DNA of 64,000 nucleotides from an uncultured Anaerosolibacter sp. (GTDB lineage: Bacteria > Bacillota_A > Clostridia > Peptostreptococcales > Thermotaleaceae): NCBI GenBank assembly GCA_937948705.1, contig CALECF010000032.1, positions 1 through 64,000 on the forward strand. Reading direction: 5' to 3'. Shown one piece after another: positions 1-64,000 of this stretch. The notes beneath the pieces were generated by a model, which saw nothing but the letters and a program-made list of their open reading frames with translations, was not told the origin of the DNA and did not search any database. Each line of letters opens with the position of its first letter. Position 1 is the first letter of the stretch. Position numbers and translations under genes: made by a program.

Positions 1-84
1 TCAGCTTCACCTATAAAAATAGGCAATTCTAATGAAAATGAGACAACGATTATAAGAGCACGGGTTTATTACCCGGGAAAATAA
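1..84 (+). CDS. C-terminal end of an unidentified protein (cut by window edge)
   Basis: Frame 1 is open from the first base to a TAA at 82-84 and encodes about 27 residues ending RARVYYPGK. A strong terminator begins 11 bases later, which fits the end of a real gene. The fragment is too short to assign a family or function. Confidence 0.45.
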   Translation, partial: SASPIKIGNSNENETTIIRARVYYPGK

Positions 85-94
85 TCCCATAGAG

Positions 95-121
95 ACAAAG
101 ATAGATTATCTTTGTTTCTTT
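95..121 (+). terminator. Rho-independent terminator
   Basis: Perfect 9-bp stem ACAAAGATA / TATCTTTGT with a 3-base loop, followed by a T-rich run. It closes the gene entering from the left edge. Confidence 0.8.
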
Positions 122-202
122 TTTGTATAGATGTATGACTGAGAATCCTAATGAATATTCAGAACGACGAGGGCGTCGATCCCCACATCCCTATTTTTAG
201 GT

Positions 203-256
203 TTACGCAGGAAACGATCCGATAACCCCCGCAACGTTTGGTCCCATCGCGTGCAT
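203..256 (-). pseudogene. Remnant of the C-terminus of a Na+-translocating decarboxylase beta subunit (OadB/GcdB family)
   Basis: The minus strand reads MHAMGPNVAGVIGS followed by FPA and a stop. From memory of the family, the MHAMGPNVAGVIG stretch is a hallmark of the last transmembrane region of oxaloacetate/glutaconyl-CoA decarboxylase beta subunits, which normally continue with about 10 more hydrophobic residues. Only this tip remains; the sequence before it is the end of the GntR gene and a small palindrome. It looks like debris from a deletion or rearrangement. The match is by eye only. Confidence 0.5.
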
Positions 257-287
257 CAAATAGATGGAATTAAATCCATCTAAAACC

Positions 288-956
288 TCAATAAGAAGAT
301 TTATCGCTCTGTATTTCTTTCACATGGGACTCAATAAAAATTTCGAATGCACTTTCCCTATGCATTTTTAAAATTTCTTTGGACTTCTCTGGGTCACCTT
401 CTTTGATAGCATTAAGCCAGACTATATGTTCTTCATAAGATTTTTGAGGTCTATCGATAAATTTTGTAAAAATATCTCTTAAGAATTCTGTTTTCTCCCA
501 ATAATTCATTATTAATTCGTATAAATGCTTATAGGGACCGGTACTATATATTAGCATGTGAAATTCTTTATTTAATTGACCGTACCTGCTGCCATTCTTT
601 TCTTTTATCGCTGTCTCCATCTCTTCTATCATTTGGTCTAATTTTTTAATTATATGTTCATCAATATAGGAGGTAGCTAGTTTTGCAGCCAGTCCTTCCA
701 GCTCGATCAGGATAAGTACGTTTTCTTTAAACCTATCTAATTCAAAGGATATAACCTTCGCACCTATGTGTGGAATTACTTCAACAAAATCATCTTGCTG
801 CAGCCTTTTGATTGCCTCTCTTACAGGCATTGAACTTACGTTAAATTCGGCGGCTAGTTCTGAAATAACAAGTCTCTCTCCCGGTTTTATTATTCCATCA
901 ATTATTTTGTCCTTGATCCTTCGATATATAATATCGTTCTTTGTATAGAAATCCAT
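288..956 (-). CDS. GntR family transcriptional regulator, FadR/FCD subfamily
   Basis: A 222-residue DNA-binding regulator. Residues about 8-70 form the GntR winged helix (IIDGIIKPGERLVISELA, then VSSMPVREAIKRLQ), and about 85-210 the all-helical FCD ligand domain with His residues that in this family often hold a metal or organic acid. The ATG is preceded by a GAGGTGGG SD site on the minus strand. A TTTGATCAAA-type palindrome sits just upstream of the gene and suggests autoregulation. FCD regulators usually control nearby carboxylate or amino-acid catabolic genes. The decarboxylase remnant downstream hints at a lost partner, but the present target is unknown. Confidence 0.88.
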   Translation of the reverse strand: MDFYTKNDIIYRRIKDKIIDGIIKPGERLVISELAAEFNVSSMPVREAIKRLQQDDFVEVIPHIGAKVISFELDRFKENVLILIELEGLAAKLATSYIDEHIIKKLDQMIEEMETAIKEKNGSRYGQLNKEFHMLIYSTGPYKHLYELIMNYWEKTEFLRDIFTKFIDRPQKSYEEHIVWLNAIKEGDPEKSKEILKMHRESAFEIFIESHVKEIQSDKSSY

Positions 957-990
957 TTTCTTCCCACCTCTATAATTTGGATTTTATCAT

Positions 991-1018
991 ATATTTGATC
1001 ATACATTTGATCAAATAT
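991..1018. promoter_or_regulatory. Probable GntR operator (paired TTTGATC motifs)
   Basis: The perfect palindrome ATTTGATCAAAT (1005-1016) is preceded by a second ATTTGATCAT copy (993-1002). It lies 35-60 bases upstream of the GntR start codon, where autoregulatory sites of GntR/FadR proteins are usual. Binding is inferred. Confidence 0.5.
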
Positions 1019-1194
1019 CGTATCTATCATTGTCAAAATTATGGCTTTTTTGTTGCATTGCCTTCAATATCCTTCTGTTTTCTTGTCATTATTCACTATT
1101 TCAAGTTATTTTTTCATTCTTTTATATAACATTCTAGAATTTTTATTGTATAAGTTTTTACTTCAACATAATTATATTTTATGATAAATAAAAA

Positions 1195-1213
1195 GCAAAG
1201 CGAAACGCTTTGC
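1195..1213 (-). terminator. Terminator of the Fe-S protein gene
   Basis: Stem GCAAAGCG / CGCTTTGC with a 3-base loop. On the minus strand it follows the stop codon at 1222 directly and runs into T-rich sequence. Confidence 0.75.
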
Positions 1214-1221
1214 CTTTTATT

Positions 1222-1986
1222 CTATAGCTTTGTAGCTGCTCCTTCAATGCCAATTCTCACCCTGTAAACCGGGATATCCATACCTGCATCGGCAATTGCT
1301 TTTTCTACTGCTTTAACAATACCGGTACAGCAAGGTACCTCCATAAAGGCTACCGTAACACTTTTAATGTCATTCATCTTAAGAATCTGGGTTAGCTTTT
1401 CTGCATAAAAAGCTACATCATCTAGTTTTGGACAACCTATCACAACCTTTTTGCCCTTTAATAGCTCTAGGTGATAGTTTGGATAGGCAAAGGGTACGCA
1501 GTCAGCAGTAACCAATAGATCTGCACCTTGGAAATATGGCGCTGTTGGCGGTACCAGCATCAGCTGTACAGGCCATTGGGTTAATTGTGATTTGATTTTA
1601 ATCTCAATATCTCCTTGAGAAACCTCCATTGTATCGGCTTTTTTCTCCTGATTGAAGCTTCTTAGCCTGCTGCCCGGGCATCCCCCGTGTCCATGACCGC
1701 CGTGATTAGGATGTTCATGCACTTGGTGAAGCTTTAGTGTATTCTCTTTACTTAGATGTTCTTTTACAGCTTCCTCGTCAAATTCCGCCGCATCTCTCTC
1801 GATGATTTTAATGGCATTCTGAGGACAATCTCCCAGACAGGCCCCTAAGCCATCGCATAGGTTATCAGCAATCAGCTTTGCTTTTCCGTCGATAATTTTG
1901 ATAGCCCCCTCCGCACAGGACGGCACACATACTCCACAGCCATTGCATTTGTCTTCATCTATATGAACAATTTTTCTCAAAGCCAT
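1222..1986 (-). CDS. 4Fe-4S ferredoxin-domain protein with His-rich linker
   Basis: 254 residues. Residues 13-26 carry a full CxxCxxCxxxC cluster motif (CNGCGVCVPSC). A second motif, CDGLGACLGDCP near residue 44, lacks one of the four usual cysteines. A His/Gly-rich linker (HEHPNHGGHGHGGCPG, about residues 90-106) could bind metal. The C-terminal half has conserved-looking cysteines (TADCVPF, VIGCPKLDD, VPCCTG). The start is set by AGGAGG eight bases before the ATG. Likely a cytoplasmic electron-transfer or Fe-S scaffold protein; similar proteins occur near hybrid-cluster (hcp) genes in anaerobes. The exact role is unknown. Confidence 0.8.
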   Translation of the reverse strand: MALRKIVHIDEDKCNGCGVCVPSCAEGAIKIIDGKAKLIADNLCDGLGACLGDCPQNAIKIIERDAAEFDEEAVKEHLSKENTLKLHQVHEHPNHGGHGHGGCPGSRLRSFNQEKKADTMEVSQGDIEIKIKSQLTQWPVQLMLVPPTAPYFQGADLLVTADCVPFAYPNYHLELLKGKKVVIGCPKLDDVAFYAEKLTQILKMNDIKSVTVAFMEVPCCTGIVKAVEKAIADAGMDIPVYRVRIGIEGAATKL

Positions 1987-2051
1987 TTTTCATTCCTCCT
2001 CTTTATTAATGTTTATGATATCATTATAGGGCCTTTAGAAGCTTAATTCTG

Positions 2052-2063
2052 TGACATAAGTCA
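2052..2063. promoter_or_regulatory. CRP/FNR-type dyad, HcpR-like
   Basis: Perfect dyad TGACATAAGTCA about 66-77 bases upstream of the Fe-S protein start, in the larger context GTGACATAAGTCAA. TGAC-N4-GTCA dyads are typical of CRP/FNR-family regulators such as HcpR, which controls hcp and ferredoxin-like genes in clostridia. The regulator is not in this window. Confidence 0.35.
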
Positions 2064-2182
2064 ATATACAAATACTTTTTCGGCATATTTGTTGCTTTTT
2101 TTAGTATTTTTTCTTTGGATATTCATTCCACAGCAGTAAAGGGACTTTTCTTATGAATCCGCCGCCCGCCGCAGACATACCG

Positions 2183-2211
2183 TTGACATTTGATAATTAT
2201 GCAGATATAAT
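2183..2211 (+). promoter_or_regulatory. Sigma-A promoter of the aminotransferase gene
   Basis: TTGACA (2183-2188), 17-base spacer, TATAAT (2206-2211): a full consensus match 48 bases before the start codon. Confidence 0.8.
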
Positions 2212-2258
2212 ATTCAGAAAATGATATCCATCAAGCTGGTATTAAAGGAGGAAATATC

Positions 2259-3509
2259 ATGTCTACAAATTTTTCTATGGTGGCAGCCCATTCTAGAAGA
2301 CCTGCTGGAGAAGATAATATATTTGCAATTAACAATGCTGCTCAGCAGGCCGCTAAAGTACATGGCACCGATAAGGTTGTCAACGCTTCCGTAGGTGCAT
2401 TGCTGGATGATGACGGGAAGCTGTCAATCCTTCCCAGTGTCATTGAATTGCTCAAAAGTCTTCCTGCCGTAGAATATGCTGCTTATGCTCCTATTGCAGG
2501 CCTCCCAAGCTTCTTAGAAGCTTCTAAAAAAGCAGTTTTTCGCGATCAGATGCCTGAAGGATATATAGAGGCCATTGCAACACCTGGAGGCAGTGGTGCT
2601 ATCCGTCACACCATTTGGAACTATTCCAATGGGGGGGACTATATCCTAACACCGGACTGGTACTGGGGTCCATATAAAACTATTGCGGAAGAGCATGGCC
2701 GGGCAATCGCTACTTATACTCTCTTTGATGAGAAAGACCAATTCAACTTACAATCCTTCGCTGACAAGGTTGAAGAACTGCTGAAAAAGCAGGATCAACT
2801 GGTGATTCTATTGAATAGTCCAGCCAATAATCCTACCGGTTACAGTCTGACGAATGAAGAATGGGAAGCAGTATTAAATTTTCTTAAGAAGGAAGCATCC
2901 AGCCCTGAAAAGAAGATTACCCTTTTTGTAGACATTGCTTATATAGATTTCGCCGGCGAGACCAATGAATGCAGATCCTTTATGAAACAATTCGGCGGCC
3001 TTCCGGAAAATATTCTAACCATTGTGGCCTTTAGTATGTCAAAAGGGTATACCCTATATGGCATGCGCTGTGGCGCCATGATATGCGTATCTGCAAATAA
3101 AGCAGTAGCAGAGGAATTTAAGGCCGTAAACCAATTTTCCAACCGAGGTGTATGGTCCAACGGTACGCGCCCTGCTATGGCCGTACTGGCACAAATATTT
3201 GAAAGCCCTCAACTTCTCACTCAGGTTGAAAAGGAAAGAAATACCTTGCAGCAGATGTTGTCTGAGCGTGCAGAGGTGTTTTTAGAGAACGCCCGCAAGG
3301 CAAATTTAAAGATTTGTCCTTATAAGGCAGGGTTCTTTATTACCATCCCTTGCAGCAATCCCGAGGCAGTTACAAGAGAGCTTCAGAAGGATTTAATTTT
3401 TGCTGTTCCCATGGGCAAAGGCATCCGTTTTGCCGTATGTTCCGTTCCAAAGGATCAGTGTGCAATTGTACCGGAAAAACTGGCGCAGGCCATTGCAAAA
3501 TTTGAATAA
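2259..3509 (+). CDS. Class I/II pyridoxal-phosphate aminotransferase
   Basis: 416 residues, fold type I aminotransferase. Visible landmarks are NSPANNPTGY (substrate and PLP-phosphate region), the PLP-binding lysine in AFSMSKGYTLYGMR, and the arginine in GIRFAVCS near the C-terminus. GGAGG lies 8 bases before the ATG, and the gene has its own consensus promoter and terminator, so it is monocistronic. It resembles clostridial aspartate/aromatic-type aminotransferases, but substrate cannot be read from the sequence. Confidence 0.87.
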   Translation: MSTNFSMVAAHSRRPAGEDNIFAINNAAQQAAKVHGTDKVVNASVGALLDDDGKLSILPSVIELLKSLPAVEYAAYAPIAGLPSFLEASKKAVFRDQMPEGYIEAIATPGGSGAIRHTIWNYSNGGDYILTPDWYWGPYKTIAEEHGRAIATYTLFDEKDQFNLQSFADKVEELLKKQDQLVILLNSPANNPTGYSLTNEEWEAVLNFLKKEASSPEKKITLFVDIAYIDFAGETNECRSFMKQFGGLPENILTIVAFSMSKGYTLYGMRCGAMICVSANKAVAEEFKAVNQFSNRGVWSNGTRPAMAVLAQIFESPQLLTQVEKERNTLQQMLSERAEVFLENARKANLKICPYKAGFFITIPCSNPEAVTRELQKDLIFAVPMGKGIRFAVCSVPKDQCAIVPEKLAQAIAKFE

Positions 3510-3516
3510 ACAATAT

Positions 3517-3548
3517 AAGAGCCGCCGTCTATGGAGGCTCTTTTTTTG
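3517..3548 (+). terminator. Terminator after the aminotransferase gene
   Basis: AAGAGCC / GGCTCTT stem followed directly by seven T. Confidence 0.85.
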
Positions 3549-3636
3549 TTTATTTTTTATCCCCCTCAAGGCCTTGAAGAAAACATTTTCATGCTTTACC
3601 GCTGTAAATAATAAAAATTTTTTTTGATAAATCCTA

Positions 3637-3665
3637 TTGACATCCCTTTTATAAATCTCTATAAT
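3637..3665 (+). promoter_or_regulatory. Consensus sigma-A promoter driving the SAM riboswitch
   Basis: TTGACA (3637-3642), 17-base spacer, TATAAT (3660-3665). Predicted transcription starts about 10 bases before the riboswitch P1 stem. Confidence 0.85.
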
Positions 3666-3681
3666 CAAATCAATTGAATAT

Positions 3682-3787
3682 CATCTATCAAGAGTGGTGG
3701 AGGGACTGGCCCTATGAAACCCGGCAACCGGCATTTTTTTATAAGCACGGTGCTAAATCCTGCAGAATTTATTCTGGGAGATAGTTA
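3682..3787 (+). promoter_or_regulatory. SAM-I (S-box) riboswitch aptamer, orphan
   Basis: The S-box core is plain: CTATC closes P1, followed by AAGAGTGGTGGAGGGACTGG, CCTATGAAACCCGGCAACC, then the internal GCACGGTGCTAAATCC element and the closing GATAG. P1 pairs CTATC (3685-3689) with GATAG (3780-3784). The aptamer senses S-adenosylmethionine and normally controls methionine or SAM genes. Here no such gene follows: the next 260 bases hold a terminator and a hairpin repeat, and the next gene is on the other strand. Confidence 0.93.
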
Positions 3788-3800
3788 ATGAATCCAAAGT

Positions 3801-3828
3801 CTTTCTATCTGTTAGAAAGGCTTTTTTT
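3801..3828 (+). terminator. Riboswitch-controlled terminator
   Basis: CTTTCTA / TAGAAAG stem with 5-base loop and a run of T. The 3' side of P1 (AGATAG, 3779-3784) can instead pair with CTATCT (3805-3810) in the terminator's 5' arm, giving the classic anti-terminator exchange. The switch looks intact. Confidence 0.85.
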
Positions 3829-4028
3829 ATATAAGATAGGAAAGTTCTGCTTTCCTATCTTATATAAAAAAGGGGTTGTAGGGGATGAAATCCCCTGCCC
3901 GCCTTCAGGAAGGTGCTCAGGCTGCAGAGCAGCCGTCGAAGGAAACCTAGGGTTTCCTAGGGAAAACAAATTGCTGCTAGGCAACTTTGTTCTGTTTAAA
4001 GTACATATAAGAATATTTTTTGTACTTT
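3824..4028 (+). repeat. Dispersed multi-hairpin repeat, copy A
   Basis: Five successive hairpins: a perfect 21-bp stem (3824-3844 with 3850-3870), AGGGGAT/ATCCCCT (3880-3896), GGCTGC/GCAGCC (3920-3934), AGGAAACC/GGTTTCCT (3940-3958) and AACAAATTGC with GCAACTTTGTT (3965-3991), followed by AAAGTACA/TGTACTTT (3998-4028). Copy B at 47881-48036 shares the connecting sequences in inverted orientation while the stems change in a compensating way. An 80-codon open frame through this element is not considered a gene. Confidence 0.85.
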
Positions 4029-4049
4029 GACAAGGGGCAAGGCGTTATG

Positions 4050-4637
4050 TTATGAGGCGATACCGCTCCAATAGATTTGCCAAGTTGTGTCCAAAGAGGG
4101 TTCTTTGCAGTCTGTAGAGGAGGATAGCAGTGAAATCATGTTGCCCAAAATGAAAGAACGATAGGAGTCTATAAGTACCTGAAGATCCATATTCTTGATT
4201 TGACTCAATGCAATACCTCTAGAAAAAATGTGCCTGCAGTTTTTCTCAAAGGAAGCATTCCATATGTCCATAGCCTCTTCTCCATGAATTTTGAGTGTGC
4301 TAGGGGGAAAGATTAGGGCTCTAATCCACAACATTCCTTTGTTCCGATCACTTAAGAAGCAATAGATGGTATTTTGAAAAATATGAAATAAGACACTATT
4401 GATATCAAACAATTTTACGGAAGCACAATTGTCGTCAGGAAGTTTGAATAGGGATCCATAGTCCTTTAATGCTTGCTCAGATAGCTCCATGTAAATCTCT
4501 TCTTTACTCAAAAAGTGGGAGTAAATAGAAGGCGCTTTTATACCAACCCCATAGGCGATATCCCGTATGGAGGTGCTTTCAAATCCCTTTTCTGCAAAAA
4601 GCTTTAACGCCATTTTTTTAATTGCATCCTTGGTCAA
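4050..4637 (-). CDS. TetR/AcrR family transcriptional regulator
   Basis: About 195 residues. The N-terminal TetR helix-turn-helix is clear: ALKLFAEKGFESTSIRDIA, then GIKAPSIYSHFLSKEEIY. The C-terminal ligand domain is not recognisable. A TTG start is chosen because AGGTGG lies nine bases before it and the product then begins like typical TetR proteins; a GTG three codons upstream would overlap that SD site. No operator or target is obvious; it lies alone between the repeat element and a small gene. Confidence 0.85.
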   Translation of the reverse strand: MTKDAIKKMALKLFAEKGFESTSIRDIAYGVGIKAPSIYSHFLSKEEIYMELSEQALKDYGSLFKLPDDNCASVKLFDINSVLFHIFQNTIYCFLSDRNKGMLWIRALIFPPSTLKIHGEEAMDIWNASFEKNCRHIFSRGIALSQIKNMDLQVLIDSYRSFILGNMISLLSSSTDCKEPSLDTTWQIYWSGIAS

Positions 4638-4756
4638 ATGGATCACCCACCTATAGTAGTATATTTAGTATTGCTTTGAAAACAAGCTATTTCCTATAAT
4701 ATACGGAGACATCCACAAAAATTGGGACTAGGGAGGCGGATTTTTTATAAAAAATT

Positions 4757-4787
4757 ATCCTGCCCAGACACGAAACAAGGGCAGGAT
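4757..4787 (-). terminator. Terminator of the small gene at 4819-5097
   Basis: Stem ATCCTGCCC / GGGCAGGAT; on the minus strand it is followed by AATTTTTTAT. Confidence 0.75.
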
Positions 4788-4818
4788 AAAAAAAGATAGA
4801 ATGATTGTGAATGAAGGT

Positions 4819-5097
4819 TTAGGTTGTTGGGGTACAACAATCTAGGCAGTATACAATGGTAAGGGTAACCAATGCACTCTCCTGAATATTACCATTGGGG
4901 GCAAAGGCAGTGATGGTGGCTTGAGCGCCTGTAATACCTACACATAGAGGTTGAACCAAGGTTGAATCAAATTCTCCTCCTGTTTCAGAATCCTCCTCCA
5001 CAAAGCGCTGACAGAATAATGGTGATGGGCCACCTATGGGAACAATCTCCAATAAAGCATATTTTGTCACTGCATTGTTTCTCACAAAAGAAGCCAC
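4819..5097 (-). CDS. Hypothetical small protein with C-terminal CxxCC motif
   Basis: 92 residues from a GTG start preceded by AGAGG at 5 bases. No signal peptide or membrane helix. The sequence is rich in Thr/Val with alternating hydrophobic residues (ATITAFAPNG, SALVTLTIVYC), suggesting a beta-sandwich, and it ends with Cys-rich CLDCCTPTT. Small Cys-ended beta proteins occur in spore appendage and coat families, but no such family can be claimed. It has its own terminator and is probably monocistronic. Confidence 0.6.
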   Translation of the reverse strand: MASFVRNNAVTKYALLEIVPIGGPSPLFCQRFVEEDSETGGEFDSTLVQPLCVGITGAQATITAFAPNGNIQESALVTLTIVYCLDCCTPTT

Positions 5098-5381
5098 GAA
5101 TGCCTCTTAATTCTTTTATGATTGGCTTGTAGCCATCCTTTCCCGTATTGTTGTGCATAAGGATTATCCCCTTAGGGTCAAAATGTAAGACCATTATTTA
5201 TTATGGGATAGGCATACATATGATTAATCTGATTGTATTACATTTTATGAATCAGCCTATGAAGTGTGACAAAAGCTATAAAAAGATAGGCACTATTTTG
5301 TGGCATGAACAGTGATGGGATTGGGCAAAATACGGTTGTGTATGTGGGAAGTAGAAAAAGACAGAAGAGGAGGTTTGTCCA

Positions 5382-5858
5382 TTGGGCAAGAAAATGACGC
5401 TGTTGATGTTTAGCGGAGATTATGATAAAGCATTGGCCGCTTTTATCATGGCGAATGCAGCTAGGGAGATGGATGTGGAGGTCACGATGTTTTTTGCTTT
5501 CTGGGGATTATGTATACTGAGAAGTCCAAAGCATATGACCACAGAGGATAAAACAAGCTTTGAAAAGATGTTTGGTATGATGACGCCTAAAGGACCAGAA
5601 GACTTACCTTTGTCGAAGATGAATTTTAGTGGTATAGGAAAGCAAATGCTTCTCGGGATGATGGATGATGATCAGGCACCCCATCTGACAGCCTTTGTGG
5701 AGGGAGCTAGAAAGAAGGGCGTGAAATTCTATGGATGTAAGTTATCCATGGAAGTGATGGGATTGAAAAAAGAAGAGTTGATTCCAGAATTAGAGGTGGA
5801 AACATCCCATACTTTTATTCAAGAAGCTTTGTCATCGGATATTCAATTGTTTATATAA
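5382..5858 (+). CDS. DsrE/DsrF-like (DsrE2) sulfur-transfer family protein
   Basis: 158 residues. It has the DsrE-type fold signature: an N-terminal strand with MFSGDYDKALAAFIMANAA, then VTMFFAFWGL, and a conserved cysteine in KFYGCKLSMEVMGL, the usual position of the persulfide-carrying residue. The family relays sulfur or stabilises thiol redox states in the cytoplasm; the specific partner is unknown. The TTG start lies nine bases after GGAGG. Single gene with its own terminator. Confidence 0.82.
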   Translation: MGKKMTLLMFSGDYDKALAAFIMANAAREMDVEVTMFFAFWGLCILRSPKHMTTEDKTSFEKMFGMMTPKGPEDLPLSKMNFSGIGKQMLLGMMDDDQAPHLTAFVEGARKKGVKFYGCKLSMEVMGLKKEELIPELEVETSHTFIQEALSSDIQLFI

Positions 5859-5861
5859 ATG

Positions 5862-5895
5862 AAGGGCCTGCTTATTCATAAGGGGGCCCTTTATT
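5862..5895 (+). terminator. Bidirectional terminator between convergent genes
   Basis: AAGGGCC / GGCCCTT stem between convergent genes ending at 5858 and 5891; it may serve both. Confidence 0.65.
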
Positions 5896-6319
5896 GCTTT
5901 TGGCGTGTTCTGAGGAAACCACCTATGGAGTACGCAGATAGGCTCAATATCCAAGGAGTGAAGGCAAGAGCGGCAGTGAGAACAAGGTAATTTTTTATGG
6001 GAATAAAATACGAGAATCCATATAGCGGACCAAAGCAGAGAAGGACAATAACAGAATATGTGCTATACAAGATTGAACGAGGAAAATTAGAGCCAATAAT
6101 GTAGGCCATCAAGCCAGCGGCCCAATAGAGGGATGTGGCTATGTTGAATAGTTTTTTCCCCTGCCAGCCCATAACGCCACTGGAAAATATCCATGTCAGT
6201 AGAAATGTAAGGCTCATAAGGATACCCATAAGGGTTGGTGGAGCATTCCATATAAATTGGTTGAAGTTCATAAGAATTGAAAATATTCCACAAATAAAAA
6301 TTAAAATAAGACCTATCAT
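5891..6319 (-). CDS. Small integral membrane protein, family unknown
   Basis: About 142 residues from the ATG at 6319 (an in-frame TTG ten codons upstream is less likely because AGGAG and GGAACGG lie between the two). Four or five hydrophobic segments are visible: LILIFICGIFSIL, MGILMSLTFLLTWIF, ATSLYWAAGLMAYIIG, YSVIVLLCFGPLYGFSY and YLVLTAALAFTPWILSL. The tail is basic. No family is recognised. Confidence 0.6.
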   Translation of the reverse strand: MIGLILIFICGIFSILMNFNQFIWNAPPTLMGILMSLTFLLTWIFSSGVMGWQGKKLFNIATSLYWAAGLMAYIIGSNFPRSILYSTYSVIVLLCFGPLYGFSYFIPIKNYLVLTAALAFTPWILSLSAYSIGGFLRTRQKQ

Positions 6320-6520
6320 TTCTTCCGTTCCACTCCTTATGCATATCAAATCTATTACTTATTACATTCTATACGAAGGATAGGAATACATTCTCAAATT
6401 TTATTTTGTACAGAATGTGGATCAGCATAAAGTATACCATGGAAATGAGGGTGAGATTTTATCATGAAAGGCCATCCCATGAACATAGAATGAACTATCC
6501 GTAAAAATGGGAGGTCCGTT

Positions 6521-7567
6521 ATGAATTATCGAAATATCATTAAGATTGCCAGCATTTATATGGGAACGATCATCGGAGCTGGATTTGCTTCCGGTCAGGA
6601 AATTATGGAGTTCTTTACAAAGTATGGAGTACAAGGTTTCTATGGTGTTGCTGTTGCAGCTGTTTTATTTAGCCTCATAGGAAGTATGATTTTGCTAAAA
6701 GTACATAGGCTTCGATTGACATCCTTTGAGGATTTACTACAAGCTACCATGGGTCCTCGCCTAGGGAAGAGCATAAAGTATATTCTGTTGTTATTACTTT
6801 TGTCAGGATATTGTGTCATGCTGGCGGGAAGCGGCGCCCTATTTCAGGAACAGTTTGGGCTATCAAAAATTTTGGGGATTGGAAGTATGACCCTGGTCTG
6901 TTTTATTACATTTGTATTTAGCATCAATGGACTGGTTCTTTTGAACACTACAGTGGTGCCCCTACTACTGATAGGAATTTTAGCCATAGGAGGTACGGTA
7001 ACCCTAAACAACGGGCCCACCATGAGCAATACGACAGGGATGATTTTTAGCAATATGACCGGGAACTGGCTAACCTCTTCCTTTCTCTATGTGAGTTATA
7101 ATAGTATTGGTGCCATTGCCGTGATGTCGTCTCTGCTTCCCCTTATAAAAAACAAGAGGACTGCAGTAGGTGGTGGAATGATAGGTGGCATGGGACTAGG
7201 TCTATTGGCAGGGTTTCTGTTGTTGCCTACCCTGATCCTCTATACAGATCTCATAGGGGTAGAAATTCCGATGATGACCATTGCCACTAGGTTAGGAAGC
7301 AATGTGAAAATGGGATATGGGATTCTTCTGTGGTTAGCTATGTTAACAACAGCAGTATCCAATGGATTTGTCTTTATTGAGGGTATCAAGGATAAGCTGG
7401 GTATCGGTCAATTATGGACTGCCTTCCTATTTTGCATCGCCGCTATCCCTCTAGCTAGTTTTGGTTTCAAAAGTCTCGTACACATTTTATACCCTTTATT
7501 CGGATATATCGGTATTTTCATTGTATTGATGGTACTCTTCCAATCTTTTGCATATCGTGCAGAATAA
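6521..7567 (+). CDS. YkvI family membrane protein (APC-superfamily-like transporter)
   Basis: 348 residues with about ten transmembrane segments. The N-terminal GTIIGAGFASGQEIMEFF is the signature of YkvI-type proteins, which resemble branched-chain amino-acid and sodium symporters with a broken first helix. The substrate is unknown. GGGAGG precedes the ATG by 7 bases. No operon partner on either side. Confidence 0.8.
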   Translation: MNYRNIIKIASIYMGTIIGAGFASGQEIMEFFTKYGVQGFYGVAVAAVLFSLIGSMILLKVHRLRLTSFEDLLQATMGPRLGKSIKYILLLLLLSGYCVMLAGSGALFQEQFGLSKILGIGSMTLVCFITFVFSINGLVLLNTTVVPLLLIGILAIGGTVTLNNGPTMSNTTGMIFSNMTGNWLTSSFLYVSYNSIGAIAVMSSLLPLIKNKRTAVGGGMIGGMGLGLLAGFLLLPTLILYTDLIGVEIPMMTIATRLGSNVKMGYGILLWLAMLTTAVSNGFVFIEGIKDKLGIGQLWTAFLFCIAAIPLASFGFKSLVHILYPLFGYIGIFIVLMVLFQSFAYRAE

Positions 7568-7668
7568 CCCTAAGGTGCTACCGTGGGTTGTGGAGTTTTC
7601 TAGAAGGAATTTTTCAAATTTACTCGAATAATAGAATATAGAGTAAAACAGTATGAGGGGTTGCTTAC

Positions 7669-8787
7669 ATGAGCAGAGAACTAGAGAATTTATTAATCCA
7701 GCAGCGGAAATTCTTTGAGAACCTTCTTTCGAGCATGAAGGACTGGGTAAGGGTGATTGATAAGGGTAATAAGGTTGTGTTTATGAATGAACCTATGCAA
7801 AAATATGTAGGAGATACTGTGGGAAAAGAATGCTTTAAAGCTTTAGGCAAAACTTCCCCTTGTGAGCACTGTATTTCAAATCGTGCCATCTTTGAGGGAA
7901 CTTCTGTTGTTAAAGAAGAAGTAGTAGATGGTAGGATTTATTCTGTTGTAAGCTCTCCCATACAGGGTGCAGATAACAGCATTCAATATGCCGTAGAGGT
8001 ATTCCGAGATGTGACAGATAAGAAGGCAATAGAACGTCTTTTAATAGATCAGAACAGAAAGATGAAAAATGACTTAGACTTTGCCAAGCAATTACAACAC
8101 AAAATATTGCCGGAAAACAGAATCTACAATCAAACGTTGAAGATTGCATCAAAGTATATTCCCAGTGAAATTTTAGGTGGCGATGTATATGATGTCATAG
8201 AAATCAATGACCAAGATATTGGCATGTACATGGCAGATGTTTCTGGACATGGGGTAACATCATCCATGATGACCATGTTCATTCGGCAGACATTAAAGAA
8301 TTTGGGAGAGAAGGCAATGGATCCAGCGCTGACATTGCAGTATTTATATCATCGATATCGAGAGCTAAACATTGATGATCAATATTACATTACTATATTC
8401 TATGGCGTATACAATAAACGCACCAAGCTCTTCACCTATGCCAATGCGGGGCATAACTGTATGCCTATATTGTTGAAGGAGGGTAAGGTAGAAGAGATCT
8501 ACATCGAAGGATTTCCCATTTGTACACTCTTTGATGATGTGGAGTATGATAAAAGTCAAATCTCCTTGGAAAAGGGAAATAAGCTATTGTTCTATACCGA
8601 TGGCATTTCCGAAGCCTATCATCATGAAAAGGGATTTTTTCAAACCCAAGGGGTTTTTGATTTATGCTTAGAAAACAGAGATATGGAGATTGAAGCTCTC
8701 ACGGACATGTTGATCCATCAGGTCAGAAAATATGCCACAGAAGAGATCAAAGATGATATTGCTATTATGGTAGGGGAGATTTTATAG
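7669..8787 (+). CDS. PAS domain-containing PP2C-type serine phosphatase (RsbU/SpoIIE-like)
   Basis: 372 residues. A PAS sensor (about 15-125, with a Cys pair in SPCEHC that could bind a metal) is followed by a short coiled coil and a PPM/SpoIIE phosphatase domain (about 165-372). Metal-binding motifs are visible: EILGGDVYD, ADVSGHG, ANAGHN, YTDGISEA and KDDIAIMV. Such proteins dephosphorylate anti-sigma-factor antagonists in partner-switching cascades. No partner is adjacent, so the cascade is unknown. The ATG follows GAGGGG by 8 bases. Confidence 0.88.
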   Translation: MSRELENLLIQQRKFFENLLSSMKDWVRVIDKGNKVVFMNEPMQKYVGDTVGKECFKALGKTSPCEHCISNRAIFEGTSVVKEEVVDGRIYSVVSSPIQGADNSIQYAVEVFRDVTDKKAIERLLIDQNRKMKNDLDFAKQLQHKILPENRIYNQTLKIASKYIPSEILGGDVYDVIEINDQDIGMYMADVSGHGVTSSMMTMFIRQTLKNLGEKAMDPALTLQYLYHRYRELNIDDQYYITIFYGVYNKRTKLFTYANAGHNCMPILLKEGKVEEIYIEGFPICTLFDDVEYDKSQISLEKGNKLLFYTDGISEAYHHEKGFFQTQGVFDLCLENRDMEIEALTDMLIHQVRKYATEEIKDDIAIMVGEIL

Positions 8788-8802
8788 AACTGATACATTC
8801 AA

Positions 8803-8835
8803 GGGAGAGTTGGGCCGTCGCCAGCTCTCCTTGTT
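8803..8835 (+). terminator. Terminator after the phosphatase gene
   Basis: GGGAGAGtTGG / CCAgCTCTCC stem followed by TTGTTT. Confidence 0.65.
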
Positions 8836-8840
8836 TAAAG

Positions 8841-8924
8841 ATCTAGAAGATTAGGTTTTTTTATTTTCTAGACCTGTTGCGTGCAGAGGGGGAAATCTCC
8901 TTTGCCCATAGGCAACTTTGTTCT
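8841..8924 (+). repeat. Dispersed hairpin repeat, copy C (degraded)
   Basis: TCTAGAA/TTCTAGA dyad (8842-8871), a GGGGGAAATCTCC hairpin remnant at about 8888-8900, then GGCAACTTTGTTCT (8911-8924), which matches copy A (3980-3993) exactly. It ends just upstream of the next gene's SD site. Confidence 0.55.
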
Positions 8925-8947
8925 AGGGTATGTTAGGAGGGAAAGAG

Positions 8948-10078
8948 ATGCCACGAAAGAAAAGGTCAAAGATTAGGGTAATGGTCATGCTTATCATCAT
9001 AACCATTTTTATATTTGGAAGCGCCGAGGGGGTTACTATGGTCAAGAACCTCCTCGGCCGCAGGGAAATAGAATTTAGCAAACTAGGAGTAATCCAGTAT
9101 GGTCATAATAAAGATACCATCATTCAAGCCTACGGGAGCAATATTGCCATATACAGCGGAGACACATTGACAGTTTATAATGATCAAGGCGTGGTACTAT
9201 GGGAAGCCCATCAACCTATAGGTACCCCTAAACTAATAAGTAGTGAGCAACTGTTATTTCTGGGAGACCGGGAAAAGGGAATCATTTTCTGCTTTGATAC
9301 CCTGGGCAATTTACTTTGGACCGCGGAGTCGGGTCAGAGAATAGAAGATATGGTATCTAACCAAGGGTTTTTAGCCGTGTGGAGTGAAGGGGAAACCCAA
9401 GGAGGAGTGGTCCTTGTCTATGACTCCAATGGAAAGAAAAAGGGAACCATCCAGTTAGGCAAGGGAGATATTATAGATGTGGCCATATCTAAGGATGGAT
9501 CTATGATTGCACTGTCGGTATTGGATGTTGAAAAGGATAAGATCGAGACCAATGTCATTCTTTATGGTGCCGACGGAAAGCTTTTAGGGGGAAACAAGTA
9601 CGATCATGAAGTCATTGTTAGACTGTTTTTCCATGAAGACAATCGGTTATTCAATGTGGGCGACCACAAGCTGATTGCTTTCGATAAGGGAAAAGGGTTG
9701 TTGTGGAGTAAAGAGATGGGGGCTTCATTGAATAGGGTTTCTTGGAATGAAGAAGGTTTCGCGGTACTAAGTTTGGTCAATAATAAAAAGATGATTATGG
9801 ATACAAAAAACCGAAATTATCTCATGACGATGAATATGGATGGAGAAGAAATGGGACGAGTGCCTATGAAAGGGGAAATCCTAGGGGTCGATACCAAGGG
9901 GAAGCATATTACGGCCTTCACAAAAAGAACCCTGTACTTTTTTTCTAAGATAGGCAAAGAACTGGGAGAAAAAAAGGTTTACAGCGATATTTATGGCGTT
10001 CATATGCTGACCAATGATAGGATGGTTTTGGTACTAAACAATAAGCTGGAGATTATGAAAGTAAAGTATAAAAACTAA
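8948..10078 (+). CDS. DUF5711 family protein (membrane-anchored beta-propeller-like)
   Basis: About 376 residues from the ATG at 8948, which lies 7 bases after AGGAGG; an in-frame ATG at 8930 precedes that SD site. A basic N-terminus and one transmembrane helix (VMVMLIIITIFIFGSAEG) anchor it. The rest is a series of short beta repeats (YNDQGVVLWEA, FDTLGNLLWTA, YDSNGKKKGTI) as in PQQ/WD-type propellers, facing outside. Thirteen bases separate it from the cvpA-like gene, and DUF5711-CvpA pairs are common in clostridia. Function unknown. Confidence 0.8.
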   Translation: MPRKKRSKIRVMVMLIIITIFIFGSAEGVTMVKNLLGRREIEFSKLGVIQYGHNKDTIIQAYGSNIAIYSGDTLTVYNDQGVVLWEAHQPIGTPKLISSEQLLFLGDREKGIIFCFDTLGNLLWTAESGQRIEDMVSNQGFLAVWSEGETQGGVVLVYDSNGKKKGTIQLGKGDIIDVAISKDGSMIALSVLDVEKDKIETNVILYGADGKLLGGNKYDHEVIVRLFFHEDNRLFNVGDHKLIAFDKGKGLLWSKEMGASLNRVSWNEEGFAVLSLVNNKKMIMDTKNRNYLMTMNMDGEEMGRVPMKGEILGVDTKGKHITAFTKRTLYFFSKIGKELGEKKVYSDIYGVHMLTNDRMVLVLNNKLEIMKVKYKN

Positions 10079-10091
10079 CAGGGGTGTTCCA

Positions 10092-10793
10092 ATGGGTTGG
10101 ATGGATGTTGTGATTGTTGTGATATTGATAATAAATGGGATTCATGGATGGCAGCGGGGTTTTGTTCTTACGGTCTTCAGCATGATGAGCTTTCTTGTTG
10201 CTGGCTTTATTGCAAAGATTTATCATCCACTACTCTCTGACTATATTCTGCGAAATCCCAAACTTTTTCTTTTCCTCCAGGAGACGGTGGGAAAAAAGGT
10301 AGAAACGGCTTCTGCCATGGAGGGTTCAACCATAGGAGCGGAAGGAAGTTATAATATATTTGATGTTTTAAAACTCCCAAAAGGGCTGGGAGAACTATTG
10401 ATGAAGAGTGAAACTATGCAGGACTATAGCGCTAGAGCTATGGAGGGTGTACAAAGCTATATTGCCGATGTACTGACCAGGATGTTCATTGATCTTATCA
10501 GCATATTGATTTTGTTTATGGTGGTGAAGCTGGTGTTAAATTTACTGGCTCATATTTTACATGGTATTGCTTCCCTTCCCATACTAAACTCTGTGAACCA
10601 TCTAGGAGGTTTGTCGGTGGGTGTTGTGAAAGGACTATTGATTGTATTTATTTTTCTTACCCTCATTACTCCCTTTACAGCCATGACAAAGAAAAGCATT
10701 TTTACCGAGGGGCTAGGGGATGCTGTCCTAGGAAAATATTTATATGATCATAATCCTATCATTGCAATGTTTGAACGAATTACAGAAATATAG
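10092..10793 (+). CDS. CvpA family membrane protein
   Basis: 233 residues. The N-terminal MGWMDVVIVVILIINGIHGW and RGFVLTVFSMMSF match the CvpA domain (four transmembrane helices, first pair at 1-45, second at about 135-195). CvpA proteins affect envelope function and colicin V production in E. coli; the biochemical role is unclear. It is the second gene of an operon with the DUF5711 gene. Confidence 0.85.
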   Translation: MGWMDVVIVVILIINGIHGWQRGFVLTVFSMMSFLVAGFIAKIYHPLLSDYILRNPKLFLFLQETVGKKVETASAMEGSTIGAEGSYNIFDVLKLPKGLGELLMKSETMQDYSARAMEGVQSYIADVLTRMFIDLISILILFMVVKLVLNLLAHILHGIASLPILNSVNHLGGLSVGVVKGLLIVFIFLTLITPFTAMTKKSIFTEGLGDAVLGKYLYDHNPIIAMFERITEI

Positions 10794-10907
10794 ATAAAGC
10801 TTATGGTAAATTGTAATACATAAAGAAAATTGATAGGATAGAAGAGTGAATTATCGATATAATAAACTTAGATTAATTCCAGTAGAGGATGGGAGGAAGG
10901 AAGGAAC

Positions 10908-11495
10908 ATGGAAAAGCAAGTAGATGCTAGGGGAATGAACTGCCCTAAGCCGGTCATTGAGACAAAGAAGCTGCTAGATTCATTGAAGGAAGGCAGTATT
11001 ACCACCATCGTAGATAACGAGGTAGCCAAAGAAAATGTGCTGAAGCTGGCTCAGAGTATGGCCTATAAGGTAGCCGTGAAGGAACAAGAGGGAAATTACT
11101 ATATTCATATCTATAAAGAAGGTGCCCAGAAGGAGACAGGGATGAAACCGATCAATCATAAGGATATGGTCATGTTAATTGGCAGTGAGGTTATGGGAGA
11201 AGGATCCTTTGAACTAGGAAAGGTATTGATGAAGGGGTTCATCTATACCTTAACAGAGAGCAAGCCTTATCCAAAGGCCTTATTATTTGTGAATTCCGGT
11301 GTCAGGTTGACCACAGAGGGATCAGAGGTCATCGGCTATTTAAGACAACTGGAGGGCGAAGGGGTAGAGATCCTGTCCTGTGGGACTTGTTTGGATTATT
11401 TTAATTTAAAAAATAAACTATTGGTTGGCGGTGTGTCCAACATGTACACCATTGTTGAGAAGATGAATGGTGCTAAGAATACAATAAAGATTTAG
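10908..11495 (+). CDS. yedF: Sulfurtransferase-like selenium metabolism protein YedF
   Basis: 195 residues. Residues 1-70 are a TusA/SirA domain with the CPKP active-site motif (DARGMNCPKPVIETKKLL), and residues 80-195 a DsrE-like domain with CGTCLDYF. This two-domain form is the YedF selenium protein found in selenium-using anaerobes, thought to move selenium or sulfur in selenocysteine or selenouridine synthesis. It is followed 9 bases later by DUF3343, its usual partner, which suggests the organism makes selenoproteins. Confidence 0.9.
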   Translation: MEKQVDARGMNCPKPVIETKKLLDSLKEGSITTIVDNEVAKENVLKLAQSMAYKVAVKEQEGNYYIHIYKEGAQKETGMKPINHKDMVMLIGSEVMGEGSFELGKVLMKGFIYTLTESKPYPKALLFVNSGVRLTTEGSEVIGYLRQLEGEGVEILSCGTCLDYFNLKNKLLVGGVSNMYTIVEKMNGAKNTIKI

Positions 11496-11504
11496 AGGGA
11501 AGCC

Positions 11505-11765
11505 ATGTTAGATAAAGAATTTTATGTGATTGCTTTTGATTCAACCCATTATGCCATGAAAGCAGAAAAGTTACTAAAGAGTAAATTTCAAATAGAGATG
11601 ATTCCTACCCCTAGAGAAATTAGTGCCAGTTGTGGTCTATCCATTAAGTTTTCAAAGATCCTATTTGATGGCATTATGGATGCCCTTGAGGAGGACCAGG
11701 GAACCTATAAGGTGTTCCTTGTAGAAAAAATTGAGAACGGCAGGCAGGTAACAAAAGTAACTTAA
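11505..11765 (+). CDS. DUF3343 family putative Se/S carrier protein
   Basis: 86 residues. FDSTHYAMKAEKLLK, IPTPREISASCGLSIKF and a C-terminal LVEKIENG are typical of DUF3343, a small ferredoxin-fold protein with one conserved Cys (SCGL) found beside yedF and selenium genes. It probably shuttles sulfur or selenium, an inference from context. Same operon as yedF. Confidence 0.85.
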   Translation: MLDKEFYVIAFDSTHYAMKAEKLLKSKFQIEMIPTPREISASCGLSIKFSKILFDGIMDALEEDQGTYKVFLVEKIENGRQVTKVT

Positions 11766-11784
11766 CGGAGAGGGATGAACTTCT

Positions 11785-12678
11785 TTGAATAATCCAAATA
11801 TGAGTCTTGGAGATCAAATCCGAGAGATGGTTATCTTGTACACGCACCCCGAGTATTTGGCGGTCTATGTAGGAAAGGCAATAAAGATTATATTAATCCT
11901 CTTGATTGCCATGGGAGCCATTCGATTTATCAATATAGTGGTAGATAAATTCTTTGAAAATCGAGGAAAGTTTAAGATTGTAGGAGAAGAAAAGCGTTTT
12001 AATACCTTAAGGGGTGTCACTAAAAGTATTTTGAGATATACAATTTACTTTGTGGCATTTACACCGATTCTAGAGATTCTTGGGGTGAATATATCTTCTT
12101 TGATTGCAGCAGCAGGAATAGGGGGCTTGGCCATTGGTTTCGGTGCCCAGAATCTAGTAAAGGATGTAATTACAGGATTTTTTATCCTTCTTGAGGATCA
12201 GTTTCATGTGGGTGACTTTATTGAGACTGGCGGGAAGTCTGGAATCGTTGAAGAAGTGGCACTGCGGGTAACGAAGATGCGGGATGTTAATGGAGATCTT
12301 CATATTATTCCTAATGGTTCTATTGATAAGGTCACCAACAAGTGCCGTGGAAATATGCGTGCCCTGGTGGAAATTGGAATCGCATATGAGGAAAATATTG
12401 ATAATGCTATTCGTGTCATGGACGAGGTATGCAAGGAAGTGGCCCAGGAAAACCCTAAGATTATTGAAGGACCTACGGTATTAGGGGTAACGCGGCTAGG
12501 CGAATATGACGTTATTATTTCTGTCATGGCGAAAACCCAACCTATGGAGCAGTGGGCAGTGGAAAGAGAACTGAGAAAGCGCATTAAGGACAGGTTGGAT
12601 GATCGGGGAATTGAAATTCCCTATCCTAGAAGGATGGTTATTCAACCTAGGGAGAAAAAATTGGAAAATAAGAGATGA
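11785..12678 (+). CDS. MscS-type mechanosensitive ion channel
   Basis: 297 residues, TTG start after GGAGAGG. Three transmembrane helices (about 28-48, 75-95, 100-130); the pore-lining TM3 reads AAAGIGGLAIGFGAQNLVKD, followed by the beta domain with FILLEDQFHVGDFIE and the C-terminal alpha/beta cage. It releases solutes during hypo-osmotic shock. It is the third gene of the yedF operon and is followed by a terminator; the link to selenium is probably only co-transcription. Confidence 0.92.
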   Translation: MNNPNMSLGDQIREMVILYTHPEYLAVYVGKAIKIILILLIAMGAIRFINIVVDKFFENRGKFKIVGEEKRFNTLRGVTKSILRYTIYFVAFTPILEILGVNISSLIAAAGIGGLAIGFGAQNLVKDVITGFFILLEDQFHVGDFIETGGKSGIVEEVALRVTKMRDVNGDLHIIPNGSIDKVTNKCRGNMRALVEIGIAYEENIDNAIRVMDEVCKEVAQENPKIIEGPTVLGVTRLGEYDVIISVMAKTQPMEQWAVERELRKRIKDRLDDRGIEIPYPRRMVIQPREKKLENKR

Positions 12679-12679
12679 T

Positions 12680-12717
12680 AAAATGCGGAGTTCCCATAGG
12701 GACTTCGCATTTTATAT
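12680..12717 (+). terminator. Terminator of the yedF-mscS operon
   Basis: AAAATGCGgAGT / ACTtCGCATTTT stem ending in T-rich sequence. Confidence 0.75.
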
Positions 12718-12860
12718 TTTAGCATATCATCCCACAAAGAAGTGTAATAGGCTGTGGTGCCATAGAAGCAGTTATTGGAGACAAACCTGGAACCTATTTT
12801 AAACATGGACATAGTATGTATTGCAAGAAAGAAATTTTAAAAAAGGAGGATGTATTTTCT

Positions 12861-13286
12861 ATGAAAATGGATACAAGCATGAATTACAATATTGAACAGA
12901 TTATTTGGCCAGCTGGAGAAATGGATAAGTTTAATGAATACCAACAACAATATGGAAATATGCCTGACAAAGGAATTTACCAAGAAATCATGAGGGTACG
13001 ATCTGAGGTTTCCCAAGAAACAATACAACAGCATATTCATAATCTCGAGGCACTTGCCCAACTCCAAGGATTCACAAACGATGCCCAACGACAAAGAATT
13101 GATTATGTCAAATCCCTTCTTAATGCACCAGGAGGCCAGCGAGGAAAGGAATCTAGCACAGAGAGTCAGTTCTTTGGAGGTACTAGTTTATTATTATGGT
13201 TCTTACTATTAAATGGGATATGGCGTAGACCTATCCGAGGACCTATTGGAAGATATCCAGGTTTTGGCTATCCCCGTTATCGCTAG
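12861..13286 (+). CDS. Hypothetical protein with hydrophobic SLL segment and basic Gly/Pro/Arg tail
   Basis: 141 residues from the ATG at 12861, 11 bases after AGGAGG. The N-terminal 100 residues are soluble, helical and Gln-rich. Then TSLLLWFLLLNGIW forms a short membrane-like segment, and the tail RRPIRGPIGRYPGFGYPRYR is rich in Arg, Pro and Gly, as in many spore-coat or envelope proteins. The SLL..LLL segment resembles those of the neighbour at 13392 and of the protease at 58972. Function unknown. Confidence 0.65.
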   Translation: MKMDTSMNYNIEQIIWPAGEMDKFNEYQQQYGNMPDKGIYQEIMRVRSEVSQETIQQHIHNLEALAQLQGFTNDAQRQRIDYVKSLLNAPGGQRGKESSTESQFFGGTSLLLWFLLLNGIWRRPIRGPIGRYPGFGYPRYR

Positions 13287-13309
13287 AAGCTTTCATGTAG
13301 ATATAGCAT

Positions 13310-13346
13310 AAAAGAGCTCTTATGGTTAACTATAAGAGCTCTTTTA
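13310..13346 (+). terminator. Strong bidirectional terminator
   Basis: AAAAGAGCTCTTAT / ATAAGAGCTCTTTT stem of about 14 bp between convergent genes. Confidence 0.8.
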
Positions 13347-13391
13347 CGTGACTCGAAAGGATCTGAAGATCTGCCTTGCAATGAAATGAAA

Positions 13392-13640
13392 CTAGAAAAG
13401 ACGTCCGCCAATACCACCAAATCCACCAAATAGAACAACCAACAATAGGAAGAAGAACAATAGGCTAGGATTATTCAAGAATCCGCCAAGTCCGCCGCCA
13501 GGGGCACATGGATTGCAGATGCCGCCAATACCACCAATACCTCCACCAAACAGCACAATCAATAATAGGAAGAAGAATAATAAACTAGAATCGTAAGCGC
13601 CAGCAACTGGACCTATGGGTCTACAAGATTTATCTGCCAT
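13392..13640 (-). CDS. Small hydrophobic protein with internally duplicated SLLFFFLLL segment
   Basis: 82 residues. Two near-identical repeats are visible: SLLFFFLLLIVLFGG at about 19-33, then SLLFFFLLLVVLFGG at about 59-73, each followed by a Gly/Ile-rich loop (GIGGIGG, FGGIGG). The middle has CNPCAPGGG. The ATG follows a good SD site (AGGAGGTGCC on the minus strand). Very small Gly-rich hydrophobic proteins of this kind are often sporulation-induced membrane or coat proteins (YjcZ-like), but no exact family is recognised. Confidence 0.7.
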   Translation of the reverse strand: MADKSCRPIGPVAGAYDSSLLFFFLLLIVLFGGGIGGIGGICNPCAPGGGLGGFLNNPSLLFFFLLLVVLFGGFGGIGGRLF

Positions 13641-13832
13641 GAATAGGCACCTCCTAATATTTTTAGTTTTCTAATAGATTCTCATTTTCAACTTTATCTT
13701 CTGTTAATACAAGCTATGCAATTTATAAGGAAAAGGATACAGTTGTTTATAATTTTTTGTTTTTTGAAAAGGATATAAACTAGATTTGAAGCTAAAAAGA
13801 AAAAAGGTATAGGTATTGAAAACCTAGGATAA

Positions 13833-13937
13833 ATGAGTAATAATATAACAATCAGAAACTATGTAAAAGAATCTATCATCACAGGAGAGAAAGCAGAATA
13901 CAAAGAAGATCATATACTTATGGGCTCAGTCTCGTAA
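13833..13937 (+). CDS. Possible 34-residue open frame in a 320-base gap
   Basis: The gap between 13641 and 13961 holds little else. ATG at 13833 opens a frame encoding MSNNITIRNYVKES... and ending GSVS. Only a weak AGGAT lies before it, and no family is recognised. It may be chance. Confidence 0.2.
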   Translation: MSNNITIRNYVKESIITGEKAEYKEDHILMGSVS

Positions 13938-13961
13938 GGGAATAGATGGAGGAGGCTGGAC

Positions 13962-14636
13962 ATGAAAACAATGTTACAACGTATTTTAAGATTATATATG
14001 GGACTTTTACTATATGCCGTAGGGATCGTGATGACGATCCATGCAAACTTAGGTCTTGCTCCCTGGGATGTTTTTCACCAGGGACTTTCGGAAACCATAG
14101 GCGTTACCATGGGGCAGGCAAGCATGGGTGTGGGGTTCATTCTAATCATTGTAGACAGTTTTCTGGGAGAGCGCTTAGGCTGGGGTACTATCGCCAATAT
14201 GATCTTTATTGGACTTTTCATGGATGTGCTCATGTTGAATCATTTGATTCCTATTTTTCAGCATATGATTCCTAGTCTTTTAATGATGCTCTTGGGTATG
14301 TTTATCATTGGTATTGCCAGTATTTTTTATATCGGAGCAGGATTGGGTTCCGGGCCGAGGGATGGTTTGATGGTCGCGCTAACCAAAAAAACAGGGAAAT
14401 CAGTTCGTTTCATACGGAACACTATTGAAATTTGTGTGTTGGTAGTGGGATATCTGTTAGGTGGATTTATTGGTGTAGGTACATTGATTACAGCCTTAGC
14501 CATAGGGTATATGGTGCAATTTGCGTTCAAACTATTTAAGTTTGAGGTAGGAGAGGTACAACATCGCTTTATTGATGAGGATATACGGTGGATGGGAAGA
14601 ATGCTGAAGAGGAAAAAAGATTCTACGGTGGAGTAG
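13962..14636 (+). CDS. YczE/YitT-like integral membrane protein
   Basis: 224 residues with five or six transmembrane helices. HANLGLAPWDVFHQGLS and GAGLGSGPRDGLMVALTKK are two matching internal signatures of the YczE/YyaS family, suggesting an internal duplication. The family has no settled function; Bacillus YczE is linked to bacillomycin/surfactin production. The ATG follows GGAGG. A second overlapping frame beginning at 13946 is a shadow. Confidence 0.82.
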   Translation: MKTMLQRILRLYMGLLLYAVGIVMTIHANLGLAPWDVFHQGLSETIGVTMGQASMGVGFILIIVDSFLGERLGWGTIANMIFIGLFMDVLMLNHLIPIFQHMIPSLLMMLLGMFIIGIASIFYIGAGLGSGPRDGLMVALTKKTGKSVRFIRNTIEICVLVVGYLLGGFIGVGTLITALAIGYMVQFAFKLFKFEVGEVQHRFIDEDIRWMGRMLKRKKDSTVE

Positions 14637-14662
14637 ATGAAAATGTGACTGAATTACGTGGA

Positions 14663-14686
14663 AAAAGGGTATAAATATGCTATGTA
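14663..14686 (+). promoter_or_regulatory. Promoter block of msrA shared with the ClpE-like gene
   Basis: AAAAGGGTATAA at 14663 is followed by ATATGCTATGTA, an extended -10 (TG-C-TATGTA). The 21-base block differs at one position from 16250-16270 before the ClpE-like gene. Confidence 0.45.
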
Positions 14687-14714
14687 AAGAAATTTAGCAT
14701 AGAGGGTGATGGAA

Positions 14715-15191
14715 ATGAGAGAAATTGTATTGGCAGGTGGTTGCTTTTGGGGTGTAGAGGCATATCTGCGACGGATTGAGGGTGTTGTGGAGACGGAGGT
14801 AGGGTATGCCAATGGCCATGTAGAGAACCCCACTTATGAGCAGGTGTGCAGGCGGGATACAGGGCATACTGAGGCCTGTCGTGTAAAATATGATGAAGCA
14901 GTCATTGGCTTGGAAAATTTGCTGAATCGATTTTGGAAAATCATAGATCCTACAGCTTTGAATCGACAAGGGCCAGATATCGGCTCCCAGTATCGGACAG
15001 GGATTTATTATGCAGATGAAGCAGATATCTTAGTGATTCAAAAAACCAAGGAAATGCAGCAAATGAAATATACAAAGCCCATTGTAACAGAGATCGAACC
15101 GCTAAAGTGCTTCTACCCAGCAGAGGAATATCATCAAAAATACTTAGAAAAGAATCCAGGGGGTTACTGTCATATTGATTTAAACAGCTAA
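14715..15191 (+). CDS. msrA: Peptide methionine sulfoxide reductase MsrA
   Basis: 158 residues, reduces the S epimer of methionine sulfoxide in proteins. The catalytic motif [11 protein letters not shown] begins at about residue 8, and [24 protein letters not shown] and [10 protein letters not shown] are the usual conserved blocks; ECPGGYCH-like resolving-Cys sequence appears as [10 protein letters not shown]. The active-site codon is TGC, so this copy is a cysteine enzyme. The ATG at 14715 lies 8 bases after AGAGGG; two upstream in-frame starts overlap that site. Confidence 0.93.
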
Positions 15192-15205
15192 AATATGAAA
15201 GAAAA

Positions 15206-15253
15206 AATAAATACTCCTAGAAGGAGGGATACCTTTCTAGGAGTATTTATTTT
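15206..15253 (+). terminator. Strong bidirectional terminator after msrA
   Basis: Near-perfect 18-bp stem AAATAAATACTCCTAGAA / TTCTAGGAGTATTTATTT between convergent genes, with T run on the plus strand. Confidence 0.85.
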
Positions 15254-15262
15254 GCAGCAGCC

Positions 15263-15508
15263 TTATAATACCTTTCTAATTTTCTCTGCTTGGAATTCCT
15301 TGATATAGCGGTTGTGTTTTTCATCTACCAGAAGAAGTTGAACCATATCGCCTTTGATCTTTAGAACATTTCCCTTTGTCTTGGTACCAAGAATATTGAC
15401 AGGAGCATTCTTCACCAATGGTTTTATACTCTGTGATGCACAATAGCGACATTCGTTGGGCTCAGTAAAGATGCCTTTACAATCTAAACAATAATAAAGT
15501 TTATCCAT
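15263..15508 (-). CDS. Small zinc-ribbon protein, function unknown
   Basis: 81 residues. The N-terminus YYCLDCKGIF...CRYCAS has two CxxC pairs that should bind zinc. The rest looks like a small beta barrel (NILGTKTKGNVLKIKGDMVQLLLVD). No enzyme motif. The ATG is preceded by GGGGGATAC. Single gene. Confidence 0.65.
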   Translation of the reverse strand: MDKLYYCLDCKGIFTEPNECRYCASQSIKPLVKNAPVNILGTKTKGNVLKIKGDMVQLLLVDEKHNRYIKEFQAEKIRKVL

Positions 15509-15601
15509 AAGTATCCCCCATTCATCTCATCTTACTTACACGGACGTTAAGGTTAGTGAAACAAGCCCATGTAGTAATATATATTCGCCTTTTCCATAAA
15601 A

Positions 15602-15712
15602 ATGACAGTATTGTATATAAGAAAGAAACCAATCTACATGCTTCTAGGTTTGAGCATTTCGCTGGCTATGACCCCGTTATTGATACGGAGAATGAATGAA
15701 CATAAAAAGTAA
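15602..15712 (+). CDS. Possible 36-residue single-helix membrane peptide
   Basis: The frame encodes a basic start (YIRKKPIY), one hydrophobic segment (MLLGLSISLAMTPLLI) and a basic end (RRMNEHKK), like genuine small membrane proteins. No SD site precedes the ATG, which is the main doubt. Confidence 0.3.
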   Translation: MTVLYIRKKPIYMLLGLSISLAMTPLLIRRMNEHKK

Positions 15713-15750
15713 AATCTTTCCTCATGGAATTTTTTCGACAAAAAAATAAG

Positions 15751-15774
15751 CTATCTCTCTATAATGAAAGATAG
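15751..15774 (-). terminator. Terminator of the Spo0E-like gene
   Basis: CTATCT / AGATAG stem; on the minus strand it is followed by CTTATTTTTTT. Confidence 0.6.
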
Positions 15775-15781
15775 TTTTTAT

Positions 15782-15961
15782 TTATATAAGAATAGACCGC
15801 GTTTTCTTTGAATGATATTCATTCAGCAATTGATCCAACTGTTGGCTTATGTTTACTACTTCAGCCAAGATCAAGCTATGATTTTGTTCGATCATGCCGT
15901 ACATTTGTTTTCTAAGTTTTTCAATTTGATGTTCCAGTTCTTTCAATCTTAATATTGCCAC
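15782..15961 (-). CDS. Spo0E-family aspartyl-phosphate phosphatase (small)
   Basis: 59 residues from a GTG nine bases after GGAAG. The two-helix Spo0E hairpin is visible: LKELEHQIEKLRKQMYGMI, then VVNISQQLDQLLNEYH. The SQxLDxLLNxY motif is the family signature; its Asp and Ser surround the phospho-aspartate of the response regulator Spo0A. Such proteins dephosphorylate Spo0A and delay sporulation. The gene has its own terminator. It is short and easily missed. Confidence 0.75.
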   Translation of the reverse strand: MAILRLKELEHQIEKLRKQMYGMIEQNHSLILAEVVNISQQLDQLLNEYHSKKTRSILI

Positions 15962-16376
15962 TTTTTCAATCTTCCTTTCGACCTTTGTTATAATCGTGCC
16001 TTTAAAAAATTATCGATATTTAGCAACATAAATAATAATACCATGTTGTTTTTAAAATATTTGTCAAAACTACGGGAAAAAAACGTGTTTATTTATGAAT
16101 TCTACATAAATATTTCGTCAAAAATAGACAAATTTCTAATGTATGTGATCTATGAAAAGACTTTTATTCTGATATTGCGTCTAAACTACTCTTATAACAT
16201 ACTATCTTAGAAATAGCATACTATAAGAAGGGATCGGTATTTTACGATGAAAAGGGTATAAGTATGCTATAATAATATACAATCCCATAGGATAATTTCG
16301 GCCAATGAAGAATGTATGAATGATATAATCATATAGAGTAGGATGTAATTATACTAGAAATATGGAGTGGATAAAT
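15962..16376. other. Intergenic region before the ClpE-like gene
   Basis: 415 AT-rich bases between divergent genes. It contains an inverted pair of ATAGCATACTATA / TATAAGTATGCTAT-type sequences (about 16212-16272) overlapping the promoter block described separately. No open frame of note, and no CtsR heptamer repeat is seen. Confidence 0.5.
16250..16273 (+). promoter_or_regulatory. Promoter block of the ClpE-like gene shared with msrA
   Basis: AAAAGGGTATAA at 16250 is followed by an extended -10, TGCTATAAT (16265-16273). It sits about 100 bases before the start codon and is 20/21 identical with the block upstream of msrA. Confidence 0.5.
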
Positions 16377-18656
16377 GTGAAAAAATGCTCAATGTGTAAT
16401 AAAAATATATCCATCGTTTTTGCCACGAAGATTGAACATGGAAAAACAGAAATGAAGGGTTTATGTATAGAATGTGCGAAAAAACTGGGAATTCCCGTGA
16501 TTGATCAGTTGATGGAGCAAACGGGGATGTCGAGGGAAGAAATTGAAAATCTTACAGATCAAATGATAGATTCCACGGACGGCGGAGATATGGGGGACTT
16601 TGATGAAAATGCTGCTTTAATGGATCTTTTTAATGGATCCCTTTCCCAGGATGAAGGAATAAATAACAAACCCCAGGAGTTGGAGAACGAAGATGTTGAT
16701 CATGAAGCTGCGGGAAAGACGGTGAGTAAGGGAAAGACAAAGAAGTCTAAGGGAAAAAAGAAATATTTAGATACCTATGGGACCAACTTGACGGACAAAG
16801 CTAGAAACCATGAAGTAGATAAGATTATCGGAAGAAATAGAGAAATTGACCGAGTGGTACAAATCCTCAATAGAAGAACCAAGAATAACCCTATTTTAAT
16901 TGGAGAACCTGGGGTAGGAAAGACAGCGATTGCAGAGGGTCTAGCCGTACGTATTGCTGAACGACAAGTTCCGGCTAAGCTTTTCGATGCAGAGGTATAT
17001 CTCCTGGATTTAACAGCCATTGTGGCAGGTACTCAATTTCGAGGACAGTTTGAAGGGCGTATGAAGGCCATCATCACAGAAGCCCAAGAGTGTGGAAACA
17101 TTATTTTGGTGATTGATGAAGTCCACAACATCATGGGAGCAGGGGAAGTCCATGGCGGGGTGATGAATGCTGCAAATATCTTAAAGCCTGCTCTGGCAAA
17201 GGGAGAAATTCAGGTAATCGGCGCCACTACCCTGGAAGAATATAGAAAGCATATTGAAAAGGATTCTGCCCTAGAGCGAAGATTTCAACCCGTGTTGGTA
17301 GACGAACCTACGGTGGAGGAAACCATTGAGATTTTAAAGGGCATCAAGGGATACTATGAAGATTATCATAAGGTAAAAATCTCTGATGAGGTTTTGGAGA
17401 TGGCGGCAAAGTTGTCAGAGCGATATATTACAGATCGATATTTGCCAGACAAAGCCATTGATGTGATCGATGAAGCAGGGTCCAAGGCGAATCTAAAAAA
17501 TCAAGGCTTGGTGGAACTTGAGGATTTAAAAGAGGAATTGGTACTCCTCCAAGAAAAGATAGAGGCAGCAGCCCGGGTAAATGACTATGAAAAGGCTGCC
17601 CAGTATAAAGTACAAGAATGTACACTAGAGGAGAAGATTAAGAAGATCGAAGAGTATTCCAGTGAAGTAGAGATTACAGTGGAAGATGTGGCTGCTGTGA
17701 TTGAAGCGTGGACCAAAATACCAGTTCAGCGAATTACTGAGAAGGAAGCTCAAAAACTTCTAGTCCTTGAAGATAAGCTTCATGACCGGGTTATCGGACA
17801 ACACCAAGCTATTGAAAGTCTTGCTAGGGCCATTCGTAGAAATCGTTCGGGCTTTAGAAAAAAAAGAAAGCCATCCTCTTTTATCTTCGTTGGACCTACA
17901 GGGGTAGGAAAAACAGAATTGGTTCGAGCCCTGGCCACAGAGCTTTTTGGCAGTGAAGAGGCCATGATTCGAGTGGATATGTCAGAGTATATGGAGAAAC
18001 ACACGGTTTCAAAGCTGATCGGGGCCCCTCCAGGATATATTGGATATGATCAAGGGGGGCAACTGACAGAAAAGGTAAGAAGGAAACCCTATTCTGTGAT
18101 ATTGATGGATGAGATCGAAAAAGCCCATCCCGATGTGTTTAACATTCTGCTGCAAGTATTGGAGGATGGAAGGCTGACTGATAGCCAAGGCAGGACAGTA
18201 TATTTTGATAACACGGTTATTATAATGACCTCAAATGCAGGAACTCAATTTAAATCCCATGGCATAGGTTTTAATAAGGATGGTTATGAAGCCCTAGAGA
18301 GCCGGGTAAAGGATGCTATCAAAGAAACCTTCAGGCCAGAGTTTTTAAATCGAATTGACGATGTTATCGTATTTACGCAATTGTCAAAGGTGGAGCTTCG
18401 ACAGATTGTAGACCTTATGATAAAAGAGGTCATGGAAGAGGTCCGGGAAAAGGAAATGACCCTGGAGGTTTCCGATGCCGTGAGGGAGTTTATTTTGGAA
18501 AAGGGTTATGATGAAAAGTATGGTGCCAGACCTTTGAGGAAGACTATCCAGCGCTATATTGAAGATGAGATCGCCGAAGAGTATTTGAGAAATCGATTCA
18601 AAGAAGGGGATCATGTGAAGGTAGACCTCAAGGATGAAAAGATAGTTTTAGAATAG
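16377..18656 (+). CDS. ClpE-like AAA+ unfoldase (Clp ATPase with N-terminal zinc finger)
   Basis: 759 residues from a GTG nine bases after GGAG; an in-frame ATG at 16362 has no SD. The N-terminus is a four-Cys zinc finger (CSMCNKN ... CIECAKK) in place of the double Clp-N domain, as in Bacillus ClpE. An acidic/Lys-rich linker leads to the first AAA+ module (GEPGVGKT, VIDEVHNIMG), a UVR-like middle coiled coil (YEKAAQYKVQECTLEEKI) and the second AAA+ module (GPTGVGKT, LMDEIEKAHPDV), with a ClpB-D2-type C-terminus. It should unfold proteins for ClpP during stress. Confidence 0.88.
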   Translation: MKKCSMCNKNISIVFATKIEHGKTEMKGLCIECAKKLGIPVIDQLMEQTGMSREEIENLTDQMIDSTDGGDMGDFDENAALMDLFNGSLSQDEGINNKPQELENEDVDHEAAGKTVSKGKTKKSKGKKKYLDTYGTNLTDKARNHEVDKIIGRNREIDRVVQILNRRTKNNPILIGEPGVGKTAIAEGLAVRIAERQVPAKLFDAEVYLLDLTAIVAGTQFRGQFEGRMKAIITEAQECGNIILVIDEVHNIMGAGEVHGGVMNAANILKPALAKGEIQVIGATTLEEYRKHIEKDSALERRFQPVLVDEPTVEETIEILKGIKGYYEDYHKVKISDEVLEMAAKLSERYITDRYLPDKAIDVIDEAGSKANLKNQGLVELEDLKEELVLLQEKIEAAARVNDYEKAAQYKVQECTLEEKIKKIEEYSSEVEITVEDVAAVIEAWTKIPVQRITEKEAQKLLVLEDKLHDRVIGQHQAIESLARAIRRNRSGFRKKRKPSSFIFVGPTGVGKTELVRALATELFGSEEAMIRVDMSEYMEKHTVSKLIGAPPGYIGYDQGGQLTEKVRRKPYSVILMDEIEKAHPDVFNILLQVLEDGRLTDSQGRTVYFDNTVIIMTSNAGTQFKSHGIGFNKDGYEALESRVKDAIKETFRPEFLNRIDDVIVFTQLSKVELRQIVDLMIKEVMEEVREKEMTLEVSDAVREFILEKGYDEKYGARPLRKTIQRYIEDEIAEEYLRNRFKEGDHVKVDLKDEKIVLE

Positions 18657-19013
18657 GTCATACACCGAGCGAAGGTTTTAAAATGAGTGTAGATACGAAA
18701 AATGTCCTCCGTGGTTTGCTTTATACGGCATACCTTGGGGGATTTTATTTTGTATACAGGGAGTAAAAATCTATTTTTTAGTTCATTCTTGAACGGGATA
18801 TAAAGAAGTAAAAACGACCCACTACTATTAAAAATAATTATGGAAGTATTTTACATTAAGAGGTTAGCGTTGAAAGGTGATTACCAGATTATTAAATGGG
18901 AAGGTATACTATTTTACAAAGGATAAATATGATAAGATATACAAAGTATAGGTATAAGCGTAGATTTTATGTTTATATCAATCCATGAGATGATTGATGA
19001 AAGGGTGAGTTTT
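18657..19013. other. Intergenic region with weak terminator
   Basis: 357 bases. An imperfect stem (AAAATGTCCTCCGTGG with CCTTGGGGGATTTT, about 18699-18747) followed by TTATTTTG probably ends the ClpE-like transcript. The rest is AT-rich with no recognised gene. Confidence 0.45.
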
Positions 19014-19208
19014 ATGCCAATGGATTTGAGATTGGGCGATGTGGTGGAAGTTAAGAAAAATCATCCCTGTGGAAACAATAAGTTTGAAATCTTGCGAACG
19101 GGAATGGACTTTCGTATCCGCTGTTTGGGTTGCGATCGACAGGTATGGATTCCTAGAGTAGACTTCGAAAAAAGGATTAAAAAGATCATAGAAAGAAAAG
19201 AAGAGTAA
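19014..19208 (+). CDS. DUF951 family protein (YyzM-like)
   Basis: 64 residues from the ATG at 19014, four bases after GGGTGAG. LRLGDVVEVKKNHPCGNNKFEILRTG and CLGCDRQVWIPR are the DUF951 signature. The family is a small basic, OB-like domain found just upstream of the ychF-rpsF region in Bacillus; nucleic-acid binding is plausible but unproven. An upstream in-frame ATG (18969) adds 15 unconserved residues and is not used. Confidence 0.85.
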   Translation: MPMDLRLGDVVEVKKNHPCGNNKFEILRTGMDFRIRCLGCDRQVWIPRVDFEKRIKKIIERKEE

Positions 19209-19433
19209 TTCCACATATTACCATGTTAGAGTATAGAAATAGATGTTTTGTTCTATAGAGATAATGCAAAGACTCCGAAAAAAAGCAGAATTTTCTTACA
19301 AAATTTGTGGCATGTATACAAAAAAATTTTAAAAACCCTCTAGAAAAATAGGGAATTAATGATATAATAAAATTGGATAATTGGTCGGGCAAACCTTTTC
19401 CTAAAGAAATATTATGATGGAGGTGCTTTTAAA

Positions 19434-20621
19434 ATGGCAATTCGATTTGCTAAGCGTATGGAAGGAATGAAAGCTTCCGAAATACGTGAGTTATTAAAGC
19501 TAACAACAAGACCAGAAATCATTTCCTTTGCAGGGGGCTTACCAGCGCCAGAATTATTCCCTATTGAAGAAATGAAAAAAGTGACATTGACGGTTTTAGA
19601 GAGAGACGGTAAGCAGGCACTTCAATATAGTACCACAGAGGGACATCAACCCCTAAGAGAAAAAGTTGCGAAGAGTATGGCTAAGTTTGGGATCCAAGCA
19701 GAAGCAGATGATATCCTTATTACAAGTGGTTCTCAGCAAGGCTTAGATTTTAGTGGAAAGATATTTTTAAATCCTGGAGATGTTGTTGTTTGTGAGAGCC
19801 CAAGTTACTTGGGAGCACTTAATGCATTTAAGGCGTATGAATGTGAGTTTGTAGAGGTGCCAACAGATGATCATGGTATGATCATGGATGAACTTGAAAA
19901 GGTACTTGCAAATACACCTCAGGCTAGAATGATTTATGTAATTCCTGATTTTCAAAATCCGACAGGCAGAACTTGGCCATTAGATAGACGTAAGCGATTG
20001 GTTGAACTTGCAAACCAATACGATCTTCCTATTGTGGAAGATAATCCTTATGGAGAGTTAAGATTTGAAGGAGAAATGCTTCCATCTATTAAGTCCTTTG
20101 ATACAGAGGGAAGAGTGATTTACTTGGGAACTTTTTCCAAGACCTTCTGTCCAGGCTTGAGAATTGGTTGGGTATCCGCTTCCCCAGAAATACTAAATAA
20201 ATATATCATGATAAAGCAGGGCGCAGACTTACAGGCAAGTTCTATCTCTCAAAGAGAATTAGACGAATTTTTAAGCACCTATGATCTCGATAAGCATGTG
20301 GAGAAGATCAAGAATATCTATAGAAAACGTCGTGATCTGATGATCAATACCATGAAGGAAACATTCCCAGCGGAAGTAAAGTTTACTTATCCTGAGGGTG
20401 GTTTGTTTACATGGGTTGAACTGCCAAAGCATGTGAATGCCCGAGACCTTATGGTAAAGGCATTAGAAAAGAACGTGGCCTTCGTACCAGGGGGTTCATT
20501 CTTCCCGAATGGAGGACACGAGAATACTTTCCGTATGAACTATTCCAATATGCCTGAAGATAAGATTGTAGAAGGTGTAAGAAAGCTAGGAGAAGTATTA
20601 AGGGAAGAATTAAATAAATAA
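19434..20621 (+). CDS. PLP-dependent aminotransferase, MocR/LysN-like (2-aminoadipate type)
   Basis: 395 residues. Landmarks: EIISFAGGLPAPELFP, YSTTEGHQPLREKVA, the DFQNPTGRTWP loop, the PLP lysine in GTFSKTFCPGLRIGW, and FRMNYSN at the end. This set is typical of the free-standing aminotransferases related to MocR regulators and LysN/KAT-II. These act on amino acids such as 2-aminoadipate, leucine or aromatic residues; the substrate is unknown. GATGGAGG lies before the ATG. Single gene with its own terminator. Confidence 0.87.
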   Translation: MAIRFAKRMEGMKASEIRELLKLTTRPEIISFAGGLPAPELFPIEEMKKVTLTVLERDGKQALQYSTTEGHQPLREKVAKSMAKFGIQAEADDILITSGSQQGLDFSGKIFLNPGDVVVCESPSYLGALNAFKAYECEFVEVPTDDHGMIMDELEKVLANTPQARMIYVIPDFQNPTGRTWPLDRRKRLVELANQYDLPIVEDNPYGELRFEGEMLPSIKSFDTEGRVIYLGTFSKTFCPGLRIGWVSASPEILNKYIMIKQGADLQASSISQRELDEFLSTYDLDKHVEKIKNIYRKRRDLMINTMKETFPAEVKFTYPEGGLFTWVELPKHVNARDLMVKALEKNVAFVPGGSFFPNGGHENTFRMNYSNMPEDKIVEGVRKLGEVLREELNK

Positions 20622-20629
20622 GACTTCAC

Positions 20630-20661
20630 GGCCGCATTTAAAAAATGCGGCCTTAAATTTT
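20630..20661 (+). terminator. Terminator after the aminotransferase gene
   Basis: Perfect GGCCGCATTT / AAATGCGGCC stem followed by TTAAATTTTT. Confidence 0.85.
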
Positions 20662-20689
20662 TCAAGGATAAGACTTATTAAATAAATCC

Positions 20690-20718
20690 TTGCATATTGT
20701 TTTTACTGATGATATAAT
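20690..20718 (+). promoter_or_regulatory. Promoter of rpsF-ssb-rpsR
   Basis: TTGCAT (20690-20695), 17-base spacer, TATAAT (20713-20718), about 75 bases before rpsF. Confidence 0.7.
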
Positions 20719-20743
20719 ACTAAGACGTGAGTATATACTCTCT

Positions 20744-20775
20744 GTCCTACGTGAAGTAGGACCGAATCAGTCCAT
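20744..20775 (+). promoter_or_regulatory. Candidate S6:S18-binding leader hairpin of rpsF
   Basis: GTCCTAC / GTAGGAC stem (20744-20762) followed by CCGAATCAGTCC. A leader hairpin with a nearby CCG is the known target of the S6:S18 complex in many bacteria and would give feedback control of this operon. The fit to the published motif was judged by eye only. Confidence 0.4.
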
Positions 20776-20792
20776 AGGGAGGTGGAAAATAC

Positions 20793-21080
20793 ATGAGAAA
20801 ATATGAAACAATGTTCATATTAAAGTCAAACCTTGAAGAAGAGAAAAGAAACGAACTAATCAACAAGTTCAAGTCTATCATCGAAACAGATGGTCAGATC
20901 ACAAGCGTTGACGAGTGGGGTAACAGAAAGTTAGCTTACGAAATCGACAAATTGAACGATGGTTACTACGTGCTGATCAACTTCATGGCAGGTACTGATT
21001 TACCAAAAGAGTTAGACAGAAACTTTAAAATTTCTGACGACGTAATCAGACACTTAATCGTAAATCTTGAAGCAAAGTAA
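20793..21080 (+). CDS. rpsF: 30S ribosomal protein S6
   Basis: 95 residues, full length. The start MRKYETMFILKSNLEEEKR and WGNRKLAYEIDKLNDGYYVLINF are standard S6 blocks. S6 sits on the platform of the 30S subunit next to S18. GGGAGGTGG precedes the ATG. First gene of the rpsF-ssb-rpsR operon, 20 bases before ssb. Confidence 0.97.
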   Translation: MRKYETMFILKSNLEEEKRNELINKFKSIIETDGQITSVDEWGNRKLAYEIDKLNDGYYVLINFMAGTDLPKELDRNFKISDDVIRHLIVNLEAK

Positions 21081-21100
21081 GAAAATAAGGTGGTGTAATC

Positions 21101-21508
21101 ATGAATCAGGTAATCCTTATTGGTAGATTAGCAAGGGACCCAGAGCTTCGCTTTACTGCAGGTAGCGGGAAAGCAGTAGCCACCTTTTCAATAGCTGTAA
21201 ATAGGCCATTTTCTAAGGAAAAAGAAGCGGATTTTTTCCGAGTAGTTGTTTTCGGTAAAACAGGTGAAAACTGTGCGAACTACCTTGCCAAAGGAAGACT
21301 AGTGGCAATTCAAGGAAGAATACAGAACAATAACTATGAAACACAAAGTGGTGAGAAGCGATATACCACGGAAGTTATTGCAGATCAAGTGGAATTCCTT
21401 GAGTGGGGAAATAAGGGAAGCACAGGCGGCGGTTCCGAGGGTTCATCCTTCATGGATACCAACGGATTCCAAGCCATCGACGAAGATGACGATGATATTC
21501 CGTTCTAA
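21101..21508 (+). CDS. ssb: Single-stranded DNA-binding protein
   Basis: 135 residues. OB-fold core ([41 protein letters not shown]) followed by a Gly/Ser linker and the acidic tip DEDDDDIPF, which recruits replication and repair proteins. It coats single-stranded DNA during replication. Second gene of the operon. Confidence 0.97.
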
Positions 21509-21525
21509 AAAGGAGGGAAAATAAG

Positions 21526-21756
21526 ATGATGATGAAAAAGAGACGTTCTCGTAAAAAGAGAGTATGTAACTTCTGTGCTGATAAAGCAAAGCATATAGAT
21601 TATAAAGATATCAGAAAGCTTGGTAAGTACGTTACAGAAAGAGGAAAGATTCTTCCAAGAAGAATTTCCGGCACTTGTGCGACACACCAAAGAGCTGTAA
21701 CAATCGCGATCAAGAGATCAAGAGTTATCGCTTTATTACCATACACACAAGACTAA
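21526..21756 (+). CDS. rpsR: 30S ribosomal protein S18
   Basis: 76 residues. [31 protein letters not shown] and [20 protein letters not shown] are the conserved S18 blocks. Three ATG codons in a row open the gene; AAGGAGG precedes the first. The CxxC plus a further Cys indicate a zinc-capable (C+) form. Last gene of the operon, followed by a terminator. Confidence 0.97.
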
Positions 21757-21763
21757 TCAGAAG

Positions 21764-21790
21764 AGAAGTGAGAAATCACTTCTTTTTTTT
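21764..21790 (+). terminator. Terminator of the rpsF operon
   Basis: AGAAGTGA / TCACTTCT stem followed by eight T. Confidence 0.88.
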
Positions 21791-21999
21791 ATTGCGACGA
21801 TTGTAGTAGATGAGGATGTAACTATATTGAATTTCATAAATATATCATACCATGTCAATAGAAAGCATAATAGTGCTGACGTTTAAATGAGGACTTGGAT
21901 ACTATACATAGCAAAGAAATAAAGAAGTTTACTTCCTGTGAAGGCATAGAAATGTTATGAAAGGAAAACCCTAAGGAAAAGACGAAGGGAGGAAGGTTT

Positions 22000-22293
22000 A
22001 TGTCTATAGAATGCTATATTGGTGCTGACTACGGGGAGAACAACCCTATATCCTACAGCGGATTGGTTTTAGAAATGTATGAAGATGATCAGCCAGTTTG
22101 GCCAGTTTGGATCAATACAGGACAAGGCTTTGAAAAGGATTTTGAAATGTTTCATGAATTGGTGGGGGAATGGCAGCAAAGGGGAGAGTCGGTAACGGTG
22201 CTGCACCAGCGTTCAATAGCAACCTATGAAGCTGAAACAGGGCTAAAGGGATATTATCAAAATTCTATTTGTAGTGGACCACAGTGTGAATAA
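22000..22293 (+). CDS. Hypothetical acidic protein
   Basis: 97 residues, GGGAGGAAGG before the ATG. The protein is acidic and Trp-rich (QPVWPVWINTGQGFEKDF) with no membrane helix. No family is recognised. It stands alone between the rpsR terminator and an inverted-repeat element. Confidence 0.6.
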   Translation: MSIECYIGADYGENNPISYSGLVLEMYEDDQPVWPVWINTGQGFEKDFEMFHELVGEWQQRGESVTVLHQRSIATYEAETGLKGYYQNSICSGPQCE

Positions 22294-22380
22294 AGTAAGG
22301 TGTTGTCAAAGTATCATGTAGAGTTTTCTAAATAAAAGAGTCTGCATTGTTTTATGTAGACTCTTTATGCATCATATATA

Positions 22381-22477
22381 AAAGATGCGACGTAAACGGG
22401 CGGGGAAACCCGCGCCCCTACTGATATATCCAGTCCTCTGTAGGGGCAGGGTCCTCTTGCCCATCGGTCGCATTTTT
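22381..22477. repeat. Inverted-repeat element with nested dyads
   Basis: Terminal inverted repeats GATGCGAC / GTCGCAT (22384-22391 and 22467-22474) enclose nested pairs, including GCCCCTAC (22414-22421) with GTAGGGGC (22440-22447) and a CGGGcggggaaaCCCG hairpin. It is GC-rich against an AT-rich background. It looks like a non-coding palindromic or MITE-like repeat. Confidence 0.6.
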
Positions 22478-22506
22478 CTAAAAATGTTTGCGAAACTCCA
22501 CACATA

Positions 22507-23517
22507 TTAGCCTATGCCAATGGTCTTCATCATAGCATAGAAGCTAGGTATAATACCTTCTGCAGCTTCGGCATTGGGAAGATGCATGGTAAAGCGAAAT
22601 AGAGATCCATCAATTTCTATCAAAATAATATTCTTGGAGATCGTGGTACTTGAGGCATGAAGAAAGAATCGAGCATTGCGGAAGAACGGATCGAGAATTT
22701 CTTCATCTCTCATTTCATGGGGTGTGCCAATAAGACGTAGCTCAGTTAATGAATTCTCTCGCAATTGGTCAATGTTTACGTTGCTAGGAAGACGCTCGAT
22801 GCGTACAAAGAATCGATCGTCAAATCTAGAAAATAAGACATCTCTTCCGGGTTCTTCCCCTGTGAATTCAAAGCGATCTAGTACATAAATATAGTACCCT
22901 TGTTCACTGCGCTGTAACTTGGCTTGGCGGTATGCTGTTTCCCCTTCTACGGTTACAGGAATGTTTTTAGTTGTGGGTAAGGTTGGGGAAGACTTGGGGA
23001 TACAGACAGTTTGACCGATGAGTAATGCCGTTGGATTAAGGGTTGGATTGGTCCGGACAATGGCAGATACAGTTGTGTTAAACCGTTGGGCCAGCTTCGT
23101 GAAAGTATCACCTGATTGAATCACATAAGATGTTGTATCTGTAGGACAGGTTAATGGAGGGGTTGCTAAAGGAATACAAATGACCTGACCAACCATGAGC
23201 ATGTAGGGATTGATTCCTGGATTTCCTTTAACCAGGTCTGCCAATGAAACATGATAGGTTCTAGCGATACCATAGAGGGTATCTCCAGAGCGGATGGTAT
23301 AATAGTTTCCTTCAGGGCAAGGGGGATAGATTGGTTGTCTGGGAATACATATAGACTGGCCTATCTGTAAGGTATTGGGATTTGCTAAAGGATTTGCTGA
23401 AATAAGGGCTGGCACAGTGGTTTTAAATCTTGATGCCAAACGATAAAAAGTATCCCCTGCATGGATGACATAGGCAAAGGTCCCTGGAGGACACTGTTGA
23501 CGATAATAAGAATACAT
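22507..23517 (-). CDS. LysM-repeat protein, probably spore/cell-wall associated
   Basis: 336 residues from the ATG at 23517, preceded by GAGGTG; an upstream in-frame ATG lacks an SD. Three LysM modules (about 10-60, 75-120, 130-180) each carry GDTxxxLA/IA...N and end VCIP/ICIP, separated by Pro/Cys-rich linkers. LysM binds peptidoglycan N-acetylglucosamine. The C-terminal 140 residues (AYRQAKLQRSEQGYYIYVLDR onward in shorter blocks) form an unrecognised beta-rich domain. There is no signal peptide, which is common for coat-type LysM proteins made in the mother cell. Confidence 0.8.
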   Translation of the reverse strand: MYSYYRQQCPPGTFAYVIHAGDTFYRLASRFKTTVPALISANPLANPNTLQIGQSICIPRQPIYPPCPEGNYYTIRSGDTLYGIARTYHVSLADLVKGNPGINPYMLMVGQVICIPLATPPLTCPTDTTSYVIQSGDTFTKLAQRFNTTVSAIVRTNPTLNPTALLIGQTVCIPKSSPTLPTTKNIPVTVEGETAYRQAKLQRSEQGYYIYVLDRFEFTGEEPGRDVLFSRFDDRFFVRIERLPSNVNIDQLRENSLTELRLIGTPHEMRDEEILDPFFRNARFFLHASSTTISKNIILIEIDGSLFRFTMHLPNAEAAEGIIPSFYAMMKTIGIG

Positions 23518-23672
23518 AATTTTCACCTCTTTATAAAATATGATTCGTAGCTGCATCATACATTATATGGGAGAAGTGAAATTCTGGTTACCTTGATGCT
23601 AGGAGGGGCTAAGCTGAGGAGACAGACTATTCCATAGAAAAAGGGCTATTTCCATAAGGAGAGGGCCCTTTA

Positions 23673-24935
23673 TTAGTATACAATTTTATTTTTTCCACTA
23701 TTTTTTGCTTCATAAAGTAGAGCATCTACTTCTTTTACAAGATCAAGGGCGCTCTGGTTGATTAAAGTCGCCACACCGCCGCTAATGGTGATTTTTAGAT
23801 TTGCACGGCTGTGGGTGAGTGTTGAAACCTTGGTCCGCAGTCTTTCAGCTAACTTAATCCCGGCGTCTAGGCCTGTTTCAGGAAGCAAGATTAGGAATTC
23901 TTCTCCTCCATATCGTCCAAGAATATCCGTAGTTCTACATATATTTCTTAATGCCTGACTGACGTTAATAATGACTTCATCCCCTGCGGGGTGACCATAG
24001 ATATCATTAACTTGCTTGAAATTATCAATATCAATCATAATGATAGAAAGGTTATGTCTATACCTTTTGGCCCGATGAATTTCTTCCTCTAGACGTTCAT
24101 AAGTGTATTGATGATTATAAAGCTTTGTCAAGCTATCCAGCTTACACATTTCCTCTAACTCCAGGTTTTTTTGCTTTAGTTCCTGGAGGAGGCTATAGGT
24201 ACGCAAGTTGGCATTTAATCTAGCAATGAAAATATCCTTATTAACAGGCTTTGAGATATAGTCATCTGCGCCGGATGTAAGGATCTGGGAAATAATTTTT
24301 TCGTTATCAATAGAGGAAATACCGATGATAAGAGCATATTTGTTTTTGTTTCTTACCTCCCAAATCACCTGTTCCCCTGAAATGTCGGGCAATATAAAAT
24401 CAATCAGATAAAGGGCATATTGCTTGTTGCTTTTAAGCAGCTCATGGGGGTGGATATAATAGTCCACGTTCCTAATCTGATAGGACTCAAAAATATCCTG
24501 AATGACTCGGAGCTGCAGCTCGTTATCATCTAGAACAACGATGCTTATGTTTTGCAACGTTTTATGAAAAGAATCCAATAGGGCAATATTGTTCAGGTAA
24601 GGAATAAATTTTTCAATAAAGGATACCTTTGGAATAAAGTCGATAACGCCTAGTTCAAATAGGGTTGTTTTTATAGATAGATCGTCCTTGGAAGATAATA
24701 CGATGATGGGGACTTTTTTATACGCACTTTTATGGATGGATAAGATAAATGTTTCACCAGTTCCATCGGCAAATTCTAATCCTGTAATAATTAAATCTAC
24801 CTTATTGTTCTCAAGGACTTGGAAAGCCTCCTGTATATTCCTCGCAGTCAAATACAGAATTGAATCTTTTGCTATCAAGTCTTTGACAATTTCGGTATAA
24901 AAGGCATTGCTATCCACATGTAGAACAGAAAACAT
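23673..24935 (-). CDS. Diguanylate cyclase with two receiver domains (PleD-like)
   Basis: About 420 residues from an ATG eight bases after GGAG. Receiver 1 (about 4-120) is degenerate: the phospho-acceptor position reads IITGLEF with no Asp. Receiver 2 (about 130-245) keeps it in YLIDFILPDISG, with the Lys in YISKPVN. The GGDEF domain (about 265-420) has an intact GRYGGEEF active site and an RTTD product-inhibition site five residues before it. It should make cyclic di-GMP when phosphorylated. No kinase is adjacent. Confidence 0.9.
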   Translation of the reverse strand: MFSVLHVDSNAFYTEIVKDLIAKDSILYLTARNIQEAFQVLENNKVDLIITGLEFADGTGETFILSIHKSAYKKVPIIVLSSKDDLSIKTTLFELGVIDFIPKVSFIEKFIPYLNNIALLDSFHKTLQNISIVVLDDNELQLRVIQDIFESYQIRNVDYYIHPHELLKSNKQYALYLIDFILPDISGEQVIWEVRNKNKYALIIGISSIDNEKIISQILTSGADDYISKPVNKDIFIARLNANLRTYSLLQELKQKNLELEEMCKLDSLTKLYNHQYTYERLEEEIHRAKRYRHNLSIIMIDIDNFKQVNDIYGHPAGDEVIINVSQALRNICRTTDILGRYGGEEFLILLPETGLDAGIKLAERLRTKVSTLTHSRANLKITISGGVATLINQSALDLVKEVDALLYEAKNSGKNKIVY

Positions 24936-25262
24936 AGCGTTCACTCCAACTATTTATTTAGGATGATAAAGTGCAGATTTAGTTTCTCCAATAAGGTAGG
25001 ATGCTACCCCCAAATGGATGAAGAAGTACAATACATGCATATGTCGATCACTAGAAACTCCTGAATTTTAAAAATACACAACATTTGAAATTCGACGCGA
25101 AGTCAAAAATTCCTCTTTTATATGTTCAATGAAGATTTTTGGATAGATAACATTTATTGATTGTCTAAACACATCAAATATTTCTATAGACAGCCATGGT
25201 TATAGTTTTCATATATATTTCACAGTATAATGAGATTGAACATTAAATAGGGGGCGTTATAA
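24936..25262. other. Intergenic region before the corrinoid operon
   Basis: 327 bases between divergent genes. A TATAAT (25226-25231) lies 32 bases before the operon's first start, with a poor -35 (TAGTTT). A TGTCTA/TAGACA dyad (25162-25192) lies upstream and could be a regulator site. No cobalamin riboswitch motif is seen. Confidence 0.4.
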
Positions 25263-25910
25263 ATGGATAAAGAAGCTTTATTTAAAGAAATTCGTGAATC
25301 CCTGGTGGAGATGGAAGAAGAAAAGGTTATCGAACTATGCGAAAAAACTTTGGAACTCAATATCCTTGCCTATGAAACAATAACAAATGCACTCATCCCT
25401 GGAATGGACGAGGTATCTAGGCTTTATGAGGAAGAAGAATACTTTCTGCCTGAAGTTTTGATTTGCTCTGATGTGATGAATGCAGGTTTGGATATTGTAA
25501 AACCTCATTTAGATAAAAGCAATATGAGAGAGCCTATAAAGGTAGTGATGGGCGTTGTAGAAGGTGATACCCATGATATTGGAAAGAATCTTGTTCGGAT
25601 TATGATGGAAGCAGCGGGCATGGAAGTCTATGATTTAGGCAGGGACGTGCCACTGGAGAGCTTCATTGAGAAAGCAGAAGAGGTAAACGCTGACTTGATT
25701 GGTATGTCAACATTGATGACTACCACCATGGATGGAATGAAGACGGTTATTGACCGACTAACAGACAGAAATATAAGAAATAAATATAAAATCCTTGTAG
25801 GTGGAGGACCAATTTCCCAAAATTTTGCCGATAGAATTGGTGCAGACTTATATACAAAGGATGCTAGTGAAGCAGTAAGAAGAGTAAAAGAAATATTTGG
25901 GAGGGCATAA
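25263..25910 (+). CDS. Corrinoid (B12-binding) methyl-carrier protein, MtaC/MtbC-like
   Basis: 215 residues. The helical cap domain (about 1-85, IPGMDEVSRLYEEEEYFLPE) is followed by a Rossmann B12 domain (about 90-215) with the lower-ligand motif DTHDIG (DxHxxG), the STLMTT loop and the GGGP loop. It carries a methyl group on cobalt between methyltransferases. It opens a tight operon with three UroD-type methyltransferases and a corrinoid activator. The methyl donor is not known. Confidence 0.92.
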   Translation: MDKEALFKEIRESLVEMEEEKVIELCEKTLELNILAYETITNALIPGMDEVSRLYEEEEYFLPEVLICSDVMNAGLDIVKPHLDKSNMREPIKVVMGVVEGDTHDIGKNLVRIMMEAAGMEVYDLGRDVPLESFIEKAEEVNADLIGMSTLMTTTMDGMKTVIDRLTDRNIRNKYKILVGGGPISQNFADRIGADLYTKDASEAVRRVKEIFGRA

Positions 25911-25912
25911 AA

Positions 25913-26968
25913 ATGAAGATCAGACAGGATATCTTAACACCAAAGGAAAGATTATTAGCCTTCCTAACAGGAAAACCTCTAGATAGAATTCTTTGTATGC
26001 CCATTGTAACCAGTAATGCAGCCCATCTTATCGGAAAAACCGTAAAAGAATTTCAATTAGAAGGCAGAGTGATGGCGGATTCTTATATTGCAGCCTTCGA
26101 TCGATTTGGCTACGATTTAAATTATCTTTTTACAAACTGTTCTTTTATCGCGGAAGCTATGGGTCAGGAGCTTGTCTATTCAGAAGATGAACCTGCAAAT
26201 TGTGAGAATCCAGCGGTGCAGTCAATGGAAGACTTAAGTAAAATTAAGGTTGCAGAAAAAAACGATGGAAAGTTTCCTGTTTTCTATGAAGCCCTGGATA
26301 TTTTAAACAAAGAAATCGGGGATAAAATATTTAATGCTGTATGTTTTTCAGGGCCTGTGTCTACGGCGGCTACCTTAAGAGGTACGGAAGATTTTGCTAG
26401 AGATACCTATGCAAATCCAGAATTATGTCACGCCCTTCTTAGAATGGCCACAGACAGCTGTAAAAGTTTCATGAAGGAAGTGGCGGCAAAGGGAGCCATT
26501 CCCATCATTCTAGAGCCTATTGCTTCAGGTAGTATCTTCAGCCCTAAAATGTTTAGCAAATTTGCATTTCCATATATTAAAGAACTTATTGACTATGGCC
26601 ACGAATTAGGTGCAGCGGTGCCACTGCATATCTGTGGAAAGACCCACAAGATTGTGGATCAGATGACAGAAACGGGAACGGATATTGTCAGTCTTGACAT
26701 ATGCGATTTAGCAGTAGCTAGAGAGAAAGTAGCTGGAAGAGCTGTGTTGCTGGGAAATATTGCTCCTGCAGATGAATTGTTATTTGGCCCGATAGAAAGA
26801 ATTCATGAAGCGTGTAAGAATGCCATGGATATTATGGAAGGCTATACCCCAGGATTTATTTTGGCTTCTGGCTGTGAAATTCCAACAAAGGTTCCATTCG
26901 AGCATATTGATGCCATGATGGATGCAGCGAGAAGCTATGGGGCCTATGATTATGCAAAGACTGAGTAA
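25913..26968 (+). CDS. UroD/MtaA-family methyltransferase 1
   Basis: 351 residues of the uroporphyrinogen-decarboxylase fold used by corrinoid:thiol methyltransferases. It starts TPKERLLAFLTGKPLDRI; the zinc-binding set is HICGKT plus the downstream SGCEIP. These enzymes move methyl groups to or from a corrinoid protein, with zinc activating a thiol or other acceptor. It starts two bases after the corrinoid gene. Donor or acceptor role cannot be decided. Confidence 0.88.
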   Translation: MKIRQDILTPKERLLAFLTGKPLDRILCMPIVTSNAAHLIGKTVKEFQLEGRVMADSYIAAFDRFGYDLNYLFTNCSFIAEAMGQELVYSEDEPANCENPAVQSMEDLSKIKVAEKNDGKFPVFYEALDILNKEIGDKIFNAVCFSGPVSTAATLRGTEDFARDTYANPELCHALLRMATDSCKSFMKEVAAKGAIPIILEPIASGSIFSPKMFSKFAFPYIKELIDYGHELGAAVPLHICGKTHKIVDQMTETGTDIVSLDICDLAVAREKVAGRAVLLGNIAPADELLFGPIERIHEACKNAMDIMEGYTPGFILASGCEIPTKVPFEHIDAMMDAARSYGAYDYAKTE

Positions 26969-27968
26969 AATAACAGAAAAAGAAAGACTTCTTAAGGTGC
27001 TGAAGGGAGAGGCGGTTGACCGCCCTCCTGTTATTTGTCCTGGGGGAATGATGAATGCCAGTGTCACAGAGGTCTTAGAAGATATAAAGATGAACCACAA
27101 TATACACTTAGAGGCGATGGTAGCGGCAGCCAAAGCCGTTCATGGGATTACTGGATTTGAGAACTATGGGGTACCCTTTGATATGACAGTGGAGTCAGAG
27201 CCATTAGGTGTTAAGATTGATGTGGGAAATAAGCTGATTGAGCCAAGAGTAATAGAATACAATCATCAGCCCATCGAAGACATTATACAGAGCTACAGGG
27301 TGAGTCCCAAAGATGAAGAAAGAATGGGAATCACGATTCGGGCAGTTGAAAAATTAAAAAATGATGAAATCCCTGTCATCGGAAATATTACAGGGCATAT
27401 CAGTACGGCTACTTCTGTCATAGATCCCTTGGTCGCATTAAGAATGCTGAGAAAAGACCCCGATAAAATCTATCGTTTCTTTCAATTTATTCATGATTAT
27501 TCCAAGGAATATGCAATAGAGATGATTAGGGCAGGCGCTGATGTCATTGCCATTTCAGACCCTACAGCCACAGGGGAAATCCTAGGGGCAAAGAATTTTG
27601 AAAGGTTCGTTATACCTTTCTATAAAGATATGATTGCTACTATTCATCAGATGAATGTGCCAGTAATCATTCATATCTGTGGAAACGCCAATACGATCAT
27701 TGATGGTTTGAATGACACCGGTGTAGATGCGGTGAGCTTTGATTCTATGGTGAATATGCGCTTTGCGAAGTCAAAACTGACTACCCGTTTGATGGGAAAC
27801 GTAAATACTCAGCTTTTGCATACTGGTGAACAGAGTAAAATATCATCCATCACTCAAAATTGTATAAATTCAGGTGTGGATATTGTCTCACCTGCGTGTG
27901 GGTTGAGCATGGCAACGCCAGTGAACAATCTGCGGACCATGACTGAATTCGTGAAGAGAGGTATCTAG
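26952..27968 (+). CDS. UroD/MtaA-family methyltransferase 2
   Basis: 338 residues from the ATG at 26952 (nine bases after GGGG), overlapping the previous gene by 17 bases; earlier in-frame ATGs are possible. TEKERLLKVLKGEAVDRPPV is the family N-terminus. Metal ligands are HICGNA and SPACGLS. It is related to methyltransferase 1 but clearly diverged, so the pair may act at opposite ends of one methyl-transfer chain. Confidence 0.88.
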   Translation: MQRLSKITEKERLLKVLKGEAVDRPPVICPGGMMNASVTEVLEDIKMNHNIHLEAMVAAAKAVHGITGFENYGVPFDMTVESEPLGVKIDVGNKLIEPRVIEYNHQPIEDIIQSYRVSPKDEERMGITIRAVEKLKNDEIPVIGNITGHISTATSVIDPLVALRMLRKDPDKIYRFFQFIHDYSKEYAIEMIRAGADVIAISDPTATGEILGAKNFERFVIPFYKDMIATIHQMNVPVIIHICGNANTIIDGLNDTGVDAVSFDSMVNMRFAKSKLTTRLMGNVNTQLLHTGEQSKISSITQNCINSGVDIVSPACGLSMATPVNNLRTMTEFVKRGI

Positions 27969-27974
27969 CAATAG

Positions 27975-29702
27975 ATGATACAAGTACATTTTATAAATGA
28001 AGATATACGAGTTGAAGCACACGAGGGCGAGAAATTATCTGATTGTATTCGTAAAGCGGGGCTAGCCCTAGAAACACCCTGCAACTGCATTGGCATTTGT
28101 GGAAAGTGCAGGGTAAGAGCCCGGGGAGATTTATCTCCACCAGCGGCAGAGGAACAAACACTCCTTATGGGGCAGGATGGAATTCGGCTGGCATGTCTAG
28201 CCAAGGTAAGAGGAAATGTGGAGATAGAGCTGCTCCAGGCAAAGAATGAACTGAAAACGATTAATAGGGGATACGCTGTAGAAGTTAAAGTGAACAGCGC
28301 TATTCATCGTGTAGAACTGCCTAAGATAAACAAAAGAAATCCTATGCCCTATGGTGAATATGTAGGATACCCAATTGAATCTATGGCTTTGTATGAGAAG
28401 ATTGGAAACGTTGAAAAAGGGCAAAGGGAAAGAATCTTTGGGGTCATATCGGAGAACCGTTTGATAGATATTGGAGAAAATTTGAAGGAGATATTGGGCA
28501 TTGCAGTTGATATAGGCACCACAGGGATTTCTGCATACCTTGTAGATCTTGAAACCGGACAGGTGTTGAATAAGGTATCTTGCTTAAATCCACAGTCTCA
28601 ATATGGTGGAGATGTGTTAACACGTATCAGCTATTGCATGGAGAATGCAGATGGCTCAAAACGCCTCAAGGAATTGATGCTAGACTGTATGAATGAGGTT
28701 GTATTGAAACTATTAGGGAGCCAGCATCCGAAAGATGCGGTATATCAAATGATGATTGCAGGGAATACAACGATGCTGCACTTGTTTTTGGGTATTGATC
28801 CCACCACAATTGCCAAGGCACCGTACCGCCCTATTTTCCTACAAAAAGTAGATATCCAGCCAGAAATCGTATCCATTGATATAAACAGAGCTGGAAATAT
28901 AACCTTGTTACCTTCTGCGTCGGGCTATGTGGGAGCCGATATCCTCGCGGGTATTGCTGCGACGGCCTTTGATGAAAAGAAAGACACGAGTATATTTATA
29001 GATATAGGAACAAATGGAGAAATTGTTGCAATTGCAAACGGAAGAATGTCAGCCACATCGACGGCAGCCGGACCAGCCCTAGAGGGTATGAACATATCTT
29101 GTGGTTGTCGGGCGGAAGAGGGAGCAATCGATTCTTTTTATATAGATGAGAATGATGAGATGCATTATTCTACCATCGGAGATCTACCTCCAAAGGGTAT
29201 TTGCGGAAGCGGCCTTATCGACATCGCTGCTGCTCTGGTACGAAAGGGAATGATCCTCCCCAATGGGAAGCTGAATCCTGCATTGAGTGATCACATGCAA
29301 GGAAGACTTCAGGATAAAAAGCTTTATATTACCGATGGGATTTATATTTCACAAAAAGACATCCGACAAATACAACTGGCAAAAGGAGCCATTGCCACGG
29401 GGGTGACCATGCTATTAAAAGAGATGGGTGTATCCATTGGAGAAGTCAAGGAAGCTGTGATTGCCGGGGCCTTCGGCTATCACTTAAACCCGGAGAATAT
29501 CCAGGAGATAGGACTCATACCAAAGGGATTTAAGGGCACCGTTTCATTTGTTGGAAATGCATCGGTAGAAGGGGCTAGACTTGCCTTAATCAACAAGGCA
29601 ATGTTAGAGAAAATGTCATCCTTCAGAGACCAAATAGAGGTATTAGAGCTTTCAATGAAGGAAGATTTTCAGGCTTATTTTATGAAGGAATTAAACTTTT
29701 AA
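27975..29702 (+). CDS. Reductive activator of corrinoid proteins (RACo-like, ASKHA ATPase with 2Fe-2S domain)
   Basis: 575 residues. The N-terminal ferredoxin domain has the cysteine set CNCIGICGKC ... LACLAKV for a [2Fe-2S] cluster. A linker leads to a large ASKHA ATPase part with AVDIGTTGISAYLVDL, IDIGTNGEIVAI and GSGLIDIAAALV. RACo proteins use ATP hydrolysis to drive electrons onto inactive Co(II) corrinoid and restore Co(I). Six bases separate it from the preceding gene. Confidence 0.92.
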   Translation: MIQVHFINEDIRVEAHEGEKLSDCIRKAGLALETPCNCIGICGKCRVRARGDLSPPAAEEQTLLMGQDGIRLACLAKVRGNVEIELLQAKNELKTINRGYAVEVKVNSAIHRVELPKINKRNPMPYGEYVGYPIESMALYEKIGNVEKGQRERIFGVISENRLIDIGENLKEILGIAVDIGTTGISAYLVDLETGQVLNKVSCLNPQSQYGGDVLTRISYCMENADGSKRLKELMLDCMNEVVLKLLGSQHPKDAVYQMMIAGNTTMLHLFLGIDPTTIAKAPYRPIFLQKVDIQPEIVSIDINRAGNITLLPSASGYVGADILAGIAATAFDEKKDTSIFIDIGTNGEIVAIANGRMSATSTAAGPALEGMNISCGCRAEEGAIDSFYIDENDEMHYSTIGDLPPKGICGSGLIDIAAALVRKGMILPNGKLNPALSDHMQGRLQDKKLYITDGIYISQKDIRQIQLAKGAIATGVTMLLKEMGVSIGEVKEAVIAGAFGYHLNPENIQEIGLIPKGFKGTVSFVGNASVEGARLALINKAMLEKMSSFRDQIEVLELSMKEDFQAYFMKELNF

Positions 29703-29714
29703 CTGAGGTGGACT

Positions 29715-30659
29715 ATGATTAAAATTGATGTGGTTTCAGGATTTTTAGGGGCAGGAAAGACAACCCTCATTAAAAAACTGTTGAAGTCTTATGAGAATGA
29801 ACGGGTAGTACTCATAGAAAATGAATTTGGTGAAATTGGAATCGACGGTGATTTGGTAGAGCGAGAGGGTTTTGAAGTCTTTGAAATTTCCAGTGGATGT
29901 ATTTGCTGTATTATGCAAAAAGACTTCATAGGGATGCTCACAAGGGTGATTGATGAGTTTAAACCTGAACGTATTATTATTGAGCCAACTGGAATTAGTA
30001 TCTTAAGTGATATCATAGAAATATTAAATAAACCTAATTTTAAGGAAACCTGTAGTATTGATTCATTGGTTACAATCATTGATAGTATGAACTACCTAGC
30101 ACAATGCGAGGTTTTTGGAGAATTTTTTGAAGATCAGATTGCCCACGCATCTTCTTTGGTGTTGAGCAAGAGCCAATTTATCTCAGAAGAGAAAATAAAG
30201 GAAATCATAACCTCCGTAAGACAGTTAAATCAGACTGCACCCATTGTTACAGCCAGTTGGGAACATATGTCTCTAGAGGATGTTAAAGCTCTTTTGGTGG
30301 GGGACTTAACGGTGGAGTTCAAGGAACTGATTCATCCAACCTATAGACCCTGTAGAGAAAATGAATTTGATACCTTTGCCATTGAAACCTCTGAAAAATA
30401 TACAGTGGAGGATGTAGAAGAGATACTAAATGAGCTGAAGAACCCTCTTTATGGAAACGTTCTAAGGGGGAAGGGATTCTTAAAAGGCCCAGGATATTAT
30501 CTTGATTTTAGTTATACCAATGGACAATTCAATATCCATAAGACCGATCATAAATCCAGTGGAAAGCTTTGTTTGATCGGTATGAAGCTTGATGAGAAAG
30601 AACTGAAGCGTTTATGGAAAGTCAAAGAGGGGGGGATATTGAATTGGTTGACATTTTAG
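29715..30659 (+). CDS. CobW/COG0523-type metal-trafficking GTPase
   Basis: 314 residues, G3E GTPase family. Walker A is GFLGAGKTTLIKKLL, the metal site is SGCICC (CxCC), and IIIEPTGIS matches the EPTG switch. The C-terminal CobW_C region is present. These proteins deliver Zn, Co or similar metals to client enzymes. In this operon plausible clients are the zinc-dependent UroD-type methyltransferases or the corrinoid system; this is inference. Confidence 0.87.
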   Translation: MIKIDVVSGFLGAGKTTLIKKLLKSYENERVVLIENEFGEIGIDGDLVEREGFEVFEISSGCICCIMQKDFIGMLTRVIDEFKPERIIIEPTGISILSDIIEILNKPNFKETCSIDSLVTIIDSMNYLAQCEVFGEFFEDQIAHASSLVLSKSQFISEEKIKEIITSVRQLNQTAPIVTASWEHMSLEDVKALLVGDLTVEFKELIHPTYRPCRENEFDTFAIETSEKYTVEDVEEILNELKNPLYGNVLRGKGFLKGPGYYLDFSYTNGQFNIHKTDHKSSGKLCLIGMKLDEKELKRLWKVKEGGILNWLTF

Positions 30660-31477
30660 TGGACAGTATCAATGATACGGTTCGTGTAGTCCCTATCCTT
30701 TTTCTGCTTTTTTTATTTGTTGATGTATTCATGCTGAAGGTGAATAGGGAGAATCATCTTGTTGATAGACTATCGCAATATGATGTTCTAGGAGGGGGAC
30801 TTTTGGGCATCATACCTCAGTGTGGAATTCCCGTAGGATTCGCAAAGCTCTACGCCAATGGACATGTCACTTTAGGAGTCCTTTTTGCCATATTCCTTTC
30901 TAGTTCCGATGAAGCGTTGATTATTATAGGCGCCCATCCAGATCAGATTGGATTTGTTCTAAAAATAGTGACGTTGAAGATTCTCATTGGTATTGCAGTG
31001 GGGTACATTATAAATGGAGTGATTAAGGAAAAGAGAAATCGTATGAAAGGCTGTGGATCAGATTGCAGTTGTCCAAGATGTTCCCCAAATAGGAGTATAT
31101 TCATCAGCAGCTTGCTTCACACCCTAAAAATATCTCTGTTCCTAATATTGACGGTTTTTCTTCTAAATCTTGGTCTTGAAAGAATCGGGGAAGAGGGTCT
31201 TAGTACTCTTCTGGGGAAAAATACATGGATGCAGCCTATTTATGGGGCCTTTATAGGGGCAATTCCAAGTTGTATGTCATCTGTGGTGTTAGCAGAGGGA
31301 TATTTGCAAGGTGCGGTAGGATTGGGCGCGTTGATTAGTGGATTATGCGCGAATACAGGCTATGGAATTCTTGTGGTATTAAAGGAGCTCCCTTTTAAAA
31401 AAGCCATGGGTGTTATTTTCCTGCTTTTGACGATTAGCATTGTCATTGGAGAAATTATCTTTGTGATGGGAGGTTGA
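30644..31477 (+). CDS. Predicted heavy-metal permease (ArsP_2 / putative Mn transporter family)
   Basis: About 277 residues from a TTG eight bases after a GAGGGGGG SD; overlaps the GTPase gene by 16 bases. Two matching halves each have four or five helices, with IPQCGIPVGFAKLYANG in the first and IPSCMSSVVLAEGYLQG in the second, a clear inverted duplication. The central cytoplasmic loop holds CGSDCSCPRC, a likely metal ligand cluster. The family is annotated as heavy-metal or manganese export; substrate here is unknown. Confidence 0.8.
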   Translation: MVDILVDSINDTVRVVPILFLLFLFVDVFMLKVNRENHLVDRLSQYDVLGGGLLGIIPQCGIPVGFAKLYANGHVTLGVLFAIFLSSSDEALIIIGAHPDQIGFVLKIVTLKILIGIAVGYIINGVIKEKRNRMKGCGSDCSCPRCSPNRSIFISSLLHTLKISLFLILTVFLLNLGLERIGEEGLSTLLGKNTWMQPIYGAFIGAIPSCMSSVVLAEGYLQGAVGLGALISGLCANTGYGILVVLKELPFKKAMGVIFLLLTISIVIGEIIFVMGG

Positions 31478-31481
31478 TGAC

Positions 31482-32357
31482 ATGGAACATATGGTGGCAT
31501 TCAAATGTGAAGGTGATAACTTGGAGCAAATACCGGAATCAATCATTGCACGGACAGGTATTCGCTTTCCTAAGGCTCATTTAGACCAAGAACAAATGAT
31601 GATCCTTGCAAAAGAGTTAAAGGAATATAAGAAAGACCAGATTGTCAGGATACCTTTCTGCGTCACTGTGGAAGCAGAAGCATTAGGGGGACGGATTAAG
31701 CTTGGAGATGACAAGAGCGGGCCCCGGGTGGATCAATACGTGTTTTTAGATATTGAGGAGCTTGGAAAAATTAAGGAAATTGATTTAAGTAGGGGTAGGA
31801 TAAAAGAAGTATTGGACTCCGTTGAGGGGTTAAGCAGAGAGGATGAAACGGTGGCTCTTAACGTGGAGGGACCTTTTACAATCATCGCATCACTGATAGA
31901 CCCTATGATATTCTATAAGGGAATACGGAAGCATAAGGAAATTGTTGACAAATTCATGAAAATAATCGAAGATAATGTTGTGGCCTATATCCTTGGGGGA
32001 ATAGAGCGGGGAGCAAAAATAATTTCCTATGGGGATCCTGTGGGTTCTTTGGATATTGTAGGACCCAAGGTGTACAAAGAGATCAGTGGACAAACAACCT
32101 ACAATATCTTAAAACGAGTAGAGCCGTTTTTGGATGGAAGAATTGTTCATATTTGTGGAAAAACCTCTACGGCTTTTGATCAGTTAGGCTTTAGTGAGTC
32201 CTATCCAATTGAGGTGGATGAAGAACTTACCTACGGGGAAGCCATTCTCCAGCTGATGAAAAGCAATCAGGAGATTAAATTTATTGGACACACCTGTATC
32301 AAAAAGACACCCTTTAGAATGAAAAAACCTATTGTTTGGAATGTTTGTTTGAAGTAG
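31482..32357 (+). CDS. UroD/MtaA-family methyltransferase 3 (short form)
   Basis: 291 residues, about 50 shorter than its two paralogues because the usual N-terminal ERLLxxLxG segment is replaced by an unrelated start. VEGPFTIIASLIDP, SYGDPVGSLDIVGP and the zinc motif HICGKTS, with a later GHTCIKK, place it in the family. GGGAGG lies 8 bases before the ATG. It may be the substrate-specific or a regulatory member. Confidence 0.8.
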   Translation: MEHMVAFKCEGDNLEQIPESIIARTGIRFPKAHLDQEQMMILAKELKEYKKDQIVRIPFCVTVEAEALGGRIKLGDDKSGPRVDQYVFLDIEELGKIKEIDLSRGRIKEVLDSVEGLSREDETVALNVEGPFTIIASLIDPMIFYKGIRKHKEIVDKFMKIIEDNVVAYILGGIERGAKIISYGDPVGSLDIVGPKVYKEISGQTTYNILKRVEPFLDGRIVHICGKTSTAFDQLGFSESYPIEVDEELTYGEAILQLMKSNQEIKFIGHTCIKKTPFRMKKPIVWNVCLK

Positions 32358-32390
32358 GGTTTTGCTATCGATCCCATTGGAGGTGAAGCA

Positions 32391-33179
32391 ATGGAAGATG
32401 TAAGGCAGAGGGAAAATGGGCAGCAAGGCTGCTGAGGCCCATCCCACGGTGGTGTTGGTCAACACCAAAATGAGAATAGTGAAAACTGTATGGTTTGTGG
32501 TGAGAAGTTGGTATATTTGGAAATTGGCAGGGAATTTCAATGTTTCAAATGCAATGGGTCAGAGATTGGGTATGTATATTGCCCAAATAGCCATTATATT
32601 TGTGATGAATGCCATGGGAAAGAACAGTTTGATGAGATCCTGCACCTGGCATTGACTGTGAGGGGTAAGAATCCCATGGTAAACGCTGAATATATGATGA
32701 AGAAGCTATCGATTCCCATGCTAGGCTGTGAACATGGATGGATTGCGGCGGCATCATTGATGGCAGCCATTCGAAATACAGAGCAGATTAAGATTACCGA
32801 TGAACAGATAAAGGAAGCCTTAAATCGCACAAAAATGCAGGCCATTGGGGCCTATTGCGGGCTAACAGGGATTTGTGGGATCGCCCCAGCCATTGGAGCA
32901 TCTTTTAGTGTGATCTTAGGAGCCGCATGCCCGAAGGATCGAGAAACTGCTGTGACCATGCATGTGGTGGCCCGTGTGATTGAGGCTATAGCCAACGAGG
33001 CAGGGCCATGCTGCTGCAAGAACTTTCTAAGGACATCCCTGAGTTTGGCCTGTGAACTGGTATCGGAGTATCTAAACATACAACTAGCTGATGGTCGGAA
33101 GATCACCTGTGGAGACAGCCATCGGCACCCCCATGGGTGTAGGGAATCGAAATGTAAATATTTCAATCATATCGTATAA
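32391..33179 (+). CDS. DUF5714 protein, probable selenoprotein (in-frame TGA as Sec)
   Basis: About 262 residues if the TGA at 32433-32435 is read as selenocysteine (residue 15, in the context QQGC-U-GPSHGG). The ATG at 32391 has a strong SD (GGAGGTG, 5-base gap). The internal ATG at 32490, in the same frame, has none, and starting there would split the Cys pair CMVC of the zinc ribbon (NCMVCGEKL ... CFKCNG ... CDECHG). The C-terminal DUF5714 domain follows, with GAYCGLTGICGIAP and a Cys/His-rich end. Last gene of the corrinoid operon. Redox or methyl-transfer function is inferred from Cys-Sec and context. Confidence 0.72.
32436..32466 (+). promoter_or_regulatory. Bacterial SECIS-like hairpin
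   Basis: GGTGTT (32451-32456), loop GGTC, AACACC (32461-32466): a perfect 6-bp stem with a GGUC loop 22-25 bases after the TGA. This fits the bacterial SECIS rule of an apical loop 16-37 bases downstream with G at its start, and resembles the AGGUCU loop of E. coli fdhF. Confidence 0.65.
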
Positions 33180-33181
33180 AG

Positions 33182-33213
33182 TAAGCGGGTCTGTGGAGAC
33201 CCGCTTATTTTAA
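33182..33213 (+). terminator. Terminator of the corrinoid operon
   Basis: Perfect TAAGCGGGTCT / AGACCCGCTTA stem followed by TTTTA; it may also serve the convergent lipoprotein gene. Confidence 0.85.
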
Positions 33214-33217
33214 TGCT

Positions 33218-33664
33218 CTATTTATTCAAAAGAATGTTTGCTAGCTCAGGAGAGATCAAGTGATAGGAGAAATCATCACCGCCAACGACGACCCTATCTT
33301 CTGCACCATAGCTGGTGAGGTTAACTTTTTTATCGTTTTTGAGTGTAATGATCATTCGATAGCCAGTGATCATTTTAATATAGCTTGTATCATCAATCAT
33401 ACTTTCATTGTAGGCAATCATGATGTTTTTGATATCCTCATCTGTAAACGGTTTGCCTACGGGCTTGTCATCTAAGTCATAAAGTTCAATGGATTTCACA
33501 TCTTCAAGTTTGATATTTTTTTGGGCCATAGCTTCGGATAAAATGAGCCTTGAGCCACTCGTGTCTTGTGGTGGTTGTGGGGTATTCCCTGAAGACGGAG
33601 CACAACCAATAAATAATGACATACTGAGTATAGCTACGGCAACAAGATAAATTGGTCTTTTCAT
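33218..33664 (-). CDS. Small lipoprotein, function unknown
   Basis: 148 residues. Signal peptide MKRPIYLVAVAILSMSLF ends in the lipobox FIGC, so the protein is lipid-anchored outside. A Pro/Gln/Ser linker follows. The mature part has alternating charged strands (IELYDLDDKPVGKPFTDED, YRMIITLKNDKKVNL), like small PepSY- or DUF-type extracytoplasmic domains, but no family is recognised. Confidence 0.75.
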   Translation of the reverse strand: MKRPIYLVAVAILSMSLFIGCAPSSGNTPQPPQDTSGSRLILSEAMAQKNIKLEDVKSIELYDLDDKPVGKPFTDEDIKNIMIAYNESMIDDTSYIKMITGYRMIITLKNDKKVNLTSYGAEDRVVVGGDDFSYHLISPELANILLNK

Positions 33665-33878
33665 GGGTGCACATCCTTTCTCTAATGATATTTTCTCTAT
33701 ATATGATAAGACGATGGATTACAGGGTAAGGTTCCATGAGAATAAATATACATAATTATGACGTTTACCAGCATAAATATACATGGTATACTAAGTAAAG
33801 GAAAAAGATTAAGGAATTAGGAAGGGTTTTTTGAAAATCGACCCTGTATATACTGTATAAATCGAGGGGGGAAGCGGT

Positions 33879-35168
33879 ATGAAGACTTATCTTATGAAAT
33901 ATGGGACAGAAGAGGTATCGGTGTCTATACCTGAACAACATCTGCTAGGCATTATCAAAAGCCATAGTGATGATATAAAGAAACATGAAGAAGAGGTGAT
34001 ACTAGATGCATTACAAAATCCCATTGAAAGCCCAAGGCTGGGGGAGATTGTATCACCAGGAGAGAAAATTTGTATTGTGATTTCAGATATTACCCGGGCA
34101 TGGCAGAAGATGGACTATTATGTACCCTATATCATCGAGGCGTTAAACCAGGCAGGGATTGAAGATGAAGATATTGTATTTCTTTGTGCAACAGGATCTC
34201 ATCGAGGCCAGACCAAGGAAGAACATGAGATCCTCTTAGGGGAAAAACTGAGCAAAAGATTTCAAATCATTGACCATGATTGTAAAGATGAAGATAACAT
34301 GATTTATGTGGGAACCACCAGCTTTGGAACCCCTGTGAAGGTGAATAAGATCGCCATGGACTGCGACCATATCCTATTGACTGGTGCCGTGGTGTATCAT
34401 GATTTGGCTGGTTGGGGCGGCGGTAAAAAGTCAATTCTTCCAGGAATCAGTGCCTATGAGTCTATCATGGAGAATCACTCCCTATCTCTAAATCCCATGA
34501 TGGGAACTGGATTAAATCCAAAGGTACGATGCGGCAATGCGTTGGATAATCCGTTACACTTAGATATGGTGGAGGCAGCCGATTTCGTAAAGCCATCCTT
34601 TCTATTCAATGTGATTATGGATGATCAAGGCAATATCGAGAAGGCAGTATCGGGGCACTATTTGAAAGCCCATGAGGTAGGGCAACAACTAGTAGAGGCA
34701 ATGGATGGTGTGAACATTTATAAAGAAGCAGATTTGGTTATTTCATCGGCGGGTGGTTATCCAAAGGATATAGAATTATACCAAGCGTCAAAAGCGTTGA
34801 TTAATGCTACAAACGCTGTAAAGGAAGGCGGCAGCATCATTCTCCTTAGCCAGTGTATAGAAGGTTTTGGACATGATGAAGTGGAACAAATGATAGTAAA
34901 TTATAACAGCAATCAAGAACGAGAGGCTGCACTGCGGGAGATTTATACTGTAGCAAAATATACAGGCTATCTGATTTCAGAGATTGCAGCCGCCTATGAT
35001 GTCATCTTGGTATCCCAAATGCGCCCTAACACATTGGAAAAAATAAATATTAAGATTGTAGCCACCGTAGAAGATGCATTAGAGATTGTTTATGCAAAAA
35101 ATGGCATGGAATTGCAAACCTATCTAATGCCATATGGTGCCAATACATTGCCCAAAATGAAAGAATAA
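33879..35168 (+). CDS. LarA-like nickel-dependent racemase
   Basis: 429 residues. ISDITRAW, CATGSHRGQTKEEH, and HDLAGWGGGKKSILPGIS match the nickel-pincer enzyme LarA, including the lysine that holds the pincer cofactor and the two histidines of the active site. LarA-type enzymes racemise lactate or other 2-hydroxy acids. The cofactor genes (larB, larC, larE) are not in the window. GAGGGGGGAAG precedes the ATG. Confidence 0.85.
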   Translation: MKTYLMKYGTEEVSVSIPEQHLLGIIKSHSDDIKKHEEEVILDALQNPIESPRLGEIVSPGEKICIVISDITRAWQKMDYYVPYIIEALNQAGIEDEDIVFLCATGSHRGQTKEEHEILLGEKLSKRFQIIDHDCKDEDNMIYVGTTSFGTPVKVNKIAMDCDHILLTGAVVYHDLAGWGGGKKSILPGISAYESIMENHSLSLNPMMGTGLNPKVRCGNALDNPLHLDMVEAADFVKPSFLFNVIMDDQGNIEKAVSGHYLKAHEVGQQLVEAMDGVNIYKEADLVISSAGGYPKDIELYQASKALINATNAVKEGGSIILLSQCIEGFGHDEVEQMIVNYNSNQEREAALREIYTVAKYTGYLISEIAAAYDVILVSQMRPNTLEKINIKIVATVEDALEIVYAKNGMELQTYLMPYGANTLPKMKE

Positions 35169-35259
35169 TTGATGTATTCAGACGAATGTATACCATAGAA
35201 GAGCCTAGGACAGGGTTTTTTATGGTATAGAAAAAAACAAAAAAATATAAAAAAACCTA

Positions 35260-35288
35260 TTGCAATTCTATAAAGCGAAGTGTATAAT
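35260..35288 (+). promoter_or_regulatory. Promoter of the amino-acid ABC transporter operon
   Basis: TTGCAA (35260-35265), 17-base spacer, TATAAT (35283-35288). Confidence 0.7.
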
Positions 35289-35333
35289 GATACAATATAA
35301 GGAATAAATATTCAATTTAGGGGGAAGAAAACT

Positions 35334-36170
35334 ATGTTTAATGTAAAAACAAAAAAAATGATAGCACTCATACTTGCCTTGGTATTCGTGTTTGCATTCA
35401 CTGGTTGTACACAAAAGCCTGCGACAGATAATAAGGCGCCTGAACAAACTACTGCTTCAAAGATTGCAGAGATTCAGAAAAAAGGTAAGATTGTACTGGG
35501 AACATCTGCAGACTATCCACCATATGAGTTCCACAAGCTTATCAATGGTAAGGATGAAATCGTAGGTTTTGATATCGAGATTGCAAAGACAATCGCTGCA
35601 GATCTTGGTGTGGAGCTTGAGATTAAGGACATGAAATTTGATGGATTATTGGCTGCATTGGTGGTAAATGACATCGACTTCATCGTTGCAGGGATGGTTC
35701 CGAAGGAAGAGCGAAAGAAAAGTGTAGACTTTTCAAAGCAATACTACCAAGCTGAGCAAAAGATGCTCATTAGAACAGAAGATCAAGCCAAGCTAAAAAC
35801 ACCTGAAGATTTCAAAGGGCTAAAGATTGGCGCTCAGAAGTCAACTGTACAAGAAGATATCGCAATGGCGATTGAAGGCGCAGAGGTAAAATCCTTAAGT
35901 AAACTGACGGACTTGGTACTAGAGTTAAAGAATAAAAAGATTGATGCTATTGTATTGGTATCACCAGTGGCAACAGCTTATGCAAGCAAAAACCCTGACT
36001 TAGTAATACCTGAGATATCTTTTGGAACAGAGGAAGGCGTAGCCATCGCTGTAAACAAAGGGAATGAAGATTTGGTAGAAGCTATCAATAAAACACTTGA
36101 TAAGTTGATGAGTGAAGGAAAGATTGAGAAGTTTATCGAAGAAGCAACAGCATTATCTGAGCAAGAATAG
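35334..36170 (+). CDS. Amino-acid ABC transporter substrate-binding lipoprotein
   Basis: 278 residues. Signal peptide with lipobox FTGC near residue 25, then a family-3 solute-binding domain: GKIVLGTSADYPPYEFH, VGFDIEIAKTIAADLGVELE and DFIVAGMVPKEERKKSVDFS. It captures a polar amino acid outside the cell for the permease/ATPase pair encoded next. GGGGGAAG precedes the ATG. Confidence 0.93.
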   Translation: MFNVKTKKMIALILALVFVFAFTGCTQKPATDNKAPEQTTASKIAEIQKKGKIVLGTSADYPPYEFHKLINGKDEIVGFDIEIAKTIAADLGVELEIKDMKFDGLLAALVVNDIDFIVAGMVPKEERKKSVDFSKQYYQAEQKMLIRTEDQAKLKTPEDFKGLKIGAQKSTVQEDIAMAIEGAEVKSLSKLTDLVLELKNKKIDAIVLVSPVATAYASKNPDLVIPEISFGTEEGVAIAVNKGNEDLVEAINKTLDKLMSEGKIEKFIEEATALSEQE

Positions 36171-36190
36171 TTAATAAGAAATTATAGGGT

Positions 36191-36222
36191 GGCAAAAGGC
36201 GTATGTCTTTTGCCATCGTTAT
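36191..36222 (+). terminator. Intergenic hairpin between binding protein and permease genes
   Basis: GGCAAAAG / CTTTTGCC stem followed by ATCGTTATTTT. It probably attenuates transcription or protects the upstream mRNA so the binding protein is made in excess. Confidence 0.6.
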
Positions 36223-36283
36223 TTTCACAGAATATATTACAGAAATGTAACGAATAAAAAATATGGATCAGGAGGTGGAAGGA

Positions 36284-36946
36284 GTGGTTACAGAATTTAT
36301 CGTCAAGTACCACAGCTATTTTATAACAGGCACAGGAGTCACTCTTTTTCTTTCATTCTTTGGTGTATTCATTGGTGTTGCCATCGGTGTATGTATCGCA
36401 TTAATGAAATTATCAAAGAATAAATTGGTAAGTATGTTGGCATCTGCCTATATTGAATTGGTGAGGGGAACGCCGTTGCTATTGCAATTATATATCGTTT
36501 ATTATGGATTGCCTCGATTGATAGGGGTAGATCTACCGGGTCTGACCTTGGCAATTATTGCGGTATCTCTAAATAGTGCGGCCTATGTGGCGGAGATTAT
36601 TCGTGCAGGAATATTGGCCATAGACAGAGGTCAGATGGAAGCGGCTAGGTCACTCGGGATGCCCCACGCCATGGCCATGAGATATATCATTATACCTCAA
36701 GCATTTAAAAATATTCTCCCTGCCTTAGGGAATGAATTCATCGTATTGATTAAGGAATCAGCCATTGTATCTATCGTAGGAATTGCAGACCTTATGTATA
36801 AAACGGATACGTTGAGGGGAATTACCTACAAGCCATTTTTACCCCTTATCATCGCAGCAGCAATTTATTTTGTGATTACCTTTACCTTATCTAGAATTTT
36901 AGGCGTCGTTGAAAGGAGGTTGAGAGCCGGTGATTCGAGTATCTAA
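36284..36946 (+). CDS. Amino-acid ABC transporter permease (HisM/GlnP type)
   Basis: 220 residues from a GTG eight bases after GGAGG; the ATG at 36263 lies before that SD. Five helices. [20 protein letters not shown] is the His/Glu/Gln-type family signature and [22 protein letters not shown] the EAA loop that docks on the ATPase. Overlaps the ATPase gene by 17 bases. Confidence 0.93.
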
Positions 36947-37655
36947 TTTGCATAAGAAATTTGGTAAGCTCCATGTACTAAAGGGAATCAATGAACATAT
37001 TGAACAGGGAGAAGTAGTGGTGGTCATCGGACCCAGCGGTTCTGGAAAAAGTACGTTCCTTCGATGTCTCAATCTTTTGGAACAGCCAACGGATGGGGAA
37101 ATCATATTTGAAGGCGTTTCCATCACAGATTCTAAAAACGATATCAATGTACAAAGACAAAAAATGGGTATGGTATTTCAGCAGTTTAATTTGTTTCCCC
37201 ATTTGACGGTTTTAGAAAACATCACACTATCCCCTATCAAGGTGAAGAAAATGACCCAGGAAGAGGCAGAGAAAACGGCCTTTACCCTCTTGAAAAGAAT
37301 TGGTCTTGAAGATAAGGCGCGGAACTATCCAAATCAACTGTCAGGTGGACAAAAACAGAGAATTGCTATTGCAAGAGCCCTGGCGATGTCCCCCGATGTG
37401 ATGCTCTTTGACGAACCCACTTCAGCCCTAGACCCAGAGATGGTAGGAGAGGTGTTGGATGTAATGAGGGAGCTGGCAGCAGAGGGAATGACCATGGTAG
37501 TGGTTACCCATGAGATGGGCTTTGCCAAGGAGGTCGGGGACCGAGTCATTTTTATGGATGAAGGGCAAGTGATTGAAGAAGGTTGTCCTACGGAGATTTT
37601 CTCCAATCCAAAGCATCCTAGAACCCAGGATTTTCTAGGTAAGGTGTTAAAATAA
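36930..37655 (+). CDS. Amino-acid ABC transporter ATP-binding protein (GlnQ type)
   Basis: 241 residues, GTG start 10 bases after AGGAGG. Walker [11 protein letters not shown]-loop [14 protein letters not shown], signature LSGGQKQR, Walker [15 protein letters not shown] and the switch His in [13 protein letters not shown] are all intact. It powers import with the two preceding genes. Confidence 0.95.
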
Positions 37656-37718
37656 CAACTCGCGGCTAAATATGCCTATTACAGGTGTATCTATACGGAT
37701 GAAGGCAGCATCTTGTTA

Positions 37719-37801
37719 GGTTAGAAGTTAGAGGTTAGAAGTTTGAAGATTTAAGCTTTAAACGCTTAGAAGGCTGACGCAAAAACCTCTAACTTCTAAC
37801 C
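37719..37801. repeat. Inverted repeat of TTAGAAGTTAGAGG type
   Basis: Perfect 18-bp arms at 37719-37736 and 37784-37801 (GGTTAGAAGTTAGAGGTT and its complement), with further TTAGAAG repeats alongside and about 47 bases between. It lies between the ABC operon and the next aminotransferase gene. A similar GTTAGC-type pair flanks the purA terminator. Confidence 0.75.
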
Positions 37802-37864
37802 TCTAACCCAGTGGATATTTATCGATTCACATAGATTAGAAACCTAAAAAAGGTGGAGATTCAT

Positions 37865-39028
37865 ATGAAGCATAGATTTCTCGCAAAGAGATATTGGAAT
37901 AACACGACGACGGCCATGGGAGCTGCTGCAGACTTGGTGAATCGTTATGATGATCTAATCAATTTGAGTCTAGGGGACCCTGACTATATTACCGATAAGA
38001 TCATTATAGATGGAGCCTTTGCTGATGCCCATGGGGGACATACTCGATATACAGACCCCCAGGGACAGCTGGAGCTTCGGGAGGAAATTAGCAGATTCTA
38101 TAGAGAACAACATCGTTACGAAGTTGACCCTAACCACATTATGGCGGTGGTAGGTGCCTGTCATGGTATGTATTTGGTCCTGGAGGCTATATTGGATGAT
38201 GGGGATGAAGTCATTGTCCCAGCTCCTTATTTTACACCCTATGATCATCAGATTGGCTTAGCCGGGGGAAAACCTGTGATTCTAGAAACCTATGAAGAGG
38301 ATGGGTTTCAGATTGACATTGAAAGAATGAAGTCATTGATTACCAATAGAACAAAAGCCATTATTATCAATACCCCTAATAATCCTACGGGAGCATGCCT
38401 TAGCCATCAAACCCTAGAGGCGGTAGCAAAGGTAGCGAAGGACCATGACTTGATTGTCATTGCCGACGATGTGTACGGAGCATTTTCCTTTAGTGAACCC
38501 TTTGAGCCCATGGCAGTTTTTGAGGGAATGGCAGAGCGAACCATTACCATAGGCAGTTTTTCCAAAGATTATGCCATGACAGGTTGGAGAATTGGTTATG
38601 TGATTGGTCCTGATTTTTTAGTTTCCTGTATCCGGGATATTAACGAAGGTGTGTGTTTTTCTGCGCCATCCATCTCTCAAAGAGCTGCAATTCATGCTTT
38701 GAGGAATCGTGAAAAAGTGCAGCCAGAGATGATTGGAGAATATAAGAAAAGGGTCTATTATGCCCATGACCGCATAAAGGACATTCCAAACATGTCTGCC
38801 ATAGCACCCCAAGGAAGCTTTTATATTTTTGTGAATATCAAGAAAACGGGACTTCACTCTGAAGAGGTTAGTAAAAAGCTTCTAGAAGAGGCCCATGTTC
38901 TTGTAATCCCGGGAAATGCCTTTGGACAATGTGGCGAAGGCTATGTGCGTATTGCCTGTACCGTAGGGGTAGAAAAGCTGAAGGACGCCTTTGATCGCAT
39001 AGAAAAAATGCAGATTTTTGCTGGGTAA
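37865..39028 (+). CDS. PLP-dependent class I/II aminotransferase
   Basis: 387 residues from the ATG at 37865, preceded by GGTGGAG; an in-frame GTG 12 bases earlier overlaps that site. LINLSLGDPDY, RYTDPQGQLELREEI, INTPNNPTGA, ADDVYGAF and the PLP lysine in GSFSKDYAMTGWRIGY are visible. It is probably an aspartate/alanine-type enzyme. Its place after an amino-acid importer suggests amino-acid catabolism. Confidence 0.88.
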   Translation: MKHRFLAKRYWNNTTTAMGAAADLVNRYDDLINLSLGDPDYITDKIIIDGAFADAHGGHTRYTDPQGQLELREEISRFYREQHRYEVDPNHIMAVVGACHGMYLVLEAILDDGDEVIVPAPYFTPYDHQIGLAGGKPVILETYEEDGFQIDIERMKSLITNRTKAIIINTPNNPTGACLSHQTLEAVAKVAKDHDLIVIADDVYGAFSFSEPFEPMAVFEGMAERTITIGSFSKDYAMTGWRIGYVIGPDFLVSCIRDINEGVCFSAPSISQRAAIHALRNREKVQPEMIGEYKKRVYYAHDRIKDIPNMSAIAPQGSFYIFVNIKKTGLHSEEVSKKLLEEAHVLVIPGNAFGQCGEGYVRIACTVGVEKLKDAFDRIEKMQIFAG

Positions 39029-39099
39029 GTAGAAACCCTTATTTGTGAATAAAGTTATAATTTGAGTACGGATGGGTGCCCCCACCGATCCAATGGTTT

Positions 39100-39130
39100 A
39101 AATCCTTCTCTTAAACAGAGGAGGATTTTT
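39100..39130 (+). terminator. Terminator after the aminotransferase gene
   Basis: AATCCTtCTC / GAGgAGGATT stem followed by TTT. Confidence 0.75.
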
Positions 39131-39172
39131 ATTTTTCAAATAGAGAGAAAGTCCTTTCTATTTGAAAAATAA
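39129..39172. repeat. Perfect 16-bp inverted repeat
   Basis: TTATTTTTCAAATAGA (39129-39144) and its complement (39157-39172) with a 12-base loop, directly after the terminator. It resembles in size and AT content the large first hairpin of the multi-hairpin repeat, but in different sequence. Confidence 0.7.
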
Positions 39173-39187
39173 TTCCCACAAACTTAG

Positions 39188-39215
39188 ACATACTACATAC
39201 TACATACTACATACT
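39188..39215 (+). repeat. Tandem heptamer repeat (ACATACT x4)
   Basis: Four exact copies of ACATACT in the leader region, ending 28 bases before the next start codon. Seven-base units can vary in number by slippage. Confidence 0.8.
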
Positions 39216-39242
39216 AGGTGCTAGATAAGGGAGGGAATGTGG

Positions 39243-39725
39243 ATGAGTAGTAAAATGTGGGATTTTGTTTACTCCATAACTGCCATTGCTATTGTATGGG
39301 CCATTTTCCTTCGCTTAGCAGATAGGAAAAGGTGGAGGGAATATTTCGTGGCCTTTGAATATTCTGCTTTTATTGCAGAGTTAATCTGCTCTTGGGCAGG
39401 GGTTTATGACTATTGGCATTATCCAACAAAGGCATACGACGAATTTACAGCCATGCTTATTAAAAATCTGTTATTCTTCTCAGTTTTTGGGTTGATCTAT
39501 GTCCATTATTTTAAAGATCGTTTGTACAAAAATATTTTTCTTGCCCTGGCCATGGCAGGGTTGAGTACAGTTTTAGAAGCCATCACCCTGTATACCACAG
39601 AATTGGTGGGATATAGTGAGAAAATGAACTTTTATATCACCTATACTACTTATTTAATCGGCTATTTATTTGTCATGGGGATCCATTACATTTATACGGG
39701 GAAGGAAAGAGTGGGATCTGTGTAG
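39243..39725 (+). CDS. Small integral membrane protein (CBO0543-like)
   Basis: 160 residues from the ATG at 39243, seven bases after GGGAGGG. Four or five helices with aromatic-rich stretches (SWAGVYDYWHYPTKAYDEF, LLFFSVFGLIYVHYF). The arrangement recalls the CBO0543 family of small clostridial membrane proteins; the match is tentative and no function is known. Confidence 0.6.
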   Translation: MSSKMWDFVYSITAIAIVWAIFLRLADRKRWREYFVAFEYSAFIAELICSWAGVYDYWHYPTKAYDEFTAMLIKNLLFFSVFGLIYVHYFKDRLYKNIFLALAMAGLSTVLEAITLYTTELVGYSEKMNFYITYTTYLIGYLFVMGIHYIYTGKERVGSV

Positions 39726-39870
39726 AAATTCTAGAAGTGACTTTAAAGACATAGGATATAAGGGTAGAGGATCTTGCAGGGGTTATCTTCCTCGTTGCAG
39801 CCAAATGTTTGCAATAAGAGAGGTTTGGATATACTTTGCCATAGAAAATAAAGGGGAGAGAAGGGATAAC

Positions 39871-40386
39871 ATGAATCAGGATACACAAAAAATAACCAGA
39901 GTTGGAATTTTATTGGCTTTAACTTTAGCTATTCAATGGATGGGCTTGCCACAGTTGATTACAGGAACAGCCATTAATGCCATGTTGTTAATCTCAGCTA
40001 GCACAGTGGGTTTGGTACCAGCGGTAATGATTGGATGTATTACGCCGGTCATCGCTTTGCTGGTGGGAATTATGAAGACACCCCTTATGCCTTTGATTCC
40101 TTTTATCGTAGGCGCCAATGCCGTATTGGTGTTGGTATATGGATATACTCAGCATCGAAATAAGTATATGGCCATGATCCTAGCAGCAGTTGCAAAGTTT
40201 CTCGTGCTATGGGTTGCTGTAAAATGGATTCTCATTGGCGCACTGCCTGGTCCTGTGTTGGAAAAGGTAGCGGTGACCTTTGGCATTACCCAACTATTTA
40301 CGGCCTTAGGCGGCGGCGTCATTGCCTTGGCAGTCGTACCATTTTTGCACAATTATTTAAATAAAGAACATAAGATGAAGCTATAA
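39871..40386 (+). CDS. ECF-type transporter S component
   Basis: 171 residues, five or six helices. TRVGILLALTLAIQWMGLPQ at the start, and the small-residue-rich helices after it, match substrate-binding S components of energy-coupling-factor vitamin/metal importers. It would need the shared EcfA/EcfT module encoded elsewhere. Substrate unknown. The ATG follows GGGGAGAGAAGG. Confidence 0.75.
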   Translation: MNQDTQKITRVGILLALTLAIQWMGLPQLITGTAINAMLLISASTVGLVPAVMIGCITPVIALLVGIMKTPLMPLIPFIVGANAVLVLVYGYTQHRNKYMAMILAAVAKFLVLWVAVKWILIGALPGPVLEKVAVTFGITQLFTALGGGVIALAVVPFLHNYLNKEHKMKL

Positions 40387-40408
40387 CGGGATGCAAATCT
40401 CTTGGATT

Positions 40409-40450
40409 GATGAGGAAGCCCTATACTTAATAGCATAGGGCTTCCTCATC
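40409..40450. repeat. 16-bp perfect hairpin after the S-component gene
   Basis: GATGAGGAAGCCCTAT and its complement with a 10-base loop. No T run on either side, so it may be a processing or mRNA-stability hairpin rather than a simple terminator. Confidence 0.65.
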
Positions 40451-40637
40451 GATCAGTAACTATCTTTTATTTGTTCTGAGTACTTCTTCATAGAATATAG
40501 ATAATAATATCTAACAAACAGTGTACCCCATTGATTTCAATGGAAAATATTTTAAAAAGGAATCCAATCTTTCCTACAGAATATATACATTGAGGGGTAA
40601 TCTGCTATAATGTATATAAAGGGAGGAGAGTATATAT

Positions 40638-40964
40638 ATGGCGATGGGTGATCAACAAATAGATGTAACAAAAAATATAAAGACAATTGAATGGCTAAAA
40701 AGTGAATTGCTGACAACCATTGCATCCTTGTTTGAGCTTTTGGTAAAGGGTGTAAGGGGAACCCAGGATGCATTAATAGATGTATTGGCAAATATTATCC
40801 TTGTCACCTATATACTAGGCAAACGTTTAGGCATTAACTTTGCTACCATCGATATGCGGATTGAGGACAAGATCCGGCTGGGAATATTAGAGCAACATAA
40901 GGTGGAGGGCTGGTATGGAGATTTATCCAGCTTAAAGCAATACTTAGATAGAAACAGAAGCTAG
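40638..40964 (+). CDS. MazG-like family protein
   Basis: 108 residues. IKTIEWLKSELLTTIASLFELLVKG and DVLANIILVTYILGKRLG resemble the helical MazG-like/all-alpha NTP pyrophosphatase fold of PF12643, usually about 100 residues in clostridia. Catalytic acidic residues are sparse, so activity is uncertain. GGGAGGAGAG precedes the ATG. It sits 12 bases before the yybS-type gene, as usual in this block. Confidence 0.75.
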   Translation: MAMGDQQIDVTKNIKTIEWLKSELLTTIASLFELLVKGVRGTQDALIDVLANIILVTYILGKRLGINFATIDMRIEDKIRLGILEQHKVEGWYGDLSSLKQYLDRNRS

Positions 40965-40976
40965 GAGGAGCAGAAT

Positions 40977-41930
40977 TTGGAAAAACAGAATAAAGCACGA
41001 TCGTTAGCAGAGGCTGCCATGATTGTTGGCATTGCAAGTCTATTCACGATTATTGGTAATTACATACCGTTCTTAACGATTCTGCTATTTTTACTTCCAG
41101 TACCTTTTATGATACTGGGAAAAAGACAGGGTGTATATATTGAAGCACTTTCAATGATTGTAACAGGTGTTATTGTTGGAGGGTTCATTGGAATCTGGTC
41201 AGCGGTATTACTATTTTCTTTAACCAGCATTGTAGCTGTAACCATGGGCTATATGATGGACAAGAAGTATGACCCTATGAAAATATGGGCGGGCGGAATG
41301 ATTGCATTTGTAGCCTCCATTGTTCTAATCATGGGGGTAGTAACCTTTGCCGTAGGAAATAATGTGGTTCATGAATTGATGAGGACATTAAATGAATCTA
41401 AAGATATAGCTATATCCTTATATAGTGGGATGGGTATTGAGCCAGGACGACTAGCACAAATGGAAACGGCCTATGAAGCATTTATTGTGATATTTGGAAT
41501 GACATTTCCCTCTATACTAATTTTAATTTCCGTAGCTTTTTCCTACATTAATTACCTTCTGACAGCTTACATTTTGAATAAGGTTGGAGATCGGACCCCC
41601 GTATTGCCTCAGTTTAAGTATTTTAAGCTGCCCGATAGCATCATCATGGGTACCGTGATTATTCTATTGCTTACATATATTACCCAATATATTAGAATTG
41701 TGGATTTCAATACACTGTCTGCCAATGTATCGCTACTTTTCCGTGGGGCATTTTTTATTCAAGGCCTTGCAGTAATTAGTTTTTTAATAGAGAAATACCG
41801 CTTAGGCAGATTATATAGAATTTTTGTTTTTGTGTATGTCCTTTTAAGTGTGTCAGGCGGATTAATGGCCATTATTTTAGGACTTGTGGATGTTTTTGTA
41901 GATTTTAGGAAGTTAAAAAAGTTAGGTTAA
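40977..41930 (+). CDS. YybS family (DUF2232) membrane protein
   Basis: 317 residues, TTG start after AGGAGG. Eight or so helices, with FLTILLFLLPVPFMILGKRQG as the recognisable DUF2232 start. It is always found directly upstream of gdpP-rplI in Firmicutes. It resembles ECF S components, but function is unknown. Confidence 0.87.
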   Translation: MEKQNKARSLAEAAMIVGIASLFTIIGNYIPFLTILLFLLPVPFMILGKRQGVYIEALSMIVTGVIVGGFIGIWSAVLLFSLTSIVAVTMGYMMDKKYDPMKIWAGGMIAFVASIVLIMGVVTFAVGNNVVHELMRTLNESKDIAISLYSGMGIEPGRLAQMETAYEAFIVIFGMTFPSILILISVAFSYINYLLTAYILNKVGDRTPVLPQFKYFKLPDSIIMGTVIILLLTYITQYIRIVDFNTLSANVSLLFRGAFFIQGLAVISFLIEKYRLGRLYRIFVFVYVLLSVSGGLMAIILGLVDVFVDFRKLKKLG

Positions 41931-41948
41931 TTCATAGGAGTGCAGCCC

Positions 41949-43946
41949 ATGGCAAATAAGCGATTTATTAAGATGCTCGTACCTGATACAAAGATACATT
42001 TATGGATAATGACGGTATTTATCTCGATTCTTGCCTATTATAATTTGTTTGTGGGAGGGATCGGGATTCTTGTGTTGATTTATTTAATTTATCACCATTG
42101 GAAGACGCAGCATGATCGAAAGGAAATGTGGACCCGGTATATTGAAAGCTTGTCTTCTGATATCGACTCCGCAACCAAGCACGCCATTCTAAATCTTCCA
42201 ATCCCCTTGGCGATTGTGGAATTTGACGGTAGTATTGCTTGGTATAATCCCAAGTTTGCTGAAATGGTGGATACCAAGGATATATTAGAGAAAGACATTG
42301 AAGACCTGATTGCTGGTTTAAAAGTGGGCAATATTTTGCAGGACAAAAAAGATATGGTAACTGAGGTAACAATTAAGGATAGACATTATAAAGTACTCTA
42401 TAATATAGTTAAAATAACAAATGATTATGAGTCAAGGTATATCATCATGTTATATTGGATTGACATCACCCATTTCCAGAACCTCAAGGTGAAGTACAAT
42501 GAGGAGAAACCAGATATCGCATTGATTCAGGTAGATAATTATGACGATGTCATCCAAGGTATGGAAGAAGCTAACCGACCCATGGTTACAGCAGAGATTG
42601 ACCGAAGGATAAGTCTTTGGGCTGCTAGAATGAATGCCGTGGCTAAAAGATATACGAAGGATAAATATATCGTGCTATTTGAGCATAAGTATTTAGATAA
42701 ATTAGAGTCGAAGCGATTTGCTATACTGGATGAAATTCGAGAAATTCAAGTAGGGAACGAAATTCCTATTACCTTGAGCATCGGTGTAGGGGTCAATGGG
42801 AAAACACCGATACAGCTGGAAGAGTTTGCACGAGCTGGTGTAGATCTAGCCTTGGGAAGGGGTGGGGATCAAGCCGTTGTAAAGAAAATTGATACCCTAA
42901 GCTTCTATGGTGGAAAAACCAAGGCTGTTGAAAAGAGAAACAAGGTAAAGGCAAGAGTGATTGCCCATGCGTTGAGACAGCTTATCGATCAATCAAGTAA
43001 GGTTATTATTATGGGACACAAGATTCCTGATATGGATAGCTTTGGTGCAGCCATAGGTGTATACAAAGCAGTGAGAAACAGAGGGAAAGAAGCATATATT
43101 GTTTTTGATGGGATTAACCCGGCCATAGAAAATCTTTATCACCGTGTTCAGCAGAACGGCGAATATCGCATGATTGATAGTGAAGATGTGCTGGATCAGC
43201 TAGACGACAATAGTCTGTTGGTTGTGCTAGACACCCATAGACCTGGTTTTACCCAGTGTCCGGAGGCTATCCAGAAGGCAGACAAGATCGTATTGATTGA
43301 TCATCATCGAAGGGGTGCAGAATTTATTGAGAACACGGTACTTACATATTTAGAGCCCTATGCATCCTCTACCTGTGAGTTAGTAACTGAGATTCTTCAA
43401 TATATGGAAGATAAGCTGACCTTGGAAAAGGTGGAAGCAGAGGCGCTGCTGGCAGGGATTACGGTGGATACGAAAAATTTCTCCTTCAAAACAGGGGTTA
43501 GGACCTTTGAAGCGGCATCCCTGCTTCGAAGGGCTGGAGCCGATACCACCAGTGTACGGCAGTTATTCCAAAATGATTTGCAAACTTTTGTTGCGAGAGC
43601 CCAAGTGGTAAAAAGTGCAGAGGATATTGGCAGGAATATTGCCATCTCTATTTGTCCAAAGGGAACCCATAATGCCAATTTGGTCGCTGCTCAGGCTGCC
43701 GATGAGCTGTTGGATATCCGGGGAATTATGGCATCTTTTGTACTAGGTGTTCGGGACAATGAGGAATTGTTTATCAGCGGAAGATCCTTAGGGGATATCA
43801 ATGTCCAAGTCATCCTTGAAAAGCTTGGGGGCGGTGGACACTTAACGGTTGCTGGTACCCAGTTAATGAATGTAAGCTTAGAAGTAGCTAGGGAAATGTT
43901 GATAAAAGCAATAGATGAATATTTTGAGGAAGGTGAAGTAAAATGA
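41949..43946 (+). CDS. gdpP: Cyclic-di-AMP phosphodiesterase GdpP
   Basis: 665 residues from the ATG at 41949, eight bases after GGAG. Two N-terminal helices (about 10-50), a PAS domain (about 65-150, heme-capable in relatives), a degenerate GGDEF (GRGGDQ instead of GGDEF), then DHH ([30 protein letters not shown]) and DHHA1 ([10 protein letters not shown]). It hydrolyses c-di-AMP to pApA and so controls osmolyte and wall balance. Its stop overlaps the rplI start (ATGA). Confidence 0.94.
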
Positions 43947-44389
43947 AGGTAATTTTATTAAAGGATGTAAAAGGAACGGGTAAAGCAGGAGAAGTAATAA
44001 ATGCCAGTGATGGACATGCCAGAAACTATTTGATTCCTAGGGGTCTTGCAAAAGAGGCTACTGAAGGTAGTATGAAGGTATTAGAAAAGCAGAAAGCTGC
44101 CGGGGAAAGAAAGAAACAAGAAGAACTGGCGGAGGCAAAGGCCTTAGCAGATAAAATCTCTCAACTTACTGTAAACCTAAAAGGAAAAGCGGGAGATGGT
44201 GGAAGACTGTTTGGGTCCATTACCTCTAAGGATATTGCAGAGGCATTGGAAAAACAGCATAAGGTTAAGATCGATAAGAGAAAGATGCATCTAGAAAATC
44301 CAATCCGAGAATTGGGTTCAGTATTCGTAGAAATCAAAATTTATACAGACGTAACAGCAAAAATGAAGGTAGAGGTTGTAGCAGAGTAG
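43943..44389 (+). CDS. rplI: 50S ribosomal protein L9
   Basis: 148 residues, full length. [18 protein letters not shown] and [16 protein letters not shown] form the N-terminal domain, followed by the long connecting helix and the C-terminal domain with [16 protein letters not shown]. It binds 23S rRNA near the L1 stalk. Overlaps gdpP by 4 bases, so translation is coupled. Confidence 0.97.
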
Positions 44390-44402
44390 AAGGGAGATAT
44401 CC

Positions 44403-46316
44403 ATGGCGTCACAATTTGATCAATATCCAGAGATCGTAGATATGGCAAGTATTCATGAAAAACTAAACGAGAGGGGATTTGTTCCCAAACAGATCTCTAC
44501 CCTCTATCAAATTCTAGACCATGTTTTAGGAACGGAAAAGGTCACCAAGCGGGTTGAAAAGACAGGGGCGGGAGAACTAATGCATTCCGAAAAGATCGAG
44601 GATAGGGTCTTAGCCCTCCATCGGGTAGTATTTGATTCGTCAGAATTGAAGGAAGTTCCTAAGGGGGAAGCCGCCAGGGATATTTTGGTCAGCATAGAGG
44701 AAAAGCTTGCCGATATGCTGGCAAAAAAGACAGTGGAGTATAGGATTGAGCAGGAGACCCTAGAGAGAATTGAACAGAAGCAGCAGCAGTATATGGAAGA
44801 AATGAAGCTGCAAATTCTAAGAAGTACCACAGGTCCAGAAAATGCCTATACCCTTAAAAAGTATGCACTGATAGAGAAGCTGGAATCTAAAAAATTATCA
44901 AAGTCTGCCATGGAGCTTTTTAGACCATCGAGGCTTGAAGATATTGAGGGACAAAACAAAGCCATTAAATCCCTGGTATCTAAGATTGCCTCACCCTTTC
45001 CCCAGCACATTATCATTTATGGGCCACCGGGAGTAGGAAAGACGACGGCAGCTAGACTTGCCTTGGAGCATGCAAAAAAAATGAAGCATACGCCCTTTGA
45101 TGGAGAGGCAAAATTTATAGAGGTAGATGGAACCACATTAAGGTGGGATCCTAGGGAGTCGACAAATCCACTATTGGGTTCTGTCCATGATCCCATCTAT
45201 CAAGGCAGTAAAAAGGATTTGGCAGAGGTGGGAATACCAGAGCCAAAGCCCGGTCTTGTAACAGAGGCCCATGGTGGTGTACTATTTATTGATGAAATTG
45301 GAGAGTTGGATGTGACCCTTCAAAACAAATTGCTGAAGGTTCTAGAGGATAAAAGGGTAGAGTTCGATTCCGCCTATTATGATCCTGACAATCCAGCAGT
45401 GCCACTATATGTGAAGAAACTATTTAATGATGGAGCGCCCGCCGATTTTGTATTGATCGGTGCTACGACAAGACAGCCTAGCGAAATCAATCCAGCCCTT
45501 AGATCAAGATGTGCAGAGGTATTTTTTGACCCCCTATCCTCGGACCATATAGAGGATATTGTAAGAAGAGCAGCTGGGCGGTTGCAGGTCAAGTTAGATG
45601 AAGCGGTGGCAAAGACCATCAGCCAATATACCATCGAAGGAAGAAAGGCCATCAATCTTCTTTCGGATGGATATAGCATGGCGTTATATGAACAAGCTGA
45701 TCAAAAGGGTATTCATATTACGAAGAACCATATCATGGAGGTTGTACAGATGAGCCGCCTAGCACCTATAGCTACCCATAAGGCCAGTGGGGTCCCAGAA
45801 ATAGGGAAGATTTTTGGTTTAGGTGTCCATGGCTTTTTAGGTTCTGTGTTAGAGTTGGAGTGTGTGACCTTTCCCATTACTGAAAAAGGTAGAGGAAGCC
45901 TTCGCTTTAATGATATGGCTGGCACCATGACCAAGGATTCCCTGTTTAACGCCGCGTCTTTGGTGCGAAAGACAACAGGGGAGCTCCTATCCGACTATGA
46001 TGTTCATGTAAATGTCATTGGCGGTGGGAATATTGATGGCCCTTCAGCTGGGGCGGCCATTGTGACGGCGATTATCAGTGCTATACAGAACAAACCTGTA
46101 CGACAGGATGTAGCCATAACCGGGGAGATCTCTATTCGGGGCAAGGTGAAACCCGTCGGTGGCATTAATGAGAAGATTTATGGCGCCAAGCAGGAGGGAA
46201 TGAAGAAGGTCATCCTACCAAAGGAAAACATGAAGGATGTTCATCTGAACTGGGAAGGAATCGAGATCATCCCTGTAGAAACGATTGAAGAAGTACTAGA
46301 AATTATGTTAGTATAG
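44403..46316 (+). CDS. lonC: LonC, spore-type Lon-family ATP-dependent protease
   Basis: 637 residues. A helical N-terminal region (about 1-165), an AAA+ module ([26 protein letters not shown]) and a C-terminal Lon protease domain with the Ser-Lys dyad (GPSAGAAIV and [11 protein letters not shown]). There is no Lon N-terminal substrate domain. This architecture matches the Lon variant restricted to endospore formers, next to rplI-dnaB in clostridia. It probably degrades proteins during sporulation or heat stress. Thirteen bases after rplI. Confidence 0.92.
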
Positions 46317-46347
46317 TGATGAGAGCAGGATATGGATGAAAGATAAG

Positions 46348-46386
46348 GCCAGAGGAGGTTCTTTTAACCTTGTCTCTGGCTTTTTA
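46348..46386 (+). terminator. Terminator after lonC
   Basis: GCCAGAG / CTCTGGC outer stem with inner AGGTT/AACCT, then TTTTTATT. Confidence 0.82.
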
Positions 46387-46428
46387 TTATATGATAAACC
46401 ATGGGTGAGTTTGTGAGGAGGGTTTACT

Positions 46429-47757
46429 ATGGAATACTTGGGAAGAATTCCACCCCATAATATTGATGCGGAGCAATCCGTTCTAGGGGCGATGATCTTA
46501 GATCGGGAAGCGATTATTACTGCCTCTGAGATTATAAGGGGTGAAGATTTTTATAAGGAAGCCCACAAAGAAGTTTTTGAGGCCATCATTGACCTATACA
46601 ATCGAAATGAGCCTGCGGATATGGTTACTCTTTCAGAGGAGTTATCTCAGCGCCAGATATTAGAGGCTATAGGGGGCATCAGTTATCTAGCTAGCCTATC
46701 CTCAGCGGTGCCGACGACGACCAATGTGAAATACTATTCTAAGATTGTAGAGGAAAAGGCAATCCTTCGTCGATTGATTAAGGCATCTTCGGAGATACTG
46801 GACAAAGGATATCAGGCAGAGGATGAGCTAAACAGTATATTGGATCTTGCTGAAAGAAATATATTTAACATTTCCCAAAGCAGATCCCAAGAAGGCTTTA
46901 CACCTATCAAAGAAATCCTCTTAGAAAGCTTTAATAAGATTGAAGAACTATATCAAAAAAAGGGTGGTATTACTGGGATAACCACGGGATTTTCGGATAT
47001 TGACAGAAAAACGTCGGGTCTTCAACGCTCGGATTTAATTTTGATAGCTGCCAGACCTTCCATGGGAAAAACAGCCTTTTCTCTTAACGTAGCCCAGAAT
47101 GCTGCGTTACAAGGTAGTGCAGTGGCTGTATTCAGCTTGGAGATGTCCAAAGACCAGCTTGTACAGCGTATGCTCAGTGCTGAGTCCCATATAGAGATTC
47201 AGAAGATTAGAACAGGAACCCTCTCGGAGGATGAATGGCCGAGGTTGGCAAAGGCCATGGGCCCATTAGCCCAAGCCAAGGTTTTTATCGATGATAGTCC
47301 TGGAATTACGGTGATGGAAATGAAGGCCAAGTGCCGAAAGCTTAAGATGGAGCATGGGTTAGATATGATCCTGATTGACTATCTTCAGTTGATGAATGGT
47401 GACGGAAAGTCAGAGAGTAGACAACAGGAAATTTCGGCGATTTCTCGTAATCTAAAAGGCCTTGCCAGGGAAATGGACTGTCCTGTGGTAGCCCTTTCCC
47501 AGCTCTCCCGTGCACCGGAGCTCAGGGCAGATCACCGACCGATCCTGTCTGACCTCAGGGAGTCTGGTGCCATTGAGCAGGATGCGGATATCGTGATGTT
47601 CCTATACCGGGATGAGTATTATCATCCTGATAGTGAAAAGAAAAATATTGGAGAAGTTATTATTGCCAAGCAGCGTAACGGATCTACAGGAACGGTGGAG
47701 TTGGCGTGGCTTGGACAGTTTACAAAGTTTGCAAACCTAGAAAAATTTAGGGATTAG
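46429..47757 (+). CDS. dnaB: Replicative DNA helicase DnaB (DnaC in Bacillus naming)
   Basis: 442 residues. N-terminal domain (RIPPHNIDAEQSVLGAMI), linker and RecA-like helicase domain with Walker A RPSMGKTAFSL, Walker B MILIDYLQLM and SDLRESGAIEQDADIVMFLYR. It is the hexameric helicase at the replication fork, loaded with the help of DnaD/DnaC-type proteins such as those at 53450-55497. GGAGGG precedes the ATG. Confidence 0.97.
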   Translation: MEYLGRIPPHNIDAEQSVLGAMILDREAIITASEIIRGEDFYKEAHKEVFEAIIDLYNRNEPADMVTLSEELSQRQILEAIGGISYLASLSSAVPTTTNVKYYSKIVEEKAILRRLIKASSEILDKGYQAEDELNSILDLAERNIFNISQSRSQEGFTPIKEILLESFNKIEELYQKKGGITGITTGFSDIDRKTSGLQRSDLILIAARPSMGKTAFSLNVAQNAALQGSAVAVFSLEMSKDQLVQRMLSAESHIEIQKIRTGTLSEDEWPRLAKAMGPLAQAKVFIDDSPGITVMEMKAKCRKLKMEHGLDMILIDYLQLMNGDGKSESRQQEISAISRNLKGLAREMDCPVVALSQLSRAPELRADHRPILSDLRESGAIEQDADIVMFLYRDEYYHPDSEKKNIGEVIIAKQRNGSTGTVELAWLGQFTKFANLEKFRD

Positions 47758-47768
47758 CCTATTCGAAT

Positions 47769-47823
47769 GATAAAAACCTTCAAGTTTTGGTGTTGAGAGT
47801 ACCAAGGCTTAAAGGTTTTTTTC
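47769..47823 (+). terminator. Terminator after dnaB
   Basis: AAAACCTTcAAG / CTTaAAGGTTTT stem followed by a T run. Confidence 0.75.
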
Positions 47824-47880
47824 TGTTTGAAATAGAATAATTATGGAAATAAATAACTTTAATACAAACGATATAAAAAG

Positions 47881-48036
47881 AGCGTCTCCGACGCTTTCGC
47901 TAGGAAACCCTAGGTTTCCTTCGACGACAGCAAAGCTGTCTGAGCACCTTCCTAAATTCGGGCAGGGGATTTCATCCCCTACAACCCCTGTTTTTTATAT
48001 GATGGGAAAGTAGAACTTTCCCATCATATAAAAAAA
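47881..48036 (-). repeat. Dispersed multi-hairpin repeat, copy B (inverted relative to A)
   Basis: Read on the minus strand it gives, in copy A order, a 19-bp stem (47992-48010 with 48016-48034), AGGGGAT/ATCCCCT (47964-47980), GACAGC/GCTGTC (47926-47940), AGGAAACC/GGTTTCCT (47902-47920) and AGCGTC/GACGCT (47881-47895). The linkers GGGGTTGTAGGGGATGAAAT and AGGAAGGTGCTCAG are shared with copy A. The GACAGC stem replaces GGCTGC, and ATATGATGGGAAAG replaces ATAAGATAGGAAAG, with both arms changed together. Confidence 0.85.
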
Positions 48037-48098
48037 CAACCTATTTATATAAAAGGCGTAAAAATGCTTATTGAAGAGTCGTAGGAGGAGAGAATAAT

Positions 48099-49298
48099 AT
48101 GGAATTAAGGAAAGAGTTTATCATTGTAGGAAATGGCGTAGCAGGTATGACCGCCGCAGAGGAAATTCGCAAGAGGGATAAAGACGCTGGGATTCGAATC
48201 ATTACAGGGGAGAAATATTTAACATATTATCGGGTGAAGCTTTCTCATTTTATTGGTAAGTCCTTTGAATTAAAGGATGTGCTGATCCACGATGAAAGCT
48301 GGTATAGAGAACGAGATATTGAGGTGATAATGGACACCAAGGTAAAAAAAATTGATGTGGCCCAATCAAAGGTAATGCTGGAAAGTGGTGAGGAGCTCTC
48401 CTATGATCAATTGTTGTTGGCCAATGGAAGTAGTTCTTTTATTCCGCCTGTTCCAGGAACAGAAAAGACAGGGGCCTATGCCTTAAGAAATCTGTATGAT
48501 CTAAATGAGATACAGCAACATCTCCAGGATTGCAAAGAAGTGGCAGTTATTGGTGGAGGCCTTCTGGGACTAGAGGCTGCTTGGTCTTTGAAGGAAAGGG
48601 GATTTATTGTCCATGTGTTGGAATTTTTTCCATACCTGCTGCCTCGACAATTGGATGAGGAACTGGCTGGCTATGTAAAGGAGAAGTTAGAAGAAGAAGG
48701 ATTGAAGATTCATCTATCTGCTGCATCCCAAGAGCTTGTGGGAGATGGTAAAATCAAGGGTATTCTGTTGAAGGATGGAACAACCATTCCAGCTGATATG
48801 GTATTATTCTCTACAGGAGTGAAACCAAATACCGATATTGTGGTAGACACGGAAATTCATTTTAATAAAGGAATTCAAGTAGATGAGCATATGAGAACCA
48901 ATGTAAAAAATATTTATGCTGCTGGAGATGTGGCGGAGTTTAAGGGGATTGTCATGGGACTTTGGTCTACAGCCATGGATCAAGGAAAGGTGGCTGGTAA
49001 AAATATGACTGGAGCAAATGAAAGTTATGATTTACCCCAGCCAGCGACCCTATTAAATATAGGAGGACTTTCCGTATTTTCAGTGGGGGAGATTGGCGGA
49101 GAGAAACAAATCCTAGGGTATCGAGAAGGGCAGATCTTCCATAAACTCTTTATGGAAGAAGGGAAGATCATAGGTGGCGTACTAACAGGAGATGTGAAAA
49201 AGATGGCAGCCTTGAAAAAGGCAGTCAATGGGCGAAAAGATATCTCAGATCTTCTGAATCAAGGGTTAAATGGATTAGAAATCTTAAATCAGCTGTAA
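48099..49298 (+). CDS. FAD-dependent pyridine-nucleotide oxidoreductase (NADH:rubredoxin reductase-like)
   Basis: 399 residues. The FAD motif is IIVGNGVAGMTAAEEIRK and the NAD motif AVIGGGLLGLEAAWSL; AAGDVAEF is the second FAD contact. YLTYYRVKLSHFIG matches clostridial NADH:rubredoxin reductases and the FAD part of assimilatory nitrite reductase. No redox-active CxxC is present. It probably reduces a rubredoxin or small Fe-S protein for oxygen detoxification. GGAGGAGAG precedes the ATG. Confidence 0.85.
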   Translation: MELRKEFIIVGNGVAGMTAAEEIRKRDKDAGIRIITGEKYLTYYRVKLSHFIGKSFELKDVLIHDESWYRERDIEVIMDTKVKKIDVAQSKVMLESGEELSYDQLLLANGSSSFIPPVPGTEKTGAYALRNLYDLNEIQQHLQDCKEVAVIGGGLLGLEAAWSLKERGFIVHVLEFFPYLLPRQLDEELAGYVKEKLEEEGLKIHLSAASQELVGDGKIKGILLKDGTTIPADMVLFSTGVKPNTDIVVDTEIHFNKGIQVDEHMRTNVKNIYAAGDVAEFKGIVMGLWSTAMDQGKVAGKNMTGANESYDLPQPATLLNIGGLSVFSVGEIGGEKQILGYREGQIFHKLFMEEGKIIGGVLTGDVKKMAALKKAVNGRKDISDLLNQGLNGLEILNQL

Positions 49299-49525
49299 AT
49301 AATAGATTACCTTTAACAGGTCAAGTATCTTAAAAATATATACCACCGACTTTGATGGCATACCAGGATAGTCTATAAAGGGCTATCCTGATAGTGCACT
49401 TATGGCCAAAAATTATTGTAAAGGAAGGTAAGACAAGGGGTAGAGCAGAATATTTTTATAGAAAGGTACATAGTAATCAAAGGAAGAAAATTTCAATACA
49501 TTCCATGGGTAGGGGGAACTGTTTC

Positions 49526-50158
49526 GTGTGGATTGCTATAGGAGATAAGACAAAAATAAGAAAATTAGAAAGAGAAGATGTGGATCGAATGCAAAATTGG
49601 GGAAAGCACACGAATCCATTATTTTTGCATTATAACTTTCCTATTTTAAGCAAGCAGGAAAGAGATGAATGGTATCGATTAAAAACAGGGAAGTTTAGAA
49701 GAAAGAGCTTTATCATAGAAGGCTTTCAGAAAGATATTGTAGGATTTCTTTCTATTCGCGATATGCGTTGGTTTAAAGGTGAGGCAGAGTTAGGAATTGT
49801 ACTAGATCCGAATCATATGAATGAAGGCTATGGGACGGATGCTATTCAAGCTTTCTTGAGATATTATTTCAGGCGGATGAGGATGAGAACAATGACACTG
49901 CGGGCAGCTGTTTATAATGAGAGAGCCATTCGATGTTATAGGAATTGTGGCTTTGAGGTGATGGGTGAAGAAGTGATGGCATTTGAGGATCAAACGGCAG
50001 AAATCTTCTATAACCAAAAATATCTGGAATTTGCAAATATGTTTGTAGCATCAGGTAGTGAAATGATGACAAAATATATAAAAATGGAATTGAAAAGAGA
50101 GAATTATGAACACAGTATCAACAGCATGTCCACAAAAACTGTGTGGAAATGTGAATAA
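49526..50158 (+). CDS. GNAT family N-acetyltransferase
   Basis: About 210 residues from a GTG after AGGGGGA; the open frame extends 44 codons further upstream without family-like sequence. KIRKLEREDVDRMQNWG opens a RimJ-type GNAT fold; LDPNHMNEGYGTDAIQAFL is the acetyl-CoA pyrophosphate loop and NERAIRCYRNCGFEV the C-terminal signature. Substrate unknown. Its last 17 bases and the DNA beyond carry DnaA-box-like sequences. Confidence 0.82.
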   Translation: MWIAIGDKTKIRKLEREDVDRMQNWGKHTNPLFLHYNFPILSKQERDEWYRLKTGKFRRKSFIIEGFQKDIVGFLSIRDMRWFKGEAELGIVLDPNHMNEGYGTDAIQAFLRYYFRRMRMRTMTLRAAVYNERAIRCYRNCGFEVMGEEVMAFEDQTAEIFYNQKYLEFANMFVASGSEMMTKYIKMELKRENYEHSINSMSTKTVWKCE

Positions 50159-50232
50159 CATTGTGGATAAGTTGATAAAAGTGATAGGTTTTTGCACGAT
50201 GATGGCAATACGCAGGGTGAATATGTGTATAA
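50142..50232 (+). other. Cluster of DnaA-box-like 9-mers
   Basis: Same-orientation 9-mers: TGTGGAAAT (50142, two mismatches), TGTGAATAA (50150, one mismatch), TGTGGATAA (50162, perfect complement of TTATCCACA) and TGTGTATAA (50224, one mismatch). The rest of the 50159-50515 gap is AT-rich with no recognised gene. Confidence 0.5.
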
Positions 50233-50515
50233 GTCTTGTAATGCTGTTATCTAATAGAAATAGAACTTTATGATCCATATAGGCGTATTATAAAATACAA
50301 ATGTTGTAAGGTTTAATGAAATTGGTTAGATAAAGTGTTTATGAAAATATATTTTATTGTTTAGAAGCGGTTGTTTAAAGGGATAATAAAAAGGATAGGA
50401 GCCCTAGGAAACCATGAAGAAAGGGCACCGCATTTCTAGAAAATATGGTTTGTTTTTACCCAAAAGATGGTATAATGTTAGTGGATTATTAAACCAATAG
50501 AAGGAGGAAGTAAAG

Positions 50516-50725
50516 ATGGCGAAAGTAACAAAGGATATGATTATTGCAGATGTATTGAGAATGGATAGAGAGACAGCTCCTATTTTCATGAGACATGGAC
50601 TACATTGTCTAGGATGCCCTGCATCTTCCATGGAAAGCATTGCGGATGCAGCAATGGTTCATGGATTAAATGTAGATGATTTAATAAATGATTTAAACGA
50701 ATATTTTGCAGGCAAAGCTGAATAA
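50516..50725 (+). CDS. DUF1858 domain protein
   Basis: 69 residues, whole protein is the domain: ITKDMIIADVL-like start (VTKDMIIADVLRMDRETAPIF), the HGLHCLGCP motif with two cysteines, and a helical C-terminus. DUF1858 domains accompany hybrid-cluster and ScdA-type redox proteins; the Cys pair may bind metal or NO. GGAGG precedes the ATG and a TATAAT (50471-50476) lies 40 bases upstream. Confidence 0.87.
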   Translation: MAKVTKDMIIADVLRMDRETAPIFMRHGLHCLGCPASSMESIADAAMVHGLNVDDLINDLNEYFAGKAE

Positions 50726-50730
50726 TTAAT

Positions 50731-50763
50731 AAAGGTGTCTAAGGAAACTTAGGCACCTTTTGT
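50731..50763 (+). terminator. Terminator after the DUF1858 gene
   Basis: AAAGGTGtCTAAG / CTTAGgCACCTTT stem followed by TG and a T-rich stretch. Confidence 0.8.
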
Positions 50764-50823
50764 ATATTTTATGGAAGTTTGCGTTATATTACCCGTAGAA
50801 ATATGAACGGGCAGGAGGGCAAT

Positions 50824-51486
50824 ATGACATATTCTTTCAAGGTAATCATTACTTATTTGATAATCCTATTCCTCTTTAGGCTTCTAGGGAAGCGAGCCAG
50901 CAGCCAGTTGACGAATTATGATTTAGCAAATCTATTTATTTTAAGTGCCATAGCGGCAGGACCACTAGTTACGGAAAGCTTTGGTCAGGCGCTGGTTGGC
51001 ATGGTTATATTTACAGGACTACATCTTCTATTAAGGCTTCTGGGTACAAATCATCGTATGCAGGAGTATATTCAGGGAAAATCTAAAATGTTGATCCATA
51101 GAGGAAAAGTTTCTGAGGAAAATCTAAAATCGGCCAAGGTCAGTTTGGGGGAGCTCATAGATGAGCTCAAAAGATTAGGATATGCCAATGTGGCCGATGT
51201 GGAGTTCGCAATCCTAGAGAATACAGGTCAGATGAACGTTGTGCCTAAGAAAAAAGGCAGAAATTCCATGGTGAAAGAAATCAGTGCAGCAAGAAAAGGG
51301 CAGGAGATTCCTTTGCCCCTGATCATTTCTCAAAGGGTATTACAGGATAACCTAGATTATGCAGGTTTAAGGATAGAGTGGCTACTGGATAAATTAAAGG
51401 AACAGGGAATCGAAAGCATCAAAGAAGTAGCATTGGCCACGGTGAATGGTGAGGCCCAGATTTATGTAGAGAGAGTAAAGAAGTAA
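50824..51486 (+). CDS. DUF421 family membrane protein (YetF-like)
   Basis: 220 residues from the ATG at 50824, five bases after GGAGGG. Two or three N-terminal helices (LIILFLFRLLGKRASSQL, LFILSAIAAGPLV, VGMVIFTGLHLLLRLLG) and a cytoplasmic domain with KLIHRGKVxEENL-like KMLIHRGKVSEENLKSAKV and VADVEFAILENTGQMNVVPK. In spore formers YetF relatives take part in germination or membrane organisation; role here unknown. Confidence 0.85.
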   Translation: MTYSFKVIITYLIILFLFRLLGKRASSQLTNYDLANLFILSAIAAGPLVTESFGQALVGMVIFTGLHLLLRLLGTNHRMQEYIQGKSKMLIHRGKVSEENLKSAKVSLGELIDELKRLGYANVADVEFAILENTGQMNVVPKKKGRNSMVKEISAARKGQEIPLPLIISQRVLQDNLDYAGLRIEWLLDKLKEQGIESIKEVALATVNGEAQIYVERVKK

Positions 51487-51497
51487 AAAAGACAACT

Positions 51498-51569
51498 ACG
51501 AATAAAATAATAGATATGCAAATAAATATTCGTAAATTCATTGACGAGAAGGGCTGTATTTGATAGTAT
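51498..51569 (+). promoter_or_regulatory. purA promoter with PurR-like inverted boxes
   Basis: TTGACG (51541-51546), 17-base spacer, TAGTAT (51564-51569). Immediately upstream, ACGAATA (51498-51504) and TATTCGT (51527-51533) form an inverted CGAA/TTCG pair, the arrangement bound by Firmicutes PurR. The regulator itself is not in the window. Confidence 0.45.
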
Positions 51570-51640
51570 AAGCTGTGGATGTTCGGAAATAAAGATAGAA
51601 GAACGAAAGAAAGTTAGCGTACACTTTATCATAAGCGTAA

Positions 51641-52942
<1,302 letters not shown>

Positions 52943-52945
52943 GGA

Positions 52946-53077
52946 GGTTAGCGGTTGGCAGTTAGCCGTTAGCAGTAAAACAATTAAATACAAGATGTAG
53001 ATCCATATAAAAACCACAAAGATAATAAATCCTTGTGGTTTTTTCATATTAAACCGCTAACCTGCTAACTGCTAACC
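52946..53077. repeat. GTTAGC-type inverted repeats flanking the purA terminator
   Basis: GGTTAGCGGTTGGCAGTTAGC... (52946-52975) and ...CCGCTAACCTGCTAACTGCTAACC in shorter blocks (53054-53077) are imperfect inverted copies made of GTTAGC units, bracketing the terminator. The design parallels the TTAGAAG repeat at 37719-37801. Confidence 0.7.
53012..53044 (+). terminator. Terminator after purA
   Basis: AACCACAA / TTGTGGTT stem followed by TTTT. Confidence 0.8.
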
Positions 53078-53138
53078 GAGAAAATACTATATCAGCATAT
53101 TGCGTAAATTTGTTGAAAAGGAAAAACAATGAAGAAAC

Positions 53139-53180
53139 ATAAAAATAAAAAGAGACATGAGTCCACTGATCTCACATCCC
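53139..53180 (-). terminator. Terminator of the tRNA operon
   Basis: On the minus strand GAGGGATGTGAG pairs with CTCATGTCTC (with G-T wobbles) and is followed by TTTTTATTTTT. Confidence 0.7.
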
Positions 53181-53193
53181 TCTTCTTATGTAG

Positions 53194-53268
53194 TGGAGCT
53201 AGTGAAGGGAATCGAACCCCCAACCTGCTGATTACAAGTCAGCTGCTCTACCGTTGAGCCACACTAGC
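53194..53268 (-). tRNA. tRNA-Thr (anticodon TGT)
   Basis: 75 bases including encoded CCA. Acceptor GCTAGTG / CACTAGC, anticodon stem CTGA / TCAG around CTTGTAA (anticodon TGT), T-arm with GGTTCGATTCC. Second gene of a two-tRNA operon, five bases after tRNA-Lys. Confidence 0.96.
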
Positions 53269-53273
53269 AAAGG

Positions 53274-53349
53274 TGGTGACCCATCCGCGGCTCGAACGCG
53301 GGACACCTTGATTAAAAGTCAAGTGCTCTACCAGCTGAGCTAATGGGTC
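53274..53349 (-). tRNA. tRNA-Lys (anticodon TTT)
   Basis: 76 bases including encoded CCA. Acceptor GACCCAT / ATGGGTC, D-arm AGCTCAGCTGGTAGAGC, anticodon stem CTTGA / TCAAG around CTTTTAA (anticodon TTT), T-arm with CGTTCGAGCC. First gene of the operon. Confidence 0.97.
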
Positions 53350-53374
53350 ATACTGTTTGGTACCACAGTTATAT

Positions 53375-53403
53375 ATATTACAGGATACAACAGTATAAGT
53401 CAA
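53375..53403 (-). promoter_or_regulatory. Promoter of the tRNA-Lys/tRNA-Thr operon
   Basis: On the minus strand TTGACT (53403-53398), 17-base spacer, TAATAT (53380-53375), 26 bases before the tRNA-Lys 5' end. Confidence 0.7.
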
Positions 53404-53449
53404 CATGAAATGACAGATCTTTTTTTAGAAAAATCTTTATAATCAGGAT

Positions 53450-54442
53450 CTATTTCTCCCAGCGTAAATCCTTGCCATAGAACTTAAGAATTGTAAATTC
53501 ACCGAAAATCCTAGATGAAACCCGCTGACTATAGATCGTCGCAACTTCCACAGGAGATAGGTTGGTTGAAATCAATATCTTCTTTCCTTGAATCAATCTG
53601 GAGTTGATGATGTTGAAAATTTCAGTGTTGGTAAAGGCATTTGTCAGCTCTGTGCCTAAGTCATCAATAATCAAGAGGTCACAGTCAAATAAAAGCTGAT
53701 ACGCCATTTCAACATCGGGGGTTCTGTTATTATTGAATTTATAATTCTCCAGAATCTCTAAAATCTTAAAGGCCGTCTGATAAATAACGATGTGACCCTT
53801 ATCCAGTAGGGACTTAGCAATACAATTGCACATAAACGTCTTTCCAAGCCCTGTGGAGCCATAAAAGAATAAGTTTTCTTTTGGATTTCGATCAAAGTTA
53901 ATCGTGAAACCCTCCGCAATGCTCAGGATGTTGTGCATATTCTGTTTTGGAGATAGATCTTCATCCTTATATTTACTATCAGAGAAGATATCTAGATTAA
54001 AGGACTGAAAATTTTCTTTGGCCAAGACCTTAGACATATTAGACATTTCATAGGCGTGATTAATGAGACGCTGTTTAAAGCAGTTGCATTTCTGACCCTC
54101 CGTTGAAAATCCAGTATCTTTGCAGGCAGGACATTGATAATTTAACTCCAGGTAATTTAAAGGAAAATTGCTTTCTGTCATCAATATCGCCTTATCCTGT
54201 TTTAGTAGATCCATTTTCTCTTTGATTTCCAGCAAAGCCTGTTCATGATTTTCAGGGTGGGTTAAAATGACCTTGGCCACCATCATGCCTGTTCTTGAAA
54301 TTTCTTCATCGATTTGTTTTATTTTGGGAACCAGACTATATACATGTTGTTTTCTTTTCTCTAATTCTCTATATTCATGATCTCTAATCTTCTCATAGCC
54401 GCGCAATATTTCTTTGACAAATGGATTATGCAAGGTGAACAC
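53450..54442 (-). CDS. DnaC/DnaI-type helicase loader ATPase
   Basis: 330 residues, GTG start. The N-terminal part is a coiled coil with a zinc motif (YQCPACKDTGF ... CNCF); the C-terminal AAA+ domain has Walker A GSTGLGKTFMC, Walker B LLIIDDLGTE and ISTNLSP sensor I. It loads the DnaB helicase on DNA together with DnaD. Five bases after the dnaD-type gene. Confidence 0.92.
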   Translation of the reverse strand: MFTLHNPFVKEILRGYEKIRDHEYRELEKRKQHVYSLVPKIKQIDEEISRTGMMVAKVILTHPENHEQALLEIKEKMDLLKQDKAILMTESNFPLNYLELNYQCPACKDTGFSTEGQKCNCFKQRLINHAYEMSNMSKVLAKENFQSFNLDIFSDSKYKDEDLSPKQNMHNILSIAEGFTINFDRNPKENLFFYGSTGLGKTFMCNCIAKSLLDKGHIVIYQTAFKILEILENYKFNNNRTPDVEMAYQLLFDCDLLIIDDLGTELTNAFTNTEIFNIINSRLIQGKKILISTNLSPVEVATIYSQRVSSRIFGEFTILKFYGKDLRWEK

Positions 54443-54447
54443 CTACC

Positions 54448-55497
54448 CTATTTCTTATTTCTCAGTAATTCTTCGAGTTCTTCATTGGTATATTGGAATG
54501 AGGGTTGCTCAAAATTATGAAATCTGTTATTTGTTGGCTTTACTGGTTTCTTGGACAATGGCTTGTCCACAGGACGATGCTCAGGGATATCTTCAACGGA
54601 TTTTACATTACCAGTTTTCCAAGCAGCCAAAATACTATTTATGTAATTGATATTGGGGTTAGAGGTCTTCTTAGAGTTTTCACAGGCTTTCAGAATGATC
54701 TCCAGACTAAATTCCCAATCATCGAACCAAGTATCCATTGTTTTCTTTTCTGCTTCTGAAGGCTCGCGAAAATTAAAACCAAGAGCTTTAAAAATCTTAT
54801 CATATTGGACATATCGTCCATCGGTTTTAGAAAGGTGTTCCTCCAGCTTCTCAGCTGTTGTAATCCCGTTATCATACCAGTTTCGGATGACAGCCCCTAC
54901 ATATTTTATGTTCTTAATTTTTTTCTGCTGTATACAGTACATAAAGGCCTGGACAATAAGATCAGGGTCCATATTATAATTATAAATCCATTCTAGAACC
55001 TTCATCATCTCATTAGGCACGAGGCTTCTGCGTACCAGCTGATTGATCTGATAGAACATGTCCTTGACCTCAGGAACTTTGTTGGCTTCGATGAGATCCC
55101 CGGGTGAGGAGGCATATGTGCTTTTACCAGCATCTTCATCGTCACTTCTGATTTGTATACTTCTGAAATTATTATGTATGTATAGCTGCTTAAGGTTTAG
55201 AAATTCTACAATGAATTGGGTTTTGTCATCTTCCTCTACATTGTGCTTTCGAATGATGCCCTTTTTCTCCCAGAAGTCCCAGGCATCCAATACATCGGAG
55301 AGAGGAATACTCAGGTGTTTTGCAATGGTCAGGTTATTCAAAGATAAAGAAGTATCATCATCATGGGCATATTTATAACCTAATAGATAGACTTTCACGT
55401 AAGTTCCGTTGGCCATGGGCATAAAATCATTGATAAAAATGTTCTCAATAGGGGTCTCCCCCAAGTCAAAATCAGTTGTCTGTTTAATGAAGGGCAT
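54448..55497 (-). CDS. DnaD domain replication initiation protein (DnaD/DnaB2 family)
   Basis: About 349 residues from an ATG nine bases after GGAGG. The N-terminal winged helix (NDFMPMANGTYVKVYLLGYK, LTIAKHLSIPLSDVLDAWDFW) is followed by two DnaD/DnaB_2-type helical modules (about 140-210 and 215-300; YVGAVIRNWYDNGITTAE and NYINSILAAWKTGNVKSVED). It remodels DNA and recruits helicase loader to origins. Operon with the DnaC/DnaI-type gene. Confidence 0.92.
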   Translation of the reverse strand: MPFIKQTTDFDLGETPIENIFINDFMPMANGTYVKVYLLGYKYAHDDDTSLSLNNLTIAKHLSIPLSDVLDAWDFWEKKGIIRKHNVEEDDKTQFIVEFLNLKQLYIHNNFRSIQIRSDDEDAGKSTYASSPGDLIEANKVPEVKDMFYQINQLVRRSLVPNEMMKVLEWIYNYNMDPDLIVQAFMYCIQQKKIKNIKYVGAVIRNWYDNGITTAEKLEEHLSKTDGRYVQYDKIFKALGFNFREPSEAEKKTMDTWFDDWEFSLEIILKACENSKKTSNPNINYINSILAAWKTGNVKSVEDIPEHRPVDKPLSKKPVKPTNNRFHNFEQPSFQYTNEELEELLRNKK

Positions 55498-55651
55498 ACA
55501 TTTCATCCTCCCTTTCCTAGAGATATGGAGTAATTCTATTATATCATAACCTTGATGGAGAAATTAAGCCAGGGAAGAAAATATGTACATATTGGAAGAA
55601 CCCTGACATATAGTTATATAGGCACAAAAAATAGCATAGGGAGGGATTTTA

Positions 55652-57169
55652 TTGGTAAAGGTTAGACTTAGCAAGAGATTCAGAGCATTCACCATCGTAT
55701 TTCTAATCTTATCCTTATCTGTATTTGCAGCAAAATATCAAATGATAGAAAAGGTCACATCTGTTTATTCAGGTGTAAAGATACCCGCAGGAAAGAGTGT
55801 CAACGAGTACGATATAACTGCCCAACTGGACCCCGTGGCGAAAATACTGACAGCCTCCCAAAAAGTAAGATATATGAACAACTCTAATCAGTCCTTCAAT
55901 GCCATTTATTTTCACCTTTATCCTAATGCCTTTAAGTCGGAGCAAACAGCACCCTTTGAAAAGGGAGAGATGGAGCTTGCTTATCCCTCAGGATTTGAAG
56001 AAGGGAATATTACCATTTCGTCTATCAAAAAAAACAATGAGGTATTGACCCATTTGATTATGGGCAAGGGTGATACCATTTTAAAGGTAAACCTAGGGAA
56101 ACCGTTGGAACCAGGCGTAGCCATCGAAATGGAAATGGAGTATACAGTGAAAATCCCCCCTAGCTATGGCCGATTCGGTTATGGAGAACATACCATCAGT
56201 ATTGCCAATTGGTATCCCATTGCATCTGTATTTGATCATAGGGGCTGGAACCTAGAACCTTATTATGCCATAGGAGACCCCTTTTATAGCGATGCAGCAA
56301 ACTATAGGGTTTCATTAGCTTTACCGGCACAATATACCCTAGCTACCACAGGCAATATTACAAAAAAAGAAAACAAAGATGGAAATGTCGTATGGACCAT
56401 GGATGTTAAAGCAGTTCGAGACTTTGCTATGATCACCAGTGATCGGTTTAAGATGTTGGAAGATAAAGTAGATGGTGTAAAAGTATTTTCTTATTACTTT
56501 GAGGACGAGAATGCAGAACTGGCATTAGAGACAGCAGTGGACTCTATTAAAATATTTAATGAGAGTTTCGGAAAATATCCCTATGAACAGTTCTCCGTAG
56601 CAGCAGCTGATTTCTTTATAGGCGGTATGGAGTATCCTAATCTTGTCTTTATCGATGAGGGACTTTATCGAAATGAGCGAAAGGATATTCTAGAGTATGT
56701 CATCGCCCATGAGGCCGCCCATCAATGGTGGTATGGTATTGTAGGGAATGATGAGGTCAATGAGCCATGGTTAGATGAGGCCCTAACGGAGTATTCTACC
56801 CTCCTTTACTACGAGAAAAAATATGGCAAAGACGTGAAGGATCAGATTTATAAAAACATGATTGTACGATACTATAATGCCTATCGCGATAACGAACCTA
56901 ATGGAAATGAAGCAGTCTATCGAAGCGTAAGTAAGTTTAAGGATTCTATAGAATACCAAGTGATGGTGTATTACAAGGGTGCCATGTTTATAGAGCACTT
57001 AAGAAGTCGTCTAGGGGATGAACAATTCTTCAAGGTATTAAAGGTATATTTTGATAAGTATAAATTTAAAAATGCAGATACTGAGGGATTCATCAAAATC
57101 TGCGAACAAGTGACAGATAAGGAGTGGCGGGGAACCTTTCAAGAGTGGCTTCGATATGGAAAGGAATAA
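55652..57169 (+). CDS. M1 family metallopeptidase, membrane anchored
   Basis: 505 residues, TTG start 7 bases after GGGAGG. An N-terminal helix (FTIVFLILSLSVFAAKYQM) anchors it. A beta-sandwich domain (YDITAQLDPVAKILTASQ) precedes the thermolysin-like domain with FIGGMEYPNLVFI (GxMEN-like), the zinc motif HEAAHQWW at residue 353 and WLDEALTEYS. It trims N-terminal residues from peptides outside the membrane. The C-terminal helical domain of full aminopeptidase N is absent, as in short bacterial M1 enzymes. Confidence 0.88.
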   Translation: MVKVRLSKRFRAFTIVFLILSLSVFAAKYQMIEKVTSVYSGVKIPAGKSVNEYDITAQLDPVAKILTASQKVRYMNNSNQSFNAIYFHLYPNAFKSEQTAPFEKGEMELAYPSGFEEGNITISSIKKNNEVLTHLIMGKGDTILKVNLGKPLEPGVAIEMEMEYTVKIPPSYGRFGYGEHTISIANWYPIASVFDHRGWNLEPYYAIGDPFYSDAANYRVSLALPAQYTLATTGNITKKENKDGNVVWTMDVKAVRDFAMITSDRFKMLEDKVDGVKVFSYYFEDENAELALETAVDSIKIFNESFGKYPYEQFSVAAADFFIGGMEYPNLVFIDEGLYRNERKDILEYVIAHEAAHQWWYGIVGNDEVNEPWLDEALTEYSTLLYYEKKYGKDVKDQIYKNMIVRYYNAYRDNEPNGNEAVYRSVSKFKDSIEYQVMVYYKGAMFIEHLRSRLGDEQFFKVLKVYFDKYKFKNADTEGFIKICEQVTDKEWRGTFQEWLRYGKE

Positions 57170-57289
57170 TTTAGATATTTTCACATACAATAATGAAACA
57201 GGTTGTCCATATTATGGAAGAATTTCAGTAAAAAGGATATGATTATAAATGATGTCGGAATAGGACGAATATCATTACCCAGTTAGGGG

Positions 57290-57318
57290 TTGATTAAACA
57301 AATGAGTATTGATATAAT
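57290..57318 (+). promoter_or_regulatory. Promoter of the M23 peptidase gene
   Basis: TTGATT (57290-57295), 17-base spacer, TATAAT (57313-57318), about 113 bases before the start codon. Confidence 0.65.
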
Positions 57319-57334
57319 GAAAAAGCTTAGGAAT

Positions 57335-57351
57335 ATTACATAAATGTTACA
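57335..57351 (-). promoter_or_regulatory. WalR box before the M23 peptidase gene
   Basis: Read on the minus strand TGTAAC-ATTTA-TGTAAT, an exact fit to the WalR (YycF) consensus TGTWAH-N5-TGTWAH. It lies just after the predicted transcription start, a position that suits repression or control of a second promoter. Confidence 0.55.
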
Positions 57352-57431
57352 AAAATGAAAATAGGATCATTAACATTTGTGGAAATAGAAGCAGTGAAAA
57401 ACAATAGAAAAATTAGAAGGGAGTTTTTTCA

Positions 57432-58859
57432 ATGCCGAACAGCAAATTCCCTGAGCAGGTAAAGCGGGTCATTTCACAAGCCAGTATACGACTAAGAAGA
57501 TACGTTGCACGTTTTGCTCATATGAGTCAAAAAGATCGACGTAAAATAGCCATAGCATCCATATCAGCAGTGACTGTGTGCCTCCTAGCCATCTTCATCT
57601 ATGCTCAGAACACAGCTTATACCGTAAAGGTCGATGGAAAGATGGTAGGAATTGTCCGTGAAAAGGAAGAGTTTTCTAAACTTATTGAAACCATGCAGGC
57701 AAATCTGCATCGTACATATAATCGACAAATTGTGCTTAATCAAACCATTGTCTATGAGAAAACGAGAGCTAAGAAAAAAGAGCTTACGGGATCTGATGCG
57801 CTAAAGGCGGCAGTAACAGATATGATGCATTTTCAAATGAAGGCTTTTGGGATCAAGGCAAATGATAAGGTGATTGCTACCTTATCCTCTAAACAAGAGG
57901 CTCAGAAGGTATTAGACCAAGTCAAAAGTGCGTATACAGGTGACGAAAAGAATAGCTATGCCCAGGTATCCTTTGGAGAAACGGTTGAAATCATAGAGGT
58001 AGATGCAGAATTTAGTGAGGTTAGAACCGCTGAGGAAGCTCTAAAGCGAATTCAACAGGGAACTGACGAAATAAAGGTTCATGAGGTTCAACGTGGGGAA
58101 AGCCTTTGGAGTATCGCCAAAACCTATGGTTTAAAGGTAGAAGCATTGCAGGCTGCAAACCCAGGCATGAATCCAGAGAAGCTTCAGTTAAAGCAAAAAA
58201 TTAATTTAGTTATGGCAAAGCCACTTCTAACCGTGGCTACGGTTGAGAAGGTAAGATACGAGGAAAAGATTACCCGGGAGATTGTCATGGAAGATACATC
58301 GGCTCTCTATAAGGGTGATAAAAAGATAAAGGTTGCGGGAAAAGATGGAGCAAGGGAAGTTTTTGCTGAGGTAGTGTGCCAAAATGGTGTAGAGGTGGAG
58401 AGAAAAATCTTAGAAGAAAAGATTATTTCTCAACCAGAGAAGCAAATTGTTCTTCAAGGTACAAAGGCGAAACCGTTAACAGTAGCCAGCGGTTCCTTTG
58501 GAAATCCAGCTAGGGGAGCCCTTACATCTAGATTCGGCTGGAGATGGGGAAGAAAGCACGAGGGAATTGATGTAGCAGCAAAGATAGGAACACCTATTTA
58601 TGCGTCAGATGGAGGAAAAGTAAGCTTCTCAGGTACGCAGAGCGGGTATGGAAAAGTAGTTATTATCGATCATGGCAATGGGTTACAGACGGTCTATGGT
58701 CATAATAACAAGAACTTAGTTGCTAAGGGTGATAAGGTATTTAAGGGGCAAAAAATTGCTGAAGTAGGAAATACAGGTCGGAGTACAGGACCCCACGTTC
58801 ATTTTGAAATTCGAAAGAATGGAAAGCCTGTAAACCCATTATCATATGTAAAATATTAA
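57432..58859 (+). CDS. M23 family peptidoglycan endopeptidase with LysM and G5 domains
   Basis: 475 residues. One N-terminal helix (IASISAVTVCLLAIFIYAQ, about 40-60) makes it membrane-anchored. A LysM module (VQRGESLWSIAKTYG, about 215-265) is followed by a G5 domain (about 270-350) and the LytM/M23 domain (about 360-475) with HEGIDVAA, DHGNGLQTVYGH and HVHFEIR, the zinc and catalytic set. It should cut peptide cross-bridges in the wall. It ranks among typical WalR targets, and a WalR box lies upstream. Confidence 0.93.
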   Translation: MPNSKFPEQVKRVISQASIRLRRYVARFAHMSQKDRRKIAIASISAVTVCLLAIFIYAQNTAYTVKVDGKMVGIVREKEEFSKLIETMQANLHRTYNRQIVLNQTIVYEKTRAKKKELTGSDALKAAVTDMMHFQMKAFGIKANDKVIATLSSKQEAQKVLDQVKSAYTGDEKNSYAQVSFGETVEIIEVDAEFSEVRTAEEALKRIQQGTDEIKVHEVQRGESLWSIAKTYGLKVEALQAANPGMNPEKLQLKQKINLVMAKPLLTVATVEKVRYEEKITREIVMEDTSALYKGDKKIKVAGKDGAREVFAEVVCQNGVEVERKILEEKIISQPEKQIVLQGTKAKPLTVASGSFGNPARGALTSRFGWRWGRKHEGIDVAAKIGTPIYASDGGKVSFSGTQSGYGKVVIIDHGNGLQTVYGHNNKNLVAKGDKVFKGQKIAEVGNTGRSTGPHVHFEIRKNGKPVNPLSYVKY

Positions 58860-58861
58860 TA

Positions 58862-58892
58862 AAAGCCTGGCGGCAAGCCAGGCTTTTTGTTT
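58862..58892 (+). terminator. Terminator after the M23 peptidase gene
   Basis: AAAGCCTGGC / GCCAGGCTTT stem followed by TT. Confidence 0.85.
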
Positions 58893-58971
58893 TAGGCATG
58901 TGGAGCGCAGCGTTGCACTAGGGTAAGGTTGGGGATGGGGTGAACACTGTTGGCTCCTAGGAACGTATCCT

Positions 58972-60285
58972 CTATAAAAATAGAAACAACATCATCAGAA
59001 GACTTGGATCAAACCTCATGCCAGGATTTTGTCGCCTTGGCCAAGCAGGTCTTCGTCTAGGGTAAGTGGGCCGAGGGTTATTTTGATTTGGGGTAGTAGG
59101 GACAGGGATATCCTGTACACCCAGGGCTTTGTTGATATTGATAATACCGGAGCCCTCTGCCGCCCTAGGTTCTCCAATGGCTACGGAAGTACTCATGATC
59201 TTATTCTTTACCGATGCGGGAGAAAGATTTTCGTCTTGTTCGTACATAAGGGCGGCAACTCCAGCAACCATAGGGGATGCCATGGAAGTACCAGAGTGAC
59301 TAACATAGGCCGTAGGACCTGTATTGGATAATGATGTAATATTTACCCCTGGCGCTACCACATCAGGCTTCATACTGTTACTAGGTGTAGGGCCTCTGCT
59401 GGAAAAATTGGCAACAAAATCATCGGAATAGGTGGAGGTACGATTGTCATCTACGGCACCCACGGTAATGACAGAAGGAGTTACTCCAGGAGTCGTGATG
59501 GTTCGTGGATTAGGACCACTATTGCCTGCTGAAACAACAACGGTTAATCCACTTTGTACAGCGGCAGCGGCAGCTTTTGCTAGAGGGTCACTTTGGTAGC
59601 TTTTGTCAGCGGGAGAACCCAATGACATATTCATGACTTTGATATTGTATCGATTTTTATTGTCGATGACCCATTGGATACCAGCAAGGATATCAGAGGT
59701 GGTACCGCTGCCTTCTTCATCAAGAACTTTTACACCGATGATATTTGCTTCTGGTGCAATGCCCTTATAGCGTTCATTACTGAAGCCATTTCCCGCTGCA
59801 ATGCCGGAGACATGGGTTCCATGACCATCATCATCATAGGGTTGGGTGCGGTTGTTGATAAAGTCCTTAAATGCGACGATCCGATTGGTGGGTTTTACTA
59901 GATCCTGGTGGGGATAGACACCTGTATCCAAGATAGCAATGCCTACGCCTTTCCCAGTATAACCTGCCTCGTTTACCAAGCTTGCATTGGCTGCTAAGGA
60001 AGCAAAGTCCATGCATTTAAATACTTTCGCATCATCATTGATGAATTGTACCATATGATGGGCAGCAATATGATCCACGGATTCTGCAGGAATTTCAGCA
60101 GCGATTGCTTGAATTGCAGGAAGTTCATATTTGATTTTTCCACCAGCTTTTTCAATACACTCCCGAATATGATCGCAATTGCCCTGGCTATATACAATGA
60201 CAGATAGGGTTTGCTTAGATCCAGCAGCAATTCGCTTAAGAACGGTAGGATGAACAAATTTCTTTCTTACCATATTTTGGTTCAT
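58972..60285 (-). CDS. S8 family subtilisin-like serine protease with hydrophobic C-terminal tail
   Basis: 437 residues. A propeptide-like inhibitor domain (about 20-90) precedes the S8 domain with Asp in AILDTGVYPH, His in DGHGTHVSGIAAGNG and Ser in SGTSMASPMVAGVAAL; ADKSYQSDP region and VVVSAGNSG are typical. There is no signal peptide. The C-terminus is Pro/Arg-rich (PRPTYPRRRPAWPRR) and ends FDPSLLMMLFLFL, which echoes the SLL segments of the proteins at 12861 and 13392. It may be spore-associated. GGAGTGAG precedes the ATG. Confidence 0.92.
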   Translation of the reverse strand: MNQNMVRKKFVHPTVLKRIAAGSKQTLSVIVYSQGNCDHIRECIEKAGGKIKYELPAIQAIAAEIPAESVDHIAAHHMVQFINDDAKVFKCMDFASLAANASLVNEAGYTGKGVGIAILDTGVYPHQDLVKPTNRIVAFKDFINNRTQPYDDDGHGTHVSGIAAGNGFSNERYKGIAPEANIIGVKVLDEEGSGTTSDILAGIQWVIDNKNRYNIKVMNMSLGSPADKSYQSDPLAKAAAAAVQSGLTVVVSAGNSGPNPRTITTPGVTPSVITVGAVDDNRTSTYSDDFVANFSSRGPTPSNSMKPDVVAPGVNITSLSNTGPTAYVSHSGTSMASPMVAGVAALMYEQDENLSPASVKNKIMSTSVAIGEPRAAEGSGIININKALGVQDIPVPTTPNQNNPRPTYPRRRPAWPRRQNPGMRFDPSLLMMLFLFL

Positions 60286-60323
60286 TCAGCTCACTCCATA
60301 TCATAAATTTTCTGGATATCTAA

Positions 60324-60385
60324 GAAATTGTAGTTTTCAATTTCCTAGGGAAAACAAATTGTCTGAAAAACAACCTTGTTCTTAT
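60324..60385 (+). repeat. Dispersed hairpin repeat, copy D (partial)
   Basis: GAAATTG/CAATTTC hairpin (60324-60344) followed by CCTAGGGAAAACAAATTG, identical to copy A, then a TTGT...ACAA hairpin and CTTGTTCT. The first stem stands where copy A has AGGAAACC/GGTTTCCT, again changed on both arms. Confidence 0.6.
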
Positions 60386-60482
60386 AAGTGGGTTTCTCAG
60401 TATCAATCTATGCCAGCATGTCACAAAGTGTTCGATATGGAGGAAAGCTTAAAGTTCTCTTCTGGAGGTTTTGGTAATCTAT

Positions 60483-60530
60483 TGTAATTGTTTTGTAATG
60501 GTTGACATAATACTGTAAAACATTTATCAT
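60483..60530 (+). promoter_or_regulatory. WalR box and promoter of the MA-type peptidase gene
   Basis: TGTAAT-TGTTT-TGTAAT (60483-60499) is an exact WalR box. Two bases later come TTGACA (60502-60507), a 17-base spacer and TATCAT (60525-60530). A box directly abutting the -35 is the activating arrangement known for WalR. Confidence 0.65.
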
Positions 60531-60600
60531 TTATGAAGAAAGCAAACATTCTCCTTCCCTATAGAACATATACATACTCTTATAAAGGGAGGGGATATAC

Positions 60601-61425
60601 ATGAAAAGAGTATTGCAAAGAAAGACAGGGGTTTCCCTACTCCTTGTTCTAGCGGTGATACTGTTCTTGGGCTCATTCCGGATGGAGGTAGTGAAGGTTA
60701 GCTTGTATCCTCTTTTCCGTGAAGTTCAGTTCAGAATCATTGATTATAAGACAAAGGATTTTGGTGTAAGGGAAACAGCGCACTTTATTATAAAGTATCA
60801 AGAAGCAGATCAAGAAGTAATCGACTTGGTAGCAGAGGCATCTGAAAAGCATTACGATGGTGCCAGCAGGCTGCTGAATTACTATCCAAAGAAAAAGACA
60901 ACCGTCGTCATCTACGACGATGCTGCAGAACTTATGAAAAATTCAAATCTCAAGCAAGGAAAACCTCCTATGGGGGTATACTATGCATCTACCATTCAAA
61001 TTCTATCCCCAAGACAATGGATTCCAGAAAACGCAGACATGAGAGAAGTATTTATCAATGAAGGGCCAATGGTCCACGAATTTGCCCATCTATTGGTGGA
61101 TGATTTGACACGGGGAAATTACCCACTATGGTTTACAGAAGGTGTTGCCCTATATCAAGAATATATCCATACAGGATATGAATGGGGTAAGGATATGGAA
61201 TATGAAGGAGCTCCCTATGACGTGGAGGAATTAACAAAAAACTTCCATGGACTTGACGAAATGTTGGCTTATAAAAGATCCTTTGAGATGATGAAATCCA
61301 TGGTGGAAAACAAAGGAGAAGAAGATTTGAACAAAGTTCTAAGAGAATTAGGTAAGGGAGAAAGATTTGACAAGGCACACCAGAAGGTTTTTAATGAAGC
61401 TACTGAAACAATTTATGAAAAATAA
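60601..61425 (+). CDS. MA-clan zinc metallopeptidase, membrane anchored
   Basis: 274 residues. An N-terminal helix (VSLLLVLAVILFLGSF) anchors it outside. VHEFAHLLVDD (HExxH) with WFTEGVALYQEY downstream matches the peptidase-MA-like (gluzincin) family. Substrate unknown; position and WalR box suggest a wall or envelope role. AAGGGAGGGG precedes the ATG. Own terminator. Confidence 0.85.
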   Translation: MKRVLQRKTGVSLLLVLAVILFLGSFRMEVVKVSLYPLFREVQFRIIDYKTKDFGVRETAHFIIKYQEADQEVIDLVAEASEKHYDGASRLLNYYPKKKTTVVIYDDAAELMKNSNLKQGKPPMGVYYASTIQILSPRQWIPENADMREVFINEGPMVHEFAHLLVDDLTRGNYPLWFTEGVALYQEYIHTGYEWGKDMEYEGAPYDVEELTKNFHGLDEMLAYKRSFEMMKSMVENKGEEDLNKVLRELGKGERFDKAHQKVFNEATETIYEK

Positions 61426-61436
61426 CGTCAAAAAAA

Positions 61437-61470
61437 GCAGGATATATTAAAGTAATATATCCTGCAATTT
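61437..61470 (+). terminator. Terminator after the MA-type peptidase gene
   Basis: Perfect GCAGGATATATTA / TAATATATCCTGC stem followed by AATTTATA. Confidence 0.78.
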
Positions 61471-61569
61471 ATATATCAAGGAGGAGTCGTCTTTTATTTG
61501 AGCTACACGATCCATGAAGATTAATGTCATTATATCTTATATAAATTGCTTTGAATATGGGTAAAAGGT

Positions 61570-61742
61570 AGGATTCGTCTAGTGCCAGAGGAGGACAAGA
61601 ACAAATTGGAATACGCCTAACAGTTTTCGCCAAGAGGCCCTGGTGTCCCGTTGAAGTCTGGAAGACAGCCTGGGTAACGTGGGGAAATCCCATGGGCACT
61701 CCCCATATCTAGGGAATCGAAAAGCATAATTTCCTAGATATG
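61570..61742 (+). other. GC-richer intergenic stretch with several hairpins; possible structured RNA
   Basis: In the 413-base gap before walR, AGTGCC (61581-61586) can pair with GGCACT (61695-61700), enclosing GTCT-GGA-AGAC (61656-61666), CCA/TGG and GGGG/TCCC stems. A separate CATATCTAGG / CCTAGATATG hairpin (61704-61742) follows. No known riboswitch or RNA family is recognised, and the open frame on the opposite strand has no SD. Confidence 0.3.
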
Positions 61743-61838
61743 CTCTAAAAAAATCTAATATTTATGGTGGAGTAAGAGGATTCAAAGAAAAAAAAAAGAA
61801 TACTATCCAATGAGATGAAAATGATGAGGTGAACTTAC

Positions 61839-62528
61839 ATGAAAAGGAAAATACTTGTAGTAGATGATGAAAAACCGATTTCAGATATTTTGAAATTTAA
61901 TTTAGAAAAAGAGGGCTATGATGTTGGTGTTGCCTATGATGGAGAAGAAGCCATTCGTAAGGTATACCAGTTTGAGCCGGATTTGATTCTATTAGATATA
62001 ATGCTGCCGAAGCTTGATGGCTTTCAAGTATGCAAGAAAATCCGAGAAAGTATGAACACACCTATCCTGATGCTGACTGCAAAGGAAGAGGAGGTAGATA
62101 AAGTCCTTGGCCTAGAATTAGGTGCAGATGACTATATCACAAAACCTTTTAGCGTAAGAGAGCTAATGGCGCGGGTGAAGGCCAATATGCGTAGGATGGA
62201 TTCCAATGGTAATGGTGGAAAGGGACAAACACTAAATCTAGGCGTATTAAATATTGACCTTAGTAAGTATGAAGTGAAAAAAGATCAGGAAATTATTGAC
62301 TTGACCTTAAGAGAGTTTGAGTTGTTAAAATACCTTGCAACCCAAGAAGATCAAGTATTTACAAGAGAGCAGCTTCTAGAGGAAGTATGGGGTTATGAGT
62401 ATTATGGGGACATTCGTACTGTAGACGTTACTGTGAGAAGGTTAAGGGAAAAGATTGAAGACAATTCCAGCAACCCTCAATATATCCAAACCAAGAGAGG
62501 CGTCGGATACTATTTTAGGAGGGTATAA
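61839..62528 (+). CDS. walR: Response regulator WalR (YycF), OmpR family
   Basis: 229 residues. Receiver domain (1-118) with [10 protein letters not shown], phospho-acceptor in [10 protein letters not shown] and the Lys in [11 protein letters not shown]; OmpR winged helix (about 132-229) with [13 protein letters not shown] and [18 protein letters not shown]. It controls wall-metabolism genes in Firmicutes by binding TGTWAH-N5-TGTWAH. Two bases before walK. GAGGTG precedes the ATG. Confidence 0.95.
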
Positions 62529-62530
62529 TC

Positions 62531-64000
62531 ATGTTTCGAAGCATGCGGTGGAAGTTCATTACGATTTACTTTCTCCTGGTATTTATGGCCATGGTGATTG
62601 TAGGTGTATTTATGCTACAACAATTTGAGGAGTACCACCTAGGTGCCGTCAGTGTGAACCTAGAGAGGGTGGCTCGAAATACGATGTTGCCATCCTTGAA
62701 TAAAGTTAATGGACTGGATGCAAATCAAAATGAAGTACAAGATATGATTAAGAATTGGCAAATTGCATTGGGTGATGAAACCTCTGTGGTAAACACGGAT
62801 TTTAAAATTATTGCCAGCAGCAATGATAGCTTGATTGGCAAAAGCGTGGTGGATATCGTAGATGAACATTTACTGCTGGATGGCCGTGCAGGACGGATGG
62901 CAGAGGGAAAGGATTTTGTCACCAATCAGACTACAGGAGAAGTTACTCCTGTAAAAAATATCATTTTCCCAATTGAGGATGCCAATGGAAAAGTCCAAGG
63001 CATTCTATATTTTCGTACGGATTTAAAGAATATCTATGATACCTTAGAGAATTCAAAAAATATTCTGATTGAGGCTACGGCCCTAGCGTTACTTATCACA
63101 GTCGTACTTGGTTTCTTTATAGCTCGAAGTGTTACGGAGCCCATCACCGATGTGACAGTAAAGGCAGCCAAAATGGCCAAAGGAGATTTTGATCAGGTTG
63201 TAGAAGTAAAGTCTGATGATGAAATTGGTCAATTGGCCAGCATGTTTAACTATTTGACAGAAAAACTTAAAGATACGCTGTCTGAAATTTCTAGTGAAAA
63301 AAGCAAGATGGAAACCATCTTAAATTATATGGCAGATGGACTGATTGCCGTCAATATGCAAGGTCAAGTCGTCCATGCTAACCCCAGTGCTATGAAAATG
63401 CTAAACCTATCGCGGCACGAGCTGGTCCACGATTCTTATGATGATTTGATGCGCGATCTAAACAGAAGCCTAACCCTGGAATACCTCTCAGAAAACAATC
63501 CGGATTGGATGGGCAGTGGGATTATCCGCATCAATGATTCTATCTATCAGGCCAACTATGCACCTTTCAAGGATGAGAAGGATGAAAAAGCGGGTATTGT
63601 TATGGTGCTTCAGGATATTACAGAGCGCCAAAGGTTAGACAATATGCGAAAGGAATTTGTGGCCAATGTATCCCATGAGCTAAAAACACCCTTGACCAGT
63701 ATCAAAAGCTATACAGAAACGTTACTGGATGGGGCCTTGGAAAATCGTGAGATTACAGAGCAGTTCCTAAAAGTAGTGGACAGCGAAGCCGATCGAATGA
63801 CAAGACTTGTACGGGATTTGCTGCAGCTTTCTAGCTTGGATTACAAGCAAGTAAAATGGAATAAAAAAGATCATGATCTAGTGACCATTGTTAAAAATTC
63901 TGTGATGAAAGTAGAAATGACAGCTAAAAGTAAGAATCAAACCCTGGAATATATCTCCCAAGAGGAAAGCATGTGGGGCTGTTTTGACAGTGATCGAGTG
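62531..64000 (+). CDS. walK: Sensor histidine kinase WalK (YycG), cut at window end
   Basis: 490 codons are visible, still open at the last base. TM1 (about 8-28), an extracellular domain (about 30-175), TM2 (about 178-198), HAMP (RSVTEPITDVTVKAAKMAKG), PAS (about 265-365) and the HisKA domain with the phospho-His at residue 382 (ANVSHELKTPLTSIKSY). The ATPase domain lies beyond the window. It phosphorylates WalR; the two genes form one operon. Confidence 0.95.
   Translation, partial: MFRSMRWKFITIYFLLVFMAMVIVGVFMLQQFEEYHLGAVSVNLERVARNTMLPSLNKVNGLDANQNEVQDMIKNWQIALGDETSVVNTDFKIIASSNDSLIGKSVVDIVDEHLLLDGRAGRMAEGKDFVTNQTTGEVTPVKNIIFPIEDANGKVQGILYFRTDLKNIYDTLENSKNILIEATALALLITVVLGFFIARSVTEPITDVTVKAAKMAKGDFDQVVEVKSDDEIGQLASMFNYLTEKLKDTLSEISSEKSKMETILNYMADGLIAVNMQGQVVHANPSAMKMLNLSRHELVHDSYDDLMRDLNRSLTLEYLSENNPDWMGSGIIRINDSIYQANYAPFKDEKDEKAGIVMVLQDITERQRLDNMRKEFVANVSHELKTPLTSIKSYTETLLDGALENREITEQFLKVVDSEADRMTRLVRDLLQLSSLDYKQVKWNKKDHDLVTIVKNSVMKVEMTAKSKNQTLEYISQEESMWGCFDSDRV

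Follow-up and report, generated by a model that had tools for sequence, protein, structure and literature searches.

An in-frame UGA almost certainly read as selenocysteine in a short MbdU-type gene of Anaerosolibacter

Could the TGA that interrupts the reading frame at the beginning of a DUF5714 gene be a codon for selenocysteine (Sec) rather than a stop? This question is raised by the last of eight co-directional genes (25263-33179), separated by overlaps or gaps of no more than 33 nt, in a contig of an uncultured Anaerosolibacter sp. The whole stretch of DNA analysed, 64,000 nucleotides long, is called the window here. According to the original prediction, the gene encodes a hidden selenoprotein, in which codon 15 is decoded as Sec with the help of a SECIS hairpin. 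The features that bear on this prediction are listed in Table 1.

Table 1. Location of the candidate selenoprotein gene, its elements and other relevant features in the window.
Feature	Position	Strand	Basis or details
Selenium-metabolism protein YedF	10908..11495	+	TIGR03527, 238.6 bits, cut-off 110
Se_S_carrier protein	11505..11765	+	PF11823, 76.7 bits
Corrinoid (B12-binding) protein, operon gene 1	25263..25910	+	PF02310, PF02607
MtaA/CmuA-type methyltransferase (URO-D)	25913..26968	+	Profile matches
MtaA-type methyltransferase (URO-D)	26922..27968	+	Profile matches
RACo/AcsV-type corrinoid reductive activase	27975..29702	+	Pfam RACo domains; NF040756 below cut-off
CobW-type GTPase/metallochaperone	29715..30659	+	PF02492, PF07683
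ArsP_2-type heavy-metal/arsenic permease	30614..31477	+	NF037962, 171 bits, cut-off 100
Short URO-D/MtaA-like protein	31482..32357	+	Profile matches
Shine-Dalgarno GGAGGTG of the favoured start	32379..32385	+	Sequence
Putative short MbdU-type selenoprotein gene	32391..33179	+	262 residues with predicted Sec15, TAA end
UGA codon 15, predicted to be read as Sec (Cys14-Sec15)	32433..32435	+	41/45 loci; Cys in some homologues
Candidate bacterial SECIS stem-loop, 7 bp, GGUC loop 32457-32460	32450..32467	+	TGGTGTT-GGTC-AACACCA
Zinc-ribbon-like N-terminal part	32487..32615	+	Cys33, Cys36, Cys51, Cys54, Cys64, His68, Cys71, Cys74, His75
DUF5714 domain (PF18978), residues 84-258	32640..33164	+	169.7 bits; helical in AF2 model
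Terminator-like operon end: 10-bp perfect inverted repeat, then ATTTTAAT	33183..33206	+	Read directly

The frame that begins at ATG 32391 is open to the TAA at 33177-33179, apart from a single TGA (32433-32435) in the context GGC-TGC-TGA-GGC, which is the Gly-Cys-TGA-Gly at codon 15 that had been described. GGAGGTG at 32379-32385 precedes this ATG with a gap of 5 nt, as had also been described. Alternatively, the UGA might be a real stop, and translation might start at the ATG at 32490, which is in frame and would give a 229-residue DUF5714 protein. This ATG encodes Met34, located between Cys33 and Cys36 of the motif Cys33-Met-Val-Cys36. However, there is no Shine-Dalgarno in the sequence upstream of 32490, as the original prediction also held. 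Moreover, a start at this position would lose Cys33, which is present in at least 90% of 54 aligned sequences, so the upstream reading does restore the CMVC pair, as had been claimed. The other Cys and His residues listed for the zinc-ribbon-like part are invariant in the same sequences, and this part would hold a metal, judging from its Cys/His pattern. In addition, a screen of the window retained 25 in-frame TGAs that lie downstream of a start codon, are followed by at least 40 open codons and do not overlap another long ORF to a large extent. Codon 15 of this gene is the only one of them that combines a Shine-Dalgarno-type start with a Cys no more than five residues away.

Is the Cys-UGA pair conserved in homologues, then? 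Starting from the read-through protein, we scanned GTDB genomes by peptide patterns that each lie to one side of the UGA, and obtained 45 homologous loci, which are 50-85% identical. Cys-UGA occurs in the same position at 41 of them (assigned by hand for L010), 14-20 residues ahead of the first zinc-ribbon motif where measured. As for the others, TCA (Ser) replaces UGA in L006 with the hairpin retained, the Cys-UGA region is deleted in L020, L028 reads Cys-Ala-Gly, and L043 apparently has Ala too, beside a run of N. The genomes of these four loci all have SelB, and consequently Sec is not indispensable. The L006 variant (5990-6080 in a Pelotomaculum MAG) is a natural UGA-to-UCA change, that is, either a recent loss of Sec or an assembly error.

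A similar picture emerged when 398 genomes were drawn evenly from the phylum; this sample shares some members with the 45-locus set, and the two are not independent. At E <= 1e-30, DUF5714 was matched 48 times, in 43 of these genomes. Among the best 19 matches (E <= 5e-81, 18 genomes), 18 have Cys-UGA: 16 are tabulated with one TGA, while in L059 and L063 the pair lies just outside the aligned part. The only exception belongs to the genome of L020. Twelve of the 29 weaker matches (L064-L075) comprise L067 with Cys-UGA at a contig end, eight without such a pair, L064 with an in-frame Cys-Cys and no start codon upstream, and L070 and L071, two distant DUF5714 proteins whose Met-Glu-Cys-Cys N-termini represent the Cys form of the Sec pair. 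One further weaker match (in G135) is tabulated with a TGA.

The hairpin downstream of the UGA is as perfect as had been predicted, and its GGUC loop (32457-32460) takes up bases 22-25 after the TGA. In the part of PMC13188914 available to us, the bSECIS model is given as an apical loop of 3-9 nt on an upper stem of 4-16 bp, with a G in the first two loop positions, 16-37 nt from UGA to loop and an MFE of no more than -7.5 kcal/mol. Compared with the model as given there, the loop has 4 nt (GGUC) and the stem 7 bp, 21 nt separate the UGA and the loop, and the energy of 32433-32480 is -9.4 kcal/mol, all of which lies within the limits of the model. It should be noted that this energy is no better than expected for the composition (z 0.18, with 104 of 200 shuffles as good), and that at least seven Watson-Crick pairs with a GG or GT loop at the right spacing follow 5 of the 2404 TGA trinucleotides in the window, the TGA of codon 15 included. 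The evidence for the hairpin is comparative, the energy of the single sequence being ordinary.

For this comparison, 42 UGA regions were aligned, and covariation at six stem pairs was tested against 500 shuffles. Pairing was found in 89.7% of the stem cells versus a shuffled mean of 75.4%, 40 cells were changed on both sides versus 10.9, and the covariation score was 0.496 versus 0.244; no shuffle reached any of the three values. Two measures are less clear: 41 of the 500 shuffles reach the observed six pairs changed on both sides, and 14 reach the observed 13 further pair types. In 15 of the 42 regions, the outermost pair is not maintained. Relatedness among the sequences inflates the significance derived from shuffles; controls in which the partners were slid out of register retain the relatedness, and all covariation measures drop in them. 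Finally, 35 of the 41 loci were used to build a covariance model, with the window, its two nearest relatives (L001 and L002) and L035, L038, L041 and L045 left out. This model matched the window at 32433-32477 with E=3e-6, and the sole other match had E=2.1.

Database homologues could be read in favour of a stop at codon 15. Among 120 listed of 855 found, 82 have their start inside the Cys33 motif or downstream of it according to a text pattern (P0063 is counted among them, though it starts just before the motif). Another five have Cys-Cys (P0016, P0091, P0097, P0098 and P0103), five have Cys-Trp (P0006, P0010, P0019, P0022 and P0078), and 28 fall in no group. For P0016, P0091 and P0098, the second Cys stands in the Sec column of the alignment, every second row of which was shown. 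Thus, UGA at 41 of 45 loci and Cys-Cys in other homologues are what was found at codon 15, that is, a conserved UGA with Cys in its place elsewhere, by which selenoproteins are recognised. Against a stop, the stretch between the UGA and Cys36 lacks any ATG, GTG or TTG in 26 of the 42 UGA genes, the window's own among the 42, and ATG occurs there in only six. The opposite expectation, that homologues would never extend upstream of the 32490 start, also fails: 39 of the 42 genes have a start codon upstream that is preceded by a Shine-Dalgarno-like motif, and L009, L018 and L032 lack this combination, as counted with a lenient pattern and no shuffled control. With the UGA and the covarying SECIS both conserved, it is very improbable that codon 15 is a true stop.

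Could the organism and its relatives insert Sec at all? SelB scored above the cut-off in all of 25 relative genomes drawn from the 45 loci, and tRNA-Sec was found in 24 of them, with 24 matches at 65-75 bits and the next group at no more than 49.6; among 14 control genomes, 2 passed the cut-off for SelB and 5 that for tRNA-Sec. Of the genomes drawn from the phylum, all 18 with Cys-UGA (17 of the top group plus that of the fragment L067) have SelB, versus 262 of 398 overall, for which the naive chance is about 0.0005, uncorrected for kinship. Within the window, YedF and the neighbouring Se_S_carrier protein, which we take to be the former DUF3343, were both recovered at 10.9-11.8 kb, where they had been reported. 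It is hardly credible that the UGA is instead read as tryptophan or by general read-through with no SECIS, as the five Cys-Trp entries might suggest, given that Cys-Trp appears to reflect the genetic code chosen in gene calling (L011 and L014, which P0019 and P0022 match, have UGA in the DNA), that the covarying SECIS, SelB and the Cys-Cys homologues point to Sec, and that UGA terminates 4 of 49 non-overlapping window ORFs of at least 150 aa and is therefore also a stop codon here.

Based on the conserved UGA, the covariation of the hairpin, the Sec/Cys pairs, the scarcity of downstream starts and the presence of SelB in relatives, the gene at 32391-33179 almost certainly makes a selenium-containing protein, with the in-frame stop read as Sec. 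The central claim of the original prediction is therefore upheld at the level of sequence comparison. The best explanation overall, and a highly probable one, is a 262-residue protein with Sec15, made via SECIS and SelB, that is a short, single-Sec relative of MbdU. Ribosomes would initiate at ATG 32391, the hairpin 3' of the UGA at 32433 would recruit SelB with Sec-tRNA, and codon 15 would be decoded as Sec beside Cys14; in this organism, SelB would act at this very hairpin. The predicted product would consist of a flexible Cys-Sec arm, a zinc-ribbon-like part and a Cys-rich helical DUF5714 core. In the AF2 model, Cys-Sec is located on a low-confidence arm (residues 1-30), which is probably flexible, with a confident core containing many invariant Cys behind it. 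Outside Cys-Sec and the SECIS, the arm is weakly constrained, since 5 synonymous and 10 amino-acid-changing codons distinguish the window from L001.

Was the selenoprotein really hidden? It was, in the annotation of the short form; the family itself is already catalogued as MbdU (NF045648, "metal-binding double selenoprotein"), which the part of PMC13188914 available to us lists with the motif CU and 2 Sec and credits to Haft and Tolstoy 2025. The N-terminal Cys-Sec, the zinc-ribbon-like part and DUF5714 are common to MbdU and the window protein, predicted Sec included, and in both the Cys-Sec precedes DUF5714. The window protein matches NF045648 with 343.3 bits at profile positions 32-268 of 468, below the cut-off of 600, because its frame is closed by the TAA right after DUF5714, without the C-terminal DUF2284 domain and the second Sec. 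The full form, with DUF5714 and DUF2284, is represented by the relative L015, which scores 784.7 bits. By sequence, the window protein is therefore a short, single-Sec MbdU relative, not MbdU by the curated definition. Its form is common: at 35 of the 41 UGA loci, the frame closes as in the window protein, no more than 21 residues past the HGCR motif (nine of the 35 end at a UGA taken as a stop). Among the remaining UGA loci, four continue into a further domain, L030 has a longer tail only, and L045 is frameshifted. The stand-alone form is thus the commonest in the homologue set, yet most of the listed database entries begin downstream of the Sec. With the starts corrected, many anaerobe genomes would gain a selenoprotein, and DUF5714 would acquire a testable selenium-dependent activity. 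In the literature searched, which did not include the original MbdU paper, we came across no account of either the short single-Sec form or the tail-Sec forms treated below, and no mention of DUF5714.

Other architectures carry additional UGA codons, so that some relatives have two or three in all. In L017, L036 and L040, a C-terminal AhpD/CMD-like domain with Cys-Glu-Pro-UGA is present; the assignment is based on a Pfam match in L017 and partial NCBIfam matches in L017 and L040. These three proteins terminate in Cys-Lys-Thr-UGA, with a stop after another 1-3 codons, and the same Cys-Lys-Thr-UGA tail is seen in L030, L045 (frameshifted) and L058. Beyond the stop lies a conserved hairpin, CCTGTTT-(AGGAT, CGGGT or AGGTT)-AAACAGG or a near variant, whose loop contains GG. 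This hairpin is probably the SECIS for a further Sec, as judged from few and similar sequences, and the fusions L017, L036 and L040 would then be three-Sec proteins. Several database entries show other combinations: P0101 is DUF5714 fused to a TusA domain (PF01206), P0018 is DUF5714 fused to a carboxymuconolactone decarboxylase (PF02627), and P0110 is DUF5714 with an N-terminal extension of no assigned family.

A kinship of DUF5714 with C_GCAxxG_C_C (PF09719) was also considered and is unsupported. The hhalign probability was 1.2% with 23 aligned sequences (24 in the set, L090 with one Cys being left out) and 8.5% with a poor set of three sequences. The DUF5714 core of L015 scored 22.5 bits for PF09719, below the threshold of 27, and the Pfam search gave no match of the window protein to this family. 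In the C_GCAxxG_C_C follow-up with 24 loci, a match was found in 9 of 10 genomes.

What, then, could the Cys-Sec pair do in this operon? The genes before it encode a corrinoid protein, MtaA-type methyltransferases, a reductive activase, a CobW-type protein and an ArsP-type permease (Table 1). To our knowledge, an ArsP-type permease has not been paired with a corrinoid-methyltransferase operon elsewhere. The terminator-like repeat at 33183-33206 was not among the results of a separate scan of the window. In L001 (Anaerosolibacter carboniphilus) and L002, which are also from Anaerosolibacter, the CobW, permease and MtaA-like genes precede the homologue in the same order. The permease itself has a Cys-rich stretch, GCGSDCSCPRC, and a FeoB_associated match just under the cut-off. 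After the operon, a LarA-like nickel-pincer racemase gene at 33879-35168 (LarAH10, 494 bits, cut-off 540) is kept in L001 and L002. Elsewhere, the window contains a SAM riboswitch and the Clostridiales-2 small RNA, the latter in two copies (3682-3787, 3864-3946 and 47914-47996).

Among the 45 loci, the neighbourhoods are mixed, with arsenite efflux, cobalt uptake and unrelated genes; the names of neighbours, where unchecked, rest on clustering and reading of the sequences. L005, L017 and L027 have ACR3-type arsenite efflux genes no more than 6 kb away, an assignment that was checked for L027. Based on BLAST clustering of the ORFs, MtaA/RACo-type genes are near five loci (L001, L002, L007, L010 and L016), compared with about one expected by chance in a hand estimate, which is suggestive only. 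Since only 28 of the 45 loci have at least 12 kb of sequence, these neighbour counts are lower bounds. Copies of URO-D at E <= 1e-15 number 0-16 per genome in 16 genomes. With the Sec reading, such operons would link selenium with the chemistry of corrinoids, cobalt and arsenic.

A mobile Cys-Sec arm beside a Cys-rich core, as in the model, would suit the transfer of soft metal(loid)s or of electrons. We therefore propose, tentatively, that the pair may serve as a soft-metal(loid) ligand or as a selenolate reductant, which would pass the metal(loid) or electrons to the Cys-rich core, and that this function would serve an operon for corrinoid methyl transfer with a metalloid permease. Handling of metal(loid)s is favoured because some relatives are fused to DUF2284 or AhpD modules like those of arsenite-methyltransferase selenoproteins and because an arsenic-type permease and CobW are adjacent. 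The original prediction made the protein the redox-active member of the corrinoid operon; the operon is real, whereas the redox role was a guess. Such a role, electron transfer for the reductive activation of the corrinoid protein instead of metal(loid) handling, is the main rival reading and seems unlikely. The operon does contain both the corrinoid protein and a RACo-type activase, like genes occur near the five loci named above, CobA genes are found near L007, L010 and L035, and cobalt uptake genes near L007 and L010 (the L007 and L035 members were checked). However, 40 of the 45 loci have no corrinoid methyltransferase or activase in their flanks, as far as clustering and flanks of at least 12 kb at 28 loci can tell, and both fusion types resemble arsenite-methyltransferase selenoproteins. 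More doubtful still is a specific form of metal(loid) handling, in which the whole operon (25263-33179) would be an organometal(loid) methyl-transfer system: the Cys-Sec arm and core would hold the metal(loid), the corrinoid protein and the three MtaA-like proteins would shift methyl groups to or from it, CobW would act as a metal chaperone, and the ArsP-type permease would move the metal(loid) through the membrane. Among the matches listed from the literature on methylarsenicals and corrinoid demethylation, there was nothing on this operon.

Which known systems come closest, apart from MbdU itself? The C-terminus of L015 is matched by the C-terminal DUF2284 part of ArsM_DUF2284_UU (NF041536) with 254.7 bits, a partial match below the cut-off of 575, and the C-terminus of L040 by the C-terminal AhpD part of ArsM_AhpD_UU (NF041537) with 117.5 bits, likewise partial and below the cut-off of 510. 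These arsenite methyltransferase selenoproteins differ from MbdU, in which no methyltransferase domain was seen, and the window protein has neither of the two C-terminal modules. Another system of organometal biochemistry is the Sec form of HgcA (NF040863) in mercury methylation, for which the available part of PMC13188914 also gives a Cys-Sec (CU) motif. HgcA, unlike MbdU, is a corrinoid protein.
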